The position numbers were made by a program, and so were the translations under genes. A stretch of 64,000 nt of DNA, from contig NZ_OU015584.1 of assembly GCF_907165195.1 (NCBI RefSeq), positions 3,854,978 to 3,918,977 on the forward strand. The letters are read 5' to 3'. Positions 1 through 64,000 of this stretch are shown here, piece after piece. Origin of the DNA: Parvicella tangerina (GTDB lineage: Bacteria; Bacteroidota; Bacteroidia; Flavobacteriales_D; Parvicellaceae). The notes under the pieces are model-generated. The model did no database searches. It was given only the letters and a program-made list of their open reading frames with translations, and was not told the DNA's origin. Position 1 is the stretch's first letter, and the number at the start of each line of letters is the position of its first letter.

Positions 1-873
1 ACGCAAGGTACGCGTATAATTTCTGGTAGCAGGTGCACCAGTAGTATGTCTACCTCCTAATACTCCCTGGTAACGTGTAGCAAAATCAATTGCAAAGATG
101 TCTTTGTCGTTGGTATTGAAAGCGTCATCTGTATCTTTAATTCCCCAGGTTACTCCTGTGATAAAACCAGTTCCAGATAAGGTCACGTTTACCGTTTTTA
201 AGAGTGTTCCGTTCGTTCCAACAGCATATCCGATCACGTCATCGTAGAAGTAGACATCATAAAGGTCTGTTCCTGGTGGATTAGGAATCACAACGTTACT
301 GCTGATGTCATCCACGTCTGTCAACGACTTAATGTAGATCATGCTCTCATCGTTTCCTACAGCCACGTACGTGTCATTTCGTTCAAAAGCATACACTCCA
401 CGTAGTTTTTGTGTTCCTGTAGGAATATCCGCATTGGCTACTGCATTCCAAGTTAACCCTCCATCTGCCGTTAGCCAAACCCTACCGTTTGCATTCGGAC
501 CACCTACAATGATTCCATTATTTGCATCTGAAAAGGTAATATCATGTAACGGATAATTCCCTGACGTAGGAATCGCTGATGCACTCAAAGGTGTAGTCAA
601 ACCACTATTGGCTTTAGCCACATACTTTTGATTTCCAACAATGATTGCATCCGAGCCTGACTGTGTGTAAACTGCATTTACATTCGGGAGCGTTCCACCT
701 GGGAATCCACCGGATGGTAATACCGTAGTCCAGCTAAATCCTCCATTATCTGTGTACCTAACGGTGTAGTCATCTCCAATTACATAACCATTGGTTATCG
801 TGCTAAAGTGTACATCCCTCAACCTAGGCGTATAGACATCCTTAATTTTTATTGCTTTGACTTTTAAAATGTT
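1..873 (-). CDS. Ycf48/BNR-like beta-propeller protein, 3' part, no start codon (possible 5'-truncated gene)
   Basis: An open frame reads leftward off the window edge. It encodes beta-propeller strands of the Ycf48/BNR kind: repeated units such as RDVHFSTITNGYVIGDD, then TDNGGFSW, and later DITFSDANNGIIVGG with TADGGLTW and VYFYDDVIGYAVGTNGTLLKT. In Bacteroidota such propellers are usually secreted T9SS cargo, but the C-terminus lies outside the window. The frame is open back to a stop at about 874-876 and contains no ATG or GTG before the first repeat. The only conventional start is a TTG at 822, inside the first repeat, and no signal peptide is present. The divergent sua5 gene begins only 25 bases away, so there is no room for a missing N-terminus. 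The gene is therefore probably truncated or a remnant. The family call is from motif recognition. Confidence 0.55.
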
Positions 874-897
874 TCAAGAGTATCAGTCACGTTAACA

Positions 898-1845
898 ATG
901 ACAGCAGTAGAAGAAGCTATTGATAGGTTGAGTAATGAAGAAGTAGTAGTTATTCCAACCGAAACGGTTTATGGGCTTGCAGCTTCAGCAATATCGGAAA
1001 AAGCAATTGCCAAAATATTTGAGATTAAAAACCGTCCTCAAACGAACCCCTTAATCGTTCATATCTCAAGCATTGATGATCTTGAAAGAGTTGCTAAAAA
1101 CATACCTAAATCAGCCTATGATCTTGCTCATGTTTTTTGGCCTGGTCCGCTAACGTTAATTCTTGAAAAACAGCCTCACATCTCAGACTTAATAACATCA
1201 GGAAAAAATACAGTAGCTGTTCGGATTCCTCAGCACCCTATTGCTCTTAATATCATTTCGCTTTTTAACTACCCTATTGTTGCTCCAAGTGCAAATAAAT
1301 CAAACCATATCAGTCCAACATCAGCAGCGCATGTTTTAGAGAGTCTTGGTGACAGGACTCCGTTCATTGTAGATGGTGGAACATCCACAAGAGGTCTCGA
1401 GTCTACAATAGTTGGCTTTGCAAGTGAAAGCGCTGTCATCTACAGACATGGAGCTATTTCAAAAGAGGAAATTGAAGCGGTTTTAAATGAAGAGGTTAGG
1501 TTTATAGATTCAGATGATCAATCCATCTCTCCTGGGAGATCAAAAAAGCATTACTCCCCACGAACGCCTCTCATTTTGACTGAAGATATTTTCCAATCAT
1601 TAAAAGACTACTCGTCTGAAAAGGTTGGGCTTCTATTGTTCAAGAAGAATGAGCAACTAGAAAAGCAATATCCAACGAAGGTGCTTTCTAATTTGGGAAA
1701 CTTAACTGAGGCTTCAACAAACCTATACAAGTTCTTGTACGATTTAGAGCGACAAAAGTTGGACTTAATCATTGCCGAAGTATGTCCTGACAATGGACTC
1801 GGACGTTCAATAAATGATCGGTTAATTCGAGCCGCAAGCGCCTAG
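898..1845 (+). CDS. sua5: Threonylcarbamoyl-AMP synthase, Sua5/YrdC/TsaC family
   Basis: This enzyme makes threonylcarbamoyl-AMP from threonine, bicarbonate and ATP in the cytoplasm. It is the first step of the universal t6A37 modification of ANN-decoding tRNAs. The YrdC domain spans roughly residues 1-185, with PTETVYGLAA near the start, KNRPQTNPL (nucleotide/threonine site), WPGPLTLIL, VAVRIPQHP and PIVAPSANKSNHISPT. The 315-residue length and the C-terminal part (about 200-315) fit the longer Sua5 type rather than the short TsaC type. The linker SISPGRSKKHYSPRTPL is typical of Sua5. Start is ATG at 898. It is monocistronic and convergent with the cold-shock gene, with a shared terminator between them. 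Confidence 0.95.
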   Translation: MTAVEEAIDRLSNEEVVVIPTETVYGLAASAISEKAIAKIFEIKNRPQTNPLIVHISSIDDLERVAKNIPKSAYDLAHVFWPGPLTLILEKQPHISDLITSGKNTVAVRIPQHPIALNIISLFNYPIVAPSANKSNHISPTSAAHVLESLGDRTPFIVDGGTSTRGLESTIVGFASESAVIYRHGAISKEEIEAVLNEEVRFIDSDDQSISPGRSKKHYSPRTPLILTEDIFQSLKDYSSEKVGLLLFKKNEQLEKQYPTKVLSNLGNLTEASTNLYKFLYDLERQKLDLIIAEVCPDNGLGRSINDRLIRAASA

Positions 1846-1861
1846 ATAATGCCATTAATGA

Positions 1862-1895
1862 AAAAAGCCCAACCTGTAAATAGATTGGGCTTTTT
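1862..1895. terminator. Bidirectional rho-independent terminator between sua5 and the cold-shock gene
   Basis: A perfect 11-bp stem, AAAAAGCCCAA paired with TTGGGCTTTTT, with a 12-base loop. It has A-runs on one side and T-runs on the other, so it can end transcription from both converging genes. Confidence 0.85.
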
Positions 1896-1909
1896 CTTCG
1901 TTCTTAAGT

Positions 1910-2101
1910 TTAAGCTCTTTTAACATCTACAGCGTTAAGACCTTTTTGTCCCTGCTGCGTTTCAAAAGTTACTTGATCATCTTCTCTAATTCTATCAACC
2001 AGTCCTGACTTATGTACGAATACGTCCTCTCCTGTTTGATCATCTTTAATAAATCCGAATCCTTTTTCTGTGTTGAAAAATTTTACTGTTCCTGTTTTCA
2101 T
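1910..2101 (-). CDS. Cold-shock domain protein (CspA family)
   Basis: A 63-residue single OB-fold RNA chaperone. The RNP1-like KGFGFIKDD and RNP2-like VFVHKSGL motifs that bind single-stranded nucleic acid are both present, and the N-terminus MKTGTVKFFN is typical. It is expected to melt mRNA secondary structure, especially after temperature downshift. It lies downstream of a DEAD-box RNA helicase and a small basic protein on the same strand, a common Bacteroidota cold-adaptation cluster. The spacing suggests co-transcription, but I see no internal promoter evidence either way. Confidence 0.95.
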   Translation of the reverse strand: MKTGTVKFFNTEKGFGFIKDDQTGEDVFVHKSGLVDRIREDDQVTFETQQGQKGLNAVDVKRA

Positions 2102-2115
2102 TTTTGATATATGTA

Positions 2116-2325
2116 TTAATTATTATTCTGATTTTCATTGTCAGCTTTTTGCTGCTTTTCCTCCTGGGTAAGTGTTTTATTAACAGGTGCGCTATCCCAG
2201 TCAATTTCAGCACCGCCTGTACTATTCTGTCTTCTTTCTTCTTTTTTGGCTTGTTTTTCTTTCTTCCTCTTAGCCTTCTCTCTTTCTTTCTGTTTTTTAA
2301 TAAATGCGTTTTGCGATTTTGCCAT
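2116..2325 (-). CDS. Small, highly charged hypothetical protein in the cold-shock cluster
   Basis: A 69-residue protein with a Lys/Glu/Arg-rich helical first half (MAKSQNAFIKKQKEREKAKRK...) and a Gln/Asn-rich tail. It has no signal peptide or membrane segment. The composition suggests an RNA-binding or disordered accessory protein. It sits between the helicase (upstream, 17-base gap) and the cold-shock gene (downstream, 14-base gap) and is probably in their operon. Similar small basic ORFs are commonly seen next to csp genes in Bacteroidota, but no precise function is known to me. The opposite-strand open frames here reflect its low complexity. Confidence 0.75.
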   Translation of the reverse strand: MAKSQNAFIKKQKEREKAKRKKEKQAKKEERRQNSTGGAEIDWDSAPVNKTLTQEEKQQKADNENQNNN

Positions 2326-2342
2326 ATTACTTTTTTCGTTTT

Positions 2343-3515
2343 TTAATCTATGAATGTATAAGCGTGCCCCATTTTTCCGGCACGACCTGTTCTTCCAATT
2401 CTATGAATATAACTATCCATTGAGGTTGGCGGTTGATAGTTGATGACATGAGTAATATCTGAAATGTCAATTCCTCTAGCCACAACATCTGTTGCTATTA
2501 ACACCTGAATATTACTGTTTTTAAACTTCCTGAGAGCGGACACGCGATAATTTTGCGATTTATCTCCATGGATCATGTCAGTTCTAATTCCTTTCTTCCG
2601 CAATTGTTGATTTAACTTGTTTACGGTTCTTTTCGTTTCAGCAAAGATCAACACCTTCTTAAACTCTTTATTTTCGAGCATGCTGGTCAATAATCCTAGC
2701 TTATCTCTTCCTCCTACTTTTACTATGTCCTGTTCAACAGAGTCTGTAGAAGTTGTGCCCGAGCTCACGCTAATATGAAATGGATTATCTACCAACTCCT
2801 CAATCAAATCATATTGCGTTTGGTCAATCGTTGCAGAAAACAACATTGTCTGCTTCCTCTTCGGCATTGCGGCCGCAATCTTCTGAACATCTTTTACAAA
2901 TCCCATGTCCAACATCCTATCGAACTCATCCAACACCAAAATATCAAAACCTCCTAGGCGCAAGGCTTTCTGATTCATCATGTCAAGGATTCGTCCGGGG
3001 GTTCCGATAATAAAATCATTTGGCCTTCTTAACTTGGCGATGTCTTTATTCACGTTTGTTCCTCCAATCAAGGTGGAAGAATACAATTTCATTCCTTTCG
3101 TAATACTCTTGAACTCCTGCTCCACTTGAAGTGCCAGCTCTCTTGTTGGCAGCACAATTAGTGTTTGAAATTTCTTATTGTTTGTTAGTAATTGCTGTAT
3201 AATCGGAATTAAAAAGGCTCCTGTTTTTCCTGTTCCAGTATTAGCAATTCCTACAACATCTCTTCCTTCCACTAGATCTTCGTATGTCTTGGACTGAATT
3301 TCTGTGGGGTTAACATACCCTTTCTTCGCTATCGTTTCCTTGAGGCTTTCATGGATATCCATTTCACTAAAAGAAAGTGGGGCAATAAACTCAATTTCTT
3401 CAACAGGCTGTGCTTGCTTAATAAAATTAGAGGGGTCTAAAGCTTTTTTATTTCTAAAATTTCTATTCTGAGGACGCCTCCCTGAGGGACGTCTTCTGTG
3501 TCTTTTCTTTTGCAT
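2343..3515 (-). CDS. DEAD-box ATP-dependent RNA helicase (RhlE-like)
   Basis: A 390-residue helicase that unwinds RNA duplexes using ATP, probably in cold adaptation or ribosome assembly. In order, the motifs are: Q motif (NPTEIQSKTY), motif I (ANTGTGKT), Ia (PTRELALQ), Ib (GTPGR), II (DEFD, a common Bacteroidota variant of DEAD), III (SAT), IV-like FAETKRT, V (ATDVVARGID) and VI (HRIGRTGRAG). The N-terminal 25 residues are Arg/Lys-rich. The C-terminus ends soon after motif VI, so the long basic tail of many RhlE proteins is absent. It is the first gene of the csp cluster. Confidence 0.95.
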   Translation of the reverse strand: MQKKRHRRRPSGRRPQNRNFRNKKALDPSNFIKQAQPVEEIEFIAPLSFSEMDIHESLKETIAKKGYVNPTEIQSKTYEDLVEGRDVVGIANTGTGKTGAFLIPIIQQLLTNNKKFQTLIVLPTRELALQVEQEFKSITKGMKLYSSTLIGGTNVNKDIAKLRRPNDFIIGTPGRILDMMNQKALRLGGFDILVLDEFDRMLDMGFVKDVQKIAAAMPKRKQTMLFSATIDQTQYDLIEELVDNPFHISVSSGTTSTDSVEQDIVKVGGRDKLGLLTSMLENKEFKKVLIFAETKRTVNKLNQQLRKKGIRTDMIHGDKSQNYRVSALRKFKNSNIQVLIATDVVARGIDISDITHVINYQPPTSMDSYIHRIGRTGRAGKMGHAYTFID

Positions 3516-3536
3516 TTTAAATTGTAATTGTAAATA

Positions 3537-4646
3537 TTAATTGATTGCTGGACGCATGTTTCCAAGCGTTCTCAGCATTTTCAAATGTCTCCAAAGAGCC
3601 ACGAAGAAGTTTTCATTAACGTAATAGGGCAACCCATAATCCTGTGCCGTCTCAGCAATGATCTTACTGATTTTACGATAATGAACATGGCTAATATTCG
3701 GAAATAAATGATGTTCTATTTGATAATTAAGTCCCCCTATGAACCACGAAAAAACGGGCGCATTTTGAGAGAAGTTACTCGTGTTTCGAAGTTGGTGCTC
3801 AAACCAACTTACATCGATTAAATTGTTTTCATCTGCTTGTGGGAAGCTCATGTCTGGCATAACGTGTGCCAATTGAAAGATGATACTGATCAATAGTCCT
3901 GTAATAAAGTGACTAATGAAAAAACCAGCTAGTATCCATCCAATACCTGCGCCATTAAATAGCATTGGTATCAACAACACATAACTGTAGTAGAATAGCT
4001 TCCAAAAGATAGTGATGAAAATTTCTTTGGTATACTCTTTATCATCTCTTATCAAGCCTTTCTTTCTATACTTATTTAAGGCGATAAAATCTTTTGCTGT
4101 CACCCAATAGACCGTCATCATACCATAAAAAATCCAGGCATATAAATGCTGGAATTTATGAATCCAGTACTTTTTCTTATTTGGTGAAAATGATAAGAAA
4201 AAGGGGGTGTCAATATCTTCATCGTGATCGTCTATGTTCGTAAATGTGTGATGAAGTACATTATGCTGGAGTTTCCAAACGGCTGAACTACAACCCACAA
4301 AATCTAATGTTTTGCCAAATAAGTTATTGATTTTACTTCGTCTGGAAAGTGAGCCGTGGTTGGCATCATGCATAATTCCCATGCCTACACCTGCCATTCC
4401 AATACCACTCACTACATACATCATAATAACCCAAAAAGGGTGACTGATGACGTTAGCACCTATTAAAGCTAATGGTGTTGCATAAATACTAAGCATAACG
4501 ATTGCCTTGACATACAACTGCCAGCCACCTTGCTTTTGCTTATTACTGTCCTTAAAGTAATTGTTAATGCGTGATTTTAATTCCTTAGTGAAATCTTTAT
4601 CTCGCGTCTTGGAGAATTGAATACGTTTGATAATCTGTCTTTTAAT
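3537..4646 (-). CDS. Membrane fatty acid desaturase, front-end/linoleoyl-CoA type; start codon unclear
   Basis: An integral-membrane di-iron desaturase that inserts a double bond into an acyl chain. Three histidine boxes are visible: HDANH, HNVLHH and QIEHH. The Gln in the third box is typical of front-end desaturases. Hydrophobic segments flank the boxes. The conserved N-terminus of this family (FSKTRDKDFTKELKSRINNYF) is encoded upstream of the first conventional in-frame start, a TTG at 4517. The frame stays open to about 4667 but has no ATG, GTG or further TTG. The end given here assumes an ATT initiator at 4646, giving about 369 residues, near family length. A sequencing error or very rare start codon are the alternatives. 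Function is sure, start is not. Confidence 0.85.
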   Translation of the reverse strand: MKRQIIKRIQFSKTRDKDFTKELKSRINNYFKDSNKQKQGGWQLYVKAIVMLSIYATPLALIGANVISHPFWVIMMYVVSGIGMAGVGMGIMHDANHGSLSRRSKINNLFGKTLDFVGCSSAVWKLQHNVLHHTFTNIDDHDEDIDTPFFLSFSPNKKKYWIHKFQHLYAWIFYGMMTVYWVTAKDFIALNKYRKKGLIRDDKEYTKEIFITIFWKLFYYSYVLLIPMLFNGAGIGWILAGFFISHFITGLLISIIFQLAHVMPDMSFPQADENNLIDVSWFEHQLRNTSNFSQNAPVFSWFIGGLNYQIEHHLFPNISHVHYRKISKIIAETAQDYGLPYYVNENFFVALWRHLKMLRTLGNMRPAIN

Positions 4647-4862
4647 TATATACTTGGCATAAATCAGCTATAATCAAAGACAACCTTCCGTTGACTCCAT
4701 AAGGAGACTTATGCGTTTTGAAATCAATACGGAAATGAAATAAGAACAGATAAATCTGGTATTCGAATTTTAGTTCTGAATTCTTTCAACGGCACAAATA
4801 TACACAAAATTCTTTAATTACAACTTTAAGTCGTTTTCTGACCAACATCATTTGGTTCTAAA

Positions 4863-4870
4863 TACATTTG
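4863..4870 (+). promoter_or_regulatory. Candidate Bacteroidetes -7 element for the thioesterase gene
   Basis: TACATTTG matches the TAnnTTTG -7 consensus and lies 23 bases before the ATG at 4894. I found no convincing -33 TTG at the usual spacing. Confidence 0.4.
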
Positions 4871-4893
4871 TGCAAACTTTAATTTTCAAACTC

Positions 4894-5340
4894 ATGGATA
4901 TCGATTTATCGACCTTTAAGTTTAGCTTCCCGATCCAAATGAGGTGGAGCGATATGGATCCACTTGGTCACGCCAATAATGGAATTTATGTTACCTATTT
5001 TGAGATTGCAAGAGGCAAATATATGATAGAAGCGTGCCCTAACTGGAACTGGGAAAAAGATATGTTCCTGATTGCTAGTGTTACGGTTGATTTTCATAGA
5101 GAGTTGTTATTAACAGCCGAAGACGCTAAGGTTCATATCAGAACTTCGGACATTGGAAATAAAAGCTTTGTGTTGGATTATGTCATAACATCGGTAAAGA
5201 ATGGTGAAACGATCATTCATGCCTCGGGGAATACAACGCAAATCATGTTTGATATGAAATCTCGGAAAACAATAAAAATACCTAATTGGGTTAGAGCTTC
5301 TTTGATAGATTTTGACAATGTGGTTACTGATGTTTCATAA
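4894..5340 (+). CDS. Acyl-CoA thioesterase, 4HBT hotdog-fold family
   Basis: A 148-residue single hotdog-domain enzyme expected to hydrolyse an acyl-CoA thioester in the cytoplasm. The 4-hydroxybenzoyl-CoA-thioesterase-type motif WSDMDPLGHANNGIYVTYFE carries the catalytic Asp and the start of the hot-dog helix. The chain length fits the family (130-160). I chose the ATG at 4894 over an upstream in-frame TTG at 4852, because a -7 promoter motif lies between the two and the extra 14 residues are not family-like. It diverges from the desaturase, which hints at a shared role in lipid metabolism, but the true substrate cannot be read from sequence. Confidence 0.88.
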   Translation: MDIDLSTFKFSFPIQMRWSDMDPLGHANNGIYVTYFEIARGKYMIEACPNWNWEKDMFLIASVTVDFHRELLLTAEDAKVHIRTSDIGNKSFVLDYVITSVKNGETIIHASGNTTQIMFDMKSRKTIKIPNWVRASLIDFDNVVTDVS

Positions 5341-5356
5341 CTTAACAATCATTTTG

Positions 5357-5364
5357 TAAATTTG
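5357..5364 (+). promoter_or_regulatory. Candidate -7 element for the S24-type regulator gene
   Basis: TAAATTTG fits TAnnTTTG and lies 15 bases upstream of the ATG at 5380. No good -33 TTG at standard spacing was seen. Confidence 0.35.
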
Positions 5365-5379
5365 GTTCAAATTGAAACA

Positions 5380-6075
5380 ATGAGTTTGATCGTTGAAAAC
5401 ATGAAGTTTCTCCGCAAACACTTTAAGAATCTCACTCAATATGAGATTTCCGACAAGATCGCGGTGAGTAGATCCAGGTATGCATCTTACGAAACGGGAA
5501 GGATAGAAGTGCCTATTGACGTATTAATTCGCCTATCCAAATTCTATAACATTACCATTGATGTCATGCTCAAAGTAGATTTAACCACGGTTTCTCTTGA
5601 GCATCTCATGAAGTTGGATAACAACAGAATTCTTCTTCCTTTAAAAATGGATGACGAAGGAAATGACAATTACATTGAGTTGATTCCACAGAGAGCTTCC
5701 GCAGGGTATCTTGAAGGCTATGCTGATGCAGAATACATTGAAAACCTTGATGCGTTCACACTACCCTTCTTAACAACCGGTAAACACCGTGCATTTCAGA
5801 TCCAGGGAGACTCGATGCTTCCGCTACAGAGTGGATCATACGTAGTTGGTAAGCTCGTAGAACGAATGGCTGATCTAAAGAAAGAGAAAACGTATGTTGT
5901 ACTTACCAGAAACGAAGGTTGTACATACAAACGGGTGATACCTCATCCTCGCAAAAAAACGTTAGAGTTGATTCCAGATAACCCCAATTACGAAAAGTTT
6001 GAAGTACCTTATCATGATGTTTTAGAAATGTGGGAATTTGCTTGTGCGATTGAGACTTCGGACATGAAGAACTAG
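5380..6075 (+). CDS. XRE-family HTH regulator with C-terminal S24 (LexA/CI-like) peptidase domain
   Basis: A 231-residue repressor-like protein. Residues about 1-70 form an XRE/Cro helix-turn-helix (FLRKHFKNLTQYEISDKIAVSRSRYASYETGR). Residues about 105-225 form an S24 domain with an Ala-Gly cleavage-site-like ASAGY, the nucleophile Ser in GDSM and a Lys in CTYKRV at the position of the LexA general base. All three elements needed for LexA/CI-type autoproteolysis appear intact, so induction by cleavage is possible. Start chosen at the ATG at 5380; an upstream TTG at 5362 overlaps the -7 motif. No prophage genes are adjacent, so it looks like a resident host regulator. Its targets are unknown. 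Confidence 0.88.
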   Translation: MSLIVENMKFLRKHFKNLTQYEISDKIAVSRSRYASYETGRIEVPIDVLIRLSKFYNITIDVMLKVDLTTVSLEHLMKLDNNRILLPLKMDDEGNDNYIELIPQRASAGYLEGYADAEYIENLDAFTLPFLTTGKHRAFQIQGDSMLPLQSGSYVVGKLVERMADLKKEKTYVVLTRNEGCTYKRVIPHPRKKTLELIPDNPNYEKFEVPYHDVLEMWEFACAIETSDMKN

Positions 6076-6119
6076 CGTTTCTTTCTTATTCTTTATTTCG
6101 GATCATAGAAGAACCACCC

Positions 6120-6626
6120 TTACTTCGTCCGGGAGTACTTCAAATCAATACTTCTTTCAATGGTATTCTGAACTCCTTCTAGTGTAACTGATAAAGAGTC
6201 GTTTGGTAACTGCTTATAGATCAATTTTTGTGGAAAATCATTGGCTTTGTTTTCGAAAACCCACGTATTACTGGATGATGAGGTCAAGGTAAACGTGATC
6301 ATTGCTTGATTATCTGGACGCGCAACATACGTTAGTTTATCGTTAACAACCCTAATGGTTATTCTTTCTTTCACGGTGGTATCTGCTCCCTGCACATTAT
6401 ACCCGATACCACTTATGGAGTCAGGATAAACCGTCCATTTTTCATGAAGAAATAAAGGTGGTTGCTGAAACCCGAATGTAGTTTTATCTACCCAGGTGCC
6501 TTCTAACCAAACCATAGGTTCTAACGTATTGTTGACAATCACCTCCTGACTTTTTTCTGATTCTTCAGAATTACATGCCGAAAGCAGCACGATGAAGCTC
6601 GCAATTATTCCGATTTTCAAATCCAT
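6120..6626 (-). CDS. Lipoprotein with DUF6265-like (lipocalin-like) domain
   Basis: A 168-residue lipoprotein. The N-terminus has a hydrophobic stretch ending in the lipobox LLSAC, so it should be lipidated and membrane-anchored. The mature part contains WLEGTWVDKTTFG..., a beta-rich domain seen in DUF6265-type proteins (WLxGxW followed by E-x-W and I-x-G-x-G motifs). It is monocistronic, between the S24 regulator (convergent) and the large Ig-repeat gene. No function is known. The domain call rests on pattern recognition only. Confidence 0.7.
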   Translation of the reverse strand: MDLKIGIIASFIVLLSACNSEESEKSQEVIVNNTLEPMVWLEGTWVDKTTFGFQQPPLFLHEKWTVYPDSISGIGYNVQGADTTVKERITIRVVNDKLTYVARPDNQAMITFTLTSSSSNTWVFENKANDFPQKLIYKQLPNDSLSVTLEGVQNTIERSIDLKYSRTK

Positions 6627-6728
6627 TTTTCACAAATTTAACCTTAAAGTAAACAAGAAATCCTGACTCCGTTCCGATAATGATCAGCATTCGAGAATCA
6701 GGACCTCATGTGCGGTTAATTTTATCGT

Positions 6729-9700
6729 TTACCTACCTCCTCCAATTTTAGTTGGTGTAACACTCTTTGGCTTGGAAGGTGTTTTAGGTTTTACCGATTT
6801 TGGCGTGGTTGACTTACTACCCCCACTACCGGGTTTAATGGTATTCGTCTTACTTCCTCCTGAATCTGGCTTAATGGTATTCGTTTTGCTACCACCAGAG
6901 TTCGTATTTGTTTTACTTCCTCCCGAAGAGTTGGTTTTTCCACCAGTATTGGTTGGTTTGATGATCGTATTTCCTGGCTTAACTGTATTTGTAGGCTTTT
7001 TAACATCATTGATCTCCTTAAGTTTAGCATCAATTTCAGCTATTTTACTCTTTGCATAAGAGGAGTTAGGTTTCACCGACAATGCCTGCTTGTAATAAGT
7101 TTTAGCCGTAGAATACTTACCAGCTTTAAAGTAGAGGTCTGCTTTTTTAATTTTAGCATCGTATGCAGCATCAATTTCTTGTTGTTGCTTAATACTTTCA
7201 ATGGCAGTCATACGATTTCTTGGATGCTTCTCAGCTGGTTTTACCGAAGTTGCTTTTTGGTAGAAGTTATACGCTTCATCATACATCTTCTTGTTATAGT
7301 AGCTGTCCGCTTGCTGGATATAGCTATTATATTTTTCGGTCTTCTCCTGTTCCTCTTTCTGCTGTTGGCTTTGAGGATTCACCGTTCCCATTTGACTACC
7401 CGAATTACCGCCTTCATCGTCATTATTTCCAGAAGGATCATTTTCTCCGTTAGGTCCGCCTCCACCTTGACCAGGGTTACTAGAGTCTACACCATCCTGG
7501 TTATTTCCATGTCCATTGTTTCCGTTTCCATTTCCTTCGCCACCTTCGCCTTCACCACCAGAGCCTCCATTGGTATAGGTTCCATAACCTCCACCTGGGT
7601 TGATCGTTCCACTTCCACCATCATCGTTATTGTCATTCCCTTCATTATCATCAGAACCTCCAGAACACGTCACATAAACGGTTTGTGTATCTGTTCCATC
7701 AGGCGTAGTTGCCGTTACGGTAACCGTTACCACCTGACCTGCCTGAACAAAAGTTACAGGGATTGCAAACTGAACTACACTTGCTGAAAGTGCATTTGTT
7801 CTGACATTTGTAACTGTTATACCATCAACCGTGTAAGTGATCTCAGAAGCATTCGCATTACTCACTACCCCGGTCACATTAAAGCCAGTACAAGACGGAG
7901 CCGTAAATGGATTCGTACTTGTTGAACCAGTTACATTTCCTATACTCACTTCTGGTGGAGTAACCGGAATCGACACTTCAATAACCGTTTGATCCTGATC
8001 AGAACCAGCACTGTTGGTTCCACTAATCACAACGGTATGTGAGCCATTGTCAAGCGTAAGATTGCTGGTCAACACCTTAGAAGTATAACTATACGTAAAG
8101 TTCGTCACCTCTTGCCCATCTACCTTCATGGTAATTGCATTCTGACCAGACACGTTCAAGATATTCGCTTTCACCAAGACATTTGAGCTACTTGTTGTAT
8201 ATGGATCTTGTGCTGGTGTAGTGATCTCAACTTCTGGCTTAGGCAGTGGCTTATCAAAAACTACAGTAATATCTTCTGTCGTACTACCACAGTTGTTAGT
8301 TGCGGTAATCACAACCGGATTATTCCCTTCTAACAATGACGTTGTGAAGGACACTGTATTAGAAGCATTGTTAAAGCTATGTTGAACCGTACTTCCATTA
8401 ACTGTACAAACAATTTGATTTGCATTTGAAACCTCTGTCACTGTTGCAGATATTGTAACTCCTTTCGCTCTATTCGAGGTATAAGGGTTAGTCGTTGGGT
8501 TGGTAAACGTAATTACCGGCTCATTACACGCAACTGGTTTTGGCGTATAATTGATTGTTACTACCTTTTCTGTGGTCACATTACAATTATTTGTAGCACT
8601 CAGTGAGTAAGTTGAAGCTCCCTCATTAAGGTGTAGAAAGCATTCAAACAATCCTGTTGCTGGGTTATAATTGTAAGCAGAAGAAGGCGTTCCGTTCACT
8701 TTGAAAGTAATATTTGACGCATGCTCAATGGTTGCCACAATTGCTCCTTTACTATTTGAAGTGTTGAAGGTAATTGAAGCACTTGAACCTGATGTAGGCT
8801 GAGACAAGTTGATTACTGGATCAACACATTGTTCCTGTACATTAATCTCTGTTTCATCCATTGCCGATCCAGCAGGGTTAGTTGCAGTAACTTTCAAGGC
8901 GTGTGAGCCCATGCTAAGATTAAGCGGAACACTCACTTGCTTGGCACTTGCATTGTAACTAAAGTTTGCCACAGACTGTCCATCAAGATAAACTTGAATT
9001 TGACTCTTACCGTCCACTCCAGTAACGGAGGCTTTAGCTGTTAAATCACCATCAAAAGTCATATAGGGATTTACTGCTGGATTCGTAATGGTAACCGTTG
9101 GAGGAGCGACAGGTTTAGTATAGTTAATTACTACCGTACTGGTTGTCGTTCCACATTCGTTTCTAGCGGTAACCTCTACGTTATTCGTTCCAACTTTTAA
9201 TCCTCCTGCGATGGATAGGCTCCCTGTGTTCGCGTCAAAAACGAACTTCGTTGTTTGCCCATTCAATTTTACGTTCACTTTAGCCACATCAGTTACACCT
9301 AGCACCGAAGCACTTAAAGAAATGGCAGATGGACCCGTGAAGTCAAATGGCGTAGCGGATGGATAGGCCCAACTGATCACTGGGTCATCACATGGCTGCT
9401 CTTCTGGAGTATAGATATAAGTTACGCTCGCTATGGTAGTTCCACAGTTGTTGGTAGCTATGATCTGGTAGTTGTTTGCCCCCTCTTCCAAATGTAAGAA
9501 CGTTTCAAATGCTCCAGTTTTACTGTTATAGTTGTAACCAGGAGAAGAAACCCCATTGATCTTAAAGTCAAGAGAAGATGACCCTTCTATTTTTCCAACG
9601 ATGGCTCCCTTACTATTGGAAGTATTAATGGTCAGATTATTCCCTGAGTTACCACTTCCTGGAACCGTTTTCGTTTGAACTGTTGGCTGCGTTAAGTCAA

Positions 9701-12098
9701 TAACAGGCACATCACATTCGTTGACAGGTTGCGTGTAAATAATGGTTTGCGACTTTGAAGCTGTACCAACATTGTTCGTTCCAGTAATTTCCAACACATT
9801 TGCTCCAAGTTGTAATGATGCATTAAAGGCAAACTTGTCGGTTACGGGATCGAACGTAAAGTTAGAAACTGCTTGTCCATTAAATTTAGCCGTAACACCT
9901 GTTACTGTTTCCACATGTTGAATTTCAGCGTTGACTACCTGATTAGCGGAAGTTGTGTTATGAGGGTTATTTGATGGATTGGTGATGTTAACTATAGGAG
10001 GCAACTGCTCAACTAGTTTGTGAATAATGATCTGCTCATCCATATCAGAGCCTACACTATTCGTTCCAGTTACCTTAAAGATGTTATTTCCATTGATCAG
10101 ATTAACATTAAAAGAGACCTCCTTCGTTACAGCGTTGTAGCTAAATGCAGTCGTATTCGTTCCATTTACATTTACCGTAATGTACTGCTTGCTGGTTACA
10201 TTCAGTACAGTAGCCTTTAAGGTTACATTATTTGCAGGACTCGAGTAAGGAGAAGTTGAAGGCACGATAAACTCTACAATTGGTTCTGGCATGATCTCAG
10301 AAGGATTGTAGATGATTGTGGTTGTTGCCGCATCTGATCCAAATTGATTGGTTCCTGTAATTTGCACTACGTTAGCTCCTACAATTAAATTCGCACTAAA
10401 TGAGATTTTCTTGGTCAGTGTGCTGTAAGTGAAATTAGTAACCGGATTCCCATTCACAAGAACGTTTATGTCTGAAGCTCCGTCTACGTAATGAACTGTT
10501 CCATTCACCACTTCAACTGGGCTATCCGTATTATAAGGATTTGTAGCAGGGGTTGTAATCTCCACGACTGGAGGTTGGATAGTCACTGGCTTCTCATAAT
10601 TGATGGTGACAGTCTCTATATCAGAACCAACCGAATTCACACCTTTAACGGTGATCACATTTTTACCAGGCTTAAGCGTCACTACAGAAGTGAGCACTTT
10701 GCTTGAAGTACTGTAGGTAAAGTTTGTTGTTTTTTGGTTATTGAATGTGAAGGTAATGTCATTCTTGCCAGACACATTAAGCACATTGGAAACCACGGTA
10801 AACTGTGGTTGGTTAACAGTCATACCGTTTTGAGCTGGATTCGTAAATGTCACAACAGGAGGAGGTAATTGGGTGAACTCCTCTTGCTCAAGAATAATGA
10901 TTCTGCTATCGTTATCAGACCCATAGGGGTTTGTTCCGGTAATTTCAAAAACATTACTTCCCGGGTACAAATAAACCTGAGCCGTAAACTCATCAGTTGA
11001 TGGGTTGAAAGAGAAGTTTGAAATATTTATTCCATTTTGTGTAAACTTCACACCACTTTGGGTTTCTACGTGGTAGATCTTCGCCTTGATGGTGTATGAA
11101 GTATTGTGAACGACCTTATTGTTTGTAGAAGGGTTGTAAATATTTACTAAAGGTTTATTATGCGTAACAGGCGGATCTGTTGGCACTACCGTTGTTGGTG
11201 TGGTTGTGCTTGGTGTCCATGGGTCTGGATCCGAATCAACTGTGTAAGTTGCTCCTCCACTAAGGATATTCCATCTGAAGAAAACTCCCGTATAGTGGTA
11301 TTTATCCATTACATTATCCTCCAGCATGTTTGCAGCTCCCCCATCAAACTCATCGCCAAGTAAATCATAAGCCAACTTATATTCAACTCCCATAGAGAAG
11401 CTTGGTCCAATCTGATATCCAAAACCTACACCCCATGAAGGCACTAACGAAAAACGAGTTTCTGATAGAGGCGTCTCAAAATCCTTATCACTGATATCCT
11501 TAACTTCTGCTGCGATCGCCTGAGCGTTCATCGATGTATCAACAGCGTTAATACCTGAGCTGCTCCCGCCATAGTAATTGTAGTGATCTCCTGTGAAGTC
11601 ACGGTAGTCAGCATCCACTTTGTTGAGGGTAGCTCCGATGCCTCCAAAACCGTAAAGGATAATACCTGTTCTTTCTCTTAATCGATTAAGTGTTAACACG
11701 GCCTCAAGCGAAAACTCGTGCAAATTCATTCTATAATTTCTAAAGCCAAATGAAGCTCCAGTTGTATCTCCTGTGAGTTCATAGCTAAATTCAGGGACAC
11801 CAGACCAGCCAGCATTATAGCTACCCAAATATCTACCACGAAGATCTAACGCAAAAAACGAACCTTCTTTCTCGTAAATGGATTTTCCAAGTGTCAAACC
11901 ACCACCAAAACCAGCATAGGGTTTGGTAAACTCATTAGAGCCCATGATCCCTTCTCTAGGTTGCCATGTAGCACCCATATTAAAACCAAGGTTCCAACCA
12001 TTGTCTCGTTCATAGTTCACAAACTTTGAACCTCCCTGAGCGTTACTTGTCAAGGCGCATCCTATCAATGCAAATAAAATGAGTAGCTGTTTTTTCAT
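6729..12098 (-). CDS. Giant secreted/outer-membrane protein: beta-barrel-like N-terminus, about 12 Ig-like repeats, Gly/Asn-rich linker, TPRs
   Basis: A 1789-residue protein. Residues 1-20 form a signal peptide (ending SNAQ). Residues about 25-280 look like a small outer-membrane beta-barrel domain (alternating aromatic strands, closing with GVFFRWNIL). From about 310 to 1440 there are about twelve Ig-like units of about 95 residues, each opening with a P-x-V-x-I-x-x-P pattern and closing with GTNxxGSD or NNCGTT. Then come a Gly/Asn/Asp-rich linker (about 1450-1545), two TPR-like helices pairs (YNSYIQQADSYYNKKMYDEAYNF and KADLYFKAGKYSTAKTYY), and a Lys/Ser/Thr/Gly tail with 12-residue GGSKTNTIKPxS repeats. 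No T9SS sorting domain is seen. A role in adhesion or cell-envelope organisation is plausible. It lies 87 bases downstream of lpxA and may be in the same transcript. Confidence 0.85.
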   Translation of the reverse strand: MKKQLLILFALIGCALTSNAQGGSKFVNYERDNGWNLGFNMGATWQPREGIMGSNEFTKPYAGFGGGLTLGKSIYEKEGSFFALDLRGRYLGSYNAGWSGVPEFSYELTGDTTGASFGFRNYRMNLHEFSLEAVLTLNRLRERTGIILYGFGGIGATLNKVDADYRDFTGDHYNYYGGSSSGINAVDTSMNAQAIAAEVKDISDKDFETPLSETRFSLVPSWGVGFGYQIGPSFSMGVEYKLAYDLLGDEFDGGAANMLEDNVMDKYHYTGVFFRWNILSGGATYTVDSDPDPWTPSTTTPTTVVPTDPPVTHNKPLVNIYNPSTNNKVVHNTSYTIKAKIYHVETQSGVKFTQNGINISNFSFNPSTDEFTAQVYLYPGSNVFEITGTNPYGSDNDSRIIILEQEEFTQLPPPVVTFTNPAQNGMTVNQPQFTVVSNVLNVSGKNDITFTFNNQKTTNFTYSTSSKVLTSVVTLKPGKNVITVKGVNSVGSDIETVTINYEKPVTIQPPVVEITTPATNPYNTDSPVEVVNGTVHYVDGASDINVLVNGNPVTNFTYSTLTKKISFSANLIVGANVVQITGTNQFGSDAATTTIIYNPSEIMPEPIVEFIVPSTSPYSSPANNVTLKATVLNVTSKQYITVNVNGTNTTAFSYNAVTKEVSFNVNLINGNNIFKVTGTNSVGSDMDEQIIIHKLVEQLPPIVNITNPSNNPHNTTSANQVVNAEIQHVETVTGVTAKFNGQAVSNFTFDPVTDKFAFNASLQLGANVLEITGTNNVGTASKSQTIIYTQPVNECDVPVIDLTQPTVQTKTVPGSGNSGNNLTINTSNSKGAIVGKIEGSSSLDFKINGVSSPGYNYNSKTGAFETFLHLEEGANNYQIIATNNCGTTIASVTYIYTPEEQPCDDPVISWAYPSATPFDFTGPSAISLSASVLGVTDVAKVNVKLNGQTTKFVFDANTGSLSIAGGLKVGTNNVEVTARNECGTTTSTVVINYTKPVAPPTVTITNPAVNPYMTFDGDLTAKASVTGVDGKSQIQVYLDGQSVANFSYNASAKQVSVPLNLSMGSHALKVTATNPAGSAMDETEINVQEQCVDPVINLSQPTSGSSASITFNTSNSKGAIVATIEHASNITFKVNGTPSSAYNYNPATGLFECFLHLNEGASTYSLSATNNCNVTTEKVVTINYTPKPVACNEPVITFTNPTTNPYTSNRAKGVTISATVTEVSNANQIVCTVNGSTVQHSFNNASNTVSFTTSLLEGNNPVVITATNNCGSTTEDITVVFDKPLPKPEVEITTPAQDPYTTSSSNVLVKANILNVSGQNAITMKVDGQEVTNFTYSYTSKVLTSNLTLDNGSHTVVISGTNSAGSDQDQTVIEVSIPVTPPEVSIGNVTGSTSTNPFTAPSCTGFNVTGVVSNANASEITYTVDGITVTNVRTNALSASVVQFAIPVTFVQAGQVVTVTVTATTPDGTDTQTVYVTCSGGSDDNEGNDNNDDGGSGTINPGGGYGTYTNGGSGGEGEGGEGNGNGNNGHGNNQDGVDSSNPGQGGGGPNGENDPSGNNDDEGGNSGSQMGTVNPQSQQQKEEQEKTEKYNSYIQQADSYYNKKMYDEAYNFYQKATSVKPAEKHPRNRMTAIESIKQQQEIDAAYDAKIKKADLYFKAGKYSTAKTYYKQALSVKPNSSYAKSKIAEIDAKLKEINDVKKPTNTVKPGNTIIKPTNTGGKTNSSGGSKTNTNSGGSKTNTIKPDSGGSKTNTIKPGSGGSKSTTPKSVKPKTPSKPKSVTPTKIGGGR
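6812..6927 (-). repeat. 36-bp tandem coding repeats (GGSKTNTIKPxS)
   Basis: Three imperfect copies of a 36-base unit encode the low-complexity C-terminal tail of the giant Ig-repeat protein. The near-identity at DNA level suggests recent slippage or recombination and possible copy-number variation between strains. Confidence 0.7.
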
Positions 12099-12185
12099 AA
12101 CGGTCCGTTTTAGGTGTAGTAGGGTTGATCACAACATTTGTGCCAATAACAAATCATTTCTGAATAATATCTAGTTTTGAACTTA

Positions 12186-12968
12186 TTAGCTTATTCCTCT
12201 CATAATCCCTTTACTTGAGCTTCTGATAAACTCAATAATTTTATTACGTTCTTCTGATTCTTCTAATTCTACCTCTGCAATCTCCATAGCTTTTGACATG
12301 TTGGTGTTTTGCACATAGATGATTCTATAGGTATCCTCGATATTTGCCACTTGCTCATCAGTGAAGCCTCTTCTTCTAAGACCAATCGCGTTTACCCCTA
12401 CATACGAAAGCGGCTCTCGTGCAGCTTTTACAAATGGAGGAACATTTTTCCGAACGGATGACATTCCAGCAACGAAGGCGTGATCACCAATTTTCACAAA
12501 CTGTTGGGTACCCACCATTCCCTCAATAACCACCCAGTCTCCGATGGTTATGTGACCAGCCAATTGCGTACTGTTAGCAATAATCACATTGTTTCCAATG
12601 ATACAATCGTGTGCTACATGCACATAGGCCATTAGTAAACAATTATCGCCAACCACCGTTTTCAGGCGATCAGCCGTGCCTTTGTGTATGGTTACACACT
12701 CACGAATAGTTGTGTTGTTTCCAATATGGGTAGTTGTGTACTCGCCCTTGTACTTGAGGTCTTGAGAAACTGCCGAAATAACAGCCCCAGGAAAAATTTT
12801 ACAGTTTTCCCCAATTCTCGCACCATCAAATATGGTAACATTTGGTCCTATCCACGTGTTATCACCAATTTCAACATCCCCATAAATGGTTGTGAACGGT
12901 TCAATAACCACGTTCTTTCCAATTTTTGCATCGGGGTGTATGTATCTTGGTAACGTATCGTTGTTCAT
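12186..12968 (-). CDS. lpxA: UDP-N-acetylglucosamine O-acyltransferase LpxA
   Basis: A 260-residue cytoplasmic enzyme that transfers a 3-hydroxyacyl chain from ACP to the 3-OH of UDP-GlcNAc, the first step of lipid A synthesis. It starts with left-handed beta-helix hexapeptide repeats (IHPDAKIGKNVVIEPFTTIYGDVEIGDN...). The catalytic His lies in AYVHVAHDC. The helical C-terminal domain has the family's RGFT...I..YR..Y pattern. Length matches the family (255-265). Its start overlaps the lpxC-fabZ stop by one base, so translation is coupled within the lpxD, lpxC-fabZ, lpxA operon. Confidence 0.97.
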   Translation of the reverse strand: MNNDTLPRYIHPDAKIGKNVVIEPFTTIYGDVEIGDNTWIGPNVTIFDGARIGENCKIFPGAVISAVSQDLKYKGEYTTTHIGNNTTIRECVTIHKGTADRLKTVVGDNCLLMAYVHVAHDCIIGNNVIIANSTQLAGHITIGDWVVIEGMVGTQQFVKIGDHAFVAGMSSVRKNVPPFVKAAREPLSYVGVNAIGLRRRGFTDEQVANIEDTYRIIYVQNTNMSKAMEIAEVELEESEERNKIIEFIRSSSKGIMRGIS

Positions 12969-14365
12969 TAGGCTTTATCTTTAATCACTTGTGCGAGCAT
13001 TTCAGCCTGCATCACTGGTTTTCCGTTTACATAGGCCGTACCTCCCATGTTCACCAAACCTCTTCTCATTGGGGATAAAAGTTTTAAGTCAAAGACCACT
13101 GTATCTCCTGGAATTACTTTTTGCTTAAACTTCACATTATCAATTTTCATGAAATAGGTAGAATAGTACTCTGGGTCTTCTACTTTACTCAGTGCGAATA
13201 TACCCCCAACCTGCGCCATTGCTTCAATCTGCAGAACTCCTGGCATAACTGGGTTTCCTGGGAAATGTCCAGTAAACTGAGGTTCGTTCATGGTAATATT
13301 CTTAACCCCAACAATTCCGTCATCTGTTATTTCCATGATCTTATCTACGAGCAAGAAAGGATAACGGTGGGGTAACATTCTTTCAATATCATTGATATTG
13401 TATAATGGTTCTTTATCAAGGTCAAACTTCTTCCCTTTTTTTGCTTGTTCCTTCATCAAGTTCTTGATGATCTTCGCGAAAGAGGTATTTCCAGAGTGAC
13501 CAGGTCTTGCCGCAAGAATATGACCTTTAATTGGTTTCCCAACAAGAGCCAGATCACCAATAATATCCAGCAATTTATGTCTTGCCGGCTCATTGATAAA
13601 CTTTAGTTTAATGTTGTTAAGGGTTCTTCCTTTCACTTTGTAGGTCTCATCCTCTTTTCCAAGTAATTTAGCCAGGGCATCGATTTCCTCTTGTGGGACA
13701 TTTTCTCGTTCAACAAGGACAATCGCATTGTCTACCTCACCTCCTTTAATCAGTCCTTGTTTGGCTAAAAACTCCAATTCTTTCAAGAACACAAATGTTC
13801 TGCAGGGTGAGATCTCCTTCTGAAACTCTCCGATTTCATACATTGAAGCGTGCTGCGTCCCTAAAACCTCTGAATTGTAATCCACCATTACCGTTATTCT
13901 AAAGTCTTCATACGGTATGGCCAACATTTCTACCCCCTTTTCAAGGCATTCAAATGGTTGGTTTTCGTCAAATTCAAAAAACTCACGATCGGCATCCTGC
14001 TCCTCCAAACCTATCTTTTCAATTTGTTCAACAAACTGAGCTGCGCTACCATCCATGATCGGAATCTCCTCGTTATCTATTTTTATCAAGGCGTTATCCA
14101 CCTGCATGCCGTATAGGGCAGCTAAAATATGTTCAGTGGTACAAACCTTAACCCCTTTCTTTTCAAGGGTTGTTCCTCGTTGTGTATCCGTCACTAAGTC
14201 TGCGTCTGCTGGAATAATTGGCTGATCATCCAAGTCAACTCTTTGAAATTTATATCCGAAATTTGCATCTGCAGGCTCCACGGTCATCTTAACCTTCTTA
14301 CCCGTGTGCAGCCCATGGCCTTCAAAGGAGATACTACCCTTCAGGGTATGTTGTTTAAGATTCAT
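12968..14365 (-). CDS. lpxC/fabZ: Bifunctional LpxC deacetylase / FabZ dehydratase
   Basis: A 465-residue fusion typical of Bacteroidota. Residues 1 to about 300 are UDP-3-O-acyl-N-acetylglucosamine deacetylase (the committed lipid A step), with zinc ligands in TTEHILAAL and [13 protein letters not shown] and the catalytic His in GHSGN. Residues about 315-465 are (3R)-hydroxyacyl-ACP dehydratase, with [14 protein letters not shown] and the active-site [20 protein letters not shown]. The fusion couples hydroxyacyl-ACP use in lipid A to fatty acid elongation. It overlaps lpxD by 11 bases upstream and lpxA by one base downstream. Confidence 0.97.
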
Positions 14366-15395
14366 TCTTCTCTAATTTTTTTTGCAAATCTAAAATTTGT
14401 TCTCGAAGTTTTGGTAAGGAACGGAAAAGAACATAAGATCTTTTATAGTCACCAATATTAAACGCAGGAGAGCCTTGAACGATAGCATTTTCGTGAATAA
14501 TGTTCTGACCCACACCACTTTGAGCGGCTATTTTCACGCCATCTGCGAGTCGTATATGTCCAACAATTCCAACTTGTCCACCGATCATCATGTTCTTTCC
14601 TAATCGGGTAGATCCGGCAACCCCTGTTTGTGCTGCTATTACCGTGTTTTCTCCAATCTCCACATTATGGGCTATTTGAATGAGGTTGTCCAGTTTTACA
14701 CCTTTTCTGATGACCGTTGACCCCATAGTAGCTCGATCGATGGTGGTGTTGGAGCCTACCTCAACATAATCCTCCAAAACAACATTTCCGATTTGGGGAA
14801 CCTTTTGGTAGTTGTTTGCCGAGCTTGGAGCAAAGCCAAACCCATCTGAACCAATAATAGCTCCTGAATGGATGGTACAAGCCTTTCCTACAACACACTT
14901 ATGATAAACCTTTACGCCTGAAAACAAAGTAGATTCATCACCAATCACTGCGCCATCCCCAATGTAAACATGAGGATATATTTTCACATTTTTACCGATA
15001 GACACATTCTTTCCAATATATGCGAAAGCTCCCACGTAACAATCAGCTCCTAAACGAGCCGATTCATCCACAAATGAGGGTTCTTCTACACCCTTCTTAT
15101 CTTGACTTAATTGGTCATAATATCCAAGTAGTTTGGTCAGACACTGATAAGCGTCTTCCACTCTTATGAGAGTAAGAGAATCGGGCAAACCCTTTACTGG
15201 TTTAAATGTATCATTAACTAAAGCAATCGTTGCTCCTGTTGTATAGATAAACTCTTCGTACTTTGGATTTGCTAAAAAAGTGATGGTTCCCTGTTTGGCT
15301 TCTTCTATTTTAGCCATATCACGAACTATTGCCTTCTTATCCCCTTCAACACGCCCACCTAGTAACTGGGCAATTTGTTCTGCCGTAAATTCCAT
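14355..15395 (-). CDS. lpxD: UDP-3-O-(3-hydroxyacyl)glucosamine N-acyltransferase LpxD
   Basis: A 346-residue enzyme that adds the second hydroxyacyl chain in lipid A synthesis. The N-terminal uridine-binding LpxD domain (about 1-100, [17 protein letters not shown]) is followed by hexapeptide-repeat beta-helix coils (about 105-315). The catalytic His is in [12 protein letters not shown], and a C-terminal helix contacts ACP. Length is normal for the family. It is the first gene of the lpx trio and follows the SiaC-like gene by 8 bases, so it may be transcribed from upstream of the Sia-like module. Confidence 0.97.
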
Positions 15396-15403
15396 GAATT
15401 TAT

Positions 15404-15808
15404 TTAGTCAACTTTTATGAAATTAAATTTGACACCAAGCATGTCTTCAAATTCTTCTCCGGATTCAAGCATATCCTCATCCATGGCATCGTAATACCAA
15501 TTCATTTCCAAGGTAACTCCATTAATATTTGCAATATCTCCAAGTTTAGAGATAATATCCATGAGGTATTTTGCAGATGATGAGTTAAAATACTCAAACT
15601 CGAAATTGCACTTAACGGTAATCTCTCCTCCTTGGTCTATCAGGAAAAAAAGTTGTTTCTCGTAGTTCTCCAACCAATCCAGAACTGGCAGGTAAAATGT
15701 TCTCACATCCTCTGGCCTCGAATCTCCTCTAAAGAGCAAAGAGTGCCCTTCATGATCCAGATTTAATTCTGGCGTGTTATCCGTTCCCTCTAAAACAATT
15801 TTTTCCAT
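15404..15808 (-). CDS. SiaC-family regulatory phosphoprotein (DUF1987)
   Basis: A 134-residue STAS-like protein. In Pseudomonas, SiaC is phosphorylated by SiaB, dephosphorylated by SiaA, and in its unphosphorylated form activates a diguanylate cyclase. The DUF1987 hallmarks are present: [19 protein letters not shown] and [15 protein letters not shown]. The Ser in FNSSS (about 76-78) sits where the phosphorylated residue of the family is expected. It is flanked by the SiaB-like kinase gene (13-base gap) and lpxD (8-base gap). No GGDEF diguanylate cyclase is in the window, so its output target must be elsewhere or different. Confidence 0.85.
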
Positions 15809-15821
15809 AACAAACTAGTAG

Positions 15822-16367
15822 TTAAGCTTTTATTAAAATTTTCATGCTAAAAAAGTGCTTCGCATCCGTATAGTTCTCAAACTTATAATCCAGAATACTG
15901 CCTGATTTAATCGCGATATCGATCATGCCTAAACCTGCTCCTCCTCTATCGCTTACCTCAGCGCTTTGAATTTGCTCTCGGTATTTCTTCTTTAAAGAAC
16001 TTGCGTCCATGGCGTTTATTTCATCCAACATTGACTGAAGCGTCTTTACTTCGTTATCCAAAATTGAGTTTCCAATGGCCACCATATACCCATCATCCTT
16101 CTTAGATAAGATGAAAATCCCCTCGTTATTCCCAGGGACTTCACTTTCTCTTTTGGCAGAATGTTTATGAATATTTTCCAGACATTCAACCAGAACTTTA
16201 TATGTCTTTTTAGCAGCACGCATATTGGTAGTACTCTTATGCAATTGCTTTTTCACATCAGAAAGCAAGGTGTTTACCATACCGTAATTAAATTCTCCGT
16301 GAAATGCGTATAGGACATTTTCACTAGTCATCGTATTGAAAATCGATATTGCGTCTGCACTGTTCAT
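15822..16367 (-). CDS. SiaB-family protein kinase
   Basis: A 181-residue GHKL-type kinase resembling the SiaB family (anti-sigma-like serine kinases). The N-box-like VECLENIHKHS and G-box-like DRGGAGLGMIDIA form the ATP pocket. It is expected to phosphorylate the SiaC-like protein encoded immediately downstream. The SiaA-like phosphatase gene lies 12 bases upstream on the same strand, so the trio is an operon. It has no transmembrane segment and is cytoplasmic. Confidence 0.85.
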   Translation of the reverse strand: MNSADAISIFNTMTSENVLYAFHGEFNYGMVNTLLSDVKKQLHKSTTNMRAAKKTYKVLVECLENIHKHSAKRESEVPGNNEGIFILSKKDDGYMVAIGNSILDNEVKTLQSMLDEINAMDASSLKKKYREQIQSAEVSDRGGAGLGMIDIAIKSGSILDYKFENYTDAKHFFSMKILIKA

Positions 16368-16379
16368 TAGGTTGCTAAT

Positions 16380-18731
16380 TTACGATTTAATTTTTAATCC
16401 CCAGACGAGAACATCGTCTGTTTGATCTTTGCCTATTTTCCATTTGCTGAAAACCTTGTTAAGGTGCTTTAGTTTCTCATCTTGAGGTAGTTGATTAACA
16501 GTTGAGATTAATTCTCTAAAGGGTGGGTAGTAGAACTTTTTTCCTTTGGTTCCTCCTTTTTGATCAGGGAAACCATCGCTAAAGAAAACGACTTCGGTTT
16601 CCTTATTTATCTCTAAAGTACTTTTTTTAATGGCTTCTGCCGATATCTGATTTTGACCAAGGTGAATGCGTGTAGGCTTCATTTCCTGAAGTACGCCCTC
16701 AGTCACCAGATAAATAGCGGAGTGTGCTCCGCTAAATTGAAGACTAAGGTTTTGGTTGTCTTTGGAAATTCTGACTAAGGCAATATCTAACCCGTCTTTT
16801 ATGTGTTCGGAGTCGTCTGTGCTTTGCCTAAGTTTCTTGATGAGCTGATTGTTCAATTCCGCTAAAATCTCATCAGTTTCCGTATAGCGGTGAACTGCAT
16901 TCTCCAGTAAATTATAGCAAATCACACTCATTAATGCGCCAGGCACTCCGTGTCCGGTACAGTCTGCTCCGGCCAAATAAATATGAGCATCTGTCTCTTC
17001 AATAAAGTAAAAGTCTCCACTTACTCCATCTTTTGGGAGGTACTGTAAATAATACTCCTCAACATACCGAGATATCTTTGAGTGGTGGGGTAAAACGGCT
17101 TCCTGAATTCTTTTTGCGTAGTCAATACTCTCTGATAATTGATCATACAAACCAGAGAGTTTATCTCGCTGTTTGGTTATTTGCTGTTCTGCAATAACCA
17201 ACTCTGTTACTTCAGTATCTATGAGTATAAAATTGCTGATATCTCCATTTTCATTTAGTCGGGGCGTTAGGGTTGATTTGATATTTCTTTGCCGGTTGTC
17301 TTTATCTGTGTTAGACAAATAAAACTGTACTGTTTTCTTATCTCGCTTAGCCAACTCTACTTTACTTTTGAACTCCTCCGTTGGTGGATTATCGAATATG
17401 TTCTCCCCGTATTTTTCTTTGAATTCCTCTAATCCCAAGCCGTACTTTCGCTTATAGCTTTCATTGATCCACTCAACATTCCCTTCTCCATCTGTAATGA
17501 TCACTGTGTTCTCAATTTCTTTGGCGACCATTCCAAGTTGGTCAAGTTTTTTATTGGCAATTTTTTGTCGTCTGAAAGCGAGTAATAACAGAAACCCAAA
17601 GAGACCGACAACAACAAACCCTCCAATCATCACATTTTGCTTGAAGGCCTCATTTGCCAACTTCTGTTTGCTCTCCGCCTCAGAACGAGCCATCTCCAGA
17701 TCCTTTAACTTCATTTCCTGATCTTTGTTGGCATTGTCAAATTTTGCCTGCAGGCTTGAGATATCCTTCGTTTTTAAGTTTTTGATCGTATCATGCAGTG
17801 ACGTATATAGCTTATATTCAATCAACGCAAGTGCGTATTTTTGCTGAATCTCATAAAGTTTCGAAAGATTAAAATGTGTCTTTGCTTTTGCGACAACTGA
17901 TTTTGATTCATTGGCTAAGGTTAAAGCGAGGCTAAAGCTTTTATTTGCCTGGTTCAGATCATTTTTCAGGATATAGGATTCCCCCAAGTGATTATATAAC
18001 TGAGCGAGCAACATTTTGTTTGATGGTGCGACAAGTTTAATCGCTTTGTTAAACTCAACCACCGCTTCATTAATCTGAGAGACATCGTTGAAAAATACGC
18101 CCAAAGAAATGTGTGCTTTTATAATAGCTGAAGTGTCTTCATGATATTTTGCAATCTTTATGGCCTCGTTATAATTCTCCTTTGCATGTAGTGTATCCCC
18201 ATTAGAAAAATAACACTCCCCTAATTCGTTTGCAACTGAGAAGGATAACTGATAAAATTGCATGTCTGGCAACGTGTTTTTCGCTTTTTCGAACCAGCTA
18301 ACTGCTTGATTGTATTCACCGAGTTCCTTAAGGCAGAGTCCTCCCTGGTAATAACTGTTTGCCAACTTAAATACCTCTCCAGCTTTTTCGTAAACTTTTA
18401 CTGACTCTTCGAAATCACTCAATCCACTTTTAAAAGAACCATTGATATAGCCAATCATACCAAGATCGAACCACACATCACCAATAATTACTGGATCTCC
18501 TAGGTCTTCTGCCAGGTCAAGCGCTTGTGTCGTCAAGGATAAAGAAGAATCTGGATTACTTGCCCAAGTAAACTTAGACAATTCAAGCATTGCTTGTACT
18601 CTGTTAGACTTAGGCACTTCGATCTTTCCGAGGGCTACTTTTCTTAACGAATCCAAATAATTTGTTGCCCAGAATGAACAAGGTACCAATAGCATGGAAG
18701 CGACAAGGAACTGTCTGAGGGTAAGGGTCAT
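16380..18731 (-). CDS. TPR - transmembrane - PAS - PP2C/SpoIIE phosphatase (SiaA-like)
   Basis: About 783 residues from the ATG at 18731, which gives a proper signal peptide (LRQFLVASMLLVPCSFWA); a TTG 15 bases upstream was rejected. In order: TPR repeats in the periplasm (about 60-330), a coiled coil, one membrane span (VMIGGFVVVGLFGFLLLLAF, about 370-392), a PAS domain (about 400-510, ENTVIITDGEGNVEWIN), a short coiled coil, and a PP2C/SpoIIE domain (about 560-780) with GDFYF and ADCTGHGVPGALMS metal-site motifs. It should dephosphorylate the SiaC-like partner in response to a periplasmic or PAS-sensed signal. The TPR sensor replaces the HAMP-type input of Pseudomonas SiaA. Confidence 0.9.
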   Translation of the reverse strand: MTLTLRQFLVASMLLVPCSFWATNYLDSLRKVALGKIEVPKSNRVQAMLELSKFTWASNPDSSLSLTTQALDLAEDLGDPVIIGDVWFDLGMIGYINGSFKSGLSDFEESVKVYEKAGEVFKLANSYYQGGLCLKELGEYNQAVSWFEKAKNTLPDMQFYQLSFSVANELGECYFSNGDTLHAKENYNEAIKIAKYHEDTSAIIKAHISLGVFFNDVSQINEAVVEFNKAIKLVAPSNKMLLAQLYNHLGESYILKNDLNQANKSFSLALTLANESKSVVAKAKTHFNLSKLYEIQQKYALALIEYKLYTSLHDTIKNLKTKDISSLQAKFDNANKDQEMKLKDLEMARSEAESKQKLANEAFKQNVMIGGFVVVGLFGFLLLLAFRRQKIANKKLDQLGMVAKEIENTVIITDGEGNVEWINESYKRKYGLGLEEFKEKYGENIFDNPPTEEFKSKVELAKRDKKTVQFYLSNTDKDNRQRNIKSTLTPRLNENGDISNFILIDTEVTELVIAEQQITKQRDKLSGLYDQLSESIDYAKRIQEAVLPHHSKISRYVEEYYLQYLPKDGVSGDFYFIEETDAHIYLAGADCTGHGVPGALMSVICYNLLENAVHRYTETDEILAELNNQLIKKLRQSTDDSEHIKDGLDIALVRISKDNQNLSLQFSGAHSAIYLVTEGVLQEMKPTRIHLGQNQISAEAIKKSTLEINKETEVVFFSDGFPDQKGGTKGKKFYYPPFRELISTVNQLPQDEKLKHLNKVFSKWKIGKDQTDDVLVWGLKIKS

Positions 18732-18795
18732 CTGAGTGAAATTCAACTATCATACAAATATAGTCGAATTTACTTCAAAGTCAAGGAGATAAGGA

Positions 18796-20304
18796 TTATT
18801 GTATCAGCGTGCTTCCAGACATTTCCTGAGGAGTGTCAATCCCCATCAAATCCAGAATTGTGGGTGCTACATCTGCCAAAATACCATCTCTTAGCGAACG
18901 TTGCTCTTCATCAACAAGGATACAAGGGACCAGATTAGTGGTGTGCGCTGTGTGAGGAGATCCGTCTTCATTAAACATCTTATCAGCATTTCCGTGATCA
19001 GCAATTACCACAAAGGAATATCCTTGATCCAGTCCTGTTTCAACAACATCTTTCAAGCATGCATCCACTGTTTCACAAGCCTTAATAATTGCTTCAGGAA
19101 CTCCAGTATGTCCAACCATATCTCCATTTGCAAAGTTGAGACAAATAAAATCAGGAGCATTAGTCAGCATTTCGGTTTTAACCGCTTTTGTCACTTCATA
19201 AGCGCTCATTTCTGGTTGCAAATCATAGGTGGCTACTTTTGGCGAGTTGATCATAATTCTGTTCTCTCCTGGAAAAGCAGCTTCACGACCACCACTGAAG
19301 AAAAATGAGACATGCGGGTATTTCTCTGTTTCCGCTATTCTAAGTTGTGTTTTTCCTGTATCGGAAACCACCTCACCGAGTGTATTCTTTAGCTCCTCCT
19401 TGTCAAAAATAACCCTCACCTCTTTAAAGGTTTTATCATAGTTGGTCATGGTTACATAATACAACGGCATCTTTTTCATCTCAAATTCAGGAAAATCTTC
19501 CTGATGCAAAGCTCTCGTTATTTCACGACAACGATCTGTTCTGAAGTTAAAACAAATCACCACATCATCATTCTCAATGAGACCTTCTCGACTTCTATGA
19601 ATATGTGGCTCGATAAACTCATCTGTAACGCCATGCTCATAACTTTCCTGCAATGCGGTTGATGCCTCTTCAAAGTCTTTTCCAACACCTTTGGTCATCA
19701 AGTCATAGGCCTTTTTTATTCTTTCCCAGCGCGTATCTCTGTCCATAGCAAAGTAGCGACCAATTACAGAGGCAATTTTAGTATGTTTGTCTGCAATGTG
19801 ACTTTCCAGGTTCGTTAAGAACCCTTTTCCGCTGGTTGGTGAGCAATCCCTTCCATCTGTAAAAGCGTGAACAAAAACTCTCTCTAAACCTTGTTCCTCA
19901 AAGAAATCACACAGCGCATGGAGGTGATCTTGTGAAGAATGGACTCCTCCATTAGAAACCAATCCTAAAAGGTGAACCTTTTTTCCTTCTTTTTTTGCGT
20001 AACCAGCCGCTTTCAAAAGCTCTTCATTCTTGAAAAACTTCCCGCTTTCAATCTCTTTGTTGATTTTGACGAGGTCTTGATATACTACTCTGCCAGCACC
20101 GATATTCATGTGTCCTACTTCGCTATTTCCCATTTGACCTTCTGGCAAACCAACATATTCTCCAAACGTCTTCAGGTTGGAGCTGGCGTATTTTTCATAC
20201 AATCCGTCCACAAAAGGTGTTTTTGCTCTAAAAATTCCGTCAGAGTCATCTTTTTTTCCATGGCCCCAACCATCTAATATCACTAGTGCAACTTTTTTGC
20301 TCAT
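18796..20304 (-). CDS. gpmI: 2,3-bisphosphoglycerate-independent phosphoglycerate mutase
   Basis: A 502-residue cytoplasmic Mn-dependent glycolytic enzyme that interconverts 3- and 2-phosphoglycerate. It belongs to the alkaline phosphatase superfamily. The N-terminal metal motif LVILDGWGHG and the phosphoserine site MGNSEVGHMNIGAGR are present, as are HAFTDGRD, FNFRTDR, NFANGDMVGHTG and IADHGNAD metal or substrate motifs. The length matches the family (500-515). It lies between the histidine kinase gene (9-base gap) and the SiaA-like gene on the same strand, so it may share their transcript. Confidence 0.97.
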   Translation of the reverse strand: MSKKVALVILDGWGHGKKDDSDGIFRAKTPFVDGLYEKYASSNLKTFGEYVGLPEGQMGNSEVGHMNIGAGRVVYQDLVKINKEIESGKFFKNEELLKAAGYAKKEGKKVHLLGLVSNGGVHSSQDHLHALCDFFEEQGLERVFVHAFTDGRDCSPTSGKGFLTNLESHIADKHTKIASVIGRYFAMDRDTRWERIKKAYDLMTKGVGKDFEEASTALQESYEHGVTDEFIEPHIHRSREGLIENDDVVICFNFRTDRCREITRALHQEDFPEFEMKKMPLYYVTMTNYDKTFKEVRVIFDKEELKNTLGEVVSDTGKTQLRIAETEKYPHVSFFFSGGREAAFPGENRIMINSPKVATYDLQPEMSAYEVTKAVKTEMLTNAPDFICLNFANGDMVGHTGVPEAIIKACETVDACLKDVVETGLDQGYSFVVIADHGNADKMFNEDGSPHTAHTTNLVPCILVDEEQRSLRDGILADVAPTILDLMGIDTPQEMSGSTLIQ

Positions 20305-20313
20305 ATTCTAATC

Positions 20314-21231
20314 TTATGTTATTGGAAAATATACTGTGAAGACAGATCCTTTACCCTGCGGGTTGTCTTCAACCGTAATTTTCCCTTTATGTCCCTTTAT
20401 CAACTGTTTAACGATATAAAGCCCTAACCCGGTTCCTTTGGATTCTTTTACCTCCTCATTCTCAAGTCTCTGATACATTTCAAAAACCTGTGACTTCTCT
20501 TCACTGGATAGTCCAACTCCTTCATCCACTACCGCAATCGTTGCAAATTTACCTTTTCGATTTAATTTAAGTTCAATTTTCGAATCATTCGGGCTATATT
20601 TTGATGCATTCTCAATGAGGTTCTGGATGATGGAACGAAAATAGAATCGATCCACCTTCACTTGAACATCTTCCTGAAGGTCTAACACCATTGTTTGTTC
20701 CAAATTCATTTTAGCTACAATCCCCTTAATTTCCTCTGCAACAGCCGTTGATTCAAGCTCCAGCTTAATTTGAGCATTTTCCATTCGGGCAGATAATAAT
20801 ACTTTCTCAATCAATTCATTTAAACGAGATTGCTCTGCATATACTTTTTCATAAATCTCCATTCTTTTGGCTTGACTGATCTCATTATCGTGATTAATCA
20901 ACGACTCCAGAAAAAGCTTGGATGTAGTAATCGGTGTTTTCAACTCATGCGTAATACTTAGCGAAAAGTTCTTTTTATTGGTAGATAACTCCAACTCCTT
21001 TCTAAACACCCGATGAATATAAAACAAGCCAATACACAATAACACAAAAAATACTGCAAACTCACCAGCCAGCATTCTCATTTTTGCCTTTGCGAATCCA
21101 CCAGAATCATCAATCTGTTTAGATAACGAAATGATCTGGAAAATCCACCATGATATCTGCGCAAGGATGTATCCTATTAGCAAGTAGAACACTAAGAGGG
21201 TTTTTTTTGATTTTCCGTTCGTTGTCATCAT
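20314..21231 (-). CDS. Orphan sensor histidine kinase, two membrane spans
   Basis: A 305-residue kinase. Two hydrophobic segments (about 11-33 and 55-72) enclose a short periplasmic loop of about 20 residues, too small for a separate sensor domain. The HisKA H-box is SITHELKTP with His95 as phosphorylation site. The HATPase has the N-box QNLIENASKYSP, the G1 box VVDEGVGLS and the G2 box KGTGLGLYIVKQ. No response regulator gene lies in the window, so its partner is elsewhere. It begins the leftward block that continues into gpmI and the Sia-like module. Confidence 0.92.
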   Translation of the reverse strand: MMTTNGKSKKTLLVFYLLIGYILAQISWWIFQIISLSKQIDDSGGFAKAKMRMLAGEFAVFFVLLCIGLFYIHRVFRKELELSTNKKNFSLSITHELKTPITTSKLFLESLINHDNEISQAKRMEIYEKVYAEQSRLNELIEKVLLSARMENAQIKLELESTAVAEEIKGIVAKMNLEQTMVLDLQEDVQVKVDRFYFRSIIQNLIENASKYSPNDSKIELKLNRKGKFATIAVVDEGVGLSSEEKSQVFEMYQRLENEEVKESKGTGLGLYIVKQLIKGHKGKITVEDNPQGKGSVFTVYFPIT

Positions 21232-21282
21232 AGCAAAGGTAGATGATTGAGCGATAGCAAATGAATTTGTCTCGAAAAATTA

Positions 21283-21290
21283 TACTTTTG
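21283..21290 (+). promoter_or_regulatory. Candidate -7 element for the DUF4920 lipoprotein gene
   Basis: TACTTTTG fits TAnnTTTG, 22 bases before the ATG at 21313. The -33 TTG spacing is not standard, so only the -7 is supported. Confidence 0.45.
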
Positions 21291-21312
21291 CGCAAAACCA
21301 AAAACCATTTTA

Positions 21313-21885
21313 ATGAAAAAGTTAATTTATATTACTGCAGCTGTTGGATTCGCTTTCACTGCTTGTAGTGAGCAAGCGCCAGAAACGGAAACTAGTAATG
21401 AACCTCACACTAAGCAGGAGGTTGCCGACAACGAAACTACTGACACTCCCGAAGTTGTCATGGTAGATGGATATGCTTACTACGGTATTGAAGAAATGAC
21501 ACCAGAAGGAGCCGTTTCTGTGGAAGAAATGAACGCCATTGTTGATTCAACTGGAGGGTTTGAAGGAAAAGTTAAGGCACAACTAGGAGGGGTTTGTCAG
21601 AAGGCTGGATGTTGGGTTACCATTGTTAATCCAGGTGAAGAAGAAGAAATCAGGGTCTTTTTTGGAGAGCATGATTTTGTTGTGCCAATCGATACAGAAC
21701 TGGGTAAAGAGGTCATCTTACAAGGTAAAACAGATATTGACACATTTACTGTTGAGTTCCAAAAGCATTTACTAGATGATGAAGCCGCTTCTGGAAATGA
21801 AGTTCCTCAGTCTGCTTACGATGCGATTACAGAAGACAAGATTGAAACATCATTTATTGCTACGGCTATATTGATCAAGTCATAA
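21313..21885 (+). CDS. DUF4920 lipoprotein
   Basis: A 190-residue lipoprotein with lipobox FTACS at residue 17 and an acidic Glu/Thr-rich linker to about 45. The rest matches the DUF4920 pattern: GYAYYGIEEMTPEGAVS, GGFEGKVKAQLGGVCQKAGCWVTI and IRVFFGEHDFVVP. The paired Cys in GVCQKAGCW are conserved in the family and could bind metal or form a disulfide. It is an envelope protein of unknown function. Monocistronic, with a promoter motif upstream and a terminator downstream. Confidence 0.85.
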   Translation: MKKLIYITAAVGFAFTACSEQAPETETSNEPHTKQEVADNETTDTPEVVMVDGYAYYGIEEMTPEGAVSVEEMNAIVDSTGGFEGKVKAQLGGVCQKAGCWVTIVNPGEEEEIRVFFGEHDFVVPIDTELGKEVILQGKTDIDTFTVEFQKHLLDDEAASGNEVPQSAYDAITEDKIETSFIATAILIKS

Positions 21886-21902
21886 ACCTTATTCACAATC
21901 AT

Positions 21903-21939
21903 AAAAAAGCCCCAGTTTTAATGTAACTGGGGCTTTTTT
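21903..21939. terminator. Bidirectional terminator between the DUF4920 gene and the M14 peptidase gene
   Basis: A 15-bp perfect stem, AAAAAAGCCCCAGTT with AACTGGGGCTTTTTT, around a 7-base loop, placed between converging genes. Confidence 0.88.
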
Positions 21940-21956
21940 ATGGAATCAATTTAGCC

Positions 21957-24401
21957 TTATTTGGTAATAATCAGTTTCCTAATTGCAGAGCTCTTTGTTC
22001 CAGTCTTTATCTGATAATAATAGATGCCTGCTGCATAGCCAGAAAGGTCTAGATTCACTCTTCCAACTTCACCGTTAAGTCTTCTCACACCAATTGTTTC
22101 TCCGACATTATTCAAAAGCACAAGATCCCCATTATTTGACCCGTTCAAATCAAATGTTACCGTAAACAAATCTTGTGCTGGATTTGGATATCCGCTCAGG
22201 TCAAAATCCAACTCATTTACATCTTGACTTGAAGCGTTAATCACGGTAACTTCAAAATCATCAAAATAGAAACCATCATCCTCCACATAGTTATCTGAAA
22301 CAATTTGAAATCTAAACTTAATGGTTTCTCCAATATACTCGCTCAGGTTGATTTCCTCTTTTACCCAGCTATTCTGGGTTCCATCATATAATGGCTTTCC
22401 GTTATCTTGATTATTCGTTCCTGTGTTCGTATAGTTTCCACACTGAGGTTCCCAAGTGTTACCATTATCAGTAGACACCTCAAACTGCACGTAATCATAA
22501 TTATCCTCAATGGCCCACTTTGCATAGAATGAAACCGTAGCCGAAAGAGCAATACTCAAATCAACCTCATCCGTCAAGGTTATTTTTTTGTCGATACCAC
22601 TGTTATAATCTCCATTTGGTGAATCCGTAATTGAGCTGGAAGCGGAGTAGTAATCTGCTGTTGTAGTTCCCCAGGACTGTGAAACGGTCCAGTTTGAAGT
22701 ATTATCAGCAGGATCTGACAAAACCACCGATCCTGAACCGTAGACCTTTTCTACAGGAATTACCTCTGAAAAATAGCCATTATCAACAACGATCTCGTAC
22801 TCAATAAGTTCACCTGCTGTTATTGCAGGGTCCAGGGTAAAAGAAACCGAATCTTCATCAACTTGCAGCAAATTCATCGCGTTATGAGTATTTGCACTTC
22901 CAACGGAAAGAATATTTGAAGAAACAGGATTGATACTCACTGTAAAGTTCGCTGGGTCTTCAAGTCCCAATCGTTGAATGGTGTAATTGAAATATCCTGT
23001 AACATTAGACACTGTGTATGCCGACACATCTTCCGTTTTCGAGTAATTCGTTATTAGGTGCGCAGCAGTGAGATTGGTCCACACCATTGAATTACACTGA
23101 TCTTCAATGTTATTTATACTTGGCCAAAAACCATCGTCTCCAATCTCTGGAGTGAAGGAGAATATACGTGGTTTTGTAGCTAAGTCTGCACCATATCCCC
23201 AGTCGTCAGAATCTCCAGAAGCGGGGTACAAGGTAGAGCTAAGCTTTGCTTGCATGCCTAGTCCATTATATTGAACCATCATGTCAGATATCGCTACATA
23301 CGTGCTGTTCTCGGCTGTTAGTTTGTTGTAATCATATCCATAAGGATACAATAGTGAGTTATCCCAGGTATGATTATTCAAAGCAATTCTGAAGTCATGA
23401 TTTTCACAAAACCATTTCATCGCCTGATTTTCAACTTCAGAAAAAGGTCCTGTACCTGGGTAAGTGTCATTACTTTGGCTAGTGCTTACCCCAGTAGTTC
23501 CCCACACAGAATTTCCATTGCCATCGATATAATCATAGTTTCTATTGTTGTCTACTCCATAACCTCCTCTTCTATTCTTTCTCCACATTCCGCCACCATT
23601 GGGGTCATTTGTGCAATTGTACTCATACCCGTCAGGGTTTAAAACCGGAATAAAGTAAAGCTCCGTATTATCAACAATACTCTGCACTTCTGTGCTCGAG
23701 TTATAATTCTCCAGGAGGTACCACATGTAATAAATCAATTGCTGAACTGCAATTGGTTCACGTGCATGGTGAATGGCATCATAGAGCATTTCAGGTTCGG
23801 CTTCATCCGTATTTGGGTTATCCGAAATCTTCACCCAGAAAATATCCCTATTCTCTGAGGTTTTGAACGTAGAAATAGGTGCTTTTACGGTTATTAAGTT
23901 AGGGTATAGCGTTGCCATGTCATCCAGTTCAGCCAGAATCTCTGTGTAAGTGTAACATCCGCCCATTGATCCTAGCTCCCAGTTAGTGGGTGTAGAATAA
24001 GACGGTGCATTTCCTCCCCCACCAGTGCAGGCTGTGTTCTTTTCTTCAAGCAAAGATTTTGGCTTGAGGTTTTGCATACTACCTCTTTCTTTGTAGAAGG
24101 CTTGTACATCATCTATCAGCACTTCAACGTCACAACCAATCATTCTGGCTATTGCTAGTTGGTTTTCAGTAAAGTCAGACTCTATGTAGACGCCTGGCTT
24201 CTTGTTTCCGTGATCGAGTGCCAATCCTTGAGCTGAGAGAACTGCGAGATTTTCATTGGATTTGTAAAATATACGTGCTCTTTGCCACTTTTCACTGACC
24301 TCTTGCTTTGAAGCGTTATTAGACATCTGATCGACAGCTGGTGCTTGAGCAGAAATAGTAGATGCCAATAGTACAGCACCTAAAAGAATAAGTTGTTTCA
24401 T
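21957..24401 (-). CDS. Secreted M14 zinc carboxypeptidase with T9SS type A sorting domain
   Basis: An 814-residue exported peptidase. Signal peptide 1-19; a propeptide-like region to about 150; M14 catalytic domain about 155-455 with zinc ligands His212 and Glu215 (HHAREP), His344 (NNHTWDN) and the catalytic Glu419 (FTPEIGDD). Next is an MAM/immune-inhibitor-like beta domain (about 570-725). The C-terminal type A sorting domain (about 735-814) has GYPNPAQD and ends GIYYYQIKTG...KLIITK, which directs export by the type IX system and surface anchoring. It should act on extracellular peptides. An inverted repeat (24423-24440) lies in the 5' untranslated region. Confidence 0.93.
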   Translation of the reverse strand: MKQLILLGAVLLASTISAQAPAVDQMSNNASKQEVSEKWQRARIFYKSNENLAVLSAQGLALDHGNKKPGVYIESDFTENQLAIARMIGCDVEVLIDDVQAFYKERGSMQNLKPKSLLEEKNTACTGGGGNAPSYSTPTNWELGSMGGCYTYTEILAELDDMATLYPNLITVKAPISTFKTSENRDIFWVKISDNPNTDEAEPEMLYDAIHHAREPIAVQQLIYYMWYLLENYNSSTEVQSIVDNTELYFIPVLNPDGYEYNCTNDPNGGGMWRKNRRGGYGVDNNRNYDYIDGNGNSVWGTTGVSTSQSNDTYPGTGPFSEVENQAMKWFCENHDFRIALNNHTWDNSLLYPYGYDYNKLTAENSTYVAISDMMVQYNGLGMQAKLSSTLYPASGDSDDWGYGADLATKPRIFSFTPEIGDDGFWPSINNIEDQCNSMVWTNLTAAHLITNYSKTEDVSAYTVSNVTGYFNYTIQRLGLEDPANFTVSINPVSSNILSVGSANTHNAMNLLQVDEDSVSFTLDPAITAGELIEYEIVVDNGYFSEVIPVEKVYGSGSVVLSDPADNTSNWTVSQSWGTTTADYYSASSSITDSPNGDYNSGIDKKITLTDEVDLSIALSATVSFYAKWAIEDNYDYVQFEVSTDNGNTWEPQCGNYTNTGTNNQDNGKPLYDGTQNSWVKEEINLSEYIGETIKFRFQIVSDNYVEDDGFYFDDFEVTVINASSQDVNELDFDLSGYPNPAQDLFTVTFDLNGSNNGDLVLLNNVGETIGVRRLNGEVGRVNLDLSGYAAGIYYYQIKTGTKSSAIRKLIITK

Positions 24402-24506
24402 TGGTTAACGGTTTGGTTAGGAACTCCACAAAAGCGGAGTAGTTGTTTCTTTGGTGGGATAAATTTACAAAATATAATGATGAATCCCTAAATCAACTCA
24501 ATCAAA

Positions 24507-27500
24507 CTACTTCAGCTCAACTGTTTTAACCACAGGGTTCCCATCCGGATCAAATTTAATTCCGCCAAAACCGTCCCAGCTGCAAGGAGAGTACTTTAGC
24601 TCATTTCCGTTGATCTCATAATCACAAGCTTCTATAGCTACTTTCCCATCTGCTGATATAATTCCGGAAAGCTCTGGTCGCAATTTATCTCCATAGTAAA
24701 TAACAAAAAGATCTTCTTTGCCTTCCACTTGCTTGCATGAATAATAGCTATCGATCTCCAACCCTTCAATTCTTTGGTAGTCAACGGTATAAAGTTCATT
24801 GGCCGGTGTATTCTGTTCATCAGACAATTTCACGAATCCAACATCAAAAGTGTAATCTAAAACAAATCCAAAAGGGGTCTGTGTAATGGTGTTTGCATTC
24901 ATTTTGATTTCCCAATTTGAGCCTTGTTTTGTCCAAACAAAATCGTTGCGTTGCTTGATCGTAGCCATATTATCATCGAAATACACTTCATCAAAAAAGA
25001 AGACATCTTCTTTAACAAAAGATTGACAAATAATTTCAGTTGCACTTCCCACTATTTTAATCATAAAATTCTCTGGGGCTACCTCATCACTTTCTTCAAG
25101 TGTAAGGCTTCCTACTTCAGTGGCAGGCACCATAAAGACTCCATTATCTGTAGAAATAATTACGCCATTTGCCGTTTCATAAATCTCAAACTCATCTCCT
25201 ATAGGCAAAGCAACTGCACCTTCAAGTTGGAGTTGAGAATTATCCTTAATGATGAGGGAGTCATTACGAATCGCATACAGGTAATAATTGGACTGATACA
25301 CCCAATCGGCATCTCTAACCAATAGCTCAGCGGAATACTGAAGTGGATCTTTCTTCACTATTGATATCCCATTCTCCCCTTTAAACCAAAAATCATTGTA
25401 CGTATCATACACCCCATTCTTTTCATCCACTAAGGTGGGCTTTCTAATGCACTTTCCTAGTTTATGCTCTCCTTCAACCAAATAGTGAAAGTTCTTTGGA
25501 CTATTTAAAAACTCGTCTGGAGAAAGGTTATTTGCTGTCAATTTGAGGTCTTTATTATAGAGATCTAATGATATAGAGTCTCCTACTGGGAAATACTCCT
25601 TAGATTTAATCAGTTTAGAATCGTCTTCCTCTATAATTTCTCCATTCACGACATCGCTTCTTTTCAGTGCTACAAACCCACTTGATGAAGGAATAATTTT
25701 GAAATACGCTGGTTTAATGTCCCATTGAGCCATTTCAAGATTCCACAAGCCTGTTTCAGACGTCCCTTCACTATCGTAATAGAACATATAGTATTCATTT
25801 CCATTTTCATCATAAAAACGACCAGGCTCTCCAAACTCATTCCACTTTTCGAAGGTAGACGGATAGGTATTGTTATAAATGATTACTTGATTATTATTGA
25901 TCACTTCAATACCTGTAATAATTCGATCAACCTCCAATTCTCTTTTGTTTTTTATGGTTTTCGTGCTAAATCCATAGCCGTCATTTTCAATATGAACGAT
26001 CACTTCAAAATCAGTGGTAAGCTCTTTGGTTGTCACCCCCATTTCAACGTCATAGCTGTTCCAGAAGAACTTATCATCCTTGAAGGTATAATAGCTTCCC
26101 ATTGAAGTGTTATAAGTTCCTTGGATTAGACCATCCTTAAACGAGGCTACTTCATAAGCGTATCTTACATCACTTGAATAATCAACTAAGGCTGAATTGC
26201 CCTTTGAAATTACGCGATACATATTATACGAGTTGGGAATCTCTTTGATGTCAGCCCCACTATATATTTTACTCAAAACCTCCTCTTCTGAAGGCGACTT
26301 CAAGCTAGCAATCTTAGTCCCATCCAGATCAAACACGTCTATCTGAGTTTCCTTGTCTAATTCAAATTGACTTTCCTCTGAAGTGCTAAAATTGAAACGT
26401 TGAGCAACATATTTATCATTGAGTAAAATAACATCTGCGTACTCATTTGGAACTATCCAGGTGTTTTCCTCCCAGCTCCAAACACCTCCCATTTGGACAT
26501 CTGGTTCCTCGTAATACACCTCATAACCATTCTCATCATATATTTGATTCGCATTGTGGTCAAAAGCAAGTACTTTTTGATTTGCTACCCCACTGTTTAT
26601 GATCGACACTCCTTCTTTATTCTCCAGAGAGAAATAACCATTATACCCGTACTCGTAGTTATCTTTGAAAAAAAGGCTTTCCCCAACTTTTTCCCATTCT
26701 CCATTAACGCTGAAATGATACTGTTGGTCTTTATTTGCGAATAGTATTCCCGCTCCAGTCCCTAAAATGAGTTGATACTTTGCACTCGAGTCTGCTTTAT
26801 AGTCTGTATTTAGCAGGTTTTCATAATCTATCCTTTCTGCATCATAAATTGGTTCGTAGCTGTATCCGTAAATGTGGTACAATACTCGCTGATGCATGGT
26901 TTCATCTTTGGTCGTGTAGGAGTCTTTGAGTTTTAGGGATTCACGTTGAATAGTAAATACTTCAACTTTTTCAACACTATAAGGTGCTCCGGAGCCATCG
27001 TAGTCTGTTTTTGGTGTTGTTCGTCCGATAAGTAACTTATTTCCTTCAATGCTGTACAACACTTTATCAAAACGTTCTACCAGATTTCCTTTGTGGTCTA
27101 AAACCTCAATATTTGAAAGGTCAGTGCTATCCATATTAGACGCAGTGATCAACAGTTCTCCAAAAAAACCAGCACCCGGACCACTTAAGCCTCTTAACGA
27201 GCTTCTGAATTTCGGTTTCGTGATGGAATGATCTTCTACATTTAAGGTAATATTCTCAAAGCGAAGTGACCTGCTGTAGTCGTTGTAATCACCAAAAAAC
27301 TGCTGACTCTTTATTTCTGTTGTTCTCTTGAGAAACTGATCCTGATAAAAGCCTTGAACCGTACGATTTTTCATGTCTATTTTTAGAAACAAGTTTTGAA
27401 AAGGTTCCATCACTTTATGCTTTCCCATTGGGATCAGCCAACTATCTTTTGTGGAGTTTTTTACCCCTTGCTTTTTGCCTTTTGCCACAATTTCCAGATT

Positions 27501-27566
27501 TTCCTGGGCTAAGAGGGAAGTTGTTACCAAAAGCATTAATAAGAGCGTTTTAAATCTTCGCATCAT
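24507..27566 (-). CDS. Large secreted hypothetical protein with degenerate WG-like repeats
   Basis: About 1019 residues from the ATG at 27566 (a second ATG follows at once at 27563). This start yields a clean signal peptide (RRFKTLLLMLLVTTSLLAQ), while a GTG 45 bases further upstream adds a non-signal-like extension. The mature part is beta-rich and acidic, with recurring units such as GVWSWEENTWIVPNEYADV and GLWNLEMAQWDIKPAYFKI that resemble degenerate WG (KWGFIDKxG) repeats. No T9SS sorting domain or transmembrane segment is seen. I do not recognise a function. It is monocistronic, and the divergent TRIC-type gene begins 144 bases away. Confidence 0.75.
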   Translation of the reverse strand: MMRRFKTLLLMLLVTTSLLAQENLEIVAKGKKQGVKNSTKDSWLIPMGKHKVMEPFQNLFLKIDMKNRTVQGFYQDQFLKRTTEIKSQQFFGDYNDYSRSLRFENITLNVEDHSITKPKFRSSLRGLSGPGAGFFGELLITASNMDSTDLSNIEVLDHKGNLVERFDKVLYSIEGNKLLIGRTTPKTDYDGSGAPYSVEKVEVFTIQRESLKLKDSYTTKDETMHQRVLYHIYGYSYEPIYDAERIDYENLLNTDYKADSSAKYQLILGTGAGILFANKDQQYHFSVNGEWEKVGESLFFKDNYEYGYNGYFSLENKEGVSIINSGVANQKVLAFDHNANQIYDENGYEVYYEEPDVQMGGVWSWEENTWIVPNEYADVILLNDKYVAQRFNFSTSEESQFELDKETQIDVFDLDGTKIASLKSPSEEEVLSKIYSGADIKEIPNSYNMYRVISKGNSALVDYSSDVRYAYEVASFKDGLIQGTYNTSMGSYYTFKDDKFFWNSYDVEMGVTTKELTTDFEVIVHIENDGYGFSTKTIKNKRELEVDRIITGIEVINNNQVIIYNNTYPSTFEKWNEFGEPGRFYDENGNEYYMFYYDSEGTSETGLWNLEMAQWDIKPAYFKIIPSSSGFVALKRSDVVNGEIIEEDDSKLIKSKEYFPVGDSISLDLYNKDLKLTANNLSPDEFLNSPKNFHYLVEGEHKLGKCIRKPTLVDEKNGVYDTYNDFWFKGENGISIVKKDPLQYSAELLVRDADWVYQSNYYLYAIRNDSLIIKDNSQLQLEGAVALPIGDEFEIYETANGVIISTDNGVFMVPATEVGSLTLEESDEVAPENFMIKIVGSATEIICQSFVKEDVFFFDEVYFDDNMATIKQRNDFVWTKQGSNWEIKMNANTITQTPFGFVLDYTFDVGFVKLSDEQNTPANELYTVDYQRIEGLEIDSYYSCKQVEGKEDLFVIYYGDKLRPELSGIISADGKVAIEACDYEINGNELKYSPCSWDGFGGIKFDPDGNPVVKTVELK

Positions 27567-27669
27567 ACCGTTAATTTTGTTCAAAAATAAGGTTAATCCA
27601 TTCAATAGCACTACGTTAAATTACTTACATAACCAGAAAATTGGTTAAAAGGTACAAAAGTTCAGTTCT

Positions 27670-27702
27670 TTGCTGCCAAGACTTGCCTAATTCGTACTTT
27701 TG
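27670..27702 (+). promoter_or_regulatory. Candidate Bacteroidetes promoter of the TRIC-type gene
   Basis: TTG at 27670-27672, a 22-base spacer, then TACTTTTG at 27695-27702, matching TTG/TAnnTTTG of the Bacteroidetes primary sigma factor. The ATG follows 8 bases later, so the leader would be very short or absent. Confidence 0.5.
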
Positions 27703-27709
27703 CGACAAT

Positions 27710-28318
27710 ATGTTGGCGATACAGATCTTAGATTATATCGGGGTTTTTGTCTTTGCTGTTTCTGGGGTCTCTGCAGCAGCGAGTAAAAAGTTAGACCTTT
27801 TTGGAGGTGTGATCATTGCCTTTGTGACCGCTTTAGGTGGTGGAACCGTTAGGGACGTTTTGATTGACGCTCCTATTGCCTGGATGGAGAACACAGAATA
27901 TGTATACATTGCGTTAGGCGGTTCATTATTTGCTTTTACTTTTAGAGATACGGTAAAAAAAATTCGAAAATCACTCTTTTTGTTTGATAGCATTGGAATT
28001 GGACTGTTTACTATTATCGGTTTGCAAAAAGCTATAGGATTTGGTTTCTCTTATGATATTGCTATTATTCTTGGAGTAATCACAGCCACTTTTGGTGGGG
28101 TAATTCGTGACATTTTATGTAACGATATTCCACTGATTTTTCGAAAAGAGATCTACGCAACGGCTTGCATTGCGGGTGCTGTTATTTATTCTATTGGTGA
28201 TTATTTTCAGCTACAAACAGAGCTTAATATTCTGATTTCTTGTTTAACGGTTACGGGAATCAGAACCTGGGCGGTCTATAAAAAAGTGAGTATGCCAGTT
28301 ATCAACGATCGGCTTTAA
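27710..28318 (+). CDS. TRIC (UPF0126) family trimeric cation channel
   Basis: A 202-residue membrane protein with about seven hydrophobic helices arranged as two similar halves. The glycine-rich signature of the family appears twice: FGGVIIAFVTALGGGTVRDVL and ILGVITATFGGVIRDIL. Prokaryotic TRIC proteins form trimeric monovalent cation channels in the inner membrane. I chose the ATG at 27710 because the promoter motif precedes it and an upstream TTG frame (27641) adds a non-family extension. No close partner genes. Confidence 0.92.
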   Translation: MLAIQILDYIGVFVFAVSGVSAAASKKLDLFGGVIIAFVTALGGGTVRDVLIDAPIAWMENTEYVYIALGGSLFAFTFRDTVKKIRKSLFLFDSIGIGLFTIIGLQKAIGFGFSYDIAIILGVITATFGGVIRDILCNDIPLIFRKEIYATACIAGAVIYSIGDYFQLQTELNILISCLTVTGIRTWAVYKKVSMPVINDRL

Positions 28319-28327
28319 GGTTGGTAT

Positions 28328-28837
28328 TTATCTTTTCCTATCATATTGATCAATCACAAAATCGTAAGGGTTTTTTTCATCCTTTTTATGTGACATCAGT
28401 CCTTTGCAAAACCAGCCCTCCGGATCAAATTCCGGGAAGTGTGTATCCGCTTCAAACCCTTCGCTGATGTGCGTTAAATACATTCGATCAATCAAGTCTG
28501 CTTCAATTGCATGTTTGTAGATCTGCCCTCCTCCAATAATAAAGCATTCGGTTTCTCCTTCGAATCGTGCTAATTCAATTCCTTCTTCCACGCTTGAAAC
28601 GACCACACAGTTTTCCGCCTTGTAATCTTTTTGTCTGGTAACAATTACATTCACTCTATTCTTTAGTGGTCGGTATTTTTCAGGAATAGACTCATAGTTC
28701 TTTCTTCCCATGATCACGTAGTGTCCTGTGGTAGTTTCCGTAAAGAACTTCATGTCTTTTGGTAAATGCCAGATCAGGTCATTGTCTTTTCCAATCTCGT
28801 TGTTCTTACCTAGCGCTGCGATTATTGATACTTTCAT
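28328..28837 (-). CDS. folA: Dihydrofolate reductase
   Basis: A 169-residue cytoplasmic enzyme that reduces dihydrofolate with NADPH. The motifs are ALGKNNEIGKDNDLIWHLPKDM (Trp and acidic active-site loop), HYVIMGRKNYESIP, VIVTR and FIIGGGQIYKHA. It belongs to an operon with thyA and a small lipoprotein gene, so dihydrofolate produced by thymidylate synthase is regenerated by its neighbour. Its ATG overlaps the stop of the lipoprotein gene (ATGA), indicating translational coupling. Confidence 0.97.
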   Translation of the reverse strand: MKVSIIAALGKNNEIGKDNDLIWHLPKDMKFFTETTTGHYVIMGRKNYESIPEKYRPLKNRVNVIVTRQKDYKAENCVVVSSVEEGIELARFEGETECFIIGGGQIYKHAIEADLIDRMYLTHISEGFEADTHFPEFDPEGWFCKGLMSHKKDEKNPYDFVIDQYDRKR

Positions 28838-29289
28838 TTTCTAACAAAATAATTTTCCCCGTATTCTTTACCTGAGTAACCTGCGTGGGGGAAGCCTTTG
28901 ACGATTAACGTATCCTCCCAATAAACTAATTCCAACTTGTCGTTAATATCTAGTTGATTTTCGTTTACATCCACTTTGAGAAAGATATACAACCTATTGT
29001 TCTCTTTGTAGGCATCTTTAACTTTAAAGCGTTTTCTGAGGTATTCTTCTCCATCGACAAAAAAGGTCACTTTATTTTTATCTCCAAATTCAATATCAGC
29101 CGAAAAATCTTCCTGTGAAGCATATCTATATTTAGGATAATAGCTCAACCCTACCAGCTCTAACTTGTAGGAGAACTCCCATTGAAAACTTCCTTCCAAT
29201 GGGGCAAGATCATCCTCAAACTGATTCTTATTGCAAGCACATAAAAAGAGTGTCACCAGCAATATTGATAGGGTAAAAATTCTTTTCAT
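28834..29289 (-). CDS. Small lipoprotein in the thyA-folA operon
   Basis: A 151-residue protein with a lipobox (FLCAC) at residue 19 after a hydrophobic signal. The mature part is beta-rich and acidic, and I recognise no family. ATG at 29289 chosen; a GTG four codons upstream is less likely. It is inserted between thyA (24-base gap) and folA (4-base overlap), so it is expressed with folate genes, although nothing in its sequence suggests a folate role. Confidence 0.8.
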   Translation of the reverse strand: MKRIFTLSILLVTLFLCACNKNQFEDDLAPLEGSFQWEFSYKLELVGLSYYPKYRYASQEDFSADIEFGDKNKVTFFVDGEEYLRKRFKVKDAYKENNRLYIFLKVDVNENQLDINDKLELVYWEDTLIVKGFPHAGYSGKEYGENYFVRK

Positions 29290-29313
29290 AACCAAAAACA
29301 CTCCTTTTTTAAA

Positions 29314-30138
29314 TCAAACTGAAACCGCTGCTTTGATATGTGGATGCGGGTCATAATCAACTAATTCAAAGTCTTCAAATTTAAAGGCAAAAAGATCCTT
29401 AACCTCTGGGTTAATCTTCATTTTAGGCAATGGACGTGGTTCTCTTGACAATTGAAGTTCCGCCTGTTCAATATGGTTATTATATAAATGAACATCACCA
29501 AACGTATGAACAAAATCACCCGGTTCAAGGTCACATACTTGGGCAATCATCATCGTGAAAAGTGCATAGGAGGCAATATTAAAAGGAACTCCCAAAAAGG
29601 TGTCTGCACTTCTTTGGTATAGTTGACAAGACAACTTTCCATCAGCCACATAAAACTGGAAGAAGGCATGGCAAGGAGGAAGAGCTGCTTTTCCGTTCGC
29701 GACATTCTCCGCAAAACTCACTGATGTATCGGGCATAACAGAAGGGTTCCAAGCAGAAACCATAATTCTTCTGCTATTCGGATTCGTTTTTAGCGTCTCA
29801 ATCACTTGTTTGATTTGGTCGATGCCTTCACTGTTCCAGTTTCTCCATTGATGACCATATACAGGACCCAGATTGCCATTTTCGTCTGCCCATTCATCCC
29901 AAATACGAACTCCGTTTTCTTTTAAATAGGCAATGTTCGTGTCTCCCTTTAAGAACCATAATAACTCATGGATGATCGATTTTAAATGGAGTTTCTTGGT
30001 GGTTACCATTGGGAATCCTTCCGAAAGATCAAAACGCATCTGATAACCAAAACAACTAATGGTTCCCGTTCCAGTTCTATCTCCTTTTTGCACGCCATTT
30101 TTCAGGATGTGCTTCATCAAATCATGATATTGTTTCAT
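29314..30138 (-). CDS. thyA: Thymidylate synthase
   Basis: A 274-residue cytoplasmic enzyme that methylates dUMP to dTMP with methylene-tetrahydrofolate. Visible motifs: [12 protein letters not shown] (phosphate-binding Arg), [15 protein letters not shown], the active-site Cys in [13 protein letters not shown], and [18 protein letters not shown] (dUMP-binding Arg and Asn). Length is normal for ThyA (264-280). It leads a three-gene operon with a small lipoprotein and folA, behind a good promoter at 30160-30191. Confidence 0.97.
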
Positions 30139-30159
30139 TGCCTGTTCTTGTTTGAATTA

Positions 30160-30191
30160 CAAAATTAGGGAATGGTTTTGGGAAAGCACAA
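30160..30191 (-). promoter_or_regulatory. Candidate Bacteroidetes promoter of the thyA-folA operon
   Basis: On the minus strand TTG (30191-30189), a 21-base spacer, and TAATTTTG (30167-30160) match the TTG/TAnnTTTG consensus, 21 bases before the thyA ATG. Confidence 0.6.
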
Positions 30192-30210
30192 ACCTGTTAA
30201 TAAGTATCTA

Positions 30211-31104
30211 TTAGTCTCCCTTACTGCTGTTCAAAACAAGCTTAAAAACAAGTCCGCCAATCATAAGCAGAGCAAGCGCTATGAATAAAGCGACCTCGCC
30301 AGCCGTTGCCCATGACCCCCAGTACAAAATTATGGCAAGCGTAAATAAGAAGGCAAGCAAACCCAAAATGACAGAGAATGCTACAAAAGCCTTAGTTGCA
30401 CCTTCTTTGGTGTATCTATCGGGTTGAGACTGCATCTGGTGTAAGGAGTATAAAGCAAAATACATCCCAACTAGTGAGATTATTGCTGGAACGCCTAATA
30501 TTACCACTGCATCAATTGCATTAAAAAGCGCTAAAATAATGCCCACCACCAAGGCTGCCCATCCAAGACTTCGACCAATTATAGAAAACAAATTCTTCTG
30601 CCGTTCTTCCCCTTCTTTAGTTCGTCTTTTTGCTAGTTGAAAAACAAACCTGCCAAATAAAATAAGTCCAAAGAAGCTGGAGAGCCTCGCTAAAGTATTT
30701 GCTGTGCTGTCTTTCGTGTTTTCCTTTTTTCTCTGCTTACGAGCTTTTTTACACTGGGCGTCATCAGTCACCTTTCTCCATCGCTTCGGAAATACTATTT
30801 CTTTAGACGTTGTGTTACTTTCTGAGGTTTGCTCTAAAACAATTCTCGAAGCGGTATCTGCTTTAGAAATAACTATTGATGAATCTTCCTGAAACTCCTC
30901 TACTTGCATCGCTTTCGGCTTAACCAGTAATATTGGATCTTTTTTTTGTTTTGCTAAACTTTCATGACCTGTCTTTATCGCTTTTTTATTCCAAGTGATG
31001 TGAAACCCTTTGTTGTATTTTCTTTTTTCAACAGTACATGAAGACTGTGATAGCATAAGTAGCAGTATCAGAACAAAAACTGTATGTGGGGTTTGCTTTA
31101 ACAT
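30211..31104 (-). CDS. Hypothetical lipoprotein with several membrane segments
   Basis: A 297-residue protein. A signal with lipobox (QSSC) is followed by VEKRKYNKGFHITWNKK, a motif that recurs at the mature start of Bacteroidota membrane lipoproteins. A charged linker runs to about 140. Four to five hydrophobic helices follow (SFFGLILFGRFVFQLA, the 175-195 region, about 200-225, about 235-265, about 270-290). I do not recognise a function. It is separated from the beta-barrel gene upstream by only 9 bases, so it is probably co-transcribed with it. Confidence 0.7.
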   Translation of the reverse strand: MLKQTPHTVFVLILLLMLSQSSCTVEKRKYNKGFHITWNKKAIKTGHESLAKQKKDPILLVKPKAMQVEEFQEDSSIVISKADTASRIVLEQTSESNTTSKEIVFPKRWRKVTDDAQCKKARKQRKKENTKDSTANTLARLSSFFGLILFGRFVFQLAKRRTKEGEERQKNLFSIIGRSLGWAALVVGIILALFNAIDAVVILGVPAIISLVGMYFALYSLHQMQSQPDRYTKEGATKAFVAFSVILGLLAFLFTLAIILYWGSWATAGEVALFIALALLMIGGLVFKLVLNSSKGD

Positions 31105-31113
31105 GTCAAATCG

Positions 31114-31821
31114 TTACGGAAAGAAATACCTTAAATCAACTGTTATAAATGTTCCTCTAAGGTTCATTTCATAGCGCTGTCTATCCGTATTATCGTAGTA
31201 GTAATCAACTCTGGTATCCGTAATTGGTTTAACGGGATTAACAAAAGAGGCACCAACATAAAAACCTCCAGCGTTCTCCGTTCGCCATTCAAAACCGATA
31301 TTGGCCAATACAGAAAAATGCATCCAATACCTTCTCAGTGAAATGTGTTTTAACAATCCGTTCTCACCAATGCTCTGCACGTGAGAAGCATACCAATCTA
31401 TGCCAAGCCCTCCAGAGGTATTCATGTAAATGTTTTCAGAAAGGCGAATATAAACAAGCGCTTGTAAAGGAATCTGATAGGATACAAACCCAAAATCAGA
31501 ATGATCTGAGGAATCAATTACGACACCCGTAGCGTCCATGTCGAAGTTTCTTCTGATGTAGTTGATTCCAGTTTCAAAAGAGAGCAAATCGGAGAAGTCA
31601 GTTCGCACGACCATACCCAGGTTATAGCCCAATTTAGGCGAAACGGTTAAAGACGCAATTGAATCTGTAACGGTTTGCGGTCCAGCTCCAAAATAGTTGA
31701 TCGGCACCACTGGCTTAAACTGAACACCGAATTTCACTTCTTGAGCACCCTTTTTCTTCTTCGATTGGGCCAGAACGCCAATGTTCAATAAAACGATCAA
31801 TATGACAACAACATGCTTCAT
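31114..31821 (-). CDS. Outer-membrane beta-barrel protein (PorT-like)
   Basis: A 235-residue protein with a signal peptide (VVVILIVLLNIGVLAQ) and alternating aromatic/hydrophobic strands through to a C-terminal VDLRYFFP, as expected for a small eight- to ten-stranded barrel. It starts with VKFGVQFKPVVPINYFG and contains LSFETGINYIRR, both typical of PorT-like barrels. It is the first gene of a pair with the multi-span lipoprotein downstream. Its cargo or function is not evident. Confidence 0.75.
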   Translation of the reverse strand: MKHVVVILIVLLNIGVLAQSKKKKGAQEVKFGVQFKPVVPINYFGAGPQTVTDSIASLTVSPKLGYNLGMVVRTDFSDLLSFETGINYIRRNFDMDATGVVIDSSDHSDFGFVSYQIPLQALVYIRLSENIYMNTSGGLGIDWYASHVQSIGENGLLKHISLRRYWMHFSVLANIGFEWRTENAGGFYVGASFVNPVKPITDTRVDYYYDNTDRQRYEMNLRGTFITVDLRYFFP

Positions 31822-31891
31822 TTTCAGAAAAACGAAGATACAACGAAAAAAGAGAAGGTGTTATTGCTAATGATTAATCCGTTTAGATGAG

Positions 31892-32548
31892 TTATGGAAC
31901 GAATAGCATCGCACAGTCAGCATTCTCAATTCTGATGGAGTCTCCTTGACCATTGTAGAGCGTTGCATTGAAGTTGGCGAATACACGTAGACCGTCTTTT
32001 TTTGCTTCATAGGAATAAAAACGTTCAAAATCTGTTACTTCAAAATATGAATTATAAAACAATGAATGATTAGGATCAAATTCTCTGCTACTCCAAAATA
32101 CACCATTAAAATAACTCTCAATTGAAATGCCTTCTATTTCCTTACTCTGAATCGAGAAATCATACTCTCCCACAAAAAACTTATTTCTGAAATCATTAAA
32201 ATACTTGTACTGCTTATCCGCCAAACTATCTGTAAATAGTAACTCATTCTCGTAAACCGTATATCTAACCCTAAACACATTTGAATTTGTGTCCTCCATA
32301 ACCGAAAACCAATTATACTCTACTGTATCAATTCCATAACTAATCACACTCGTACTATATGTCTTATAACAATAGAACAAATTCTGCCTATGATTTCCAT
32401 TATTTCGATTCGTTTCTTCTCTTCCCTCAAATGAAATAACCTCTCCATTCACATTACACATCATCCAAAGTGAATTTTTTATTCCTATCCGCTCTTTTTT
32501 GCATGAAGAAAGGAAAACGATTAATAAGCAAAATATAGCTAGCCTCAT
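31892..32548 (-). CDS. Lipoprotein of unknown function
   Basis: A 218-residue protein with lipobox FLSSC at residue 16. The mature part is rich in Tyr, Phe and Asn with predicted beta strands, and no family is recognised. Its ATG overlaps the stop of the upstream barrel gene by 4 bases (ATGA), so the two are translationally coupled and may form a two-protein envelope unit. The sequence here is noticeably AT-rich compared with the lpx and top genes. Confidence 0.72.
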   Translation of the reverse strand: MRLAIFCLLIVFLSSCKKERIGIKNSLWMMCNVNGEVISFEGREETNRNNGNHRQNLFYCYKTYSTSVISYGIDTVEYNWFSVMEDTNSNVFRVRYTVYENELLFTDSLADKQYKYFNDFRNKFFVGEYDFSIQSKEIEGISIESYFNGVFWSSREFDPNHSLFYNSYFEVTDFERFYSYEAKKDGLRVFANFNATLYNGQGDSIRIENADCAMLFVP

Positions 32549-33333
32549 TTGTTAAAGTATATTTTGTAGTTAAATCCAAGCCCAAGAAAAGTATGAAACC
32601 ATCCACCATTTCCAGAAGCGGAGAAAGTATATGCCTTGTCTGTGTAAAAATCACAGCGATAATTAAACCAATATCCCGTAGCGAAAGAGGAAATTCCAAT
32701 TTCACCAAAAGAAAACTTATGGCTAATTCTAATACTGTAAAGACCTTCTAATCGCGTTTGATGTTGCAAATTAACGGAAGCTACCGCATAGTCTATATCA
32801 TACGCATTATTTCCATAAAACTCATCATGATACTCAGAAAGACGTGATCTAGGGTTTACATAATAGAAATTAAACCCTAGTTTAGGCTCTATCTTTAACA
32901 AGGTTCTTGGAATTGAAAATATTCTGCTAATCCCTATAGTGGAATTGAAAATAGTTGTTGGGACTGAACAATTTATATAATGGTACTGAAACAAGTAGCC
33001 ATAATCATCTAATACCTGATCCTTGTTGGGCATCATATAAGTTTCTTCAATAGATCCTGTTGTAATACTTTCCTCAATTGAAAGAGACCATTTTCTCCAT
33101 TCGATAGCACCACCAATAGAAAGCCAATTATGATTTCTCCATTCGAAAAAATCTCGGTCAATTGCTCCAGAAGGTCCTGTAAAAAAGCCCGGTGCTCCCG
33201 AAAAAGGAAGGATATGAGCAATATTTACCGTCCCCGAAAAATAAACCTTGTTATCCTTCAGTGAATCCTTATTTCCTGCAAAGGAAAAAATCGGGGAAAT
33301 TATAAAGATGCTATATAGTATGAAATACTTCAC
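32545..33333 (-). CDS. Probable outer-membrane beta-barrel protein
   Basis: A 262-residue protein with a signal peptide (FILYSIFIISPIFSFA) followed by amphipathic beta strands with frequent Tyr, Phe and Trp. The C-terminal strand GFNYKIYFNK is slightly atypical for ending after a short polar tail. Translationally coupled to the lipoprotein gene downstream. No family recognised. Function inferred only from barrel-like composition. Confidence 0.65.
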   Translation of the reverse strand: MKYFILYSIFIISPIFSFAGNKDSLKDNKVYFSGTVNIAHILPFSGAPGFFTGPSGAIDRDFFEWRNHNWLSIGGAIEWRKWSLSIEESITTGSIEETYMMPNKDQVLDDYGYLFQYHYINCSVPTTIFNSTIGISRIFSIPRTLLKIEPKLGFNFYYVNPRSRLSEYHDEFYGNNAYDIDYAVASVNLQHQTRLEGLYSIRISHKFSFGEIGISSFATGYWFNYRCDFYTDKAYTFSASGNGGWFHTFLGLGFNYKIYFNK

Positions 33334-33365
33334 TTACCTGTTAACGAAAATAGGCAAAGTTTAGT

Positions 33366-33722
33366 CTACATCACATAAATCTGAATATCCATTTCTTGAG
33401 TCGGTAGAAATTTATTTTTACTCAATGACTTCACGGTGGCCTTGATCTCTTTTCCTTTATCCAACAACTTGCGAACCATTTCACTTGTTCTTTTGGAAAC
33501 ATACCCTATCTTGAAGCCTTTGTAGTGAATCGCTAATGCGTTCTCATCCCAAGACCGACTTTCGTCTCGCTTCAAAGAAAGCTCCACTCCGTTTTGCATT
33601 TTGTGGGCTACGTAAATGAGGTCATATCTCGTCAACTCTTCAACGTGCGTAAGAATTCCTAGCTTTGGAAGCGGTTGACTGATGGGTTGATTAATCGGGT
33701 TGTATAGGTTGTATTTTCTCAT
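33366..33722 (-). CDS. HIRAN-domain protein
   Basis: A 118-residue cytoplasmic protein consisting almost wholly of a HIRAN domain. Motifs: YVAHKMQNGVELSLKRDESRSWDENALAIHYKGFKIGYVSKRTSEMVRKLLD, with the family's D-x-N-A-x-x-V pattern and G-Y-V. HIRAN domains bind DNA 3' ends in fork-remodelling enzymes such as HLTF. Stand-alone bacterial versions are of unknown role. It follows a 103-residue gene by 24 bases on the same strand, and they share a promoter region with a conspicuous inverted repeat. Confidence 0.85.
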   Translation of the reverse strand: MRKYNLYNPINQPISQPLPKLGILTHVEELTRYDLIYVAHKMQNGVELSLKRDESRSWDENALAIHYKGFKIGYVSKRTSEMVRKLLDKGKEIKATVKSLSKNKFLPTQEMDIQIYVM

Positions 33723-33746
33723 GACTTAAGTTTTAAAGGATAAAAA

Positions 33747-34058
33747 TTATGCCGCTTGCTGGTCTTCGAATGCTTCTACAAAAGCAACTTTTTCAAAATT
33801 GTATTCTCTAATCTTTTCGAAGGAGTCAAATAACTTTGTTGAGACCTCATCATAGATTTCCATTCCCATTTGTGAAGCTTTAGAAATGATCCAGTTTAAT
33901 CCAGACCAGTCGATTGTCGCTTTACTATGGTAAGGCTTTCCTGCTTTTTCTACTGAAAAATAGAACAACATTGCATCGTCATTTGCTTCGTAAACAATGT
34001 GCTCAGGGGTTAACACATTTCCATTGTCTAATAACTGTTGTAAATCTTGTGCCTTCAT
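33747..34058 (-). CDS. Hypothetical protein upstream of the HIRAN gene
   Basis: A 103-residue soluble, acidic protein (MKAQDLQQLLDNGNVLTPEHIVYEANDD...). No signal peptide or membrane segment. I recognise no family. It is first in a two-gene unit with the HIRAN protein. The region upstream (34060-34200) holds a perfect 8-bp inverted repeat that may be an operator, and a degenerate -7 (CAACTTTG, read on the minus strand) near 34086-34093. Confidence 0.7.
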   Translation of the reverse strand: MKAQDLQQLLDNGNVLTPEHIVYEANDDAMLFYFSVEKAGKPYHSKATIDWSGLNWIISKASQMGMEIYDEVSTKLFDSFEKIREYNFEKVAFVEAFEDQQAA

Positions 34059-34102
34059 TTTTGTGTCGTTTTAATTGTTTGACACTACAAAGTTGAGGCC
34101 GA

Positions 34103-34125
34103 ACAACGTAAAACAAGTACGTTGT
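34103..34125. promoter_or_regulatory. Inverted repeat, operator candidate upstream of the HIRAN operon
   Basis: ACAACGTA, seven bases, TACGTTGT: perfect 8-bp arms, 45 bases before the start of the 103-residue gene and just upstream of its degenerate -7 element. The size and symmetry suit a dimeric repressor site, but no cognate regulator is adjacent. Confidence 0.4.
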
Positions 34126-34228
34126 AAAAATAATTGTCATTTTGAGCCAAAAAAGTAACGAACAAGGAGTGGAGACACCTCTAATCTATATGGTGTGTAT
34201 TTCATGAGATCCTTTGACTTTGGTCAGG

Positions 34229-35290
34229 ATGACATCAAACAATGGTAATATTGCATTTCTTCGTGTTATCTTTGGAAAAATGTCGGCAGATGGACAAATA
34301 CTAAAAATGCTGACGTTCCGAAAATTGTGGAACGGAGTGAAGTTGTACAGTAGTTTTTGGTTTTCGAGAATTACCAAAAAACCCAAAGTTTGGGGAAAAC
34401 CTCTTGCACTATCCATCGAACCCACCACGGCTTGTAATTTAGGTTGTCCTGAATGTCCAAGTGGTCTTAAGCAATTTACACGTCCCACTGGTAATATGAA
34501 ATCCAACCTGAATGAAAAGATTATTGATGAATTGGGGTCCAATCTGGCGTATATCAATTTCTACTTTCAAGGCGAGCCATTTATTAACAAAAACATTTTT
34601 GACCTCATCAGGTACGCTAATGACAAAGGTGTTTACACAGCGACCTCAACAAATGCACATTTTTTAACTCCTGATGCGAGTAAAGAAGTTATTGATTCAG
34701 GCTTGAAACGCTTGATTGTGTCAATTGACGGAACTACCCAGGAAACCTACGAGCAATATCGCAAACAAGGCTCTTTGAATAAAGTGTTGGATGGTACCCG
34801 AAACATGATTTCTGCCAAAAAAGAGCATGGGAGTAAGTTCCCGCATATTATTTTTCAGTACCTCGTGGTGAAGCCTAATGAACATCAAATTGAGGATGCA
34901 AAGCAGTTGGCTCGTGATATGGGAGTAGATGAGATCCGATTTAAAACAGCTCAGGTCTACGATTACAAAAACGGTAATCCGTTAATCCCTACGAACGAAA
35001 AGTATAGTCGCTATAAACAAATGCCGAACGGTACATTTAAGCTAAAGAATAAAATGAGTAATCACTGCTGGCGCATGTGGAGCAGTGCTGTAGTTACATG
35101 GGATGGGAGTATTGTTCCGTGTTGTTTTGACAAAGATGCCAAGCACAAGTTGGGCAACATGCAATTTTTTGCCTTCAGCGACATTTGGAAGAATCAAGAC
35201 TATAACAATTTTAGAAAAGCACTATTGACAAATCGACAGGAGATTGATATTTGCAAGAATTGTTCTGAAGGAAGTAAAGTATGGGCATGA
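34229..35290 (+). CDS. Radical SAM/SPASM domain protein
   Basis: About 353 residues. The radical SAM 4Fe-4S site is EPTTACNLGCPEC (CxxxCxxC) near residue 65. The SPASM-like C-terminus has Cys in NHCWRMW, IVPCCFD and ICKNCSEG and should bind one or two auxiliary clusters. Such proteins modify peptides or small molecules with a 5'-deoxyadenosyl radical. The substrate is not evident, as no precursor peptide gene is adjacent. Start is uncertain: ATG at 34229 is given, and ATG at 34280 (preceded by TATCTTTG, a -7 match at 34267-34274) would trim 17 residues. A TTG at 34214 is unlikely. Confidence 0.88.
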   Translation: MTSNNGNIAFLRVIFGKMSADGQILKMLTFRKLWNGVKLYSSFWFSRITKKPKVWGKPLALSIEPTTACNLGCPECPSGLKQFTRPTGNMKSNLNEKIIDELGSNLAYINFYFQGEPFINKNIFDLIRYANDKGVYTATSTNAHFLTPDASKEVIDSGLKRLIVSIDGTTQETYEQYRKQGSLNKVLDGTRNMISAKKEHGSKFPHIIFQYLVVKPNEHQIEDAKQLARDMGVDEIRFKTAQVYDYKNGNPLIPTNEKYSRYKQMPNGTFKLKNKMSNHCWRMWSSAVVTWDGSIVPCCFDKDAKHKLGNMQFFAFSDIWKNQDYNNFRKALLTNRQEIDICKNCSEGSKVWA

Positions 35291-35415
35291 TTTAAATAGT
35301 ATTAGCCGCTATTCGTCAACAAATTCGTTGTAATTAACACGTTTCCACATTATTATCCTTAATTTGGCACAGTAATCGCAAAACACCTTGTCGAAAACAT
35401 AAAACACTAAGAGAC

Positions 35416-36549
35416 ATGAAACGATATTTACTACTTTTTACTGCGGCAATATTAACTCAGTTGGGATGGTCACAACAAAGTTCCAACCTGATCATCTTTG
35501 CTGAACAGGCTACTCCATTCTACGCTATTGTTAATGGAATCAAACAAAATGCAGAGCCAGAAACAAACGTTAAGATCACTGGTTTGACGAATCCAGCGAA
35601 TCAGATTAAGATCATCTTCAAGGACCCAAGCATTCCGGCTATTGATAAACAGATTTATTTTCAGGAAATGAATGTAGAAGCGACAATGAAAATCAAACAA
35701 ACCAAAAAAGGCTTCAAGCTTAGGTATTTTGGAGAGGTACCAATGGGTACTGCCACAGCAGACGCTTCTCAAAACATTGTTGAGTATCACACAGCGGAAA
35801 CACCTGAGCCAACTCCTTCTGTCAGCCCATCATCAACCCATCAAAACACCCAGGTGAAGGCCCCAACAACCACGACTACTACAACAGTTGTTGAAGAAAC
35901 AACTACCGTTACCAACACTGGGAAGCCAGCAAATACGCAAGTAAGCACTTCTGTTAGCGAGAGTCAAAACGAAATGACCAACGGGGAAAGCATGAATGTT
36001 AATGTAAACATGGGAGGTGCAGGTTTTAACATGAATGTAAACGTAAATGACCAAACTCGTCCAAACACGGTTAATTCAACCACGATGAACACGGCAACTA
36101 ATGGAATGAATGTAGATGTGAACGAAAGCTCATCCGTTACAACAACAACAACTACTACTACGACCACAACAACAGAAGGTTATGCTGCTGAAGAGAACCG
36201 TTTTACAGAGCCTGCACCAGTAGAGCCTGTGTACTATGTAGATGGATATACGGGGTCAACAGGTTGTGCGATTCCTGTATCAGGTGTAAACTCCATTACT
36301 TCTGCCATCGAAAACGAGTCTTTTGCTGACGATAAAATGAATGTAGCCAAACAGGCAACCAAGAACAAATGCCTCACTACAGATCAGGTCATTGAGATTT
36401 GTGAGTTGTTTGACTTTGAAGAAGACCGTTTAGAGTTTGCGAAATACGCTTACAGCAGAACGTATGATGTAGATGATTACTACAAAGTGAATTCTGTATT
36501 TGACTTCAGTTCTAACAAAGAAGAACTAAATGCGTTCATCAACAAGTAA
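35416..36549 (+). CDS. Secreted protein with Thr-rich linker and DUF4476 domain
   Basis: A 377-residue exported protein. Signal peptide 1-19 (ending LGWSQ). An N-terminal beta domain (about 20-110) is followed by a long low-complexity linker (about 125-265) rich in Thr, Asn and Val, with a poly-Thr run coded by ACN codons at 36140-36175 and MNVNVNM-type repeats. DUF4476 (about 285-375) has AIENESFADDKMNVAKQATKNKCLTTDQV and the helical pattern of that family. Function unknown. The PhoD-like gene follows 26 bases later on the same strand, so the two may be co-transcribed. Confidence 0.82.
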   Translation: MKRYLLLFTAAILTQLGWSQQSSNLIIFAEQATPFYAIVNGIKQNAEPETNVKITGLTNPANQIKIIFKDPSIPAIDKQIYFQEMNVEATMKIKQTKKGFKLRYFGEVPMGTATADASQNIVEYHTAETPEPTPSVSPSSTHQNTQVKAPTTTTTTTVVEETTTVTNTGKPANTQVSTSVSESQNEMTNGESMNVNVNMGGAGFNMNVNVNDQTRPNTVNSTTMNTATNGMNVDVNESSSVTTTTTTTTTTTTEGYAAEENRFTEPAPVEPVYYVDGYTGSTGCAIPVSGVNSITSAIENESFADDKMNVAKQATKNKCLTTDQVIEICELFDFEEDRLEFAKYAYSRTYDVDDYYKVNSVFDFSSNKEELNAFINK

Positions 36550-36575
36550 TTATTGGTTATTGATTTAACGATAAA

Positions 36576-37925
36576 GTGGGAAGAGTTACCCTCATCATTC
36601 TATTAGTAAGCTATTACACTCATTCATTTCCTCAAATAGTGGCTGGTCCGATGCTGGGCAATCAAACCGAAGCATTTGTTGAGTACTGGCTAATGACCAA
36701 AGATGCTTTCAAGCTCTATGTTGGTAAGGCAGGTCACGGGTTAGCTAAAAACAGCGGGGTCTTTGAGTTCTCAGATGATATGGTGGACAACGAATACGAC
36801 CTTTTCTTCTCATCAGACAAGGTCTTTAAGGGGTATAAGATTTGGAAAGTTAAATATCCTGTAGACCTTCTTGAAGCAGGTGATTCACTAGTGTTTGCTC
36901 CATCATATCTAAGCTTTAGTGGAACGGGAAAAACGATTAGTTTCAACTCATCAAAAGTCGTTCAGTATACTAATCGTGATTACAACGAATTCTTGATCGG
37001 CTCTTGTGCTTACATTGGGAAAGGGTTTTCAAAAATATATCGCCCCTGGAATGCCAATAAGGTATTTAATACATTGGCAAGAGAAGATGCGGATTATATG
37101 TTGTGGATGGGGGATAATATTTACCTCATTCTTAATCATGACATGAAAGATCCCAAGAGCATTTATAAACGTTATGTTGGTGTGCGAAAAACCAAACAAC
37201 TTGATCGGCTTCTTTCCTGTGGAATGGAGCACTATGCAACGTGGGATGACCACGATTATGGCCCTAATAATTCAGATGGTTCGTATGACGGAAAAGCCAT
37301 GACTACGAAAATATTCAACGAATTTTGGTGTAACCCAGCTCCCGAAGGAAAAGAAGGAATCTATTATAAAATAACGAAAGGTGATGCGGATATTTTCATG
37401 ACAGATGGTCGATCATTTCGGAACAATGACGGATCAGCATTACTGGGGAAAACACAACTGGAATGGCTGAAGAAAGGACTTCATGAATCAACTGCACCAT
37501 TTAAAATTGTGGTGATTGGTTCTCAGGTCATTCAAAAAGCAAAAGGACATGAGTCTTACGTTGATTTTCCCGAAGAACGAAATGAACTATTGAACTTTCT
37601 GGAGGAAGAACAAATTCCTGGGGTGATCTTTTTTACTGGTGATCGACATCACTCAGAAGTTGCAAAATTAGAACGAGAAGGACATTACACCCTGTATGAT
37701 ATAACTTGTTCAGCGCTATCCAGTCCCAGACCAAAATTCAGAGGCTGGGGACCAGAGGGAAAGTCAGAACAACGAGTAAACGATATTTTTATCACCCGTC
37801 ACAACTATGCGAAATGTACCGTCTCAGGACCAGCTGAAAACAAAACATTGACTATTGAATTTAAACTCCCCAATGGAAAGGTCAAAGACACGTTTAGTTT
37901 AGAGATGAAGGCCTTGGGGTATTGA
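36576..37925 (+). CDS. PhoD-like metallophosphatase
   Basis: A 449-residue secreted phosphatase of the PhoD superfamily (alkaline phosphatase D or phosphodiesterase). Metal and phosphate ligands are visible in order: IGSCAYIG, YMLWMGDNIYL, TWDDHDYGPNN, IFMTDGRSFR, FFTGDRHHSEV. The frame starts with GTG at 36576 (VTLIILLVSYYTHSFPQ gives a signal peptide), and no ATG precedes the conserved part, so GTG is the likely initiator. It should release phosphate or cleave phosphodiesters outside the cytoplasm. Confidence 0.9.
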   Translation: MGRVTLIILLVSYYTHSFPQIVAGPMLGNQTEAFVEYWLMTKDAFKLYVGKAGHGLAKNSGVFEFSDDMVDNEYDLFFSSDKVFKGYKIWKVKYPVDLLEAGDSLVFAPSYLSFSGTGKTISFNSSKVVQYTNRDYNEFLIGSCAYIGKGFSKIYRPWNANKVFNTLAREDADYMLWMGDNIYLILNHDMKDPKSIYKRYVGVRKTKQLDRLLSCGMEHYATWDDHDYGPNNSDGSYDGKAMTTKIFNEFWCNPAPEGKEGIYYKITKGDADIFMTDGRSFRNNDGSALLGKTQLEWLKKGLHESTAPFKIVVIGSQVIQKAKGHESYVDFPEERNELLNFLEEEQIPGVIFFTGDRHHSEVAKLEREGHYTLYDITCSALSSPRPKFRGWGPEGKSEQRVNDIFITRHNYAKCTVSGPAENKTLTIEFKLPNGKVKDTFSLEMKALGY

Positions 37926-37929
37926 TTCA

Positions 37930-38628
37930 TTATGAATACTCTTTCTTCTCATCATTCCCCACATCCTTGATAATTTTCACGCTTCCCAGATAAAAGATCC
38001 ACATACCAACAGCCATTACCACATTACTAATATCGATATGGTTGAACCACGGGCCAACACCCCATTTCATCATATAAAACGTAGCTGCTATAATGGCCAT
38101 TATTACGCCAAAAATGAAGTAAAGGCTGCCTATTGACTTAGCTCTTACAAATTTAAATACACTAAAACTCAACACGACCACAGCCAATCCGTAGGCCGCA
38201 TGAACTTGAACAAAGAAGAAATTGAGTAAGGCAAAGGAAACGAACATAAAAACCATGAGTTCGATCACATTGAGCCAGCCAAAAAACGCTCCGAGTTGCT
38301 TACTGATTTCATTTTTAACATACTCAATTTGGGCTCTTTCAAGTAAGGTTACAGAGATCATGCTTATTACCCAGGCTGGGGTTTTCCAAACAAAGCCCAA
38401 GTAGTATTGCAGCGCATGCCCCAAAACACCTCCTAGAAAAGTGGCCATACCCATCGTTAAAAAATAATTCATCAACAGCAACTTGACTTTACTTCGCTCC
38501 GGCATTTTCTTGATCCTGTAGTAAGCTATGAAGCTCACCACAGCTATCAAAACATCAGTTAGGGCAGTAATTGGTTCTTCGATCTGTAGCCCAAACCAAC
38601 TTATGGTAGGTTGAACATACTCTCTCAT
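37930..38628 (-). CDS. Multi-span membrane protein, DUF6962-like
   Basis: A 232-residue protein with about seven hydrophobic helices, starting near ITALTDVLIAVVSFIAYYRIKK. The charged loop PERSKVKL lies between helices 1 and 2, and the C-terminus is acidic and Lys-rich. The TD-LIA opening resembles DUF6962-type proteins, but that is recognition by eye. Function unknown. It is convergent with the PhoD-like gene with only a 4-base gap. Confidence 0.72.
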   Translation of the reverse strand: MREYVQPTISWFGLQIEEPITALTDVLIAVVSFIAYYRIKKMPERSKVKLLLMNYFLTMGMATFLGGVLGHALQYYLGFVWKTPAWVISMISVTLLERAQIEYVKNEISKQLGAFFGWLNVIELMVFMFVSFALLNFFFVQVHAAYGLAVVVLSFSVFKFVRAKSIGSLYFIFGVIMAIIAATFYMMKWGVGPWFNHIDISNVVMAVGMWIFYLGSVKIIKDVGNDEKKEYS

Positions 38629-38717
38629 GAAGTAAAATTACTTAACACAAGTGAATTTCGCCTTTTTTCAAGCGATACAGAAAAATGAACTTTCTATAAT
38701 TAATTTGGTAATTGCGC

Positions 38718-39317
38718 TTAATTTAAATAGAACTGATCTACCACTTTCTTTTCTTGCTCAATCAGTAGCGTCATAAATTTAGCTTTTCCTCTTAAGAAGC
38801 TGTTCCGCTTGTCCAACGGGAAATGGAGGTACTTATACTTCTCTTCATCGTTCAGGTTAAGTGACTTGATGATCTGTTTGAAAGAGAAAAACTCATTGAG
38901 TTCATCAGTGACTGTCTTATCCAGCAACGTTTCAAGATAACTCTTCATGGAGTCCATAAGATCGGCAGAAGGCATATTTTCTTCTTCGTGGATTAAGGTT
39001 ACTGATCCTGCTGGGTAAAGTTTATTTTCTGATTTGCCTTGAAACTGATTAATCTTGAAGTTCTGAGTGCACTCCACTAAAATATCTAACTCCCCATTAT
39101 CATAGCGCTTTAACACCTGCATTACCGTTACCATTGATCCAAACTCACTGAGTGATGTCTTCGTTTGATAAGGGATGCCGAAAAGTTTGTGTTCCGTAAC
39201 ACACTCCATGATCAACTGTAAATAGCGTGGCTCATAAATATGCAGTGTGGTTTGTTCACCGGGCAGCAAGAGCAACCTCAGTGGAAATAAACCTATGTCT
39301 TCATAATTATGACGCAT
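38718..39317 (-). CDS. LON substrate-binding (LAN) domain protein
   Basis: A 199-residue stand-alone Lon N-terminal domain. LFPLRLLLLPGEQTTLHIYEPRYLQLI is the diagnostic motif, followed by a variable part and a C-terminal helix bundle. The Lon ATPase and protease parts are absent. Such proteins may adapt substrates or bind peptides, but their role in Bacteroidota is not established. Divergent from the small secreted gene at 39370. Confidence 0.88.
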   Translation of the reverse strand: MRHNYEDIGLFPLRLLLLPGEQTTLHIYEPRYLQLIMECVTEHKLFGIPYQTKTSLSEFGSMVTVMQVLKRYDNGELDILVECTQNFKINQFQGKSENKLYPAGSVTLIHEEENMPSADLMDSMKSYLETLLDKTVTDELNEFFSFKQIIKSLNLNDEEKYKYLHFPLDKRNSFLRGKAKFMTLLIEQEKKVVDQFYLN

Positions 39318-39337
39318 ATCCTTTCAGTAAAAATTGG

Positions 39338-39345
39338 TAACTTTG
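39338..39345 (+). promoter_or_regulatory. Candidate -7 element for the small gene at 39370
   Basis: TAACTTTG fits TAnnTTTG, 24 bases before the ATG at 39370. It also lies inside a TTG-started extension of that frame, which argues against the longer version of the protein. Confidence 0.45.
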
Positions 39346-39369
39346 GATAGTGTAAAATTCAGGCTAATA

Positions 39370-39717
39370 ATGAGACCGTTCAACCCCCCTAAACAATACA
39401 TATTCACAATCATTTTTGGATTACTAGTCATTGTGGCTACTGCCGGAAAGCCCAAAACATCCTATTTCACTGGGAAGTGGGACGGAAACATGGTACAAAT
39501 AAATAACCCTAAACGGGCGAATAAAAACAAGTTTTGCATTAAAAAAATCTATGTTAACGGGAAAAAGATCAAAGCCAACTACAAATCTCAAGGCATAGAA
39601 TTTGACCCAAGTGCTTATGGATTTGAAGAAGGGCAAGAATTATTGATCGAGATCATTTCAAAAGACGACTGTGAACCTACTTTTCATTCGGAAGGGTTTA
39701 TTCCGCAAAGGGATTAA
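39370..39717 (+). CDS. Small hypothetical membrane-anchored or secreted protein
   Basis: A 115-residue protein from the ATG at 39370, with one hydrophobic segment (YIFTIIFGLLVIVATAG, about 9-25) that could be a signal peptide or anchor. The mature part is basic, with WDGNMVQINNPKRANKNKF. I recognise no family. An upstream TTG frame (39334) was rejected because of the -7 motif at 39338. The stop codon overlaps the stop of the convergent gene by 4 bases. Confidence 0.65.
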   Translation: MRPFNPPKQYIFTIIFGLLVIVATAGKPKTSYFTGKWDGNMVQINNPKRANKNKFCIKKIYVNGKKIKANYKSQGIEFDPSAYGFEEGQELLIEIISKDDCEPTFHSEGFIPQRD

Positions 39718-40424
39718 TTCCCTATATACCTTCTCTCTCCTACTGAGTATTGATCTGTATTTATCAAAAAAACAGAGACCTTTGGAACAATCACAACATT
39801 TTTGTTCTTGTTTGGCAGCATCACTTTGACGTCATATATTGAAAAAGTCCCTCCATCCTTTAGATCATAAAGCTTTGATTTGTATGAAAAAGGAATTTCA
39901 TTGCCCTTTACGCTTATCGTGTCTTTGCCCAAAGAAAATCGAAAACTAAGAACGGCAGGATGGTATTTAAACTGATCTGGTGTTCTCATTTTAGCTGTAA
40001 TTTTCCTGTTTTTGATGAGGTGTTCAATGTTTAATGCGCTGTCATTTTTCACATCACAAATGAACACTTCGGGGGTTGGCAGTGGTTGCACATCTACTGG
40101 TTTTGTCATCGCTAAATAAGGTTCTCCTCTTGAGTTTTTGCAAAACACTTTGATAAAAGTTGGTCCTGCCTTTTTAAAACTTACCTCATACCAACCCATA
40201 GGATTATAATGCACATTACCTCTGAACACCTCCACCTTTAAGATCGGTTCACTGCCTGTAGACAAAACCTGGAAAGGATTTACATCGCCCACCTGAAATG
40301 AGGAGTCGAGCATATTCACCTGTATTCCATTTTCAGGTTTAGAAAGCTGAAACTCCAGTACTTCCTTTTGAGAGAAAATACTAGAGCTTACCAACAAGAA
40401 TATGATCAATACGCTTAATCTCAT
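39714..40424 (-). CDS. Secreted protein resembling the GldM C-terminal domain
   Basis: A 236-residue protein with a signal peptide (LSVLIIFLLVSSSIFSQ). The mature part resembles the C-terminal periplasmic half of GldM: an early beta domain with FKKAGPTFIKVFC and a later LPTPEVFICDV followed by IKNRKITAKM and VLSFRFSLGKDT, like the ligand-binding D4 region. Full GldM (about 500 residues) also has a membrane helix and D2/D3, which are absent here. It could be an orphan periplasmic binding module. Downstream of the anti-sigma-like gene (1-base gap). Confidence 0.6.
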   Translation of the reverse strand: MRLSVLIIFLLVSSSIFSQKEVLEFQLSKPENGIQVNMLDSSFQVGDVNPFQVLSTGSEPILKVEVFRGNVHYNPMGWYEVSFKKAGPTFIKVFCKNSRGEPYLAMTKPVDVQPLPTPEVFICDVKNDSALNIEHLIKNRKITAKMRTPDQFKYHPAVLSFRFSLGKDTISVKGNEIPFSYKSKLYDLKDGGTFSIYDVKVMLPNKNKNVVIVPKVSVFLINTDQYSVGERRYIGN

Positions 40425-42122
40425 TTAGTTCCAGCCAATCGCTTCTTTAATCTTATTTGCGCTCACAATGTTCTTGTGAAGCTTCATTTTTATGGTCGTT
40501 GCTTCATCTTCATTGAAGGAAACCTTACTCAACTCTTCAGGTATAATAACAGCCAACTCTCCTTTATTCGTAATTGCCCACAATACGGTTTCGCTTTTTG
40601 GATTAAATGTAAATGAAGGACCTTCAAAAGCCGTTTTTTCTTTTCCATTCTCATCCACATACTTCTTTTGTCCCCAAACCCCCCAGTAGGTGTAAAAAGC
40701 GTTTTTGTCATACTCTGCAATGTACAGATTTTCAAATGTTAAAGTATCTTTTACCTCATCCGCATTAACAAAAACCGGAATTACATCTTGTCCTTTCGGT
40801 AAGTTTTGAGGGCAATCTGAGTTCCAAAACCCAAAATTATCCACTTCAAACACTCGCTTAACTGTACTCTTTTTATTATCCAGCTCACTGTTCCACGCCA
40901 TCTGGTTGATGGTGGTGTTGATTACATTAATCACTGAATCTTCAGTAGCTTTAAAGCTTTGATACGCCTCTTGCATTTCTTCACGTGCAGAGGATAATAC
41001 ATGTTGATGTGCAGCATCATAGGCAGCAAACAATTCTTCGAAATTACCTTGAGCATCCTCCATATCAATGGCTGTAAAAACGGGTCGCACCAACAAATCA
41101 ATCTTCTGACTACCAAATAAGGTCATGATGTAATCACCAGAACTTTTAGACAATTCAATATCTGTCCACTTTTGTTTTGCTAAACTTTTATCAAAGTCTT
41201 TATTCTCTTCGGTTACCTCAAACAACACGTTCTTATATCCTTTTAGCTCAGGAAATTGATCGCTTTTGAAATTTAGTTTCACCGAAAACAATTCATCATC
41301 TGCCTCTTTTGGAATAATTAATCCTGCATTTTTTAGTTTCAGGTCATAAACTCCTCTTGCCTTGTCATATTTGATCCATTTTTGTTTCACCTCTGAATAC
41401 TCCATTGGATCAGTGGGAATGTCCGCAATCATAGATCCTTCTGATTCAGGCAACATATCAAGTAGTTTTGCAGTATCCTTCTTCACAAACTCCCAATCGC
41501 CATCAGGATCCATAAAATAAAGGTTATAATGACTGCCAGTATACTGACTATTTAATTCCACAATTATTGGGTTTTCATCATTTACTGCAATTTCATCGCC
41601 ATCTTTAGTTCCTCCGATCTCAAACATTCCAGCTGATTCGAAATGATATTCTAGTCCTGAACTGTCATAGGTCATATCAATGTTAGAAGCAAAAATACTG
41701 GGGACATCGTGGAACTCTCTAAAGCTGAGCTCAACATCATCCGAAATGATATTTCCATCCATGTCTTTGAATGCATTAGGTGGAACTATGATCAAAGTAC
41801 CATTCTTTGTAGTTATGGAGTCTCCTAGGGATCCATTAATGGTGTAAGTAGTTTTATCCAAGCTTGTTTGCTCGAAGAACTCATTGTTGACCTGAGACGC
41901 TGATATAGCTCTTACTTCTTCTTTATTATCTTCTTTATTCGATGGCCAGAATATGTATCCTAAAACCCCTGCTATCACCGCTATTACACCACCTATTTTT
42001 CCCCATTTAATTTTTATCGGGGGCTCGACATTCATTTTCATCAATTGATCAAAATCTTTTGCCTTATCGATGTCCTCTTCGGAAAGTGGAGGTCTATTCA
42101 TATTTACTTTTGCGTCTTTCAT
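40425..42122 (-). CDS. Membrane-anchored protein, probable anti-sigma regulator
   Basis: A 565-residue protein with a cytoplasmic N-terminus (about 1-45, acidic-basic mix), one membrane span (IGGVIAVIAGVLGYIFW, about 48-64) and a long extracytoplasmic part of beta-rich domains (GSLGDSITTKNGTLIIVPPNAFKDMDGN...). That topology, and its position 12 bases downstream of an ECF sigma gene, suggest an anti-sigma factor. There is no clear zinc-binding ZAS motif. The periplasmic part is large, unlike typical small anti-sigmas. The role is inferred from context. Confidence 0.7.
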   Translation of the reverse strand: MKDAKVNMNRPPLSEEDIDKAKDFDQLMKMNVEPPIKIKWGKIGGVIAVIAGVLGYIFWPSNKEDNKEEVRAISASQVNNEFFEQTSLDKTTYTINGSLGDSITTKNGTLIIVPPNAFKDMDGNIISDDVELSFREFHDVPSIFASNIDMTYDSSGLEYHFESAGMFEIGGTKDGDEIAVNDENPIIVELNSQYTGSHYNLYFMDPDGDWEFVKKDTAKLLDMLPESEGSMIADIPTDPMEYSEVKQKWIKYDKARGVYDLKLKNAGLIIPKEADDELFSVKLNFKSDQFPELKGYKNVLFEVTEENKDFDKSLAKQKWTDIELSKSSGDYIMTLFGSQKIDLLVRPVFTAIDMEDAQGNFEELFAAYDAAHQHVLSSAREEMQEAYQSFKATEDSVINVINTTINQMAWNSELDNKKSTVKRVFEVDNFGFWNSDCPQNLPKGQDVIPVFVNADEVKDTLTFENLYIAEYDKNAFYTYWGVWGQKKYVDENGKEKTAFEGPSFTFNPKSETVLWAITNKGELAVIIPEELSKVSFNEDEATTIKMKLHKNIVSANKIKEAIGWN

Positions 42123-42134
42123 GATTCCATTTGT

Positions 42135-42728
42135 TTAATGAGTTGTAACCAGCATTTCTCTAAGCTTATCAAGGGCTCTGTACGTTTTTACTTTAGCATT
42201 ATTCTCTGTGATTTCCAGCATTTCACTGATCTCCTTGAACGGTCTTCCTTCAAAGAACCGAAGCTCAATTAATCGATAGTCTGACTCTTTCAATTGCTTT
42301 ATGATCTTCTTAAGAAGACTAATCTTTTCAATCAAGTCCTCATCAGGCATTTCTTCTTGCAGTGTATTCACAACGGCATTTGAAAGGTTGATCGTTTTTA
42401 ACTTTGCGTTCTTTCTAAAAACCGAATTCAGTTCATTGCTTGCAATTCGATATAACCAACTACTGAAAGGAAGTCCTCTTGATTGATATTTAGCCAGATT
42501 CTTTAAAGCTTTAAGAAAAACCTGCTGTGCAATATCTGCCGCCATCGACTTATCATCTAGTCGGTTGTATACGTATTGCATGATCTGCCCAAAGTACTTG
42601 TCATAGATCGGTCTGAATTGATTCGGATCTGTCTTGCTCCGCTCAATGATCTTACTTTCGTAATCGATCTGCTCTGGAGTTTGATGATAACTTGAGGAAT
42701 GCTTCATGTTGGCTGGTTTTACCTCCAT
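42135..42728 (-). CDS. RNA polymerase ECF sigma factor
   Basis: About 198 residues from the ATG at 42728; another ATG at 42707 is possible, and a TTG at 42755 is unlikely. Region 2 has FRPIYDKYFGQIMQYVYNR and MAADIAQQVFLKALKNL. Region 4 has RLIELRFFEGRPFKEISEMLEI, a helix-turn-helix for the -35 element. It directs transcription of a specific regulon, probably held inactive by the membrane protein encoded next. A terminator (42752-42786) separates it from the upstream ECF cluster, so it has its own promoter. Confidence 0.93.
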   Translation of the reverse strand: MEVKPANMKHSSSYHQTPEQIDYESKIIERSKTDPNQFRPIYDKYFGQIMQYVYNRLDDKSMAADIAQQVFLKALKNLAKYQSRGLPFSSWLYRIASNELNSVFRKNAKLKTINLSNAVVNTLQEEMPDEDLIEKISLLKKIIKQLKESDYRLIELRFFEGRPFKEISEMLEITENNAKVKTYRALDKLREMLVTTH

Positions 42729-42751
42729 AATGGAATGGCCGTGAAAAAGAT

Positions 42752-42786
42752 ACAAAAAAAGGCTGCAAAAAGTATTTGCAGCCTTT
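42752..42786 (-). terminator. Terminator after the CpxP-like gene
   Basis: On the minus strand AAAGGCTGCAAA, a 5-base loop, TTTGCAGCCTTT, then a run of T: a 12-bp perfect stem ending the upstream ECF/transketolase transcript. Confidence 0.85.
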
Positions 42787-42811
42787 CAAATTGGGTTTGA
42801 CGTTTAATTCA

Positions 42812-43288
42812 CTAGTGCCCTGGCGGTGGTCCTTGAGGCCCTTTTCCTTTTAAGTTTTTTCTAAACTCCTTTTCCAAGTGGTAAAGTTTAGCTGTTCTTT
42901 TCACGCCAAGGATATTGATGAATTTTTCATTGTATTCTTTTTTAATCTCGAGGTCTCTCTCTTTCATTTTAAAACCATTATCGATCAACTCTCTGACTTC
43001 AGCATCAGTCATATCATCCAGCTTTACATCTTTACCCGGTTTTTCACCTTTGAACGATTTGTGGTTGTCTTTTAGTGCCTCTCTATAAGCATTGAATACT
43101 GGCCAAAAATCCTCTGCTTCTTCTGATGTGATATCCAGCTTTTCTGTTAAGAATCCGATCATTTTAGCGTCCTTTTCTTCTTTTGACATTTTGCCCTCTT
43201 TTGGACCATGTCCTTGTGCTACCATAGATGTGCTTCCGATCAACAAAAGCATCATCAAAAACATTGCTACTTTTTTCATTTTTTCCAT
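42812..43288 (-). CDS. Small secreted helical protein, CpxP/Spy-like
   Basis: A 158-residue protein with a signal peptide (KKVAMFLMMLLLIGSTSMVAQ) and a charged helical mature part. FLTEKLDITSEEAEDFWPVFNAYREAL is the LTxxEAxxFWPVY motif of CpxP/Spy-like periplasmic proteins in Bacteroidota. A Gly/Pro/His-rich tail ends in GPPPGH and could bind metal. It lies 6 bases downstream of the second anti-sigma-like gene, consistent with a periplasmic sensor or chaperone arm of that ECF module. Confidence 0.75.
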   Translation of the reverse strand: MEKMKKVAMFLMMLLLIGSTSMVAQGHGPKEGKMSKEEKDAKMIGFLTEKLDITSEEAEDFWPVFNAYREALKDNHKSFKGEKPGKDVKLDDMTDAEVRELIDNGFKMKERDLEIKKEYNEKFINILGVKRTAKLYHLEKEFRKNLKGKGPQGPPPGH

Positions 43289-43294
43289 GTTTAA

Positions 43295-43777
43295 TTAAAG
43301 TTCATAATAATCCTCATCCTCAAAAAAGTCTGTGATGTCATCGGCTGTTACCTCCTCAACAACAGGCATATCCACGGCTTCTACTTCTTCTTCTGAAACC
43401 AGAGAAACCTCAATTTCAAAGGATTCAAGAGGTTGCCATTCTTCGGTTGATTCCACCATTGCTAACATGTACTCTTCCACATAAATAGCATCATCATCTT
43501 GAACATCGATTACTATATTAGCCACTTCTTCCTCTAACCTTATACTTTTTTGCGGATTAAAGAGAAACACACCCAATACCACCGCTGCAGCGATTGAAAT
43601 GTTGATTGCCAAAATGCGCAACACCCCTTTCTTTGGTGATTCGTTCTTGATCTCTAACTCTTCTTCCATCTGGCTTGCAAGCTTTTCAAAATAACCCTCC
43701 GGAATCTTAAAGTTATTCTGCTTAGGAATGGAGTTGTCCTTTTCGAACGAGTTGTTGTGTTGATTTTGTGTTTCCAT
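43295..43777 (-). CDS. Membrane-anchored probable anti-sigma factor
   Basis: A 160-residue protein with a cytoplasmic N-terminus (KIPEGYFEKLASQMEEEL, a motif common in Bacteroidota anti-sigma proteins), one membrane span (ILAINISIAAAVVLGVFLF, about 53-71) and an acidic extracytoplasmic tail. It sits between an ECF sigma gene upstream (32-base gap) and the CpxP-like gene downstream. Anti-sigma role is inferred from topology and position. Confidence 0.72.
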   Translation of the reverse strand: METQNQHNNSFEKDNSIPKQNNFKIPEGYFEKLASQMEEELEIKNESPKKGVLRILAINISIAAAVVLGVFLFNPQKSIRLEEEVANIVIDVQDDDAIYVEEYMLAMVESTEEWQPLESFEIEVSLVSEEEVEAVDMPVVEEVTADDITDFFEDEDYYEL

Positions 43778-43809
43778 TTGCCTCTTTGACTAATAAATGA
43801 TGAAAAGGT

Positions 43810-44349
43810 TTAATTGGATTTTAAAAATTCTTCTATTTTTTTTACCGCCAGGTGATAATTGGCCTTCAACGCTCCTACGGACGTTCCAACTACCTCAGAG
43901 ATCTCTGTGTATTTCATATCCTCAAAATATTTCAAATGAAATACCATTCGCTGCTTCTCTGGAATGGTTCGTAATGCTTTTTCTAGTTGTTCTTGAATAA
44001 ACTCACCATCAACGTGGTCTGAATTAGACCCTGTGAATTGATAGCAATCGGAGATCTCTACTTGATCCAGCTGTTTTTTATTCTTTTCTAAAAATGTAAA
44101 AGTTTCATTGGATGCGATTCGAAAAATCCAGGTATAGAGTTTACTATTTCCTTTGAACTTGGGAAGTCCCTTCCATACTTTAATCAAGGTGTTTTGCAGA
44201 ATATCATCTGCATCTTCGTGGGTAATGACAATCCTTCTAATCTGCCAATAAATACGCTCCTGATAAGAGTTCATCAGTAACCTAAAGGCATCTTGTTGTT
44301 TGCCTTCACGAAATAATTGAAGTATTTGATCGTCCGTTTGACCTGGCAT
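43810..44349 (-). CDS. RNA polymerase ECF sigma factor
   Basis: A 179-residue sigma-70 family protein. Region 2: FRLLMNSYQERIYWQIRRI and HEDADDILQNTLIKVWK with the core-binding YTWIFRIASNE. Region 4: IPEKQRMVFHLKYFEDMKYTEISEVVGTSVGALKANYHLAVKK. It is the second ECF factor within 2 kb, with a different regulator pair, and probably belongs to a transcript with transketolase and the VWA gene upstream (18-base gap to the transketolase C-subunit). Confidence 0.93.
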   Translation of the reverse strand: MPGQTDDQILQLFREGKQQDAFRLLMNSYQERIYWQIRRIVITHEDADDILQNTLIKVWKGLPKFKGNSKLYTWIFRIASNETFTFLEKNKKQLDQVEISDCYQFTGSNSDHVDGEFIQEQLEKALRTIPEKQRMVFHLKYFEDMKYTEISEVVGTSVGALKANYHLAVKKIEEFLKSN

Positions 44350-44367
44350 TTATTTGAATTGAAAAGC

Positions 44368-45321
44368 TTATTTTCTTTTCAAAACATTTTGTGCCGCTTC
44401 TACAATATTAGAGGTACCTAGTCCGTACTTTTCCATCAGCTGGTCAGGTGTTCCACTTTCCCCGAAACTATCATTCACAGCAACCATTTCTAATGGTGTT
44501 GGAAGGTTTCTAGAAAGCACCTGAGCTATTGACTCTCCAAGTCCACCAGCCATTTGATGCTCTTCAGCAGAAACAGCGCATTTTGTTTTGCTAACAGACT
44601 CTAAGACTGCTTTTTCGTCTAAAGGTTTAATCGTGTGAATATTTATTACTTCCGCACTGATTCCTTTTTCCGCTAATTCCTTGGCTGCCTCTAATGATTT
44701 CCACACTAAATGACCAGTTGCAAAAATCGTTACATCTGTTCCTTCTACTAGTGTAATGGCTTTTCCAATCTCAAACGGCATATCCTCAGGAATGAAGATT
44801 GGCACTTTAGGTCTGCCGAAACGCAAGTAAACAGGTCCTTCATGCTCCGCAATCGCAATTGTAGCCGCTTTAGTTTGATTATAATCGCATGGGTTGATCA
44901 CCGTCATGTTTGGCAACATTTTCATCATGCCTAGATCTTCTAATACTTGATGTGTTGCTCCATCCTCTCCAAGAGTTAATCCTGCATGTGAGGCGCAAAT
45001 CTTCACATTCTTGTCAGAATACGCAATTGATTGTCTGATTTGGTCATATACGCGGCTGGTTGAGAAATTTGCAAATGTTCCCGTAAATGGAATTTTTCCT
45101 CCAATGGTTAACCCTGCAGCGATTCCCATCATATTTGCTTCTGCAATACCCACCTGAAAGAACCTATCTGGATGATTATTCTTAAAATCTCCCATCTTTA
45201 ACGACCCCGTCAGGTCAGCACATAAAGCAACCACGTTTTCGTTCTTTTTTCCTAATTCAGTAAGCCCGTCTCCAAATCCTGATCGGGTGTCCTTTTTTCC
45301 TAGTACTGGATATTCTTTCAT
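44368..45321 (-). CDS. Transketolase, C-terminal subunit
   Basis: A 317-residue protein covering the pyrimidine-binding and C-terminal domains of transketolase. The motifs NVVALCADLTGS, FFQVGIAEANMMGIAAGL and ICASHAGLTLGEDGATHQVLEDLGMM are typical. With the separate N-terminal subunit it transfers two-carbon ketol units in the pentose phosphate pathway, using thiamine diphosphate. Split transketolases are known in Bacteroidota and archaea. Here the two halves are separated by a VWA gene on the same strand. Confidence 0.94.
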   Translation of the reverse strand: MKEYPVLGKKDTRSGFGDGLTELGKKNENVVALCADLTGSLKMGDFKNNHPDRFFQVGIAEANMMGIAAGLTIGGKIPFTGTFANFSTSRVYDQIRQSIAYSDKNVKICASHAGLTLGEDGATHQVLEDLGMMKMLPNMTVINPCDYNQTKAATIAIAEHEGPVYLRFGRPKVPIFIPEDMPFEIGKAITLVEGTDVTIFATGHLVWKSLEAAKELAEKGISAEVINIHTIKPLDEKAVLESVSKTKCAVSAEEHQMAGGLGESIAQVLSRNLPTPLEMVAVNDSFGESGTPDQLMEKYGLGTSNIVEAAQNVLKRK

Positions 45322-45336
45322 TGTTGGTTATTTCAG

Positions 45337-46713
45337 TTAAAGGTTCATTTTTTCTTCGTATCCTGGAGCAATCATTATTTTCTTCTGGATTGTATTTGCT
45401 GTTGAGATAGAGCTTTCCGCCCTAAAAGAGACCAAATAATCACCGGGTAACAACGCTATCGTTTGTGGAGTAAAACTATCTTCCACATCACACACCCACT
45501 CTTGTTTACCATCTCTTAAAACAAAGATCTGACATGGTCCATCACGCTTTTTGATCGTCAAGTAACCACTTTGGGGCACAACGATTTTGGAGCTCAAACT
45601 CTGGGTGATCTTAACATCCTCTAGATAGAGTCTGGGCAAGGTTAAGACTTCTAGATCATACGTTCCTACCAATAGCTTTTGTTTAGTATTTAGGTTTTGC
45701 GCATAGATGGTTTGCATTTCATCCTTTTTACGGACAATGCACTTCATTTCTAACCGTTGATTGGGACTTCCCTGAACCCTCAAATCTAAATATCCTTGCG
45801 GGGCATCTACCTCAATCACATTGTGAGTTCCGGGAGTAAGTTTAATATCTTCCAACTCTACTGGTGGAACAGTATTTACCACTAGCTTATAGGTGTAAAT
45901 GGGGTTCAAAGAAATGGTGTCTGGCACCTGTCTCACATTCATGGTATGCATGAAGTTGTCAACAAATGCACCCGTTTTCTGGTTGAAGAAGGTCATTGTT
46001 ACATCTGTCTCCTTTGCCCTTCCTTTAATATCGTTGAGGTTAACCTGTACGGTTGTATTGTTAACCGCTTGACTGATTACATATCCCAACACCGACTTGA
46101 ATGAGTCTTCAGTATCTGCGCTTAAGAACTCCCCAACACATTGAAACTGTCCGAGGTAGCTGGTATCAAGTCCTACCCCAATAACAAAAGGCTTCAGCTT
46201 AATGCCTTTTGACTTCAACGCTTTAGAGACTGCACAAGGATCACCATCACAAGCTTCAATACCATCAGTAATCAGGATGATCACGTTTCTACAGTTATCA
46301 CATTCCGGGAAGTCCATATTACCCGCTTGCTCCAGAGATAGCGCGATCGGTGTCGTGCCCTTACATACCAGACCTCTCAACACATTTTTTATGCGCGTTG
46401 AATTCGCCTCCGCCTCATCGAACTCGATTACTAGCTCCGTATCGCTACAATCCTGTTCACCAGGCATGATCTTCGTTTGGTGGCCGTACAATCGTAAAGC
46501 GAGTTCAACGTTTTCAAGTGTTGCCAGACTATCAAGTGTTTGCAGCATCAATTCTCTGGCGACACCGATCTTGCTTGAGTTTTGCCATTGCGCATTCATA
46601 CTGTTTGACGCATCAAAAATGAAGAGGATTCTAATCTTTTCGCCCTCTTGTTGCGCAAATAAGTTTCCGAACGAAACACAAAGTAATAATGCTATGGTAA
46701 GTAGTCTTTTCAT
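45337..46713 (-). CDS. Secreted von Willebrand factor A domain protein
   Basis: A 458-residue protein with a signal peptide (LLTIALLLCVSFGNLFAQ). The VWA domain (about 27-220) has a full MIDAS: FDASNSMNA (DxSxS), the Thr in KGTTPIAL and the Asp in ITDGIEACDGD. The rest is beta-rich, PEGA-like. It is inserted between the two transketolase subunit genes (gaps 15 and 41 bases), so co-transcription with central metabolism is implied though the proteins act in different compartments. Metal-dependent binding of a surface partner is likely. Confidence 0.85.
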   Translation of the reverse strand: MKRLLTIALLLCVSFGNLFAQQEGEKIRILFIFDASNSMNAQWQNSSKIGVARELMLQTLDSLATLENVELALRLYGHQTKIMPGEQDCSDTELVIEFDEAEANSTRIKNVLRGLVCKGTTPIALSLEQAGNMDFPECDNCRNVIILITDGIEACDGDPCAVSKALKSKGIKLKPFVIGVGLDTSYLGQFQCVGEFLSADTEDSFKSVLGYVISQAVNNTTVQVNLNDIKGRAKETDVTMTFFNQKTGAFVDNFMHTMNVRQVPDTISLNPIYTYKLVVNTVPPVELEDIKLTPGTHNVIEVDAPQGYLDLRVQGSPNQRLEMKCIVRKKDEMQTIYAQNLNTKQKLLVGTYDLEVLTLPRLYLEDVKITQSLSSKIVVPQSGYLTIKKRDGPCQIFVLRDGKQEWVCDVEDSFTPQTIALLPGDYLVSFRAESSISTANTIQKKIMIAPGYEEKMNL

Positions 46714-46754
46714 TCTTCCTTTTTAGAACCTATAACCAAGAATAGTTCCAAAAG

Positions 46755-47603
46755 TTAATAATCACCCAGTGTTTCTTCGAGTTGTTGTAATGCAGCAGTA
46801 AGTTGTTCATCATTAGGAGGTGATCCATGCCACTTGTGTGTTCCCATCATAAAATCAACTCCCTGACCCATTTCGGTTTTCATAATGATCATGATGGGCT
46901 TTCCTTTACCCGTAAGACTTTTAGCCTCTTGCATCGTATTTAAAATATCATTGATATCGTGACCATTCATTTCAAGCACCTTCCAATCAAACGCCTCCCA
47001 TTTTGCTCTTAGGCTTCCAAGGGGAAGTACGTCATCAATATCACCATCAATCTGTTTGTGGTTGTAATCAATTGTTGAAATTAGGTTGTCCACTTTGTTT
47101 CCAGCAGCATACATGGCAGCCTCCCAAATTTGACCTTCCTGTATCTCACCGTCTCCATGTAAAGAATATACGATGCTCTCATCGCCATTCAGTTTCTTGC
47201 TCAAGGCTGCACCAATCGCTACAGAAAGTCCTTGACCGAGCGAACCAGAAGCTATCCGCACACCTGGCAAACCTTCGTGCGTAGTTGGGTGACCCTGAAG
47301 TCTAGAATCAATTTTTCTAAACATGTTGAGCTCATCTACAGGGAAATATCCGACTCTTGCTAACACACTATAATAAACAGGGGAGATATGCCCATTCGAC
47401 AAAAAGAACAGGTCCTCTCCTTTTCCATCCATTGAAAAGTTTGACGGGTTATGATTCATCACCTGATTAAACATACAAGTAAAAAAATCTGCACACCCTA
47501 AAGAACCTCCTGGGTGGCCTGATTGAACAGCGTGGACCATTCTAACGATATCTCTTCTCACCTGAGAAGCAAAGTCTTGCAATTGTTTTGTTTGTTCTTG
47601 CAT
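46755..47603 (-). CDS. Transketolase, N-terminal subunit
   Basis: A 282-residue protein containing the thiamine-diphosphate pyrophosphate-binding domain: VQSGHPGGSLGCADF, the GDGEIQEGQIWEAAMYA motif and TIDYNHKQIDG. ATG at 47603 gives the standard start, while a TTG 54 bases upstream adds an unlikely hydrophobic extension. It pairs with the C-terminal subunit encoded two genes downstream. Together they total about 600 residues, somewhat shorter than fused transketolase. Confidence 0.94.
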   Translation of the reverse strand: MQEQTKQLQDFASQVRRDIVRMVHAVQSGHPGGSLGCADFFTCMFNQVMNHNPSNFSMDGKGEDLFFLSNGHISPVYYSVLARVGYFPVDELNMFRKIDSRLQGHPTTHEGLPGVRIASGSLGQGLSVAIGAALSKKLNGDESIVYSLHGDGEIQEGQIWEAAMYAAGNKVDNLISTIDYNHKQIDGDIDDVLPLGSLRAKWEAFDWKVLEMNGHDINDILNTMQEAKSLTGKGKPIMIIMKTEMGQGVDFMMGTHKWHGSPPNDEQLTAALQQLEETLGDY

Positions 47604-47697
47604 CCTTGAAAGCAATTTTTTCGTCAGTAAAAGTAGACAATTCGAAAGAAGAGACAAAACTTTTAAATAAGATTGGATTTCAAGGATTACTCTTAAA

Positions 47698-47732
47698 TTG
47701 TTTTAATAAAATCTTAATTTATACTACCTTTG
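47698..47732 (+). promoter_or_regulatory. Candidate Bacteroidetes promoter of the T9SS type B operon
   Basis: TTG at 47698-47700, a 24-base spacer and TACCTTTG at 47725-47732, with the first possible ATG 8 bases later (47740). Confidence 0.5.
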
Positions 47733-47739
47733 TAAGTCA

Positions 47740-48126
47740 ATGAAACAAAAGAAAATGAAAGAAATTATTACTATTTTAACATTGCTTTTCACTTTATTCC
47801 TCGGAAGTGGATTTGCACAATCACCTGATATTGATGACCGTTTGTTGGTTCAGTTCAGTCAAGAAGAGCTTGAAACCATGGACAAGCAAGAGCTAGCTTT
47901 CCATACCTATTGTATTGAAAATGCTTTTCAGGTAATGCCCTTTCCAAAGGAAAAAGCGGGTGATGCGGCTATCAACGGGGCAAGAAATATTAAAGATCTA
48001 TCAACTATTAATTTCTTTGAACTCAACATTACATTAAAACAAGATGAATACCAGTATTTCACATTACTGGGAACTGATAAAATGTTAATGATTAAGCCGA
48101 TTACTTTAATTAAACAAGAACTTTAA
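47740..48126 (+). CDS. Small secreted hypothetical protein
   Basis: A 128-residue protein with a signal peptide (ITILTLLFTLFLGSGFAQ). The mature part has FSQEELETMDKQELAFHTYCIENAFQ. I recognise no family, though similar small proteins are seen ahead of T9SS cargo genes. ATG at 47740 would be almost leaderless from the predicted promoter, so ATG at 47755 is an alternative. It precedes the 834-residue type B protein by 9 bases, suggesting one operon and a joint role. Confidence 0.7.
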   Translation: MKQKKMKEIITILTLLFTLFLGSGFAQSPDIDDRLLVQFSQEELETMDKQELAFHTYCIENAFQVMPFPKEKAGDAAINGARNIKDLSTINFFELNITLKQDEYQYFTLLGTDKMLMIKPITLIKQEL

Positions 48127-48135
48127 AAGAAAACC

Positions 48136-50640
48136 ATGAAACACTTAACCTTTATTTTATCATTGACGTTGTTAGGGTTTTCTATGAAAGCTCAAATACT
48201 GGTATCTGATCCTGATCGAGATGTCTCCAATCCCTGTGATTGCGCTACTTCTTTTTTAGACAACTCCACTCCTAACTTTTATGACACGGGTGGTTCTGGA
48301 GCGAACTACAGTGATAATGAAAACGAAACGATTACTTTTTGTCCGGATGCTGGCGGGAGTAAAATCACCTTATTCTTTGGTACAAATGCTGGCTTCACCT
48401 GGGATGTAGATGCTTCTGATACCGTTTATGTTTACGATGGACCAACTACGGCAAGTCCGCTTTTAGTAGCTGCTAACTCAGTGACTCACCCAACTGGAAT
48501 TTCTGCGGGTGTAACTACCGCTTCTTGGGGTAATACCTCTGGATGTTTAACCGTTCAGTTTGTTAGTGATGCTGCGACTAACGGCACAGGGTGGGAAGCC
48601 AATATTTCTTGTGGTACTCCTTGGCAGCCCATGGAACTTCATACGGGTGCTTTTATTGGAGCTGGAGAGGCAAATGGAGCCGGAGACCAGTCAGACGATA
48701 TGACTAACAAGTTAATTACCGCACCTCAACCAGATACAGGTTACGTAAATGTTTGCTTAGGTGACTCCATATTATTTGTAAACGAGACTGAATATCCTTA
48801 TGAGCCAGGAGCTCCAATGGGAGCAGATGCTGGCGGGGGTTATAATCAATCTACTTATGGATCTGGACACACTACAGAGTGGGAGTTTAGTGATGGTACT
48901 ACCATGACAGGAGACTCTGTTTGGTTTACTCCAACTCAACGAAACGGATATTTTGTCTTAATGCGGGTAACTGATTCTCAGGCACAGTTCGATCTTCAGG
49001 CTTCAAAAATCAGGGTATCTACTATACCAAGTTTTGCTACTTGTGCTGCAACTGACCCCAATATTTGTCAAGGACAAGGTACTACTTTGGTTGGTGGTAT
49101 TACTGCTGGAGATACTGCAGGTGTAGACGCAACGGGATCTAACTTTACCATCCCTGGTGTTTTTGGTAACCAACTCTTTTTACCCGATGGATCTGGTCAG
49201 AACTACCAAACAGACATTTCTATCTCAGGATTTCCAGCTGGTACAACCATTCAAAATGCTGGTGATATCGTTGAGCTTTGCATAAGCATGGAACACTCCT
49301 ATCTTGGTGACCTTGAAATGTTATTGCAATGTCCAAATGGGCAGGACGTGGTTATCTTTAACTCCTACACTGGTAATGGTTTAGTTGCTGGAGGTTTTGG
49401 AGGTGGAGGTACTTACCTAGGAGGAGCGAATGACGGAGGTTCTTCTTTAGGTGTTTGTGAAGAGTACTGTTTTTCTGAAGACGCAAGCGCCCTTCCAGCT
49501 TGGGTAAATGGATATAACACCGTTGCGGCCACTGGACCAAGCACAGGAAGCATGGTTGAACCAGGGTTGTATAATCCTGAGGAGTCATTTTTGACAGCGC
49601 TTTCAGGTTGTCCAATTAACGGTAACTGGTCATTGATCGTTCGAGACAATCTGGGGATTGATGACGGCTGGATTTGCTCCTGGGGTATCACTTTTGCGGC
49701 AAACTTAAATCCGAATAATGAAACTTATTCGCCTACTATTGTGGACGAAATGTGGCAGCCGGACCCAACTATTCTTTTTGGCGATACGGATACTGCAATT
49801 ATTGTTGTTCCTAACACCATTGGAACGCATGGCTATACGTTTGAAGTAGAAGACAATTTTGGTTGTTCGTATGACACCACGATCAACGTAGAGGTAATAC
49901 AGGGACCAAGTATAATTTCAGGAGATACAACTTGTACAGATTTTCAATTCTCCAATACTTACGTACCATCAGTTGGAGGTGTTAGTGGAGGAACCTGGTT
50001 TTCTGACGACCCGACAAATGTAAGTTTCTCGCCTAACACTACCTTTATCAACCCTACGGTCACAGCCGCTGAAGATGGTGAGTATACTGTATACTTTAAC
50101 GACAACGTTTGTGACGATACTGTAAGCACAACCATCACCTTTGTAAGTGAACCTGTTGCCATTCTGTATGGAGAGGATACGATTTGTCAAAACGATACGG
50201 CTAAACTTTACACGTATGCTACTTTTGGCGAAAGCTACAGTTGGTATGGTCCAAATGGTCAATTAATTTCTTCTGATACTTCGGCAAGGAGTCAAGATCA
50301 AGGGATTCACACCCTTATCGCTTCCAATATCTGCGGGCAAGATTCTGCTTTTCTAGATCTTGTTGTTGAGTCATGTGAAGTTCCTAACGTCATTACCCCT
50401 AACGGAGATGATGTGAACGAAACGTTTTACACAAGATATGCAGACGTTTATGATGATGTGAACTTGATTATCTATAACAGATGGGGTCGAGTGGTTTATA
50501 AAACGGAGTCATACGACAACTCATGGGCTGGTGAGAAAAAGAATGGCAAACCGGTTAGCGATGGTGTTTATTTCTATGTAATGACATGGGATGGAGGATC
50601 AAAAGACCAAGCCGGAAACATTACCGTATTTGTTGATTAA
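48136..50640 (+). CDS. Secreted multi-domain protein (CUB-like, PKD-like, P-domain-like) with T9SS type B sorting domain
   Basis: An 834-residue exported protein. Signal peptide 1-19. A CUB-like domain (about 25-160; ITFCPDAGGSKITLFFGTN and DTVYVYDGP), then a PKD-like region (about 215-295), and a proprotein-convertase P-domain-like region (about 325-540; SYLGDLEMLLQCPNGQDVVIF and NGNWSLIVRDNLGIDDGWI). Ig-like beta domains follow. The C-terminus has the type B (gliding-motility-associated) signature: VITPNGDDVNETF, LIIYNRWGRVVYK and DGVYFYVMTW. It is probably secreted or bound at the surface, perhaps an adhesin or large complex component. Confidence 0.88.
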   Translation: MKHLTFILSLTLLGFSMKAQILVSDPDRDVSNPCDCATSFLDNSTPNFYDTGGSGANYSDNENETITFCPDAGGSKITLFFGTNAGFTWDVDASDTVYVYDGPTTASPLLVAANSVTHPTGISAGVTTASWGNTSGCLTVQFVSDAATNGTGWEANISCGTPWQPMELHTGAFIGAGEANGAGDQSDDMTNKLITAPQPDTGYVNVCLGDSILFVNETEYPYEPGAPMGADAGGGYNQSTYGSGHTTEWEFSDGTTMTGDSVWFTPTQRNGYFVLMRVTDSQAQFDLQASKIRVSTIPSFATCAATDPNICQGQGTTLVGGITAGDTAGVDATGSNFTIPGVFGNQLFLPDGSGQNYQTDISISGFPAGTTIQNAGDIVELCISMEHSYLGDLEMLLQCPNGQDVVIFNSYTGNGLVAGGFGGGGTYLGGANDGGSSLGVCEEYCFSEDASALPAWVNGYNTVAATGPSTGSMVEPGLYNPEESFLTALSGCPINGNWSLIVRDNLGIDDGWICSWGITFAANLNPNNETYSPTIVDEMWQPDPTILFGDTDTAIIVVPNTIGTHGYTFEVEDNFGCSYDTTINVEVIQGPSIISGDTTCTDFQFSNTYVPSVGGVSGGTWFSDDPTNVSFSPNTTFINPTVTAAEDGEYTVYFNDNVCDDTVSTTITFVSEPVAILYGEDTICQNDTAKLYTYATFGESYSWYGPNGQLISSDTSARSQDQGIHTLIASNICGQDSAFLDLVVESCEVPNVITPNGDDVNETFYTRYADVYDDVNLIIYNRWGRVVYKTESYDNSWAGEKKNGKPVSDGVYFYVMTWDGGSKDQAGNITVFVD

Positions 50641-50664
50641 TAATCCAAAACTATACTGGACAAG

Positions 50665-50693
50665 AAAGGGGCTTTAATAGCCCCTTTTTTTTT
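50665..50693. terminator. Terminator between the T9SS type B gene and the arginase-fold gene
   Basis: AAAGGGGCT, 5 bases, AGCCCCTTT, followed by a T-run to 50693. It ends the rightward operon and lies at the 3' end of the converging gene. Confidence 0.82.
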
Positions 50694-51846
50694 AGTTTAA
50701 CTTTTCGTAGGTCTTCCACCATAGGTCTGGTATCTTTCCTTCACTAGAGTCTCTATAGTCATCATAGTTACAAGGAACTAAATGGTGTCTTTCAAACTTC
50801 AGTATTTGATTTGGCGGGTAAGGAACATCCATCCACCATCGATCGCTTTTATCGCTTTTGTAGAAAACGAGCTCATGTTCCGTGTTCTCAATATGAATTC
50901 GATACTTGGTGTAACTATCTTTTGAGCCAAATGGGTAGTCTTGCTTTCTGGAGTAAAAACCATCTAGCACGCACCAAATCATCTGAGCGACCAGCATAGC
51001 ACTTGAGTCATTCTTATCGTTTTCAGGATAGTACTCGTAGAAGCCTATGCTTGATAGCTTGTCTGACATTCCAGCATAACGCATCATCTGGCAAATTTCC
51101 TCACCGTAAAAACCGTTCGGGCCTGACGAAGCTTTACCGTTTAGTTCAGCATATCTAATTGCGCTAACATCTACGCTTAAAATATCTGCATTACGAATGA
51201 TCGGTTCTGACTTCATGATATTCGATTGGATCTCACCCAAACGATAAGTATCGAAATACAAATCCTCCATCAATTTCTTAATAGATGGATTGACGAAATA
51301 AGTTTGATAACCAATCGCACTGAAGTTGAACAAGTAATTCGGTTGATGAATAACAATCTTTGAAAGGAAGTTCTTGTTGTTGATGTCCTCCTCCTTCTCA
51401 GAAAGGTCAATGGAATCGTCAATTACTGCGAGATTTACTGTTTGCTCGAGTTTCTCATAAGCAAGATAGTTTCCATATGTAATGTCTTGAGAACCCCCTA
51501 AAATGATGGTAAAAACACTCTTTTTATTTAATTCCCGCACTACATCGGCAACGGCTGAGTAAGTATCCTGTAAAGTTTCTCCTGCAGTAATATTTCCGAG
51601 ATCCACCATTTTCAATTCTCTTGAATGATGGTGATATAGCGTATACAAATGCCTGCGGATAATGTCTGGTGCGCTGTTGAAATCCAGTGTTCCTGCACCT
51701 CTGGAATCCTTTACGCCAATGATTGCAATGTCTGCCTCTTCAAGGTCTGGAAATCCACTTTCATCATAAAAGCTAGTCATACTACCGAGCATATTGGCAT
51801 GGTAGTTTCCTGGTTCTAGCGGCTGAAAATAAATATCCAGATTCAT
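50692..51846 (-). CDS. Arginase/ureohydrolase-fold protein with degraded metal site
   Basis: A 384-residue protein of the arginase superfamily, often labelled formimidoylglutamase in Bacteroidota. The fold markers are recognisable: DIAIIGVKDSRGAG near the N-terminus, IILGGSQDITYG where arginases have GGDHS, AVIDDSIDLSE where they have DAHxD, and ILSVDVSAIRYAE where they have SxDxD. His in GGDH, the His of DAHxD and the second Asp of SxDxD are replaced (Gln, Ser, Ser). Most of the dimanganese ligands are missing, so hydrolase activity is unlikely or altered. It lies directly downstream of topA, sharing at most one base between ORFs. Confidence 0.85.
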   Translation of the reverse strand: MNLDIYFQPLEPGNYHANMLGSMTSFYDESGFPDLEEADIAIIGVKDSRGAGTLDFNSAPDIIRRHLYTLYHHHSRELKMVDLGNITAGETLQDTYSAVADVVRELNKKSVFTIILGGSQDITYGNYLAYEKLEQTVNLAVIDDSIDLSEKEEDINNKNFLSKIVIHQPNYLFNFSAIGYQTYFVNPSIKKLMEDLYFDTYRLGEIQSNIMKSEPIIRNADILSVDVSAIRYAELNGKASSGPNGFYGEEICQMMRYAGMSDKLSSIGFYEYYPENDKNDSSAMLVAQMIWCVLDGFYSRKQDYPFGSKDSYTKYRIHIENTEHELVFYKSDKSDRWWMDVPYPPNQILKFERHHLVPCNYDDYRDSSEGKIPDLWWKTYEKLN

Positions 51847-54156
51847 CTATTTCTTTTTTCTACGTCCCTTTGGTGCAGGCTGATTAGCCATGATCTCCAA
51901 ACAATCTTCTTTACTCAACGACTTTGCGTCTTTATCCTTTGGGATCTTGTAGTTCTTTCTTCCCTGCTTAATATACGGACCGTACCTTCCATTGAGCACC
52001 TGAATTGGTCCTTTTTCATCTTCATACTCAGCGATGTACTTCTCAGCGTCTGCTTTTTTCTTTTCTTCGATCAAAACAATTGCTTCTTCTAAGGTAACAT
52101 CTAACGGATCTTTGCCTTTGGGAATAGAAACGAATGTGCTCTTTCCAAAACGCACATAAGGACCGAACCTACCAACATTAGCAGAAACTGGCTCCCCTTC
52201 ATAAACACCCAGATCTTTCGGCAACTTGAACAAGTCCATTGCTTCTTCAAGTGTGATTGAGTTAATGCTTTGAGAAGCTTTTAATGAAGCAAACTTAGGT
52301 TTCTCTTCGTCCTCCTGTTTTCCAATCTGAATCATCGGTCCGAAACGACCAATTCTTGCGATTACTGGTCTTCCTGAATCCGGATCAACCCCTAATTCTC
52401 TTTCTCCTGTTGCTCGCTCAGAATTTTCAAGGGTATCTTCAATATTGTGGTGGAATGGTTTATAGAATTTATCCAACATATTGGTCCATTCCATCATTCC
52501 TTGTGCTATATCATCAAACTCTTTTTCTACAGAAGCCGTAAAATCGTAATCTAATACTTTCTTAAAGTTTTCTACCAGGAAATCCGTTACTACGATTCCC
52601 ATATCGGTTGGAACTAGTTTATTTCTGTCCGCTCCATAGACCTCTGTCCTTACCGCCCTTTTCAGCTCTCCATTTTTCAACTCGAAGTGAACGATCTCTC
52701 TTTCTTTTCCTTCCACATCTTTCTTCTCTACATATCCTCTTTTTTGGACCGTAGAAATGGTTGGTGCATACGTAGATGGTCTTCCGATTCCTTTCTCTTC
52801 TAATTGTTTCACCAAAGAAGCTTCTGTGTACCTTGCTTTTGGTCTGGTATACTTTTCTGTTGCCGTGATCGACTCATTGATTAGCTCCTCCCCGATGGTC
52901 ATCTTTGGCAATAGACCAGTATCATCTTCTTGATCTTCATCATCTGTTCCTTCTAGATAAACTTTAAGGAATCCGTCAAATTTGATGATCTCTCCAGTAG
53001 CCACAAATTTTTCTTTGGTTCCAGAAATATCGATGGTGATCTTTGTTCTTTCTAATTCCGCATCGCTCATTTGAGAAGCAATGGTTCTTTTCCAGATCAG
53101 ATCATATAGTCTTTTTTCTGCGTGGTCTCCACCAGCATTTTGCACGGAGAAGTTTGTCGGACGAATTGCTTCGTGCGCTTCCTGTGCATTAGCGTTTTTA
53201 TTTTGATATTTTCTTGGGTTACAGTAATCACCTCCGTATAGGCTTATGACAGCTTCCTTTGCATTGGCCAACGCAAAGTCTGATAAGTTCACCGAATCCG
53301 TTCTCATGTAAGTGATCTTACCACTTTCGTAGAGTTTCTGTGCAACTGACATTGTTCTGGAAACGCTGAACCCTAACTTTCTACTCGCTTCCTGTTGCAG
53401 TGTGGATGTTGTGAACGGCACGGCAGGTCTTCTTTTGGCTGGTTTTTTCTCTAGGTTCTCAACCGTAAACTTTGCCGATTTACATTTCTCCAGAAATGCT
53501 TGTGCTTCTTGTTCTGTCGGGAAGTTATTTGGTAGTTCAGCTCTAAAGCTGTTGCCACCAACTTTGAAATAAGCATATACTTTATAAGAGCTTTCAGGTG
53601 TAAAACTCTGAATATCTCTTTCTCTTTCAACGATGAGTCTAACGGTAACTGACTGCACTCTTCCTGCGGATAACGATGGTTTTACTTTTCTCCACAATAC
53701 TGGAGACAATTCAAAACCTACTATCCTATCTAAAATTCTTCTTGCCTGCTGCGCGTTTACCAAATTTACATCAATCTCTCGAGGGTTTTCGATCGCTCTG
53801 GAAACTGCTGTTTTTGTAATCTCGTTGAAGGTAATTCTTTTTGTCTTATCGGGGGTTAACCCAAGCGCTTCCATCAAGTGCCATGAAATTGCTTCTCCCT
53901 CGCGGTCCTCATCCGTTGCGAGCCAAACCATATTGGCTTTTTTACTCAGGTCTTTGAGTTCTTTTACTACTTTTTTCTTGTCTGGTGTAACTTCATATTT
54001 TGGGGTAAAGTTATTTTCGATGTCGATGTTGATCCCCTTTTTTGGTAAGTCTCTGACGTGGCCAAAACTACTCTTTACAACATATCCTTTTCCGAGATAA
54101 CCTTCGATGGTTTTTGCCTTCGCGGGCGACTCGACAATTACAAGATTTTCAGCCAT
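51847..54156 (-). CDS. topA: DNA topoisomerase I (type IA)
   Basis: A 769-residue enzyme that relaxes negatively supercoiled DNA. Toprim motifs: NLVIVESPAKAKTIEGYLG, then WLATDEDREGEAISWHL. The active-site Tyr is in GKITYMRTDSVNLS. The C-terminus carries glycine-rich topoisomerase repeats such as NVGRFGPYVRFGKSTFVS and NGRYGPYIKQGRKNYKIP without Cys4 zinc fingers, as is usual in Bacteroidota. ATG at 54156 chosen over a TTG at 54162. Upstream 54170-54435 is non-coding and holds the small hairpin CCCCC-AAAA-GGGGG at 54362-54375. Confidence 0.97.
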   Translation of the reverse strand: MAENLVIVESPAKAKTIEGYLGKGYVVKSSFGHVRDLPKKGINIDIENNFTPKYEVTPDKKKVVKELKDLSKKANMVWLATDEDREGEAISWHLMEALGLTPDKTKRITFNEITKTAVSRAIENPREIDVNLVNAQQARRILDRIVGFELSPVLWRKVKPSLSAGRVQSVTVRLIVERERDIQSFTPESSYKVYAYFKVGGNSFRAELPNNFPTEQEAQAFLEKCKSAKFTVENLEKKPAKRRPAVPFTTSTLQQEASRKLGFSVSRTMSVAQKLYESGKITYMRTDSVNLSDFALANAKEAVISLYGGDYCNPRKYQNKNANAQEAHEAIRPTNFSVQNAGGDHAEKRLYDLIWKRTIASQMSDAELERTKITIDISGTKEKFVATGEIIKFDGFLKVYLEGTDDEDQEDDTGLLPKMTIGEELINESITATEKYTRPKARYTEASLVKQLEEKGIGRPSTYAPTISTVQKRGYVEKKDVEGKEREIVHFELKNGELKRAVRTEVYGADRNKLVPTDMGIVVTDFLVENFKKVLDYDFTASVEKEFDDIAQGMMEWTNMLDKFYKPFHHNIEDTLENSERATGERELGVDPDSGRPVIARIGRFGPMIQIGKQEDEEKPKFASLKASQSINSITLEEAMDLFKLPKDLGVYEGEPVSANVGRFGPYVRFGKSTFVSIPKGKDPLDVTLEEAIVLIEEKKKADAEKYIAEYEDEKGPIQVLNGRYGPYIKQGRKNYKIPKDKDAKSLSKEDCLEIMANQPAPKGRRKKK

Positions 54157-54435
54157 ATACAAGCACTATTTACGGTGTTAGCGTTCCTAAAAGTATTTGC
54201 AAAGAAATAAAATAAAAGTTAAAAACAACTAGAAGCATTCTGAATATCTCCCCTTTTAAAGATAATGTAATTTACAATTACCTACTGACCTTGAGTGTTT
54301 TCGGAATTACCGTTACATTATTTACGGGTACAAATATTTAGTGTTATTCCTTTGGGAACATCCCCCAAAAGGGGGGTAAATTCTTGGATAGTTCCCCATA
54401 AATTTGTTTACTTAAGTCATTGTTTTTTTATTGCT

Positions 54436-55137
54436 ATGAAGCACTTCTATTATTATAGCTCATTGTTTGCACTACTGTTGCTCAGTTCTTGTGCCAGTTT
54501 TTATATTCCCAATGCGGTAAATGCTCCCATGATCACGGAAAAACAGGAAGCGTCAGTAACTGTGAGTACCGGAATGAACGGCTTTGATCTACAAGGAGCG
54601 TATGCACCTATCAACCATCTTGGCGTAATGGTGAACATGAGTGGGTCTCCTGCCTTAACACCATCAGCTAAGAGTTCTCACCGTCATGCTTTTGCAGAGG
54701 CAGGAGCAGGTTTTTTTGCCGGAATTGGCGAACACGGAGTCATCGACCTATACGGGGGATGGGGGCTTGGCAATGTTCGCACCAAGTCACATACTACCGT
54801 AAACGGAAACGGACATAGCGACTTTGTTTCTGGTCGTTCTTATCGCTACTTCCTACAGCCTTCAATTGGGGTTAAAAAAGATGCGTTTCAATTCTGTTTC
54901 TCCATGAGAACTTCCTATCTGGATGCATACGAAATCTGGAATAGTGAAGACGACACAGCGCCTAGTGCCGGAGAGGTTTACTTTGTGGAACCCGTGCTTA
55001 CGCTCAGGGCGGGAAAAGACCACCTACTTTTTCATTCGCAGGTTGGGTTTTCAGGACCGCTATCTACTGAAGGGGCAACTGTTAAGCTAAGACCCTTAAT
55101 CATGAACATAGGACTTACCTGGCGAATTGGAAATTAA
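54436..55137 (+). CDS. Outer-membrane beta-barrel lipoprotein, unknown function
   Basis: A 233-residue lipoprotein from the ATG at 54436, with lipobox LLSSC at residue 16. The longer TTG-started frame from 54295 runs through non-coding-looking DNA and is rejected. The mature part has glycine-rich beta strands (SVTVSTGMNGFDLQGAYAPINH, GVIDLYGGWGLGN) and ends in a barrel-like ITLTWRIGN-type strand. I recognise no specific family. Its stop overlaps the stop of the convergent 99-residue gene by 4 bases. Confidence 0.75.
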   Translation: MKHFYYYSSLFALLLLSSCASFYIPNAVNAPMITEKQEASVTVSTGMNGFDLQGAYAPINHLGVMVNMSGSPALTPSAKSSHRHAFAEAGAGFFAGIGEHGVIDLYGGWGLGNVRTKSHTTVNGNGHSDFVSGRSYRYFLQPSIGVKKDAFQFCFSMRTSYLDAYEIWNSEDDTAPSAGEVYFVEPVLTLRAGKDHLLFHSQVGFSGPLSTEGATVKLRPLIMNIGLTWRIGN

Positions 55138-55433
55138 GTGGTTTTATTGCTCGTTTTCTTGCGTCCCATAATCAGCATGGTTATTCCTGCAAGTAAAAGC
55201 ACAGCTCCTGACACCAGCAGCACTTTACTATAAAGATCGAAGTCTGCGATTTGATCCATAAGCACAATTCGGTCGTCTATAAGTTGCTGCTCACTGGACC
55301 CAGAGGTTTCTGCTATGAGATCAGACAAGGTCGTGATATCAGTTCGCAGGCTTTCCATTTGCTGACGAATCATAAAAACACCGCCCAAAACGACCAGGCC
55401 TAAAATTAATATAACAATGGATGCTCTTTTCAT
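55134..55433 (-). CDS. Small membrane protein with coiled coil
   Basis: A 99-residue protein with two hydrophobic helices (IVILILGLVVLGGVFMI, about 4-20, and VLLVSGAVLLLAGITMLIMG, about 71-90) flanking a short coiled coil (about 25-55). Function unknown. It lies just downstream of valS (8-base gap) and is probably co-transcribed. Confidence 0.68.
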   Translation of the reverse strand: MKRASIVILILGLVVLGGVFMIRQQMESLRTDITTLSDLIAETSGSSEQQLIDDRIVLMDQIADFDLYSKVLLVSGAVLLLAGITMLIMGRKKTSNKTT

Positions 55434-55441
55434 GTATTAAG

Positions 55442-58075
55442 TTAAGCAAATGAACTCAACTTCTCCTCAATTACTTTGATCTTATTCAGGGCGTCTTCTT
55501 GTTTTTTACGCTCCATCTCTACTACCTTTTCAGGAGCACCACTTACGAACTTCTCGTTGGACAGTTTTTTCTCTACTGAAGCTAAGAAGCCCTTGGTATA
55601 TTGCAGTTCTTCTTTGAGTTTATCGATCTCTGCCTCTACATCAATATCCTCTGAGAAAGGAATAAAGTACTCGTTGGAGTTCACGATGAATGAGAAGGCA
55701 TTCTCTATTTTATCTGAAACGTATTCTAATACCGAAGCATTTCCGATCTTCTGAACCACTGCATCATAAGAGTTATCGAATTCTAAGTTCTTTTTAACCT
55801 TTAATTCTATCTCTACTTTATTGGCAATGTTCTTTTGCTTACGGATGTTTCTGATGTTGGTGATCACCTCATCTGCTGTGTCAAATGCTTTTAACACTGT
55901 TTCATCCGCTGCAGCAACTTCTGGCCACTGTGCTAACATTACGCAATCTTCTTCTGTTCTTTCACTAATCAAGTGCCAGATCTCTTCTGCGATAAATGGC
56001 GTAAACGGCTGCATTACTTTCAACAGATCTTCGAAGAAGGCGATTGTTTGATCATACGTTTTCTTGTCTATGGGTTGCTGATAACCTGGCTTAACAATCT
56101 CTAAGTACCACGAGCAGAAGTCATCCCAAACCAACTTATACGTTTGCATCAACGCTTCTGAAATTCTAAATTGATCGTAGCTCTTATTGATCTCTGCAAC
56201 TGTAGCGTTGAATTTATGCTGGAACCACTCGACTCCTTTTGCTGCTGACTCTGGTTGTTCGAAATCTTTAACCTCCCAAGATTTTACCAATCGGAAAGCA
56301 TTCCAAACCTTATTGGTGAAGTTTCTTCCTTGCTCACATTGTGCACTATCAAACGGTAAGTCGTTTCCTGCAGGGCTGCTCAATAGCATTCCTACACGTA
56401 CCCCATCTGCACCATACTTCTCGATCAACATCAACGGATCAGGGCTATTCCCCAATGACTTCGACATTTTTCTACCCAGTTTATCTCTTACGATACCGGT
56501 GTAGTAAACATTCTTGAATGGTAATTCTCCTTTGTATTCGTATCCTGCCATGATCATTCGAGCTACCCAGAAGAACATGATCTCTGGAGCAGTCACTAAA
56601 TCATTGGTTGGATAATAGTAATCAATCTCTGTGTTGTCTGAATTCTCATCAAAACCACCGAATACGGCAATTGGCCACAACCAAGAAGAGAACCATGTAT
56701 CCATTACATCCTCATCTTGTTTTAGGTCGTGTACGGTTAGTTTATAATTTCCAGTAGCTGCTTTTGCTTTTTCTAAGGCTTCTACGATTGTATTTGCAAC
56801 TACATAATCATTGATTCCTTTACCGTAGTAGTATGCAGGGATTCTATGTCCCCAGTACAGTTGACGAGAAACACACCAATCCTTGATGTTTTCCATCCAG
56901 TGGCGGTAAGAGTTCTTAAACTTAGCCGGGTGGAACTGAACGGTATCGTTCATCACGTTTTCTAAAGCTGGTTTTGCCAATTCTTCCATCTGGCAGAACC
57001 ACTGTAAAGATAATTTTGGTTCGATCACCGCATCTGTTCGTTCTGAGAAGCCGATTTTATTGATGTGGTCTTCCATTTTTACCAAGTAACCTTGGTCGTC
57101 CAGGTCTTTAGCAATATTCTTTCTTACTTCAAAACGATCTTGGCCTTCGTATTTTCCTCCCGCTTCGTTTAATGTTCCATTGTCGTTAAAAATGTCTATC
57201 GTCTCCAGCGAGTGGCGGATTCCTATTTCATAATCGTTAGGATCGTGGGCTGGTGTGATCTTCAAACAACCTGTACCGAACTCTGGATCTACGTATTCAT
57301 CTGCAATGATCGGAATAACTCTGTTAGCTATTGGAACAATTGCATTCTTGCCGTGCAGATGTTTGTAACGGTCATCCTTTGGGTTGATACAAATTGCGGT
57401 ATCACCTAAGATGGTTTCAGGACGGGTAGTCGCAATGGTGATCCACTCATCGTCTGTGTCTTCGACCTTGTATCTAACGTAGTATAGTTTTGAGTTTACT
57501 TCTTTATAGTTTACCTCTTCATCACTCAAAGCAGTTAAGGCCTGAGGGTCCCAGTTTACCATTCGTACTCCTCGGTATATTTTTCCTTTATCAAAAAGGT
57601 CTACGAATACTTTGATCACCGCATTATAGTAACCTTCATCCATGGTGAAGTGGGTTCTATCCCAATCACAAGAGGCTCCCAGTTTCTTCAACTGATCTAA
57701 GATAATTCCTCCGTGTTTTCTGGTCCACTCCCAGCAGTGTTCTAAGAATTCGTCTCGAGAAAGGTCTGCTTTGTCAATTCCTTCTGCTTTCAGTTTGGCT
57801 ACCACTTTTGCTTCAGTAGCAATCGAAGCGTGATCTGTACCTGGCACCCAGCACGCATTTTTTCCTAGCATTCTTGCCCTACGTACCAATACATCTTGAA
57901 TGGTATTGTTTAGCATGTGCCCCATGTGCAGGACACCTGTAACGTTTGGTGGTGGAATGACTACGGTATACGCTTCTCTTTCGTCTGGTGTAGAGTTAAA
58001 GAACCCTTTTTCCATCCAGTAGTTATACCATTTTGCTTCCGATTTATTGGCTTCGTAGATCTTTGGAATTTCCAT
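55442..58075 (-). CDS. valS: Valyl-tRNA synthetase
   Basis: An 877-residue class I synthetase that charges tRNA-Val, with an editing domain for mischarged threonine. The HIGH-type motif is [20 protein letters not shown] is [14 protein letters not shown], and the CP1 editing region (about 200-350) has [12 protein letters not shown]. The C-terminal coiled-coil arm is present (about 810-877). Length fits the family. It is the last ordinary gene before the repeat region, with promoter motif TAATTTTG upstream. Confidence 0.97.
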
Positions 58076-58104
58076 TTGTTTCTAATAAAAACTATTAAGG
58101 GGAG

Positions 58105-58112
58105 CAAAATTA
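58105..58112 (-). promoter_or_regulatory. Candidate -7 element for valS
   Basis: On the minus strand TAATTTTG (58112-58105) matches TAnnTTTG, 29 bases before the valS ATG. No -33 TTG was found at standard spacing. Confidence 0.4.
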
Positions 58113-58153
58113 GTAAAGTCAGTGGAATTTGATGGTTATTCGTTTTGATAATT

Positions 58154-58217
58154 TGGTTGTTAGTTGTTAGTTGTTAGCTGTTAGTGCTTAGTTGTTAGTG
58201 CTTAGTTGTTAGTTGGG
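58154..58217. repeat. Minisatellite of TTAGTTGTTAGT-type units
   Basis: A short run built from 7- and 10-base units (TTAGTTG, TTAGTGC and variants). It marks the left edge of the repeat region downstream of valS's promoter. It has no coding potential and could slip in length. Confidence 0.7.
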
Positions 58218-58223
58218 TGTTGG

Positions 58224-58770
58224 ATTAACGATTTATGGACGAACGATTAAACGATTTGTTGATGGGGGACGTTGGATGGTGGACTTGTGATTTGGGAGTT
58301 GTAATTTACCCCTCCGCCTGGCGGCACCTCCCCTCGAAGGGGAGGATTCTTTGATATTTGATGGTGGATGGTGGATATTGGACGATAGACGTTGGACGCT
58401 GGATGATGGATTAACGAATTAAGGATGAACGATTAAACGATTTGTTGATGGTGGACGCTAGATGTTAGACGCTGGATTTTGGATGGTGGACTTGTGATTT
58501 GGGTGTTGTAGTTTACCCCTCCGCCTGGCGGCACCTCCCCTCGAAGGGGAGGATTCTTTGATATTTGATGGTGGATGGTGGATATTGGACGATAGACGTT
58601 GGACGCTGGATGATGGATTAACGAATTAAGGATGAACGATTAAACGATTTGTTGATGGTGGACGCTAGATGTTAGACGCTGGATTTTGGATGGTGGACTT
58701 GTGATTTGGGTGTTGTAGTGTACCCCTCCGCCTAGCGGCACCTCCCCTCGAAGGGGAGGGCTATTTTGAA
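58224..58770. repeat. Tandem repeat array 1 (207-bp units, three REP-like elements)
   Basis: Three copies of the sequence ACCCCTCCGCC..GGGGAGG start at 58308, 58515 and 58722, exactly 207 bases apart. The intervening DNA is near-identical (TGATGGTGGATATTGG, ATGGATTAACGAATTAAGG). Each carries a double palindrome: CCGCC-T-GGCGG and CCTCCCCT-CGA-AGGGGAGG. The last copy is slightly different (CCTAGCGG). No ORF of note runs through. The regularity indicates recent unequal duplication. Confidence 0.88.
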
Positions 58771-59308
58771 TTTGGATAGTTGATATGGCGGATGAAGGAT
58801 TAGACGATTAATGACTGAACGACAAATAACGTGGGATTTAGAGTTGGATGATGTTCTTGATACGATTTACGCTTCTTGCAGGCGCAAAAACCACCTATCT
58901 ACTATGCCTACGGCATGAAGGCGACAGGCAGGCGCGAACTGACCGCGTTGGTTGATTGGGGAGTTGGGGGCGAAGGATTAATGATTGGAGAAGCTTTTGA
59001 TAGGATGCTCATTGTGAATGGTATTACTGGAATAGCTTAATGCTGAGTTCTCGTGTATTTCTCGATTGTCTTGTGAGTGTCTGGAGGTCGTTTAATGGTG
59101 GTCTTATGACCGAAGGCTGTGGGGATGCTGCCATGTGGCTTCGCGTGGCCTGATAGCTAGCGGGGTGTGAGCAGGAAATTAGCGGGATAATAGCAGGAAG
59201 ACAGCAGGATAATGATTGCTGAAATTTAGAATTTTTAACAACCTGCAAAGAGCGTTTGGCATGGTTCTGCCTTGATAACTAGGTATAAACAATAAAAGTA
59301 CCAAAGTT
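58771..59308. other. Non-coding spacer between repeat array 1 and the inserted gene
   Basis: About 540 bases without a credible gene. It holds a small hairpin (ATGCC-TAC-GGCAT near 58909) with a direct GCAGGCGC repeat on either side, and a few short open frames whose codon use resembles shadow frames. No recognisable promoter or RNA was found. Confidence 0.45.
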
Positions 59309-60013
59309 ATGGCAAAGGCAAAAGGAATTTTCAAAGTAAAAGGAAAGATAGGAGATTTAGTTTTCTTTATCAAGAATGGTGAGCAGCATATCAAACTTGC
59401 TGAGACTCAGAAGGGCAAACGGATGAAAGCTTATGACAAGAATGATAAACGTGTGATCACGAACAATGTAAGGACTGGTCTTAATTATTATGCTACGAGT
59501 ATTCATCGGATCATGAAGCTTGGCGGGGTTAATATCGGCAGATCACAATTCAACACATTGATGAATCACATTTACTACGGTATGATTAATCAGTTGAGGG
59601 GGCGCCCAACCATACGAGCTAGTGAAGTGAAGAAAGTGGTGCATGGTTTTCAGTGGAAAAACAATCATTTGGGGTATGAGATCTTTATTGAGCAGAATGA
59701 TGAGGGGATATTGATTCAAAATGCGAGTACTAAATTTTTGGAGGGCTTAAGAACTGCCACGGAAAAGTATCAGATCAATATTTTTAAGATCGAGTTAGAT
59801 GACTTGACCTGGAATGGGGAGAAGTATAATTACACCTTACCTGGCAAGGTTCCGGCATTTATACAGCAAGACTGGTTATGCACGGCTGAGGAACCCTCTA
59901 TACAAATAGCTCTGGAGAACATTAAGGACAATGAGTTTATTATTGTGAGTGTATTACCGCTCATTGATGCGTATTATCCTTCGCAATCTGGTGCGAGTGT
60001 TTGGGTTTTTTGA
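59309..60013 (+). CDS. Hypothetical protein between two repeat arrays
   Basis: A 234-residue cytoplasmic protein from ATG at 59309. The N-terminus MAKAKGIFKVKGKIGDLVFF resembles a Bacteroidota family of small proteins that begin KGxIKxxGTIGDxxFY, and the first 70 residues are basic. The rest is a beta-rich region without signature. No signal peptide or membrane span. It is bracketed by two arrays of the same 207-bp-type repeats, hinting that it arrived or duplicated with them. Function unknown. Confidence 0.72.
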   Translation: MAKAKGIFKVKGKIGDLVFFIKNGEQHIKLAETQKGKRMKAYDKNDKRVITNNVRTGLNYYATSIHRIMKLGGVNIGRSQFNTLMNHIYYGMINQLRGRPTIRASEVKKVVHGFQWKNNHLGYEIFIEQNDEGILIQNASTKFLEGLRTATEKYQINIFKIELDDLTWNGEKYNYTLPGKVPAFIQQDWLCTAEEPSIQIALENIKDNEFIIVSVLPLIDAYYPSQSGASVWVF

Positions 60014-60014
60014 T

Positions 60015-60430
60015 GGTTTATAGTTATGACGTTGGACGCTAGATGTTAGACGCTGGATGATGGACAAACGATTTAAGGACGAACGATTAAACGATTTGTT
60101 GATGGTGGATGGTGGACTTGTGATTTGGGAGTTGTAGTGTACCCCTCCGCCTGGCGGCACCTCCCCTCGAAGGGGAGGATTCTTTGATATTTGATGATGG
60201 ATTAACGAATTAAGGATGAACGATTTAACGATTTGTTGATGGTGGATGGTGGATATTGGACGATAGACGTTGGACGCTGGATGATGGATTAACGATTTAT
60301 GGACGAACGATTAAACGATTTGTTGATGGGGGACGTTGGATGGTGGGATTGTGATTTGGGAGTTGTAGTGTACCCCTCCGCCTGGCGGCACCTCCCCTCG
60401 AAGGGGAGGATTCTTTGATATTTGATGGTG
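60015..60430. repeat. Repeat array 2 (two REP-like elements)
   Basis: Two further copies of the same unit, with REP-like palindromes starting at 60141 and 60372 (231 bases apart), in the same orientation as array 1. The last unit is closely similar to the first unit of array 1, as if the array had been split by the gene between them or the whole segment duplicated. Confidence 0.82.
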
Positions 60431-60516
60431 GATGTTTGGTGATTATAAAGTGTTTATGGTTGGTTCGAAAGAATTATCGGAGCTATTTGAAAAGTATTGA
60501 TCTGTTGGTTTTGCAT

Positions 60517-60906
60517 TTAACCGTTTTCTGGGAGTTTGCCCATGAATTCGGGTTGGTAATCGATGAGAATGTATTTTATCTTTCCGTTTTCTGGGAGTTC
60601 GAGAAAGCCGACATCATAACAGAAATGGTAGGTTTGACCTCTTTGGTTGCTCCAGGTGTGGGTATAGAATTTGGGGTTGAAACCTGCCTGAAGTAATTTT
60701 TCTTTTCTAATGGTTGATTTTCCGGCTTGATTGAAGTGATGAAGCAACCGTCTGTTTCGTTTTAATTGTTTGTCTATTTTGGCAAAATTGGATGGGTCTT
60801 TTTGTTTATTTTTTTGATAGTGGTAGTTTGATTTGCAGTAATCACTACAGTAAATTTTGTCTATTCGCCCTGAAATAGGTTCTTTGCAGGCTAAACACAG
60901 TCTCAT
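60517..60906 (-). CDS. Small protein with N-terminal Cys4 zinc-finger-like motif
   Basis: A 129-residue protein. The N-terminus has CLACKEPISG and IYCSDYCKSNYHY, a CxxC-CxxxC pattern that should bind one zinc, followed by a basic helix (KQLKRNRRLLHHF) and a C-terminal domain with KLLQAGFNPKFYTHTW and TYHFCYDVGFLEL. Similar proteins recur in Bacteroidota, but their role is unknown to me. The C-terminus has a short duplicated LPENGK segment arising from a 16-base direct repeat (60521 and 60585). The gene lies in an otherwise repetitive, gene-poor zone. Confidence 0.75.
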   Translation of the reverse strand: MRLCLACKEPISGRIDKIYCSDYCKSNYHYQKNKQKDPSNFAKIDKQLKRNRRLLHHFNQAGKSTIRKEKLLQAGFNPKFYTHTWSNQRGQTYHFCYDVGFLELPENGKIKYILIDYQPEFMGKLPENG

Positions 60907-60985
60907 AGGAAAATCATTTAATGGGTAAATTAATAAAAGTCTTTCAATTTTTGTTTATTGGGTTGGTACATAATTAATGTGTTAT

Positions 60986-61214
60986 GTTCTTTTGACTTGC
61001 AGCGCCTTCAGGCAAGCTTATGGCGGCCGAAGGATTCAAAAGAACCAATCCCGAAGTGTCGGGACAAGGCTTATCCAACTCCGGAGTCGATCTAGGCGCA
61101 AAGACTAAGTGCGGCCAGGTGATCACTGTGTGCTTCCCGGTCTCTTCTCGATACAATGCTCATTTCTTTCGCATCACTCGAAGTGACCTCATTCTCGTTG
61201 CTAGGCCAGTTTAG
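60986..61214. other. Structured, GC-richer leader upstream of the recombinase gene
   Basis: Within the 510-base gap before the recombinase lies a compact inverted repeat: GTTCTTTTGA (60986-60995) and TCAAAAGAAC (61036-61045), exact 10-bp arms, enclosing smaller arms (CTTGC/GCAAG and GCCTTC/GAAGG). It is followed by CCCGA-AGTG-TCGGG (61050-61063) and a GC-richer tail to 61214. TTTTGATCAAAA, a 12-bp palindrome, lies at 61377-61388. No ORF here looks real. A structured RNA, attI-like site or remnant of a mobile element are all possible. Confidence 0.5.
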
Positions 61215-61416
61215 CAATATACGATGAAGATTATAGACTACTCTTCAACGATGATTTTAAGACTTGTCTAAACCTTCACCAATCTTCTTCTTAGATTAGG
61301 TTTAACTACTCATTAACAAAGGTATAGTAGTTTACTTAAACGGTTATTTATTCGTATAAATCTACGTTTTTATTTGTTTTGATCAAAATGTTCACCTCAT
61401 TTTGCATTCAAAAAGC

Positions 61417-62547
61417 ATGGCTGCTACCCTGACCCTAAGACATATTAGTATTGACAACGCTCCTTGCATTGGTTTATCTTTTCCGCATCGGCCGGATGTT
61501 GTGAAGTGTGTTACCTCCATTCCGAATGTGCAATATGACGATGATTCACAGCAGTATTACTTATATAATTCGAAAAAGAACCTAAAACTGATTTACGCAT
61601 ATTGTAAGGGGCGTGTTTGGGTATCTGGCGATGATTTCTTTAAGCGTGACAATCCTAACTTGGGTAGCAATCCGATGGAGGCGGATTTTGAGGTATACAG
61701 TTCTGAGACGTATCATCGAAAGGTGCCTGAATCTTACTTAAACAAGTTGAAATTGAAGCGTTATTCTGCGAACACTGCACGTGTGTATTGCGGTATGTTT
61801 GAACGCTTTATTAACTATTATTTGGAGATTCCGGTGGATCGGATAGACGAGCGTGATATTGAGGCTTATTTAATAAAGATGGTGGAGGAAGGGCGTTCTC
61901 CGTCTTATCAAAACCAGATGATCAATGCGATTAAGTTTTATTACGAGATTGTATTGGACATGCCGAATCGTTTTTATAAGGTGGATCGGCCGATGGCGGC
62001 TAAGAAACTGCCGGAGGTATTGAGCACGGAGGAAGTGGCCACCATGCTGAAGGGGTGTAAGAATTTGAAGCATCAATGCATTTTATCTTTGTTGTATTCT
62101 GCAGGGTTACGCAGGAATGAGTTGTTGAACTTGAAGCTGCAGGATATATTGAGTGATCGGATGATGATCAGTGTGAAGAGTGCCAAGGGTAACAAGGATA
62201 GGATGACGGTATTGAGTGAGCAGGTTTTGCATAAATTACGGGATTATTATAAGGTATATCGACCGAAGGTTTATTTGTTTGAGGGTCCAAATGGTGGGAA
62301 ATATAGTAGCACTAGTGTGGGCAACATCGTTCGTAAAGCAGCTCAGGCCGCTGGTATTCAGAAGCGAGTGACTGCTCATACGTTGCGTCATAGTTTTGCG
62401 ACACACTTATTGGAAGCTGGGACAGATTTGCGCTACATCCAGGTATTATTAGGGCATGAAAGCACCAAGACTACTGAGGTTTACACGCAGGTTGCGACAA
62501 ATTTTGCACAGGGGATAAAAAGTCCGATAGATTCCTTAAATTTGTAG
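61417..62547 (+). CDS. Tyrosine recombinase (XerC/D-type), candidate cassette integrase
   Basis: A 376-residue site-specific recombinase from ATG at 61417 (a TTG at 61402 is less likely). An N-terminal extension of about 100 residues with a W-x-x-P-like binding region precedes the SAM-like core-binding domain (about 110-200). The catalytic set is complete: Arg in SAGLRRNEL, Lys in SAKGNKDRM, HxxR in HTLRHSF, His in LLGHES and the Tyr nucleophile in TTEVYTQV. The IntI-specific insertion before HTLRHSF is absent, so it is not a classical integron integrase. Immediately downstream lies an att-like hairpin and an array of small genes, so cassette integration is its likely job. Confidence 0.9.
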   Translation: MAATLTLRHISIDNAPCIGLSFPHRPDVVKCVTSIPNVQYDDDSQQYYLYNSKKNLKLIYAYCKGRVWVSGDDFFKRDNPNLGSNPMEADFEVYSSETYHRKVPESYLNKLKLKRYSANTARVYCGMFERFINYYLEIPVDRIDERDIEAYLIKMVEEGRSPSYQNQMINAIKFYYEIVLDMPNRFYKVDRPMAAKKLPEVLSTEEVATMLKGCKNLKHQCILSLLYSAGLRRNELLNLKLQDILSDRMMISVKSAKGNKDRMTVLSEQVLHKLRDYYKVYRPKVYLFEGPNGGKYSSTSVGNIVRKAAQAAGIQKRVTAHTLRHSFATHLLEAGTDLRYIQVLLGHESTKTTEVYTQVATNFAQGIKSPIDSLNL

Positions 62548-62554
62548 GACACAT

Positions 62555-62603
62555 AATGTATATAACAACCACTAGTGGCTGTTATACATTCGTTGGCAAA
62601 CAT
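62555..62603. other. Recombination-site-like hairpin downstream of the recombinase (attI/attC candidate)
   Basis: AATGTA, a two-base bulge, TAACAACCAC / GTGG.TGTTA and TACATT fold into a nearly perfect hairpin (62555-62590), followed at once by CGTTGGCAAACAT. The 3' end GTTGGCAAA (62592-62600) looks like an integron-type core site. It lies eight bases after the recombinase stop, so part could also serve as terminator. No left core (NNCCAAC) is present, consistent with attI or a degenerate attC. Confidence 0.65.
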
Positions 62604-62628
62604 AAAAATGAAAATATTAAAATAAATT

Positions 62629-63174
62629 ATGAAAAAAACATTATTATTAACATCAGTTCTAACAGGATTAACATTTTCTGCTATTTCACAGAACTCTAAT
62701 TGCGAAGATTCTTTAAATATCTTGCAAAAAAAAATAGACTACTTAGAACAAAGAAGTCCTGAATATAAAGCAACTTATTTAGCTAAAACAAGCACATATG
62801 AATTACAATTTTTAGACGCAAGCTTTGAGAGTTCAGGAAAATATAAAGTGAACCTTTTGTTAAAAAATACAGGCGATGATAAAGTCATCATCATTATACC
62901 CGAAGATATAGACCTAATAGACGAAAAAGGAAATGGTTATAATTGTACTGATATTAAATTAGGTAACTCAGAAATAAAATACAGTAGTAGCTGGGGTAAG
63001 TGTGCTACAAACACTATTTATACCAACGTACCTACTAAATTATCTTTGACATTTGACTCGGCTAATGACATTGACTTTATCGCTATTTGTGTTATTAAAT
63101 TAGTAATGGACAAACAAGCTTATAATGCACCAAAGCTGACACTTAAATTAAATAATATTCAGACTAAAAAATAA
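62629..63174 (+). CDS. Secreted cassette-borne protein (paralogue 1)
   Basis: A 181-residue protein with a signal peptide (KTLLLTSVLTGLTFSAIS), a short coiled coil (SLNILQKKIDYLEQRS) and a beta-sandwich-like domain (about 60-180). That domain shares FLDASFESSGKYKVNLLLKN, CTDIKLGNSEIKY and WGKCATNTIYTNVPTKLSL with the next gene. Two Cys (NCTDI-like and GKCAT) are conserved between the two. Function unknown. Placed within 40 bases of the recombination-like site, it is the first gene of the cassette. Confidence 0.78.
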   Translation: MKKTLLLTSVLTGLTFSAISQNSNCEDSLNILQKKIDYLEQRSPEYKATYLAKTSTYELQFLDASFESSGKYKVNLLLKNTGDDKVIIIIPEDIDLIDEKGNGYNCTDIKLGNSEIKYSSSWGKCATNTIYTNVPTKLSLTFDSANDIDFIAICVIKLVMDKQAYNAPKLTLKLNNIQTKK

Positions 63175-63187
63175 TCAATATACTAAA

Positions 63188-63649
63188 ATGAAACAATTTA
63201 TAATACTCACAATTATTGCCATCTTTTTCGTTTCTTGTTCAACAGTAAAAGAAGTCAGCTCAACAACAAATTTTGAAGTGACTTTTGTTAGTGCAAAAGC
63301 AGAATCTTCTGGAAAATATAGAGTTGATTTATTAATAAAAAACCTAGGCGGTGACAAATTAATCTTTATACAATCTGAAAAAGTAACATTAATAGATAAG
63401 GAAGGTGTAAACTATACCTGTTCGGACATAGTGTTAGGTAACTCAAAACTGAAATATGATAGTTATTGGGGGAAATGTATAACAAACACTCTTTATTCAA
63501 ACGTACCGACAAAACTATCTCTTTACTTCGACACGGCAGAAAACATAGAATACATCTCAACTTGTGCTATTGAATTAATTCTTGAAAAAAAATCTTTAGA
63601 TGCTCCTAAAATCACTTTAAAATTAAACGACATTTCAACTGAGAAATAA
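63188..63649 (+). CDS. Cassette-borne lipoprotein (paralogue 2)
   Basis: A 153-residue lipoprotein with lipobox FVSC at residue 16. The mature domain is a clear paralogue of the preceding gene: AKAESSGKYRVDLLIKN, CSDIVLGNSKLKY and WGKCITNTLYSNVPTKLSL. It starts 13 bases after the first gene's stop without an att site between, so both genes form one cassette. Its shared Cys pair may form a disulfide. Similar tandem pairs suggest a membrane-anchored and a soluble version of one protein. Confidence 0.8.
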   Translation: MKQFIILTIIAIFFVSCSTVKEVSSTTNFEVTFVSAKAESSGKYRVDLLIKNLGGDKLIFIQSEKVTLIDKEGVNYTCSDIVLGNSKLKYDSYWGKCITNTLYSNVPTKLSLYFDTAENIEYISTCAIELILEKKSLDAPKITLKLNDISTEK

Positions 63650-63655
63650 TAACGA

Positions 63656-63855
63656 TTTGCCAACAAGGGCTATAGTTAATGTGGGTTTTTGTAGTAAATT
63701 AAAGGTTTAGAGCAATAAATTAACACCGCTAAATCTTTGATTTAGCTTTTAAAAGGAAATTAAGTTAAAAACAAAATACAAAGATTTAGCTACGTGCGGA
63801 ATTGATAACTATCGCATTTCAATCCCACACTAACCATAGCCAGGTCGTTGGGCAC
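63656..63855. other. attC-like recombination site (200-nt imperfect palindrome)
   Basis: Outer cores TTTGCCAAC (63656-63664) and GTTGGGCAC (63847-63855), the latter matching the integron GTTRRRY core. Inside, GGCTATAGTTAATGTGGG (63668-63685) pairs with CCCACACTAACCATAGCC (63824-63841) at 16 of 18 positions. The unpaired spacers between core and stem arms are 3 and 5 bases. The 138-base apical part holds GCTAAATC-TTT-GATTTAGC (63728-63746) and the related CAAAGATTTAGC (63779-63790). R-L-loop-L-R order, mismatched arms and length recall large attC sites such as those of Vibrio. Confidence 0.65.
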
Positions 63856-63926
63856 AATGTGAACAAAAACTGTAAAACTCATTGAAAATTGTTGAAACCG
63901 AAATCTAAAATTTTTAAATTTACGTT

Positions 63927-64000: not shown

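Follow-up and report, generated by a model that had tools for sequence, protein, structure and literature searches.

The long hairpin close to the right-hand end of the window (the whole stretch analyzed, 64,000 nucleotides, positions 3854978-3918977 of the single-contig 3.98-Mb genome of Parvicella tangerina) raises the question of whether it belongs to an integron and, if so, which enzyme would use it. Within the Bacteroidetes, Salinibacter ruber was previously reported as the only carrier of a complete integron; Chlorobi and Ignavibacteriae were named besides (PMC9024848). The earlier note had read the hairpin as an attC-like site with a nested hairpin in its apical loop, and every element it named was found in place when the sequence was re-read (Table 1). 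The spacers AAG and AGGTC are unpaired, and the L'' and L' arms are mismatched at 2 positions, which read as A.C on the top strand and as G.T wobbles on the bottom strand. The bottom strand folds at -32.1 kcal/mol (z = -5.07) and the top strand at -29.3 kcal/mol (z = -3.69), with 0/200 shuffles as stable in either case. A 22-base L'/R' pattern has a single match in the window, where 0 would be expected. The apical loop (63686-63823) is indeed 138 nt long, but it is not unusual as the note had supposed: 8 of the 21 sites in the array measure 182 to 191 nt and share the same inner architecture.

Table 1. Coordinates of the integrase, the attI-like site, the first cassettes and the parts of attC-like site 1 in the window, and of plasmid loci with resistance cassettes or the tet(X5)-adjacent recombinase
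Feature	Position	Strand	Remarks
Tyrosine recombinase, 381 aa	61402..62547	+	Pfam PF00589 (2e-36), PF13495
attI-like site: 34-nt palindrome ATGTATATAACAACCACTAGTGGCTGTTATACAT, TC, GTT	62556..62594	+	Palindrome and GTT also in relatives
Cassette 1, 1255 bp	62592..63846	+	Start GTTGGCAAA, R'' TTTGCCAAC, 9/9 complementary
attC-like site 1	63656..63855	+	First array site; 145 bases left to window end
R'' arm TTTGCCAAC (outer core)	63656..63664	+	Reverse complement of cassette 1's own start
L'' arm GGCTATAGTTAATGTGGG (inner arm of the earlier note)	63668..63685	+	Arm alignment, RNAalifold
Inner arm P3 GCTAAATC	63728..63735	+	Pairs with P2 or with P1; both covary, 20 sites
Inner arm P2 GATTTAGC	63739..63746	+	Nested short perfect hairpin with P3
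Inner arm P1 CAAAGATTTAGC (third arm)	63779..63790	+	Long-range inner stem with P3
L' arm CCCACACTAACCATAGCC	63824..63841	+	Opposite L'' arm, two mismatched positions
R' arm GTTGGGCAC (outer core)	63847..63855	+	GTT crossover triplet and cassette 2 start
Cassette 2, cut by window end	63847..64000	+	D12 adenine methyltransferase, ATG 63927, PF02086 (6e-32)
Plasmid loci with resistance cassettes or the tet(X5)-adjacent recombinase	L213:5296-5371; L216:8001-9330; L216:2316-3316; L220:3874-11847

When the array was read beyond the window end, 21 attC-like sites in the same direction were found over 26 kb (genome 3,918,639 to 3,943,466), most of them past the window and with sizes of about 60, 123, and 188 nt. 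The first stem search overlooked three of these 21, which were then picked out by eye; the register of the site with AAC at 3,935,962 was shifted by three bases. In integrons, the sequence to the right of the crossover is already part of the following cassette, so that the R'' of a site is expected to be complementary to the beginning of the cassette that it closes. Here, R'' was the reverse complement of its own cassette start over 8 to 10 consecutive nt in 21/21 cassettes; the mean run was 9.5 nt, compared with 3.8 nt for non-adjacent pairs, and 0/3000 permutations reached this value. For instance, the R' arm of site 1, GTTGGGCAC, opens cassette 2 and matches in reverse complement the R'' with which site 2 begins, TGTGCCCAAC. 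The cassette starts have in common only GTT/AAC and a purine at position 4, the remaining bases being cassette specific, and the pattern GTTRRRY fits 2 of the 22 starts in this array.

The array begins 45 nt 3' of the integrase gene, with the attI crossover triplet GTT at 62592-62594; among relatives, palindrome and GTT follow the integrase by 41 to 181 nt. Genome-wide, the core of the palindrome is limited to 3 places, and at one of these it is accompanied by a copy of an array cassette. Cassette 1 contains two small, mutually similar ORFs (62629-63174 and 63188-63649) without a Pfam match, and cassette 2 continues past the window with a NOV_C-domain protein (PF13020, 7e-18). Clusters of sites of the same type also lie far from the integrase, at about 0.173-0.189, 1.33-1.34, 1.52, 1.72, 1.87-1.88, 2.13, and 2.58 Mb of the genome, and two of them adjoin further copies of the attI palindrome (genome 189245 and 2125575). 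At another locus (L020:1147-7260; genome 183146-189260), an attI-like palindrome and a 460-bp cassette precede a 5.6-kb cassette that codes for an Hsp70-like protein together with two partner ORFs.

To examine covariation, 20 sites of the ~188-nt class from this genome and other Bacteroidota were aligned along their length, and RNAalifold recovered the outer and the inner stem unaided. Double changes were found in 11/16 pairs of the outer stem (94% paired), in 4/8 pairs of the inner stem P1:P3 (96% paired), and in 4/8 pairs of the competing hairpin P2:P3 (89% paired). Taken jointly, the outer and inner stems pair in 94.6% of alignment cells, with 15/24 pairs doubly changed and slid controls at 35 to 47%; over all stems, slid controls mostly gave 25 to 49%. 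These counts are of non-independent events, the aligned sites sharing ancestry. Both alternative pairings of the loop covary, and the arms P1, P2, and P3 are therefore maintained together. Probably, the inner stem and the competing hairpin bend the long loop back on itself, which would shorten its effective length and bring the far-apart outer arms into contact. A covariance model of this class gave 158.6 bits (E = 1e-30) for site 1, which belongs to the training set; about 17 full-length matches above 85 bits elsewhere in the genome lie outside that set. The model finds ~42 distinct sites in the genome, some within the array and others in the remote clusters, and has matches in 44 of 119 Bacteroidia genomes.

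Strand choice was analyzed in 74 sites from 28 loci, with the L arms scored symmetrically for both strands; this scoring replaced an earlier one that favored bottom-strand wobbles. G.T on the bottom strand with A.C on the top was found at 161 positions of the L arms and the opposite at 22. Site by site, 65 lean to the bottom strand and 1 to the top. R-arm complementarity extends over ~14 nt, and position 11, which was not used in site detection, carries a wobble of the same sense in 57/74 sites. By folding only, the bottom strand was the more stable in 64 of 73 sites and the top strand in 9, in agreement with the single-strand preference that the attC-like reading had implied. True IntI loci of the phylum served as a null and gave 31 versus 29 wobbles, i.e., no bias. 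The L arms align without gaps over ~18 nt, as read by a finder that allowed no gaps, so that extrahelical bases would escape it. This final finder combined wobble-tolerant arms with the chain test. An exact-arm finder was dropped because it found almost no sites, as was a gapped comparison with true IntI loci of the phylum: only 1/10 of these loci yielded convincing attC sites under a strict classical search, and most of the 43 "classical" sites in the comparison are therefore chance.

The integrase consists of an N-terminal module of ~85 aa, a SAM-like core-binding domain, and a catalytic domain. Its reading frame is open, and its catalytic residues (R237, the K262/K265 region, H326, R329, H352, and Y361) are invariant among relatives. 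It scores 217.5 bits with NF040815, just under the cut-off of 220, and 204.6 bits with the integron integrase family TIGR02249, under the cut-off of 265 and with the match split in two pieces. The ~42-residue IntI-specific insertion (I2) is absent from the integrase and from 80/80 relatives. The interval from the KDR motif to the HxLRH motif is 57 to 58 residues in these proteins (one row truncated), compared with 99 residues in 7/7 true IntI of the same phylum, and residues 181-244 of IntI4 (2A3V) are without a counterpart. An AF2 model (pLDDT 82) matched XerA 4A8E with Z 24.2 and IntI4 2A3V with Z 20.1 (rmsd 3.3). By phmmer, the integrase resembles archaeal XerA more than IntI. Both trees place its catalytic domain with IntI and separate it from genomic Xer: on all columns, IntI falls inside the I2-less family, and in the tree of fewer rows without the insertion columns, the I2-less family is the sister group (83/71). 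Some relatives contain the N-terminal module two or three times, and some that have arrays lack it (e.g., L100). HARP (PF07443) matches it weakly, with E = 0.00045 in 1/27 N-termini and 0.003 in L028, and the top Foldseek hits were XPB and SMARCAL1 HARP 4O66 (prob 0.72 to 0.87, E 0.12 to 0.24). A profile of the domain gave chance matches only among PDB sequences, and a HARP-like nature of the module is offered here as a lead only.

Relatives of the integrase at E <= 1e-60 are present in 118 of 246 Bacteroidia genomes. True IntI over the cut-off is present in 57 of 198 genomes of the phylum, only one of them from the Bacteroidia; no IntI was found in this genome by TIGR02249. Among relatives whose contigs extend 2 kb or more downstream, 24/43 have chain-linked sites within 6 kb downstream, and the chain-based finder detected no linked site in the other 19. 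Site detection itself uses the chain, and the independent evidence lies in the controls, with linked sites upstream in 1/37 relatives and 0 in shuffled sequences. The contig ends within 1.5 kb downstream in 35/80 relatives and upstream in 2, a pattern that repeat arrays would cause. No linked sites were found on the Persicobacter megaplasmid (L215).

Several cassettes bear signs of relocation. The 460-bp cassette is present three times with 99.6 to 100% identity, twice in the array (positions 11 and 20) and once at 188.8 kb, where it adjoins a second copy of the attI palindrome, and cassettes 4 and 5 are identical neighbors. Cassette 9 carries erm(F) (NF012223, 599 bits; cut-off, 575). Together with it, the array holds a class D beta-lactamase, over its family cut-off, and a mer operon of the order ArsR-MerTP-MerA; the three lie at L016:10416-11216 (-), 7643-8479, and 15849-18512. 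Homology of the erm(F) cassette to six other records is bounded by a GTT on either side, with unrelated flanks beyond; two of these records (L219 and L221) share one flank, and two (L216 and L220) have copies interrupted or shortened inside. It begins at query 58-61 (GTT at 61) and ends at 1357-1358, the third base of the next GTT. The plasmid hosts are Flagellimonas, Myroides, Parabacteroides, Riemerella, Sphingobacterium, and an uncultured host. Lone erm(F) cassettes on small plasmids (L219:3001-4288 and L221:1522-2818) follow the same non-attI sequence, AAATAT|GTT, possibly as the result of insertion at a secondary site.

Further resistance genes of Bacteroidota plasmids, namely, tet(X2), OXA-347, estT, ere(D), and an OXA gene, are cassettes like erm(F), and on the Sphingobacterium plasmid pWB8, tet(X2) and blaOXA-347 form complete chain-linked cassettes. 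A recombinase adjacent to tet(X5) on Acinetobacter plasmids is a member of the I2-less family, with 54.6% identity; it has been called tpnF or xerD (PMC7722449, PMC7494873). Between it and tet(X5) lie an attI-like palindrome and GTTATGTGCC, an order of recombinase, palindrome, GTTATGTGCC, and tet(X) that resembles the locus described here; the attC of this tet(X5) copy was not found at that locus. Previously, the unit was described as ISCR2-tpnF-tet(X3)-hp-hp-ISCR2, with the recombinase treated as an ISCR2 passenger (PMC7722449), and integrons and attC are unmentioned in PMC7494873 and PMC7758954.

These patterns suggest how the system would work. The bottom strand of a cassette would fold into a hairpin whose R and L arms are the predicted binding sites of the integrase, the R arms consisting of GTT/AAC and 6 to 11 cassette-specific bases. 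At the GTT, the integrase would then join the hairpin either to another attC or to attI, the double-stranded palindrome that closely follows the integrase gene; insertion, excision, and shuffling of cassettes would result. Strand choice would be made mainly through the fixed G.T wobbles, which become A.C mismatches on the wrong strand, aided by the unequal spacers (about 1 to 3 versus 4 to 6 nt). In this way, wobbles and spacers may replace the bulged extrahelical bases that are read by the I2 domain of IntI. From sequence patterns, we infer catalysis, bottom-strand use, crossover inside the GTT, and a role of the inner hairpin.

Site 1 is very probably the first attC of a chromosomal integron-type system run by an I2-less integrase, and array context, covariation, and strand bias all uphold the attC-like reading, the last two being features whose absence the earlier note had named as evidence against it. 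Points against an integron are that the integrase falls under the TIGR02249 cut-off and lacks a domain thought essential for attC use, that R' departs from GTTRRRY, that 19/43 relatives are unlinked, and that some family members lie near IS91. Alternatively, the sites could be inert relics, hairpins of an old system kept as repeats or terminators between genes. Their stability after stop codons and the clusters far from the integrase would suit such relics. However, a terminator needs no match between R'' and its own cassette start, which is present at every site; near-identical cassettes at three places and across hosts indicate recent movement, and the integrase has kept its open frame and catalytic residues. 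Inert relics are thus a very improbable explanation.

Equally, the recombinase might be a Xer/dif or IS91-associated enzyme unrelated to the array, with the cassettes moved by another enzyme. The phmmer result and the IS91 transposases beside some relatives would fit this, whereas the position of the array 45 nt after the gene, the recurrence of this layout in 24/43 relatives with almost none upstream, the lack of IntI by TIGR02249 in this genome, and the grouping of the catalytic domain with IntI in both trees leave hardly any likelihood to it. Wider-family members beside IS91-type transposases may serve transposons or another role; a more distant recombinase of this kind lies beside an IS91 transposase near an OXA-347/erm(F) array (L218:2719-4697). 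For the nested hairpin, the earlier note had also suggested that it may regulate recombination or act as a terminator or RNA. A riboswitch, attenuator, or sRNA that is no part of a recombination site would account for inner stems that covary and are kept over genera. Yet the hairpin travels only with attC, it is missing from the 123-nt and 60-nt array sites and so is not tied to genes, and no Rfam family covers the sites, the sole Rfam match in 40 kb of array being a group II intron. A separate functional RNA is unlikely on these grounds.

On all testable sequence criteria, the array is integron-like. As in classical integrons, the cassettes run one way, the sites are inverted repeats with R and L boxes and a GTT/AAC triplet, the start is complementary to R'', attI lies beside the integrase, the bottom strand is preferred, and resistance cassettes are carried. 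Unlike classical integrons, the enzyme lacks the insertion, GTTRRRY fits only 4/74 starts overall, R complementarity reaches ~14 nt with the fixed wobble at position 11, the integrase gene is codirectional with the cassettes and bears the additional N-terminal module, and the sites fall into the three size classes of ~60, ~123, and ~188 nt. Since the integrase lacks the insertion that defines IntI and scores under the family cut-off, and since the R' boxes depart from the consensus, the system lies outside the IntI class and is best filed as an I2-less integron. Inverted intI genes are known in some soil and freshwater IntI; they share the codirectional orientation but contain the additional domain by that study's definition (PMC8352920). 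XerA, XerC, and XerD resemble the integrase in catalytic core fold, size, and lack of I2, whereas here a cassette array with single-strand-type sites is present instead of dif. The relatives carry the NCBI family name "site-specific tyrosine recombinase/integron integrase," so a link to integrons had already been suspected. No description of these cassettes was found in the open-access literature, and an earlier account in other sources is possible.

The I2 domain has been regarded as the adaptation of integrases to single-stranded attC, one not identified in other proteins (PMC4792948), and integron function has been said to require it (PMC8138268). A cassette system that works in the absence of I2 would, if true, mean that the domain is not essential and would make the origin of integrons testable. 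Tentatively, I2-less integrons of the Bacteroidia type could be an older form, or an independent branch, that reads hairpins by wobbles and possibly with a HARP-like module, IntI having arisen within it by gain of I2; we consider this possible but doubtful. Surveys select integrons by the I2 domain, and the system described here would explain the apparent near-absence of integrons in Bacteroidetes despite relatives in about half of the sampled Bacteroidia. It would also offer a concrete capture route for the Bacteroidota resistance genes erm(F), tet(X), OXA-347, ere(D), and estT, whose exact mobile units are predicted, an aid to surveillance.

Two other kinds of element were observed around the arrays. 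A group II intron with a reverse transcriptase lies directly after the last cassette (L017:7005-8616 [-]; also L019:2800-3440), and such introns recur near arrays of this type, which is reminiscent of attC-targeting introns. Upstream of the integrase, direct repeats of ~207 nt (58267-58774 and 60100-60537) flank an ORF of 234 aa, with an identity of 98% in tandem and 61 to 66% elsewhere.
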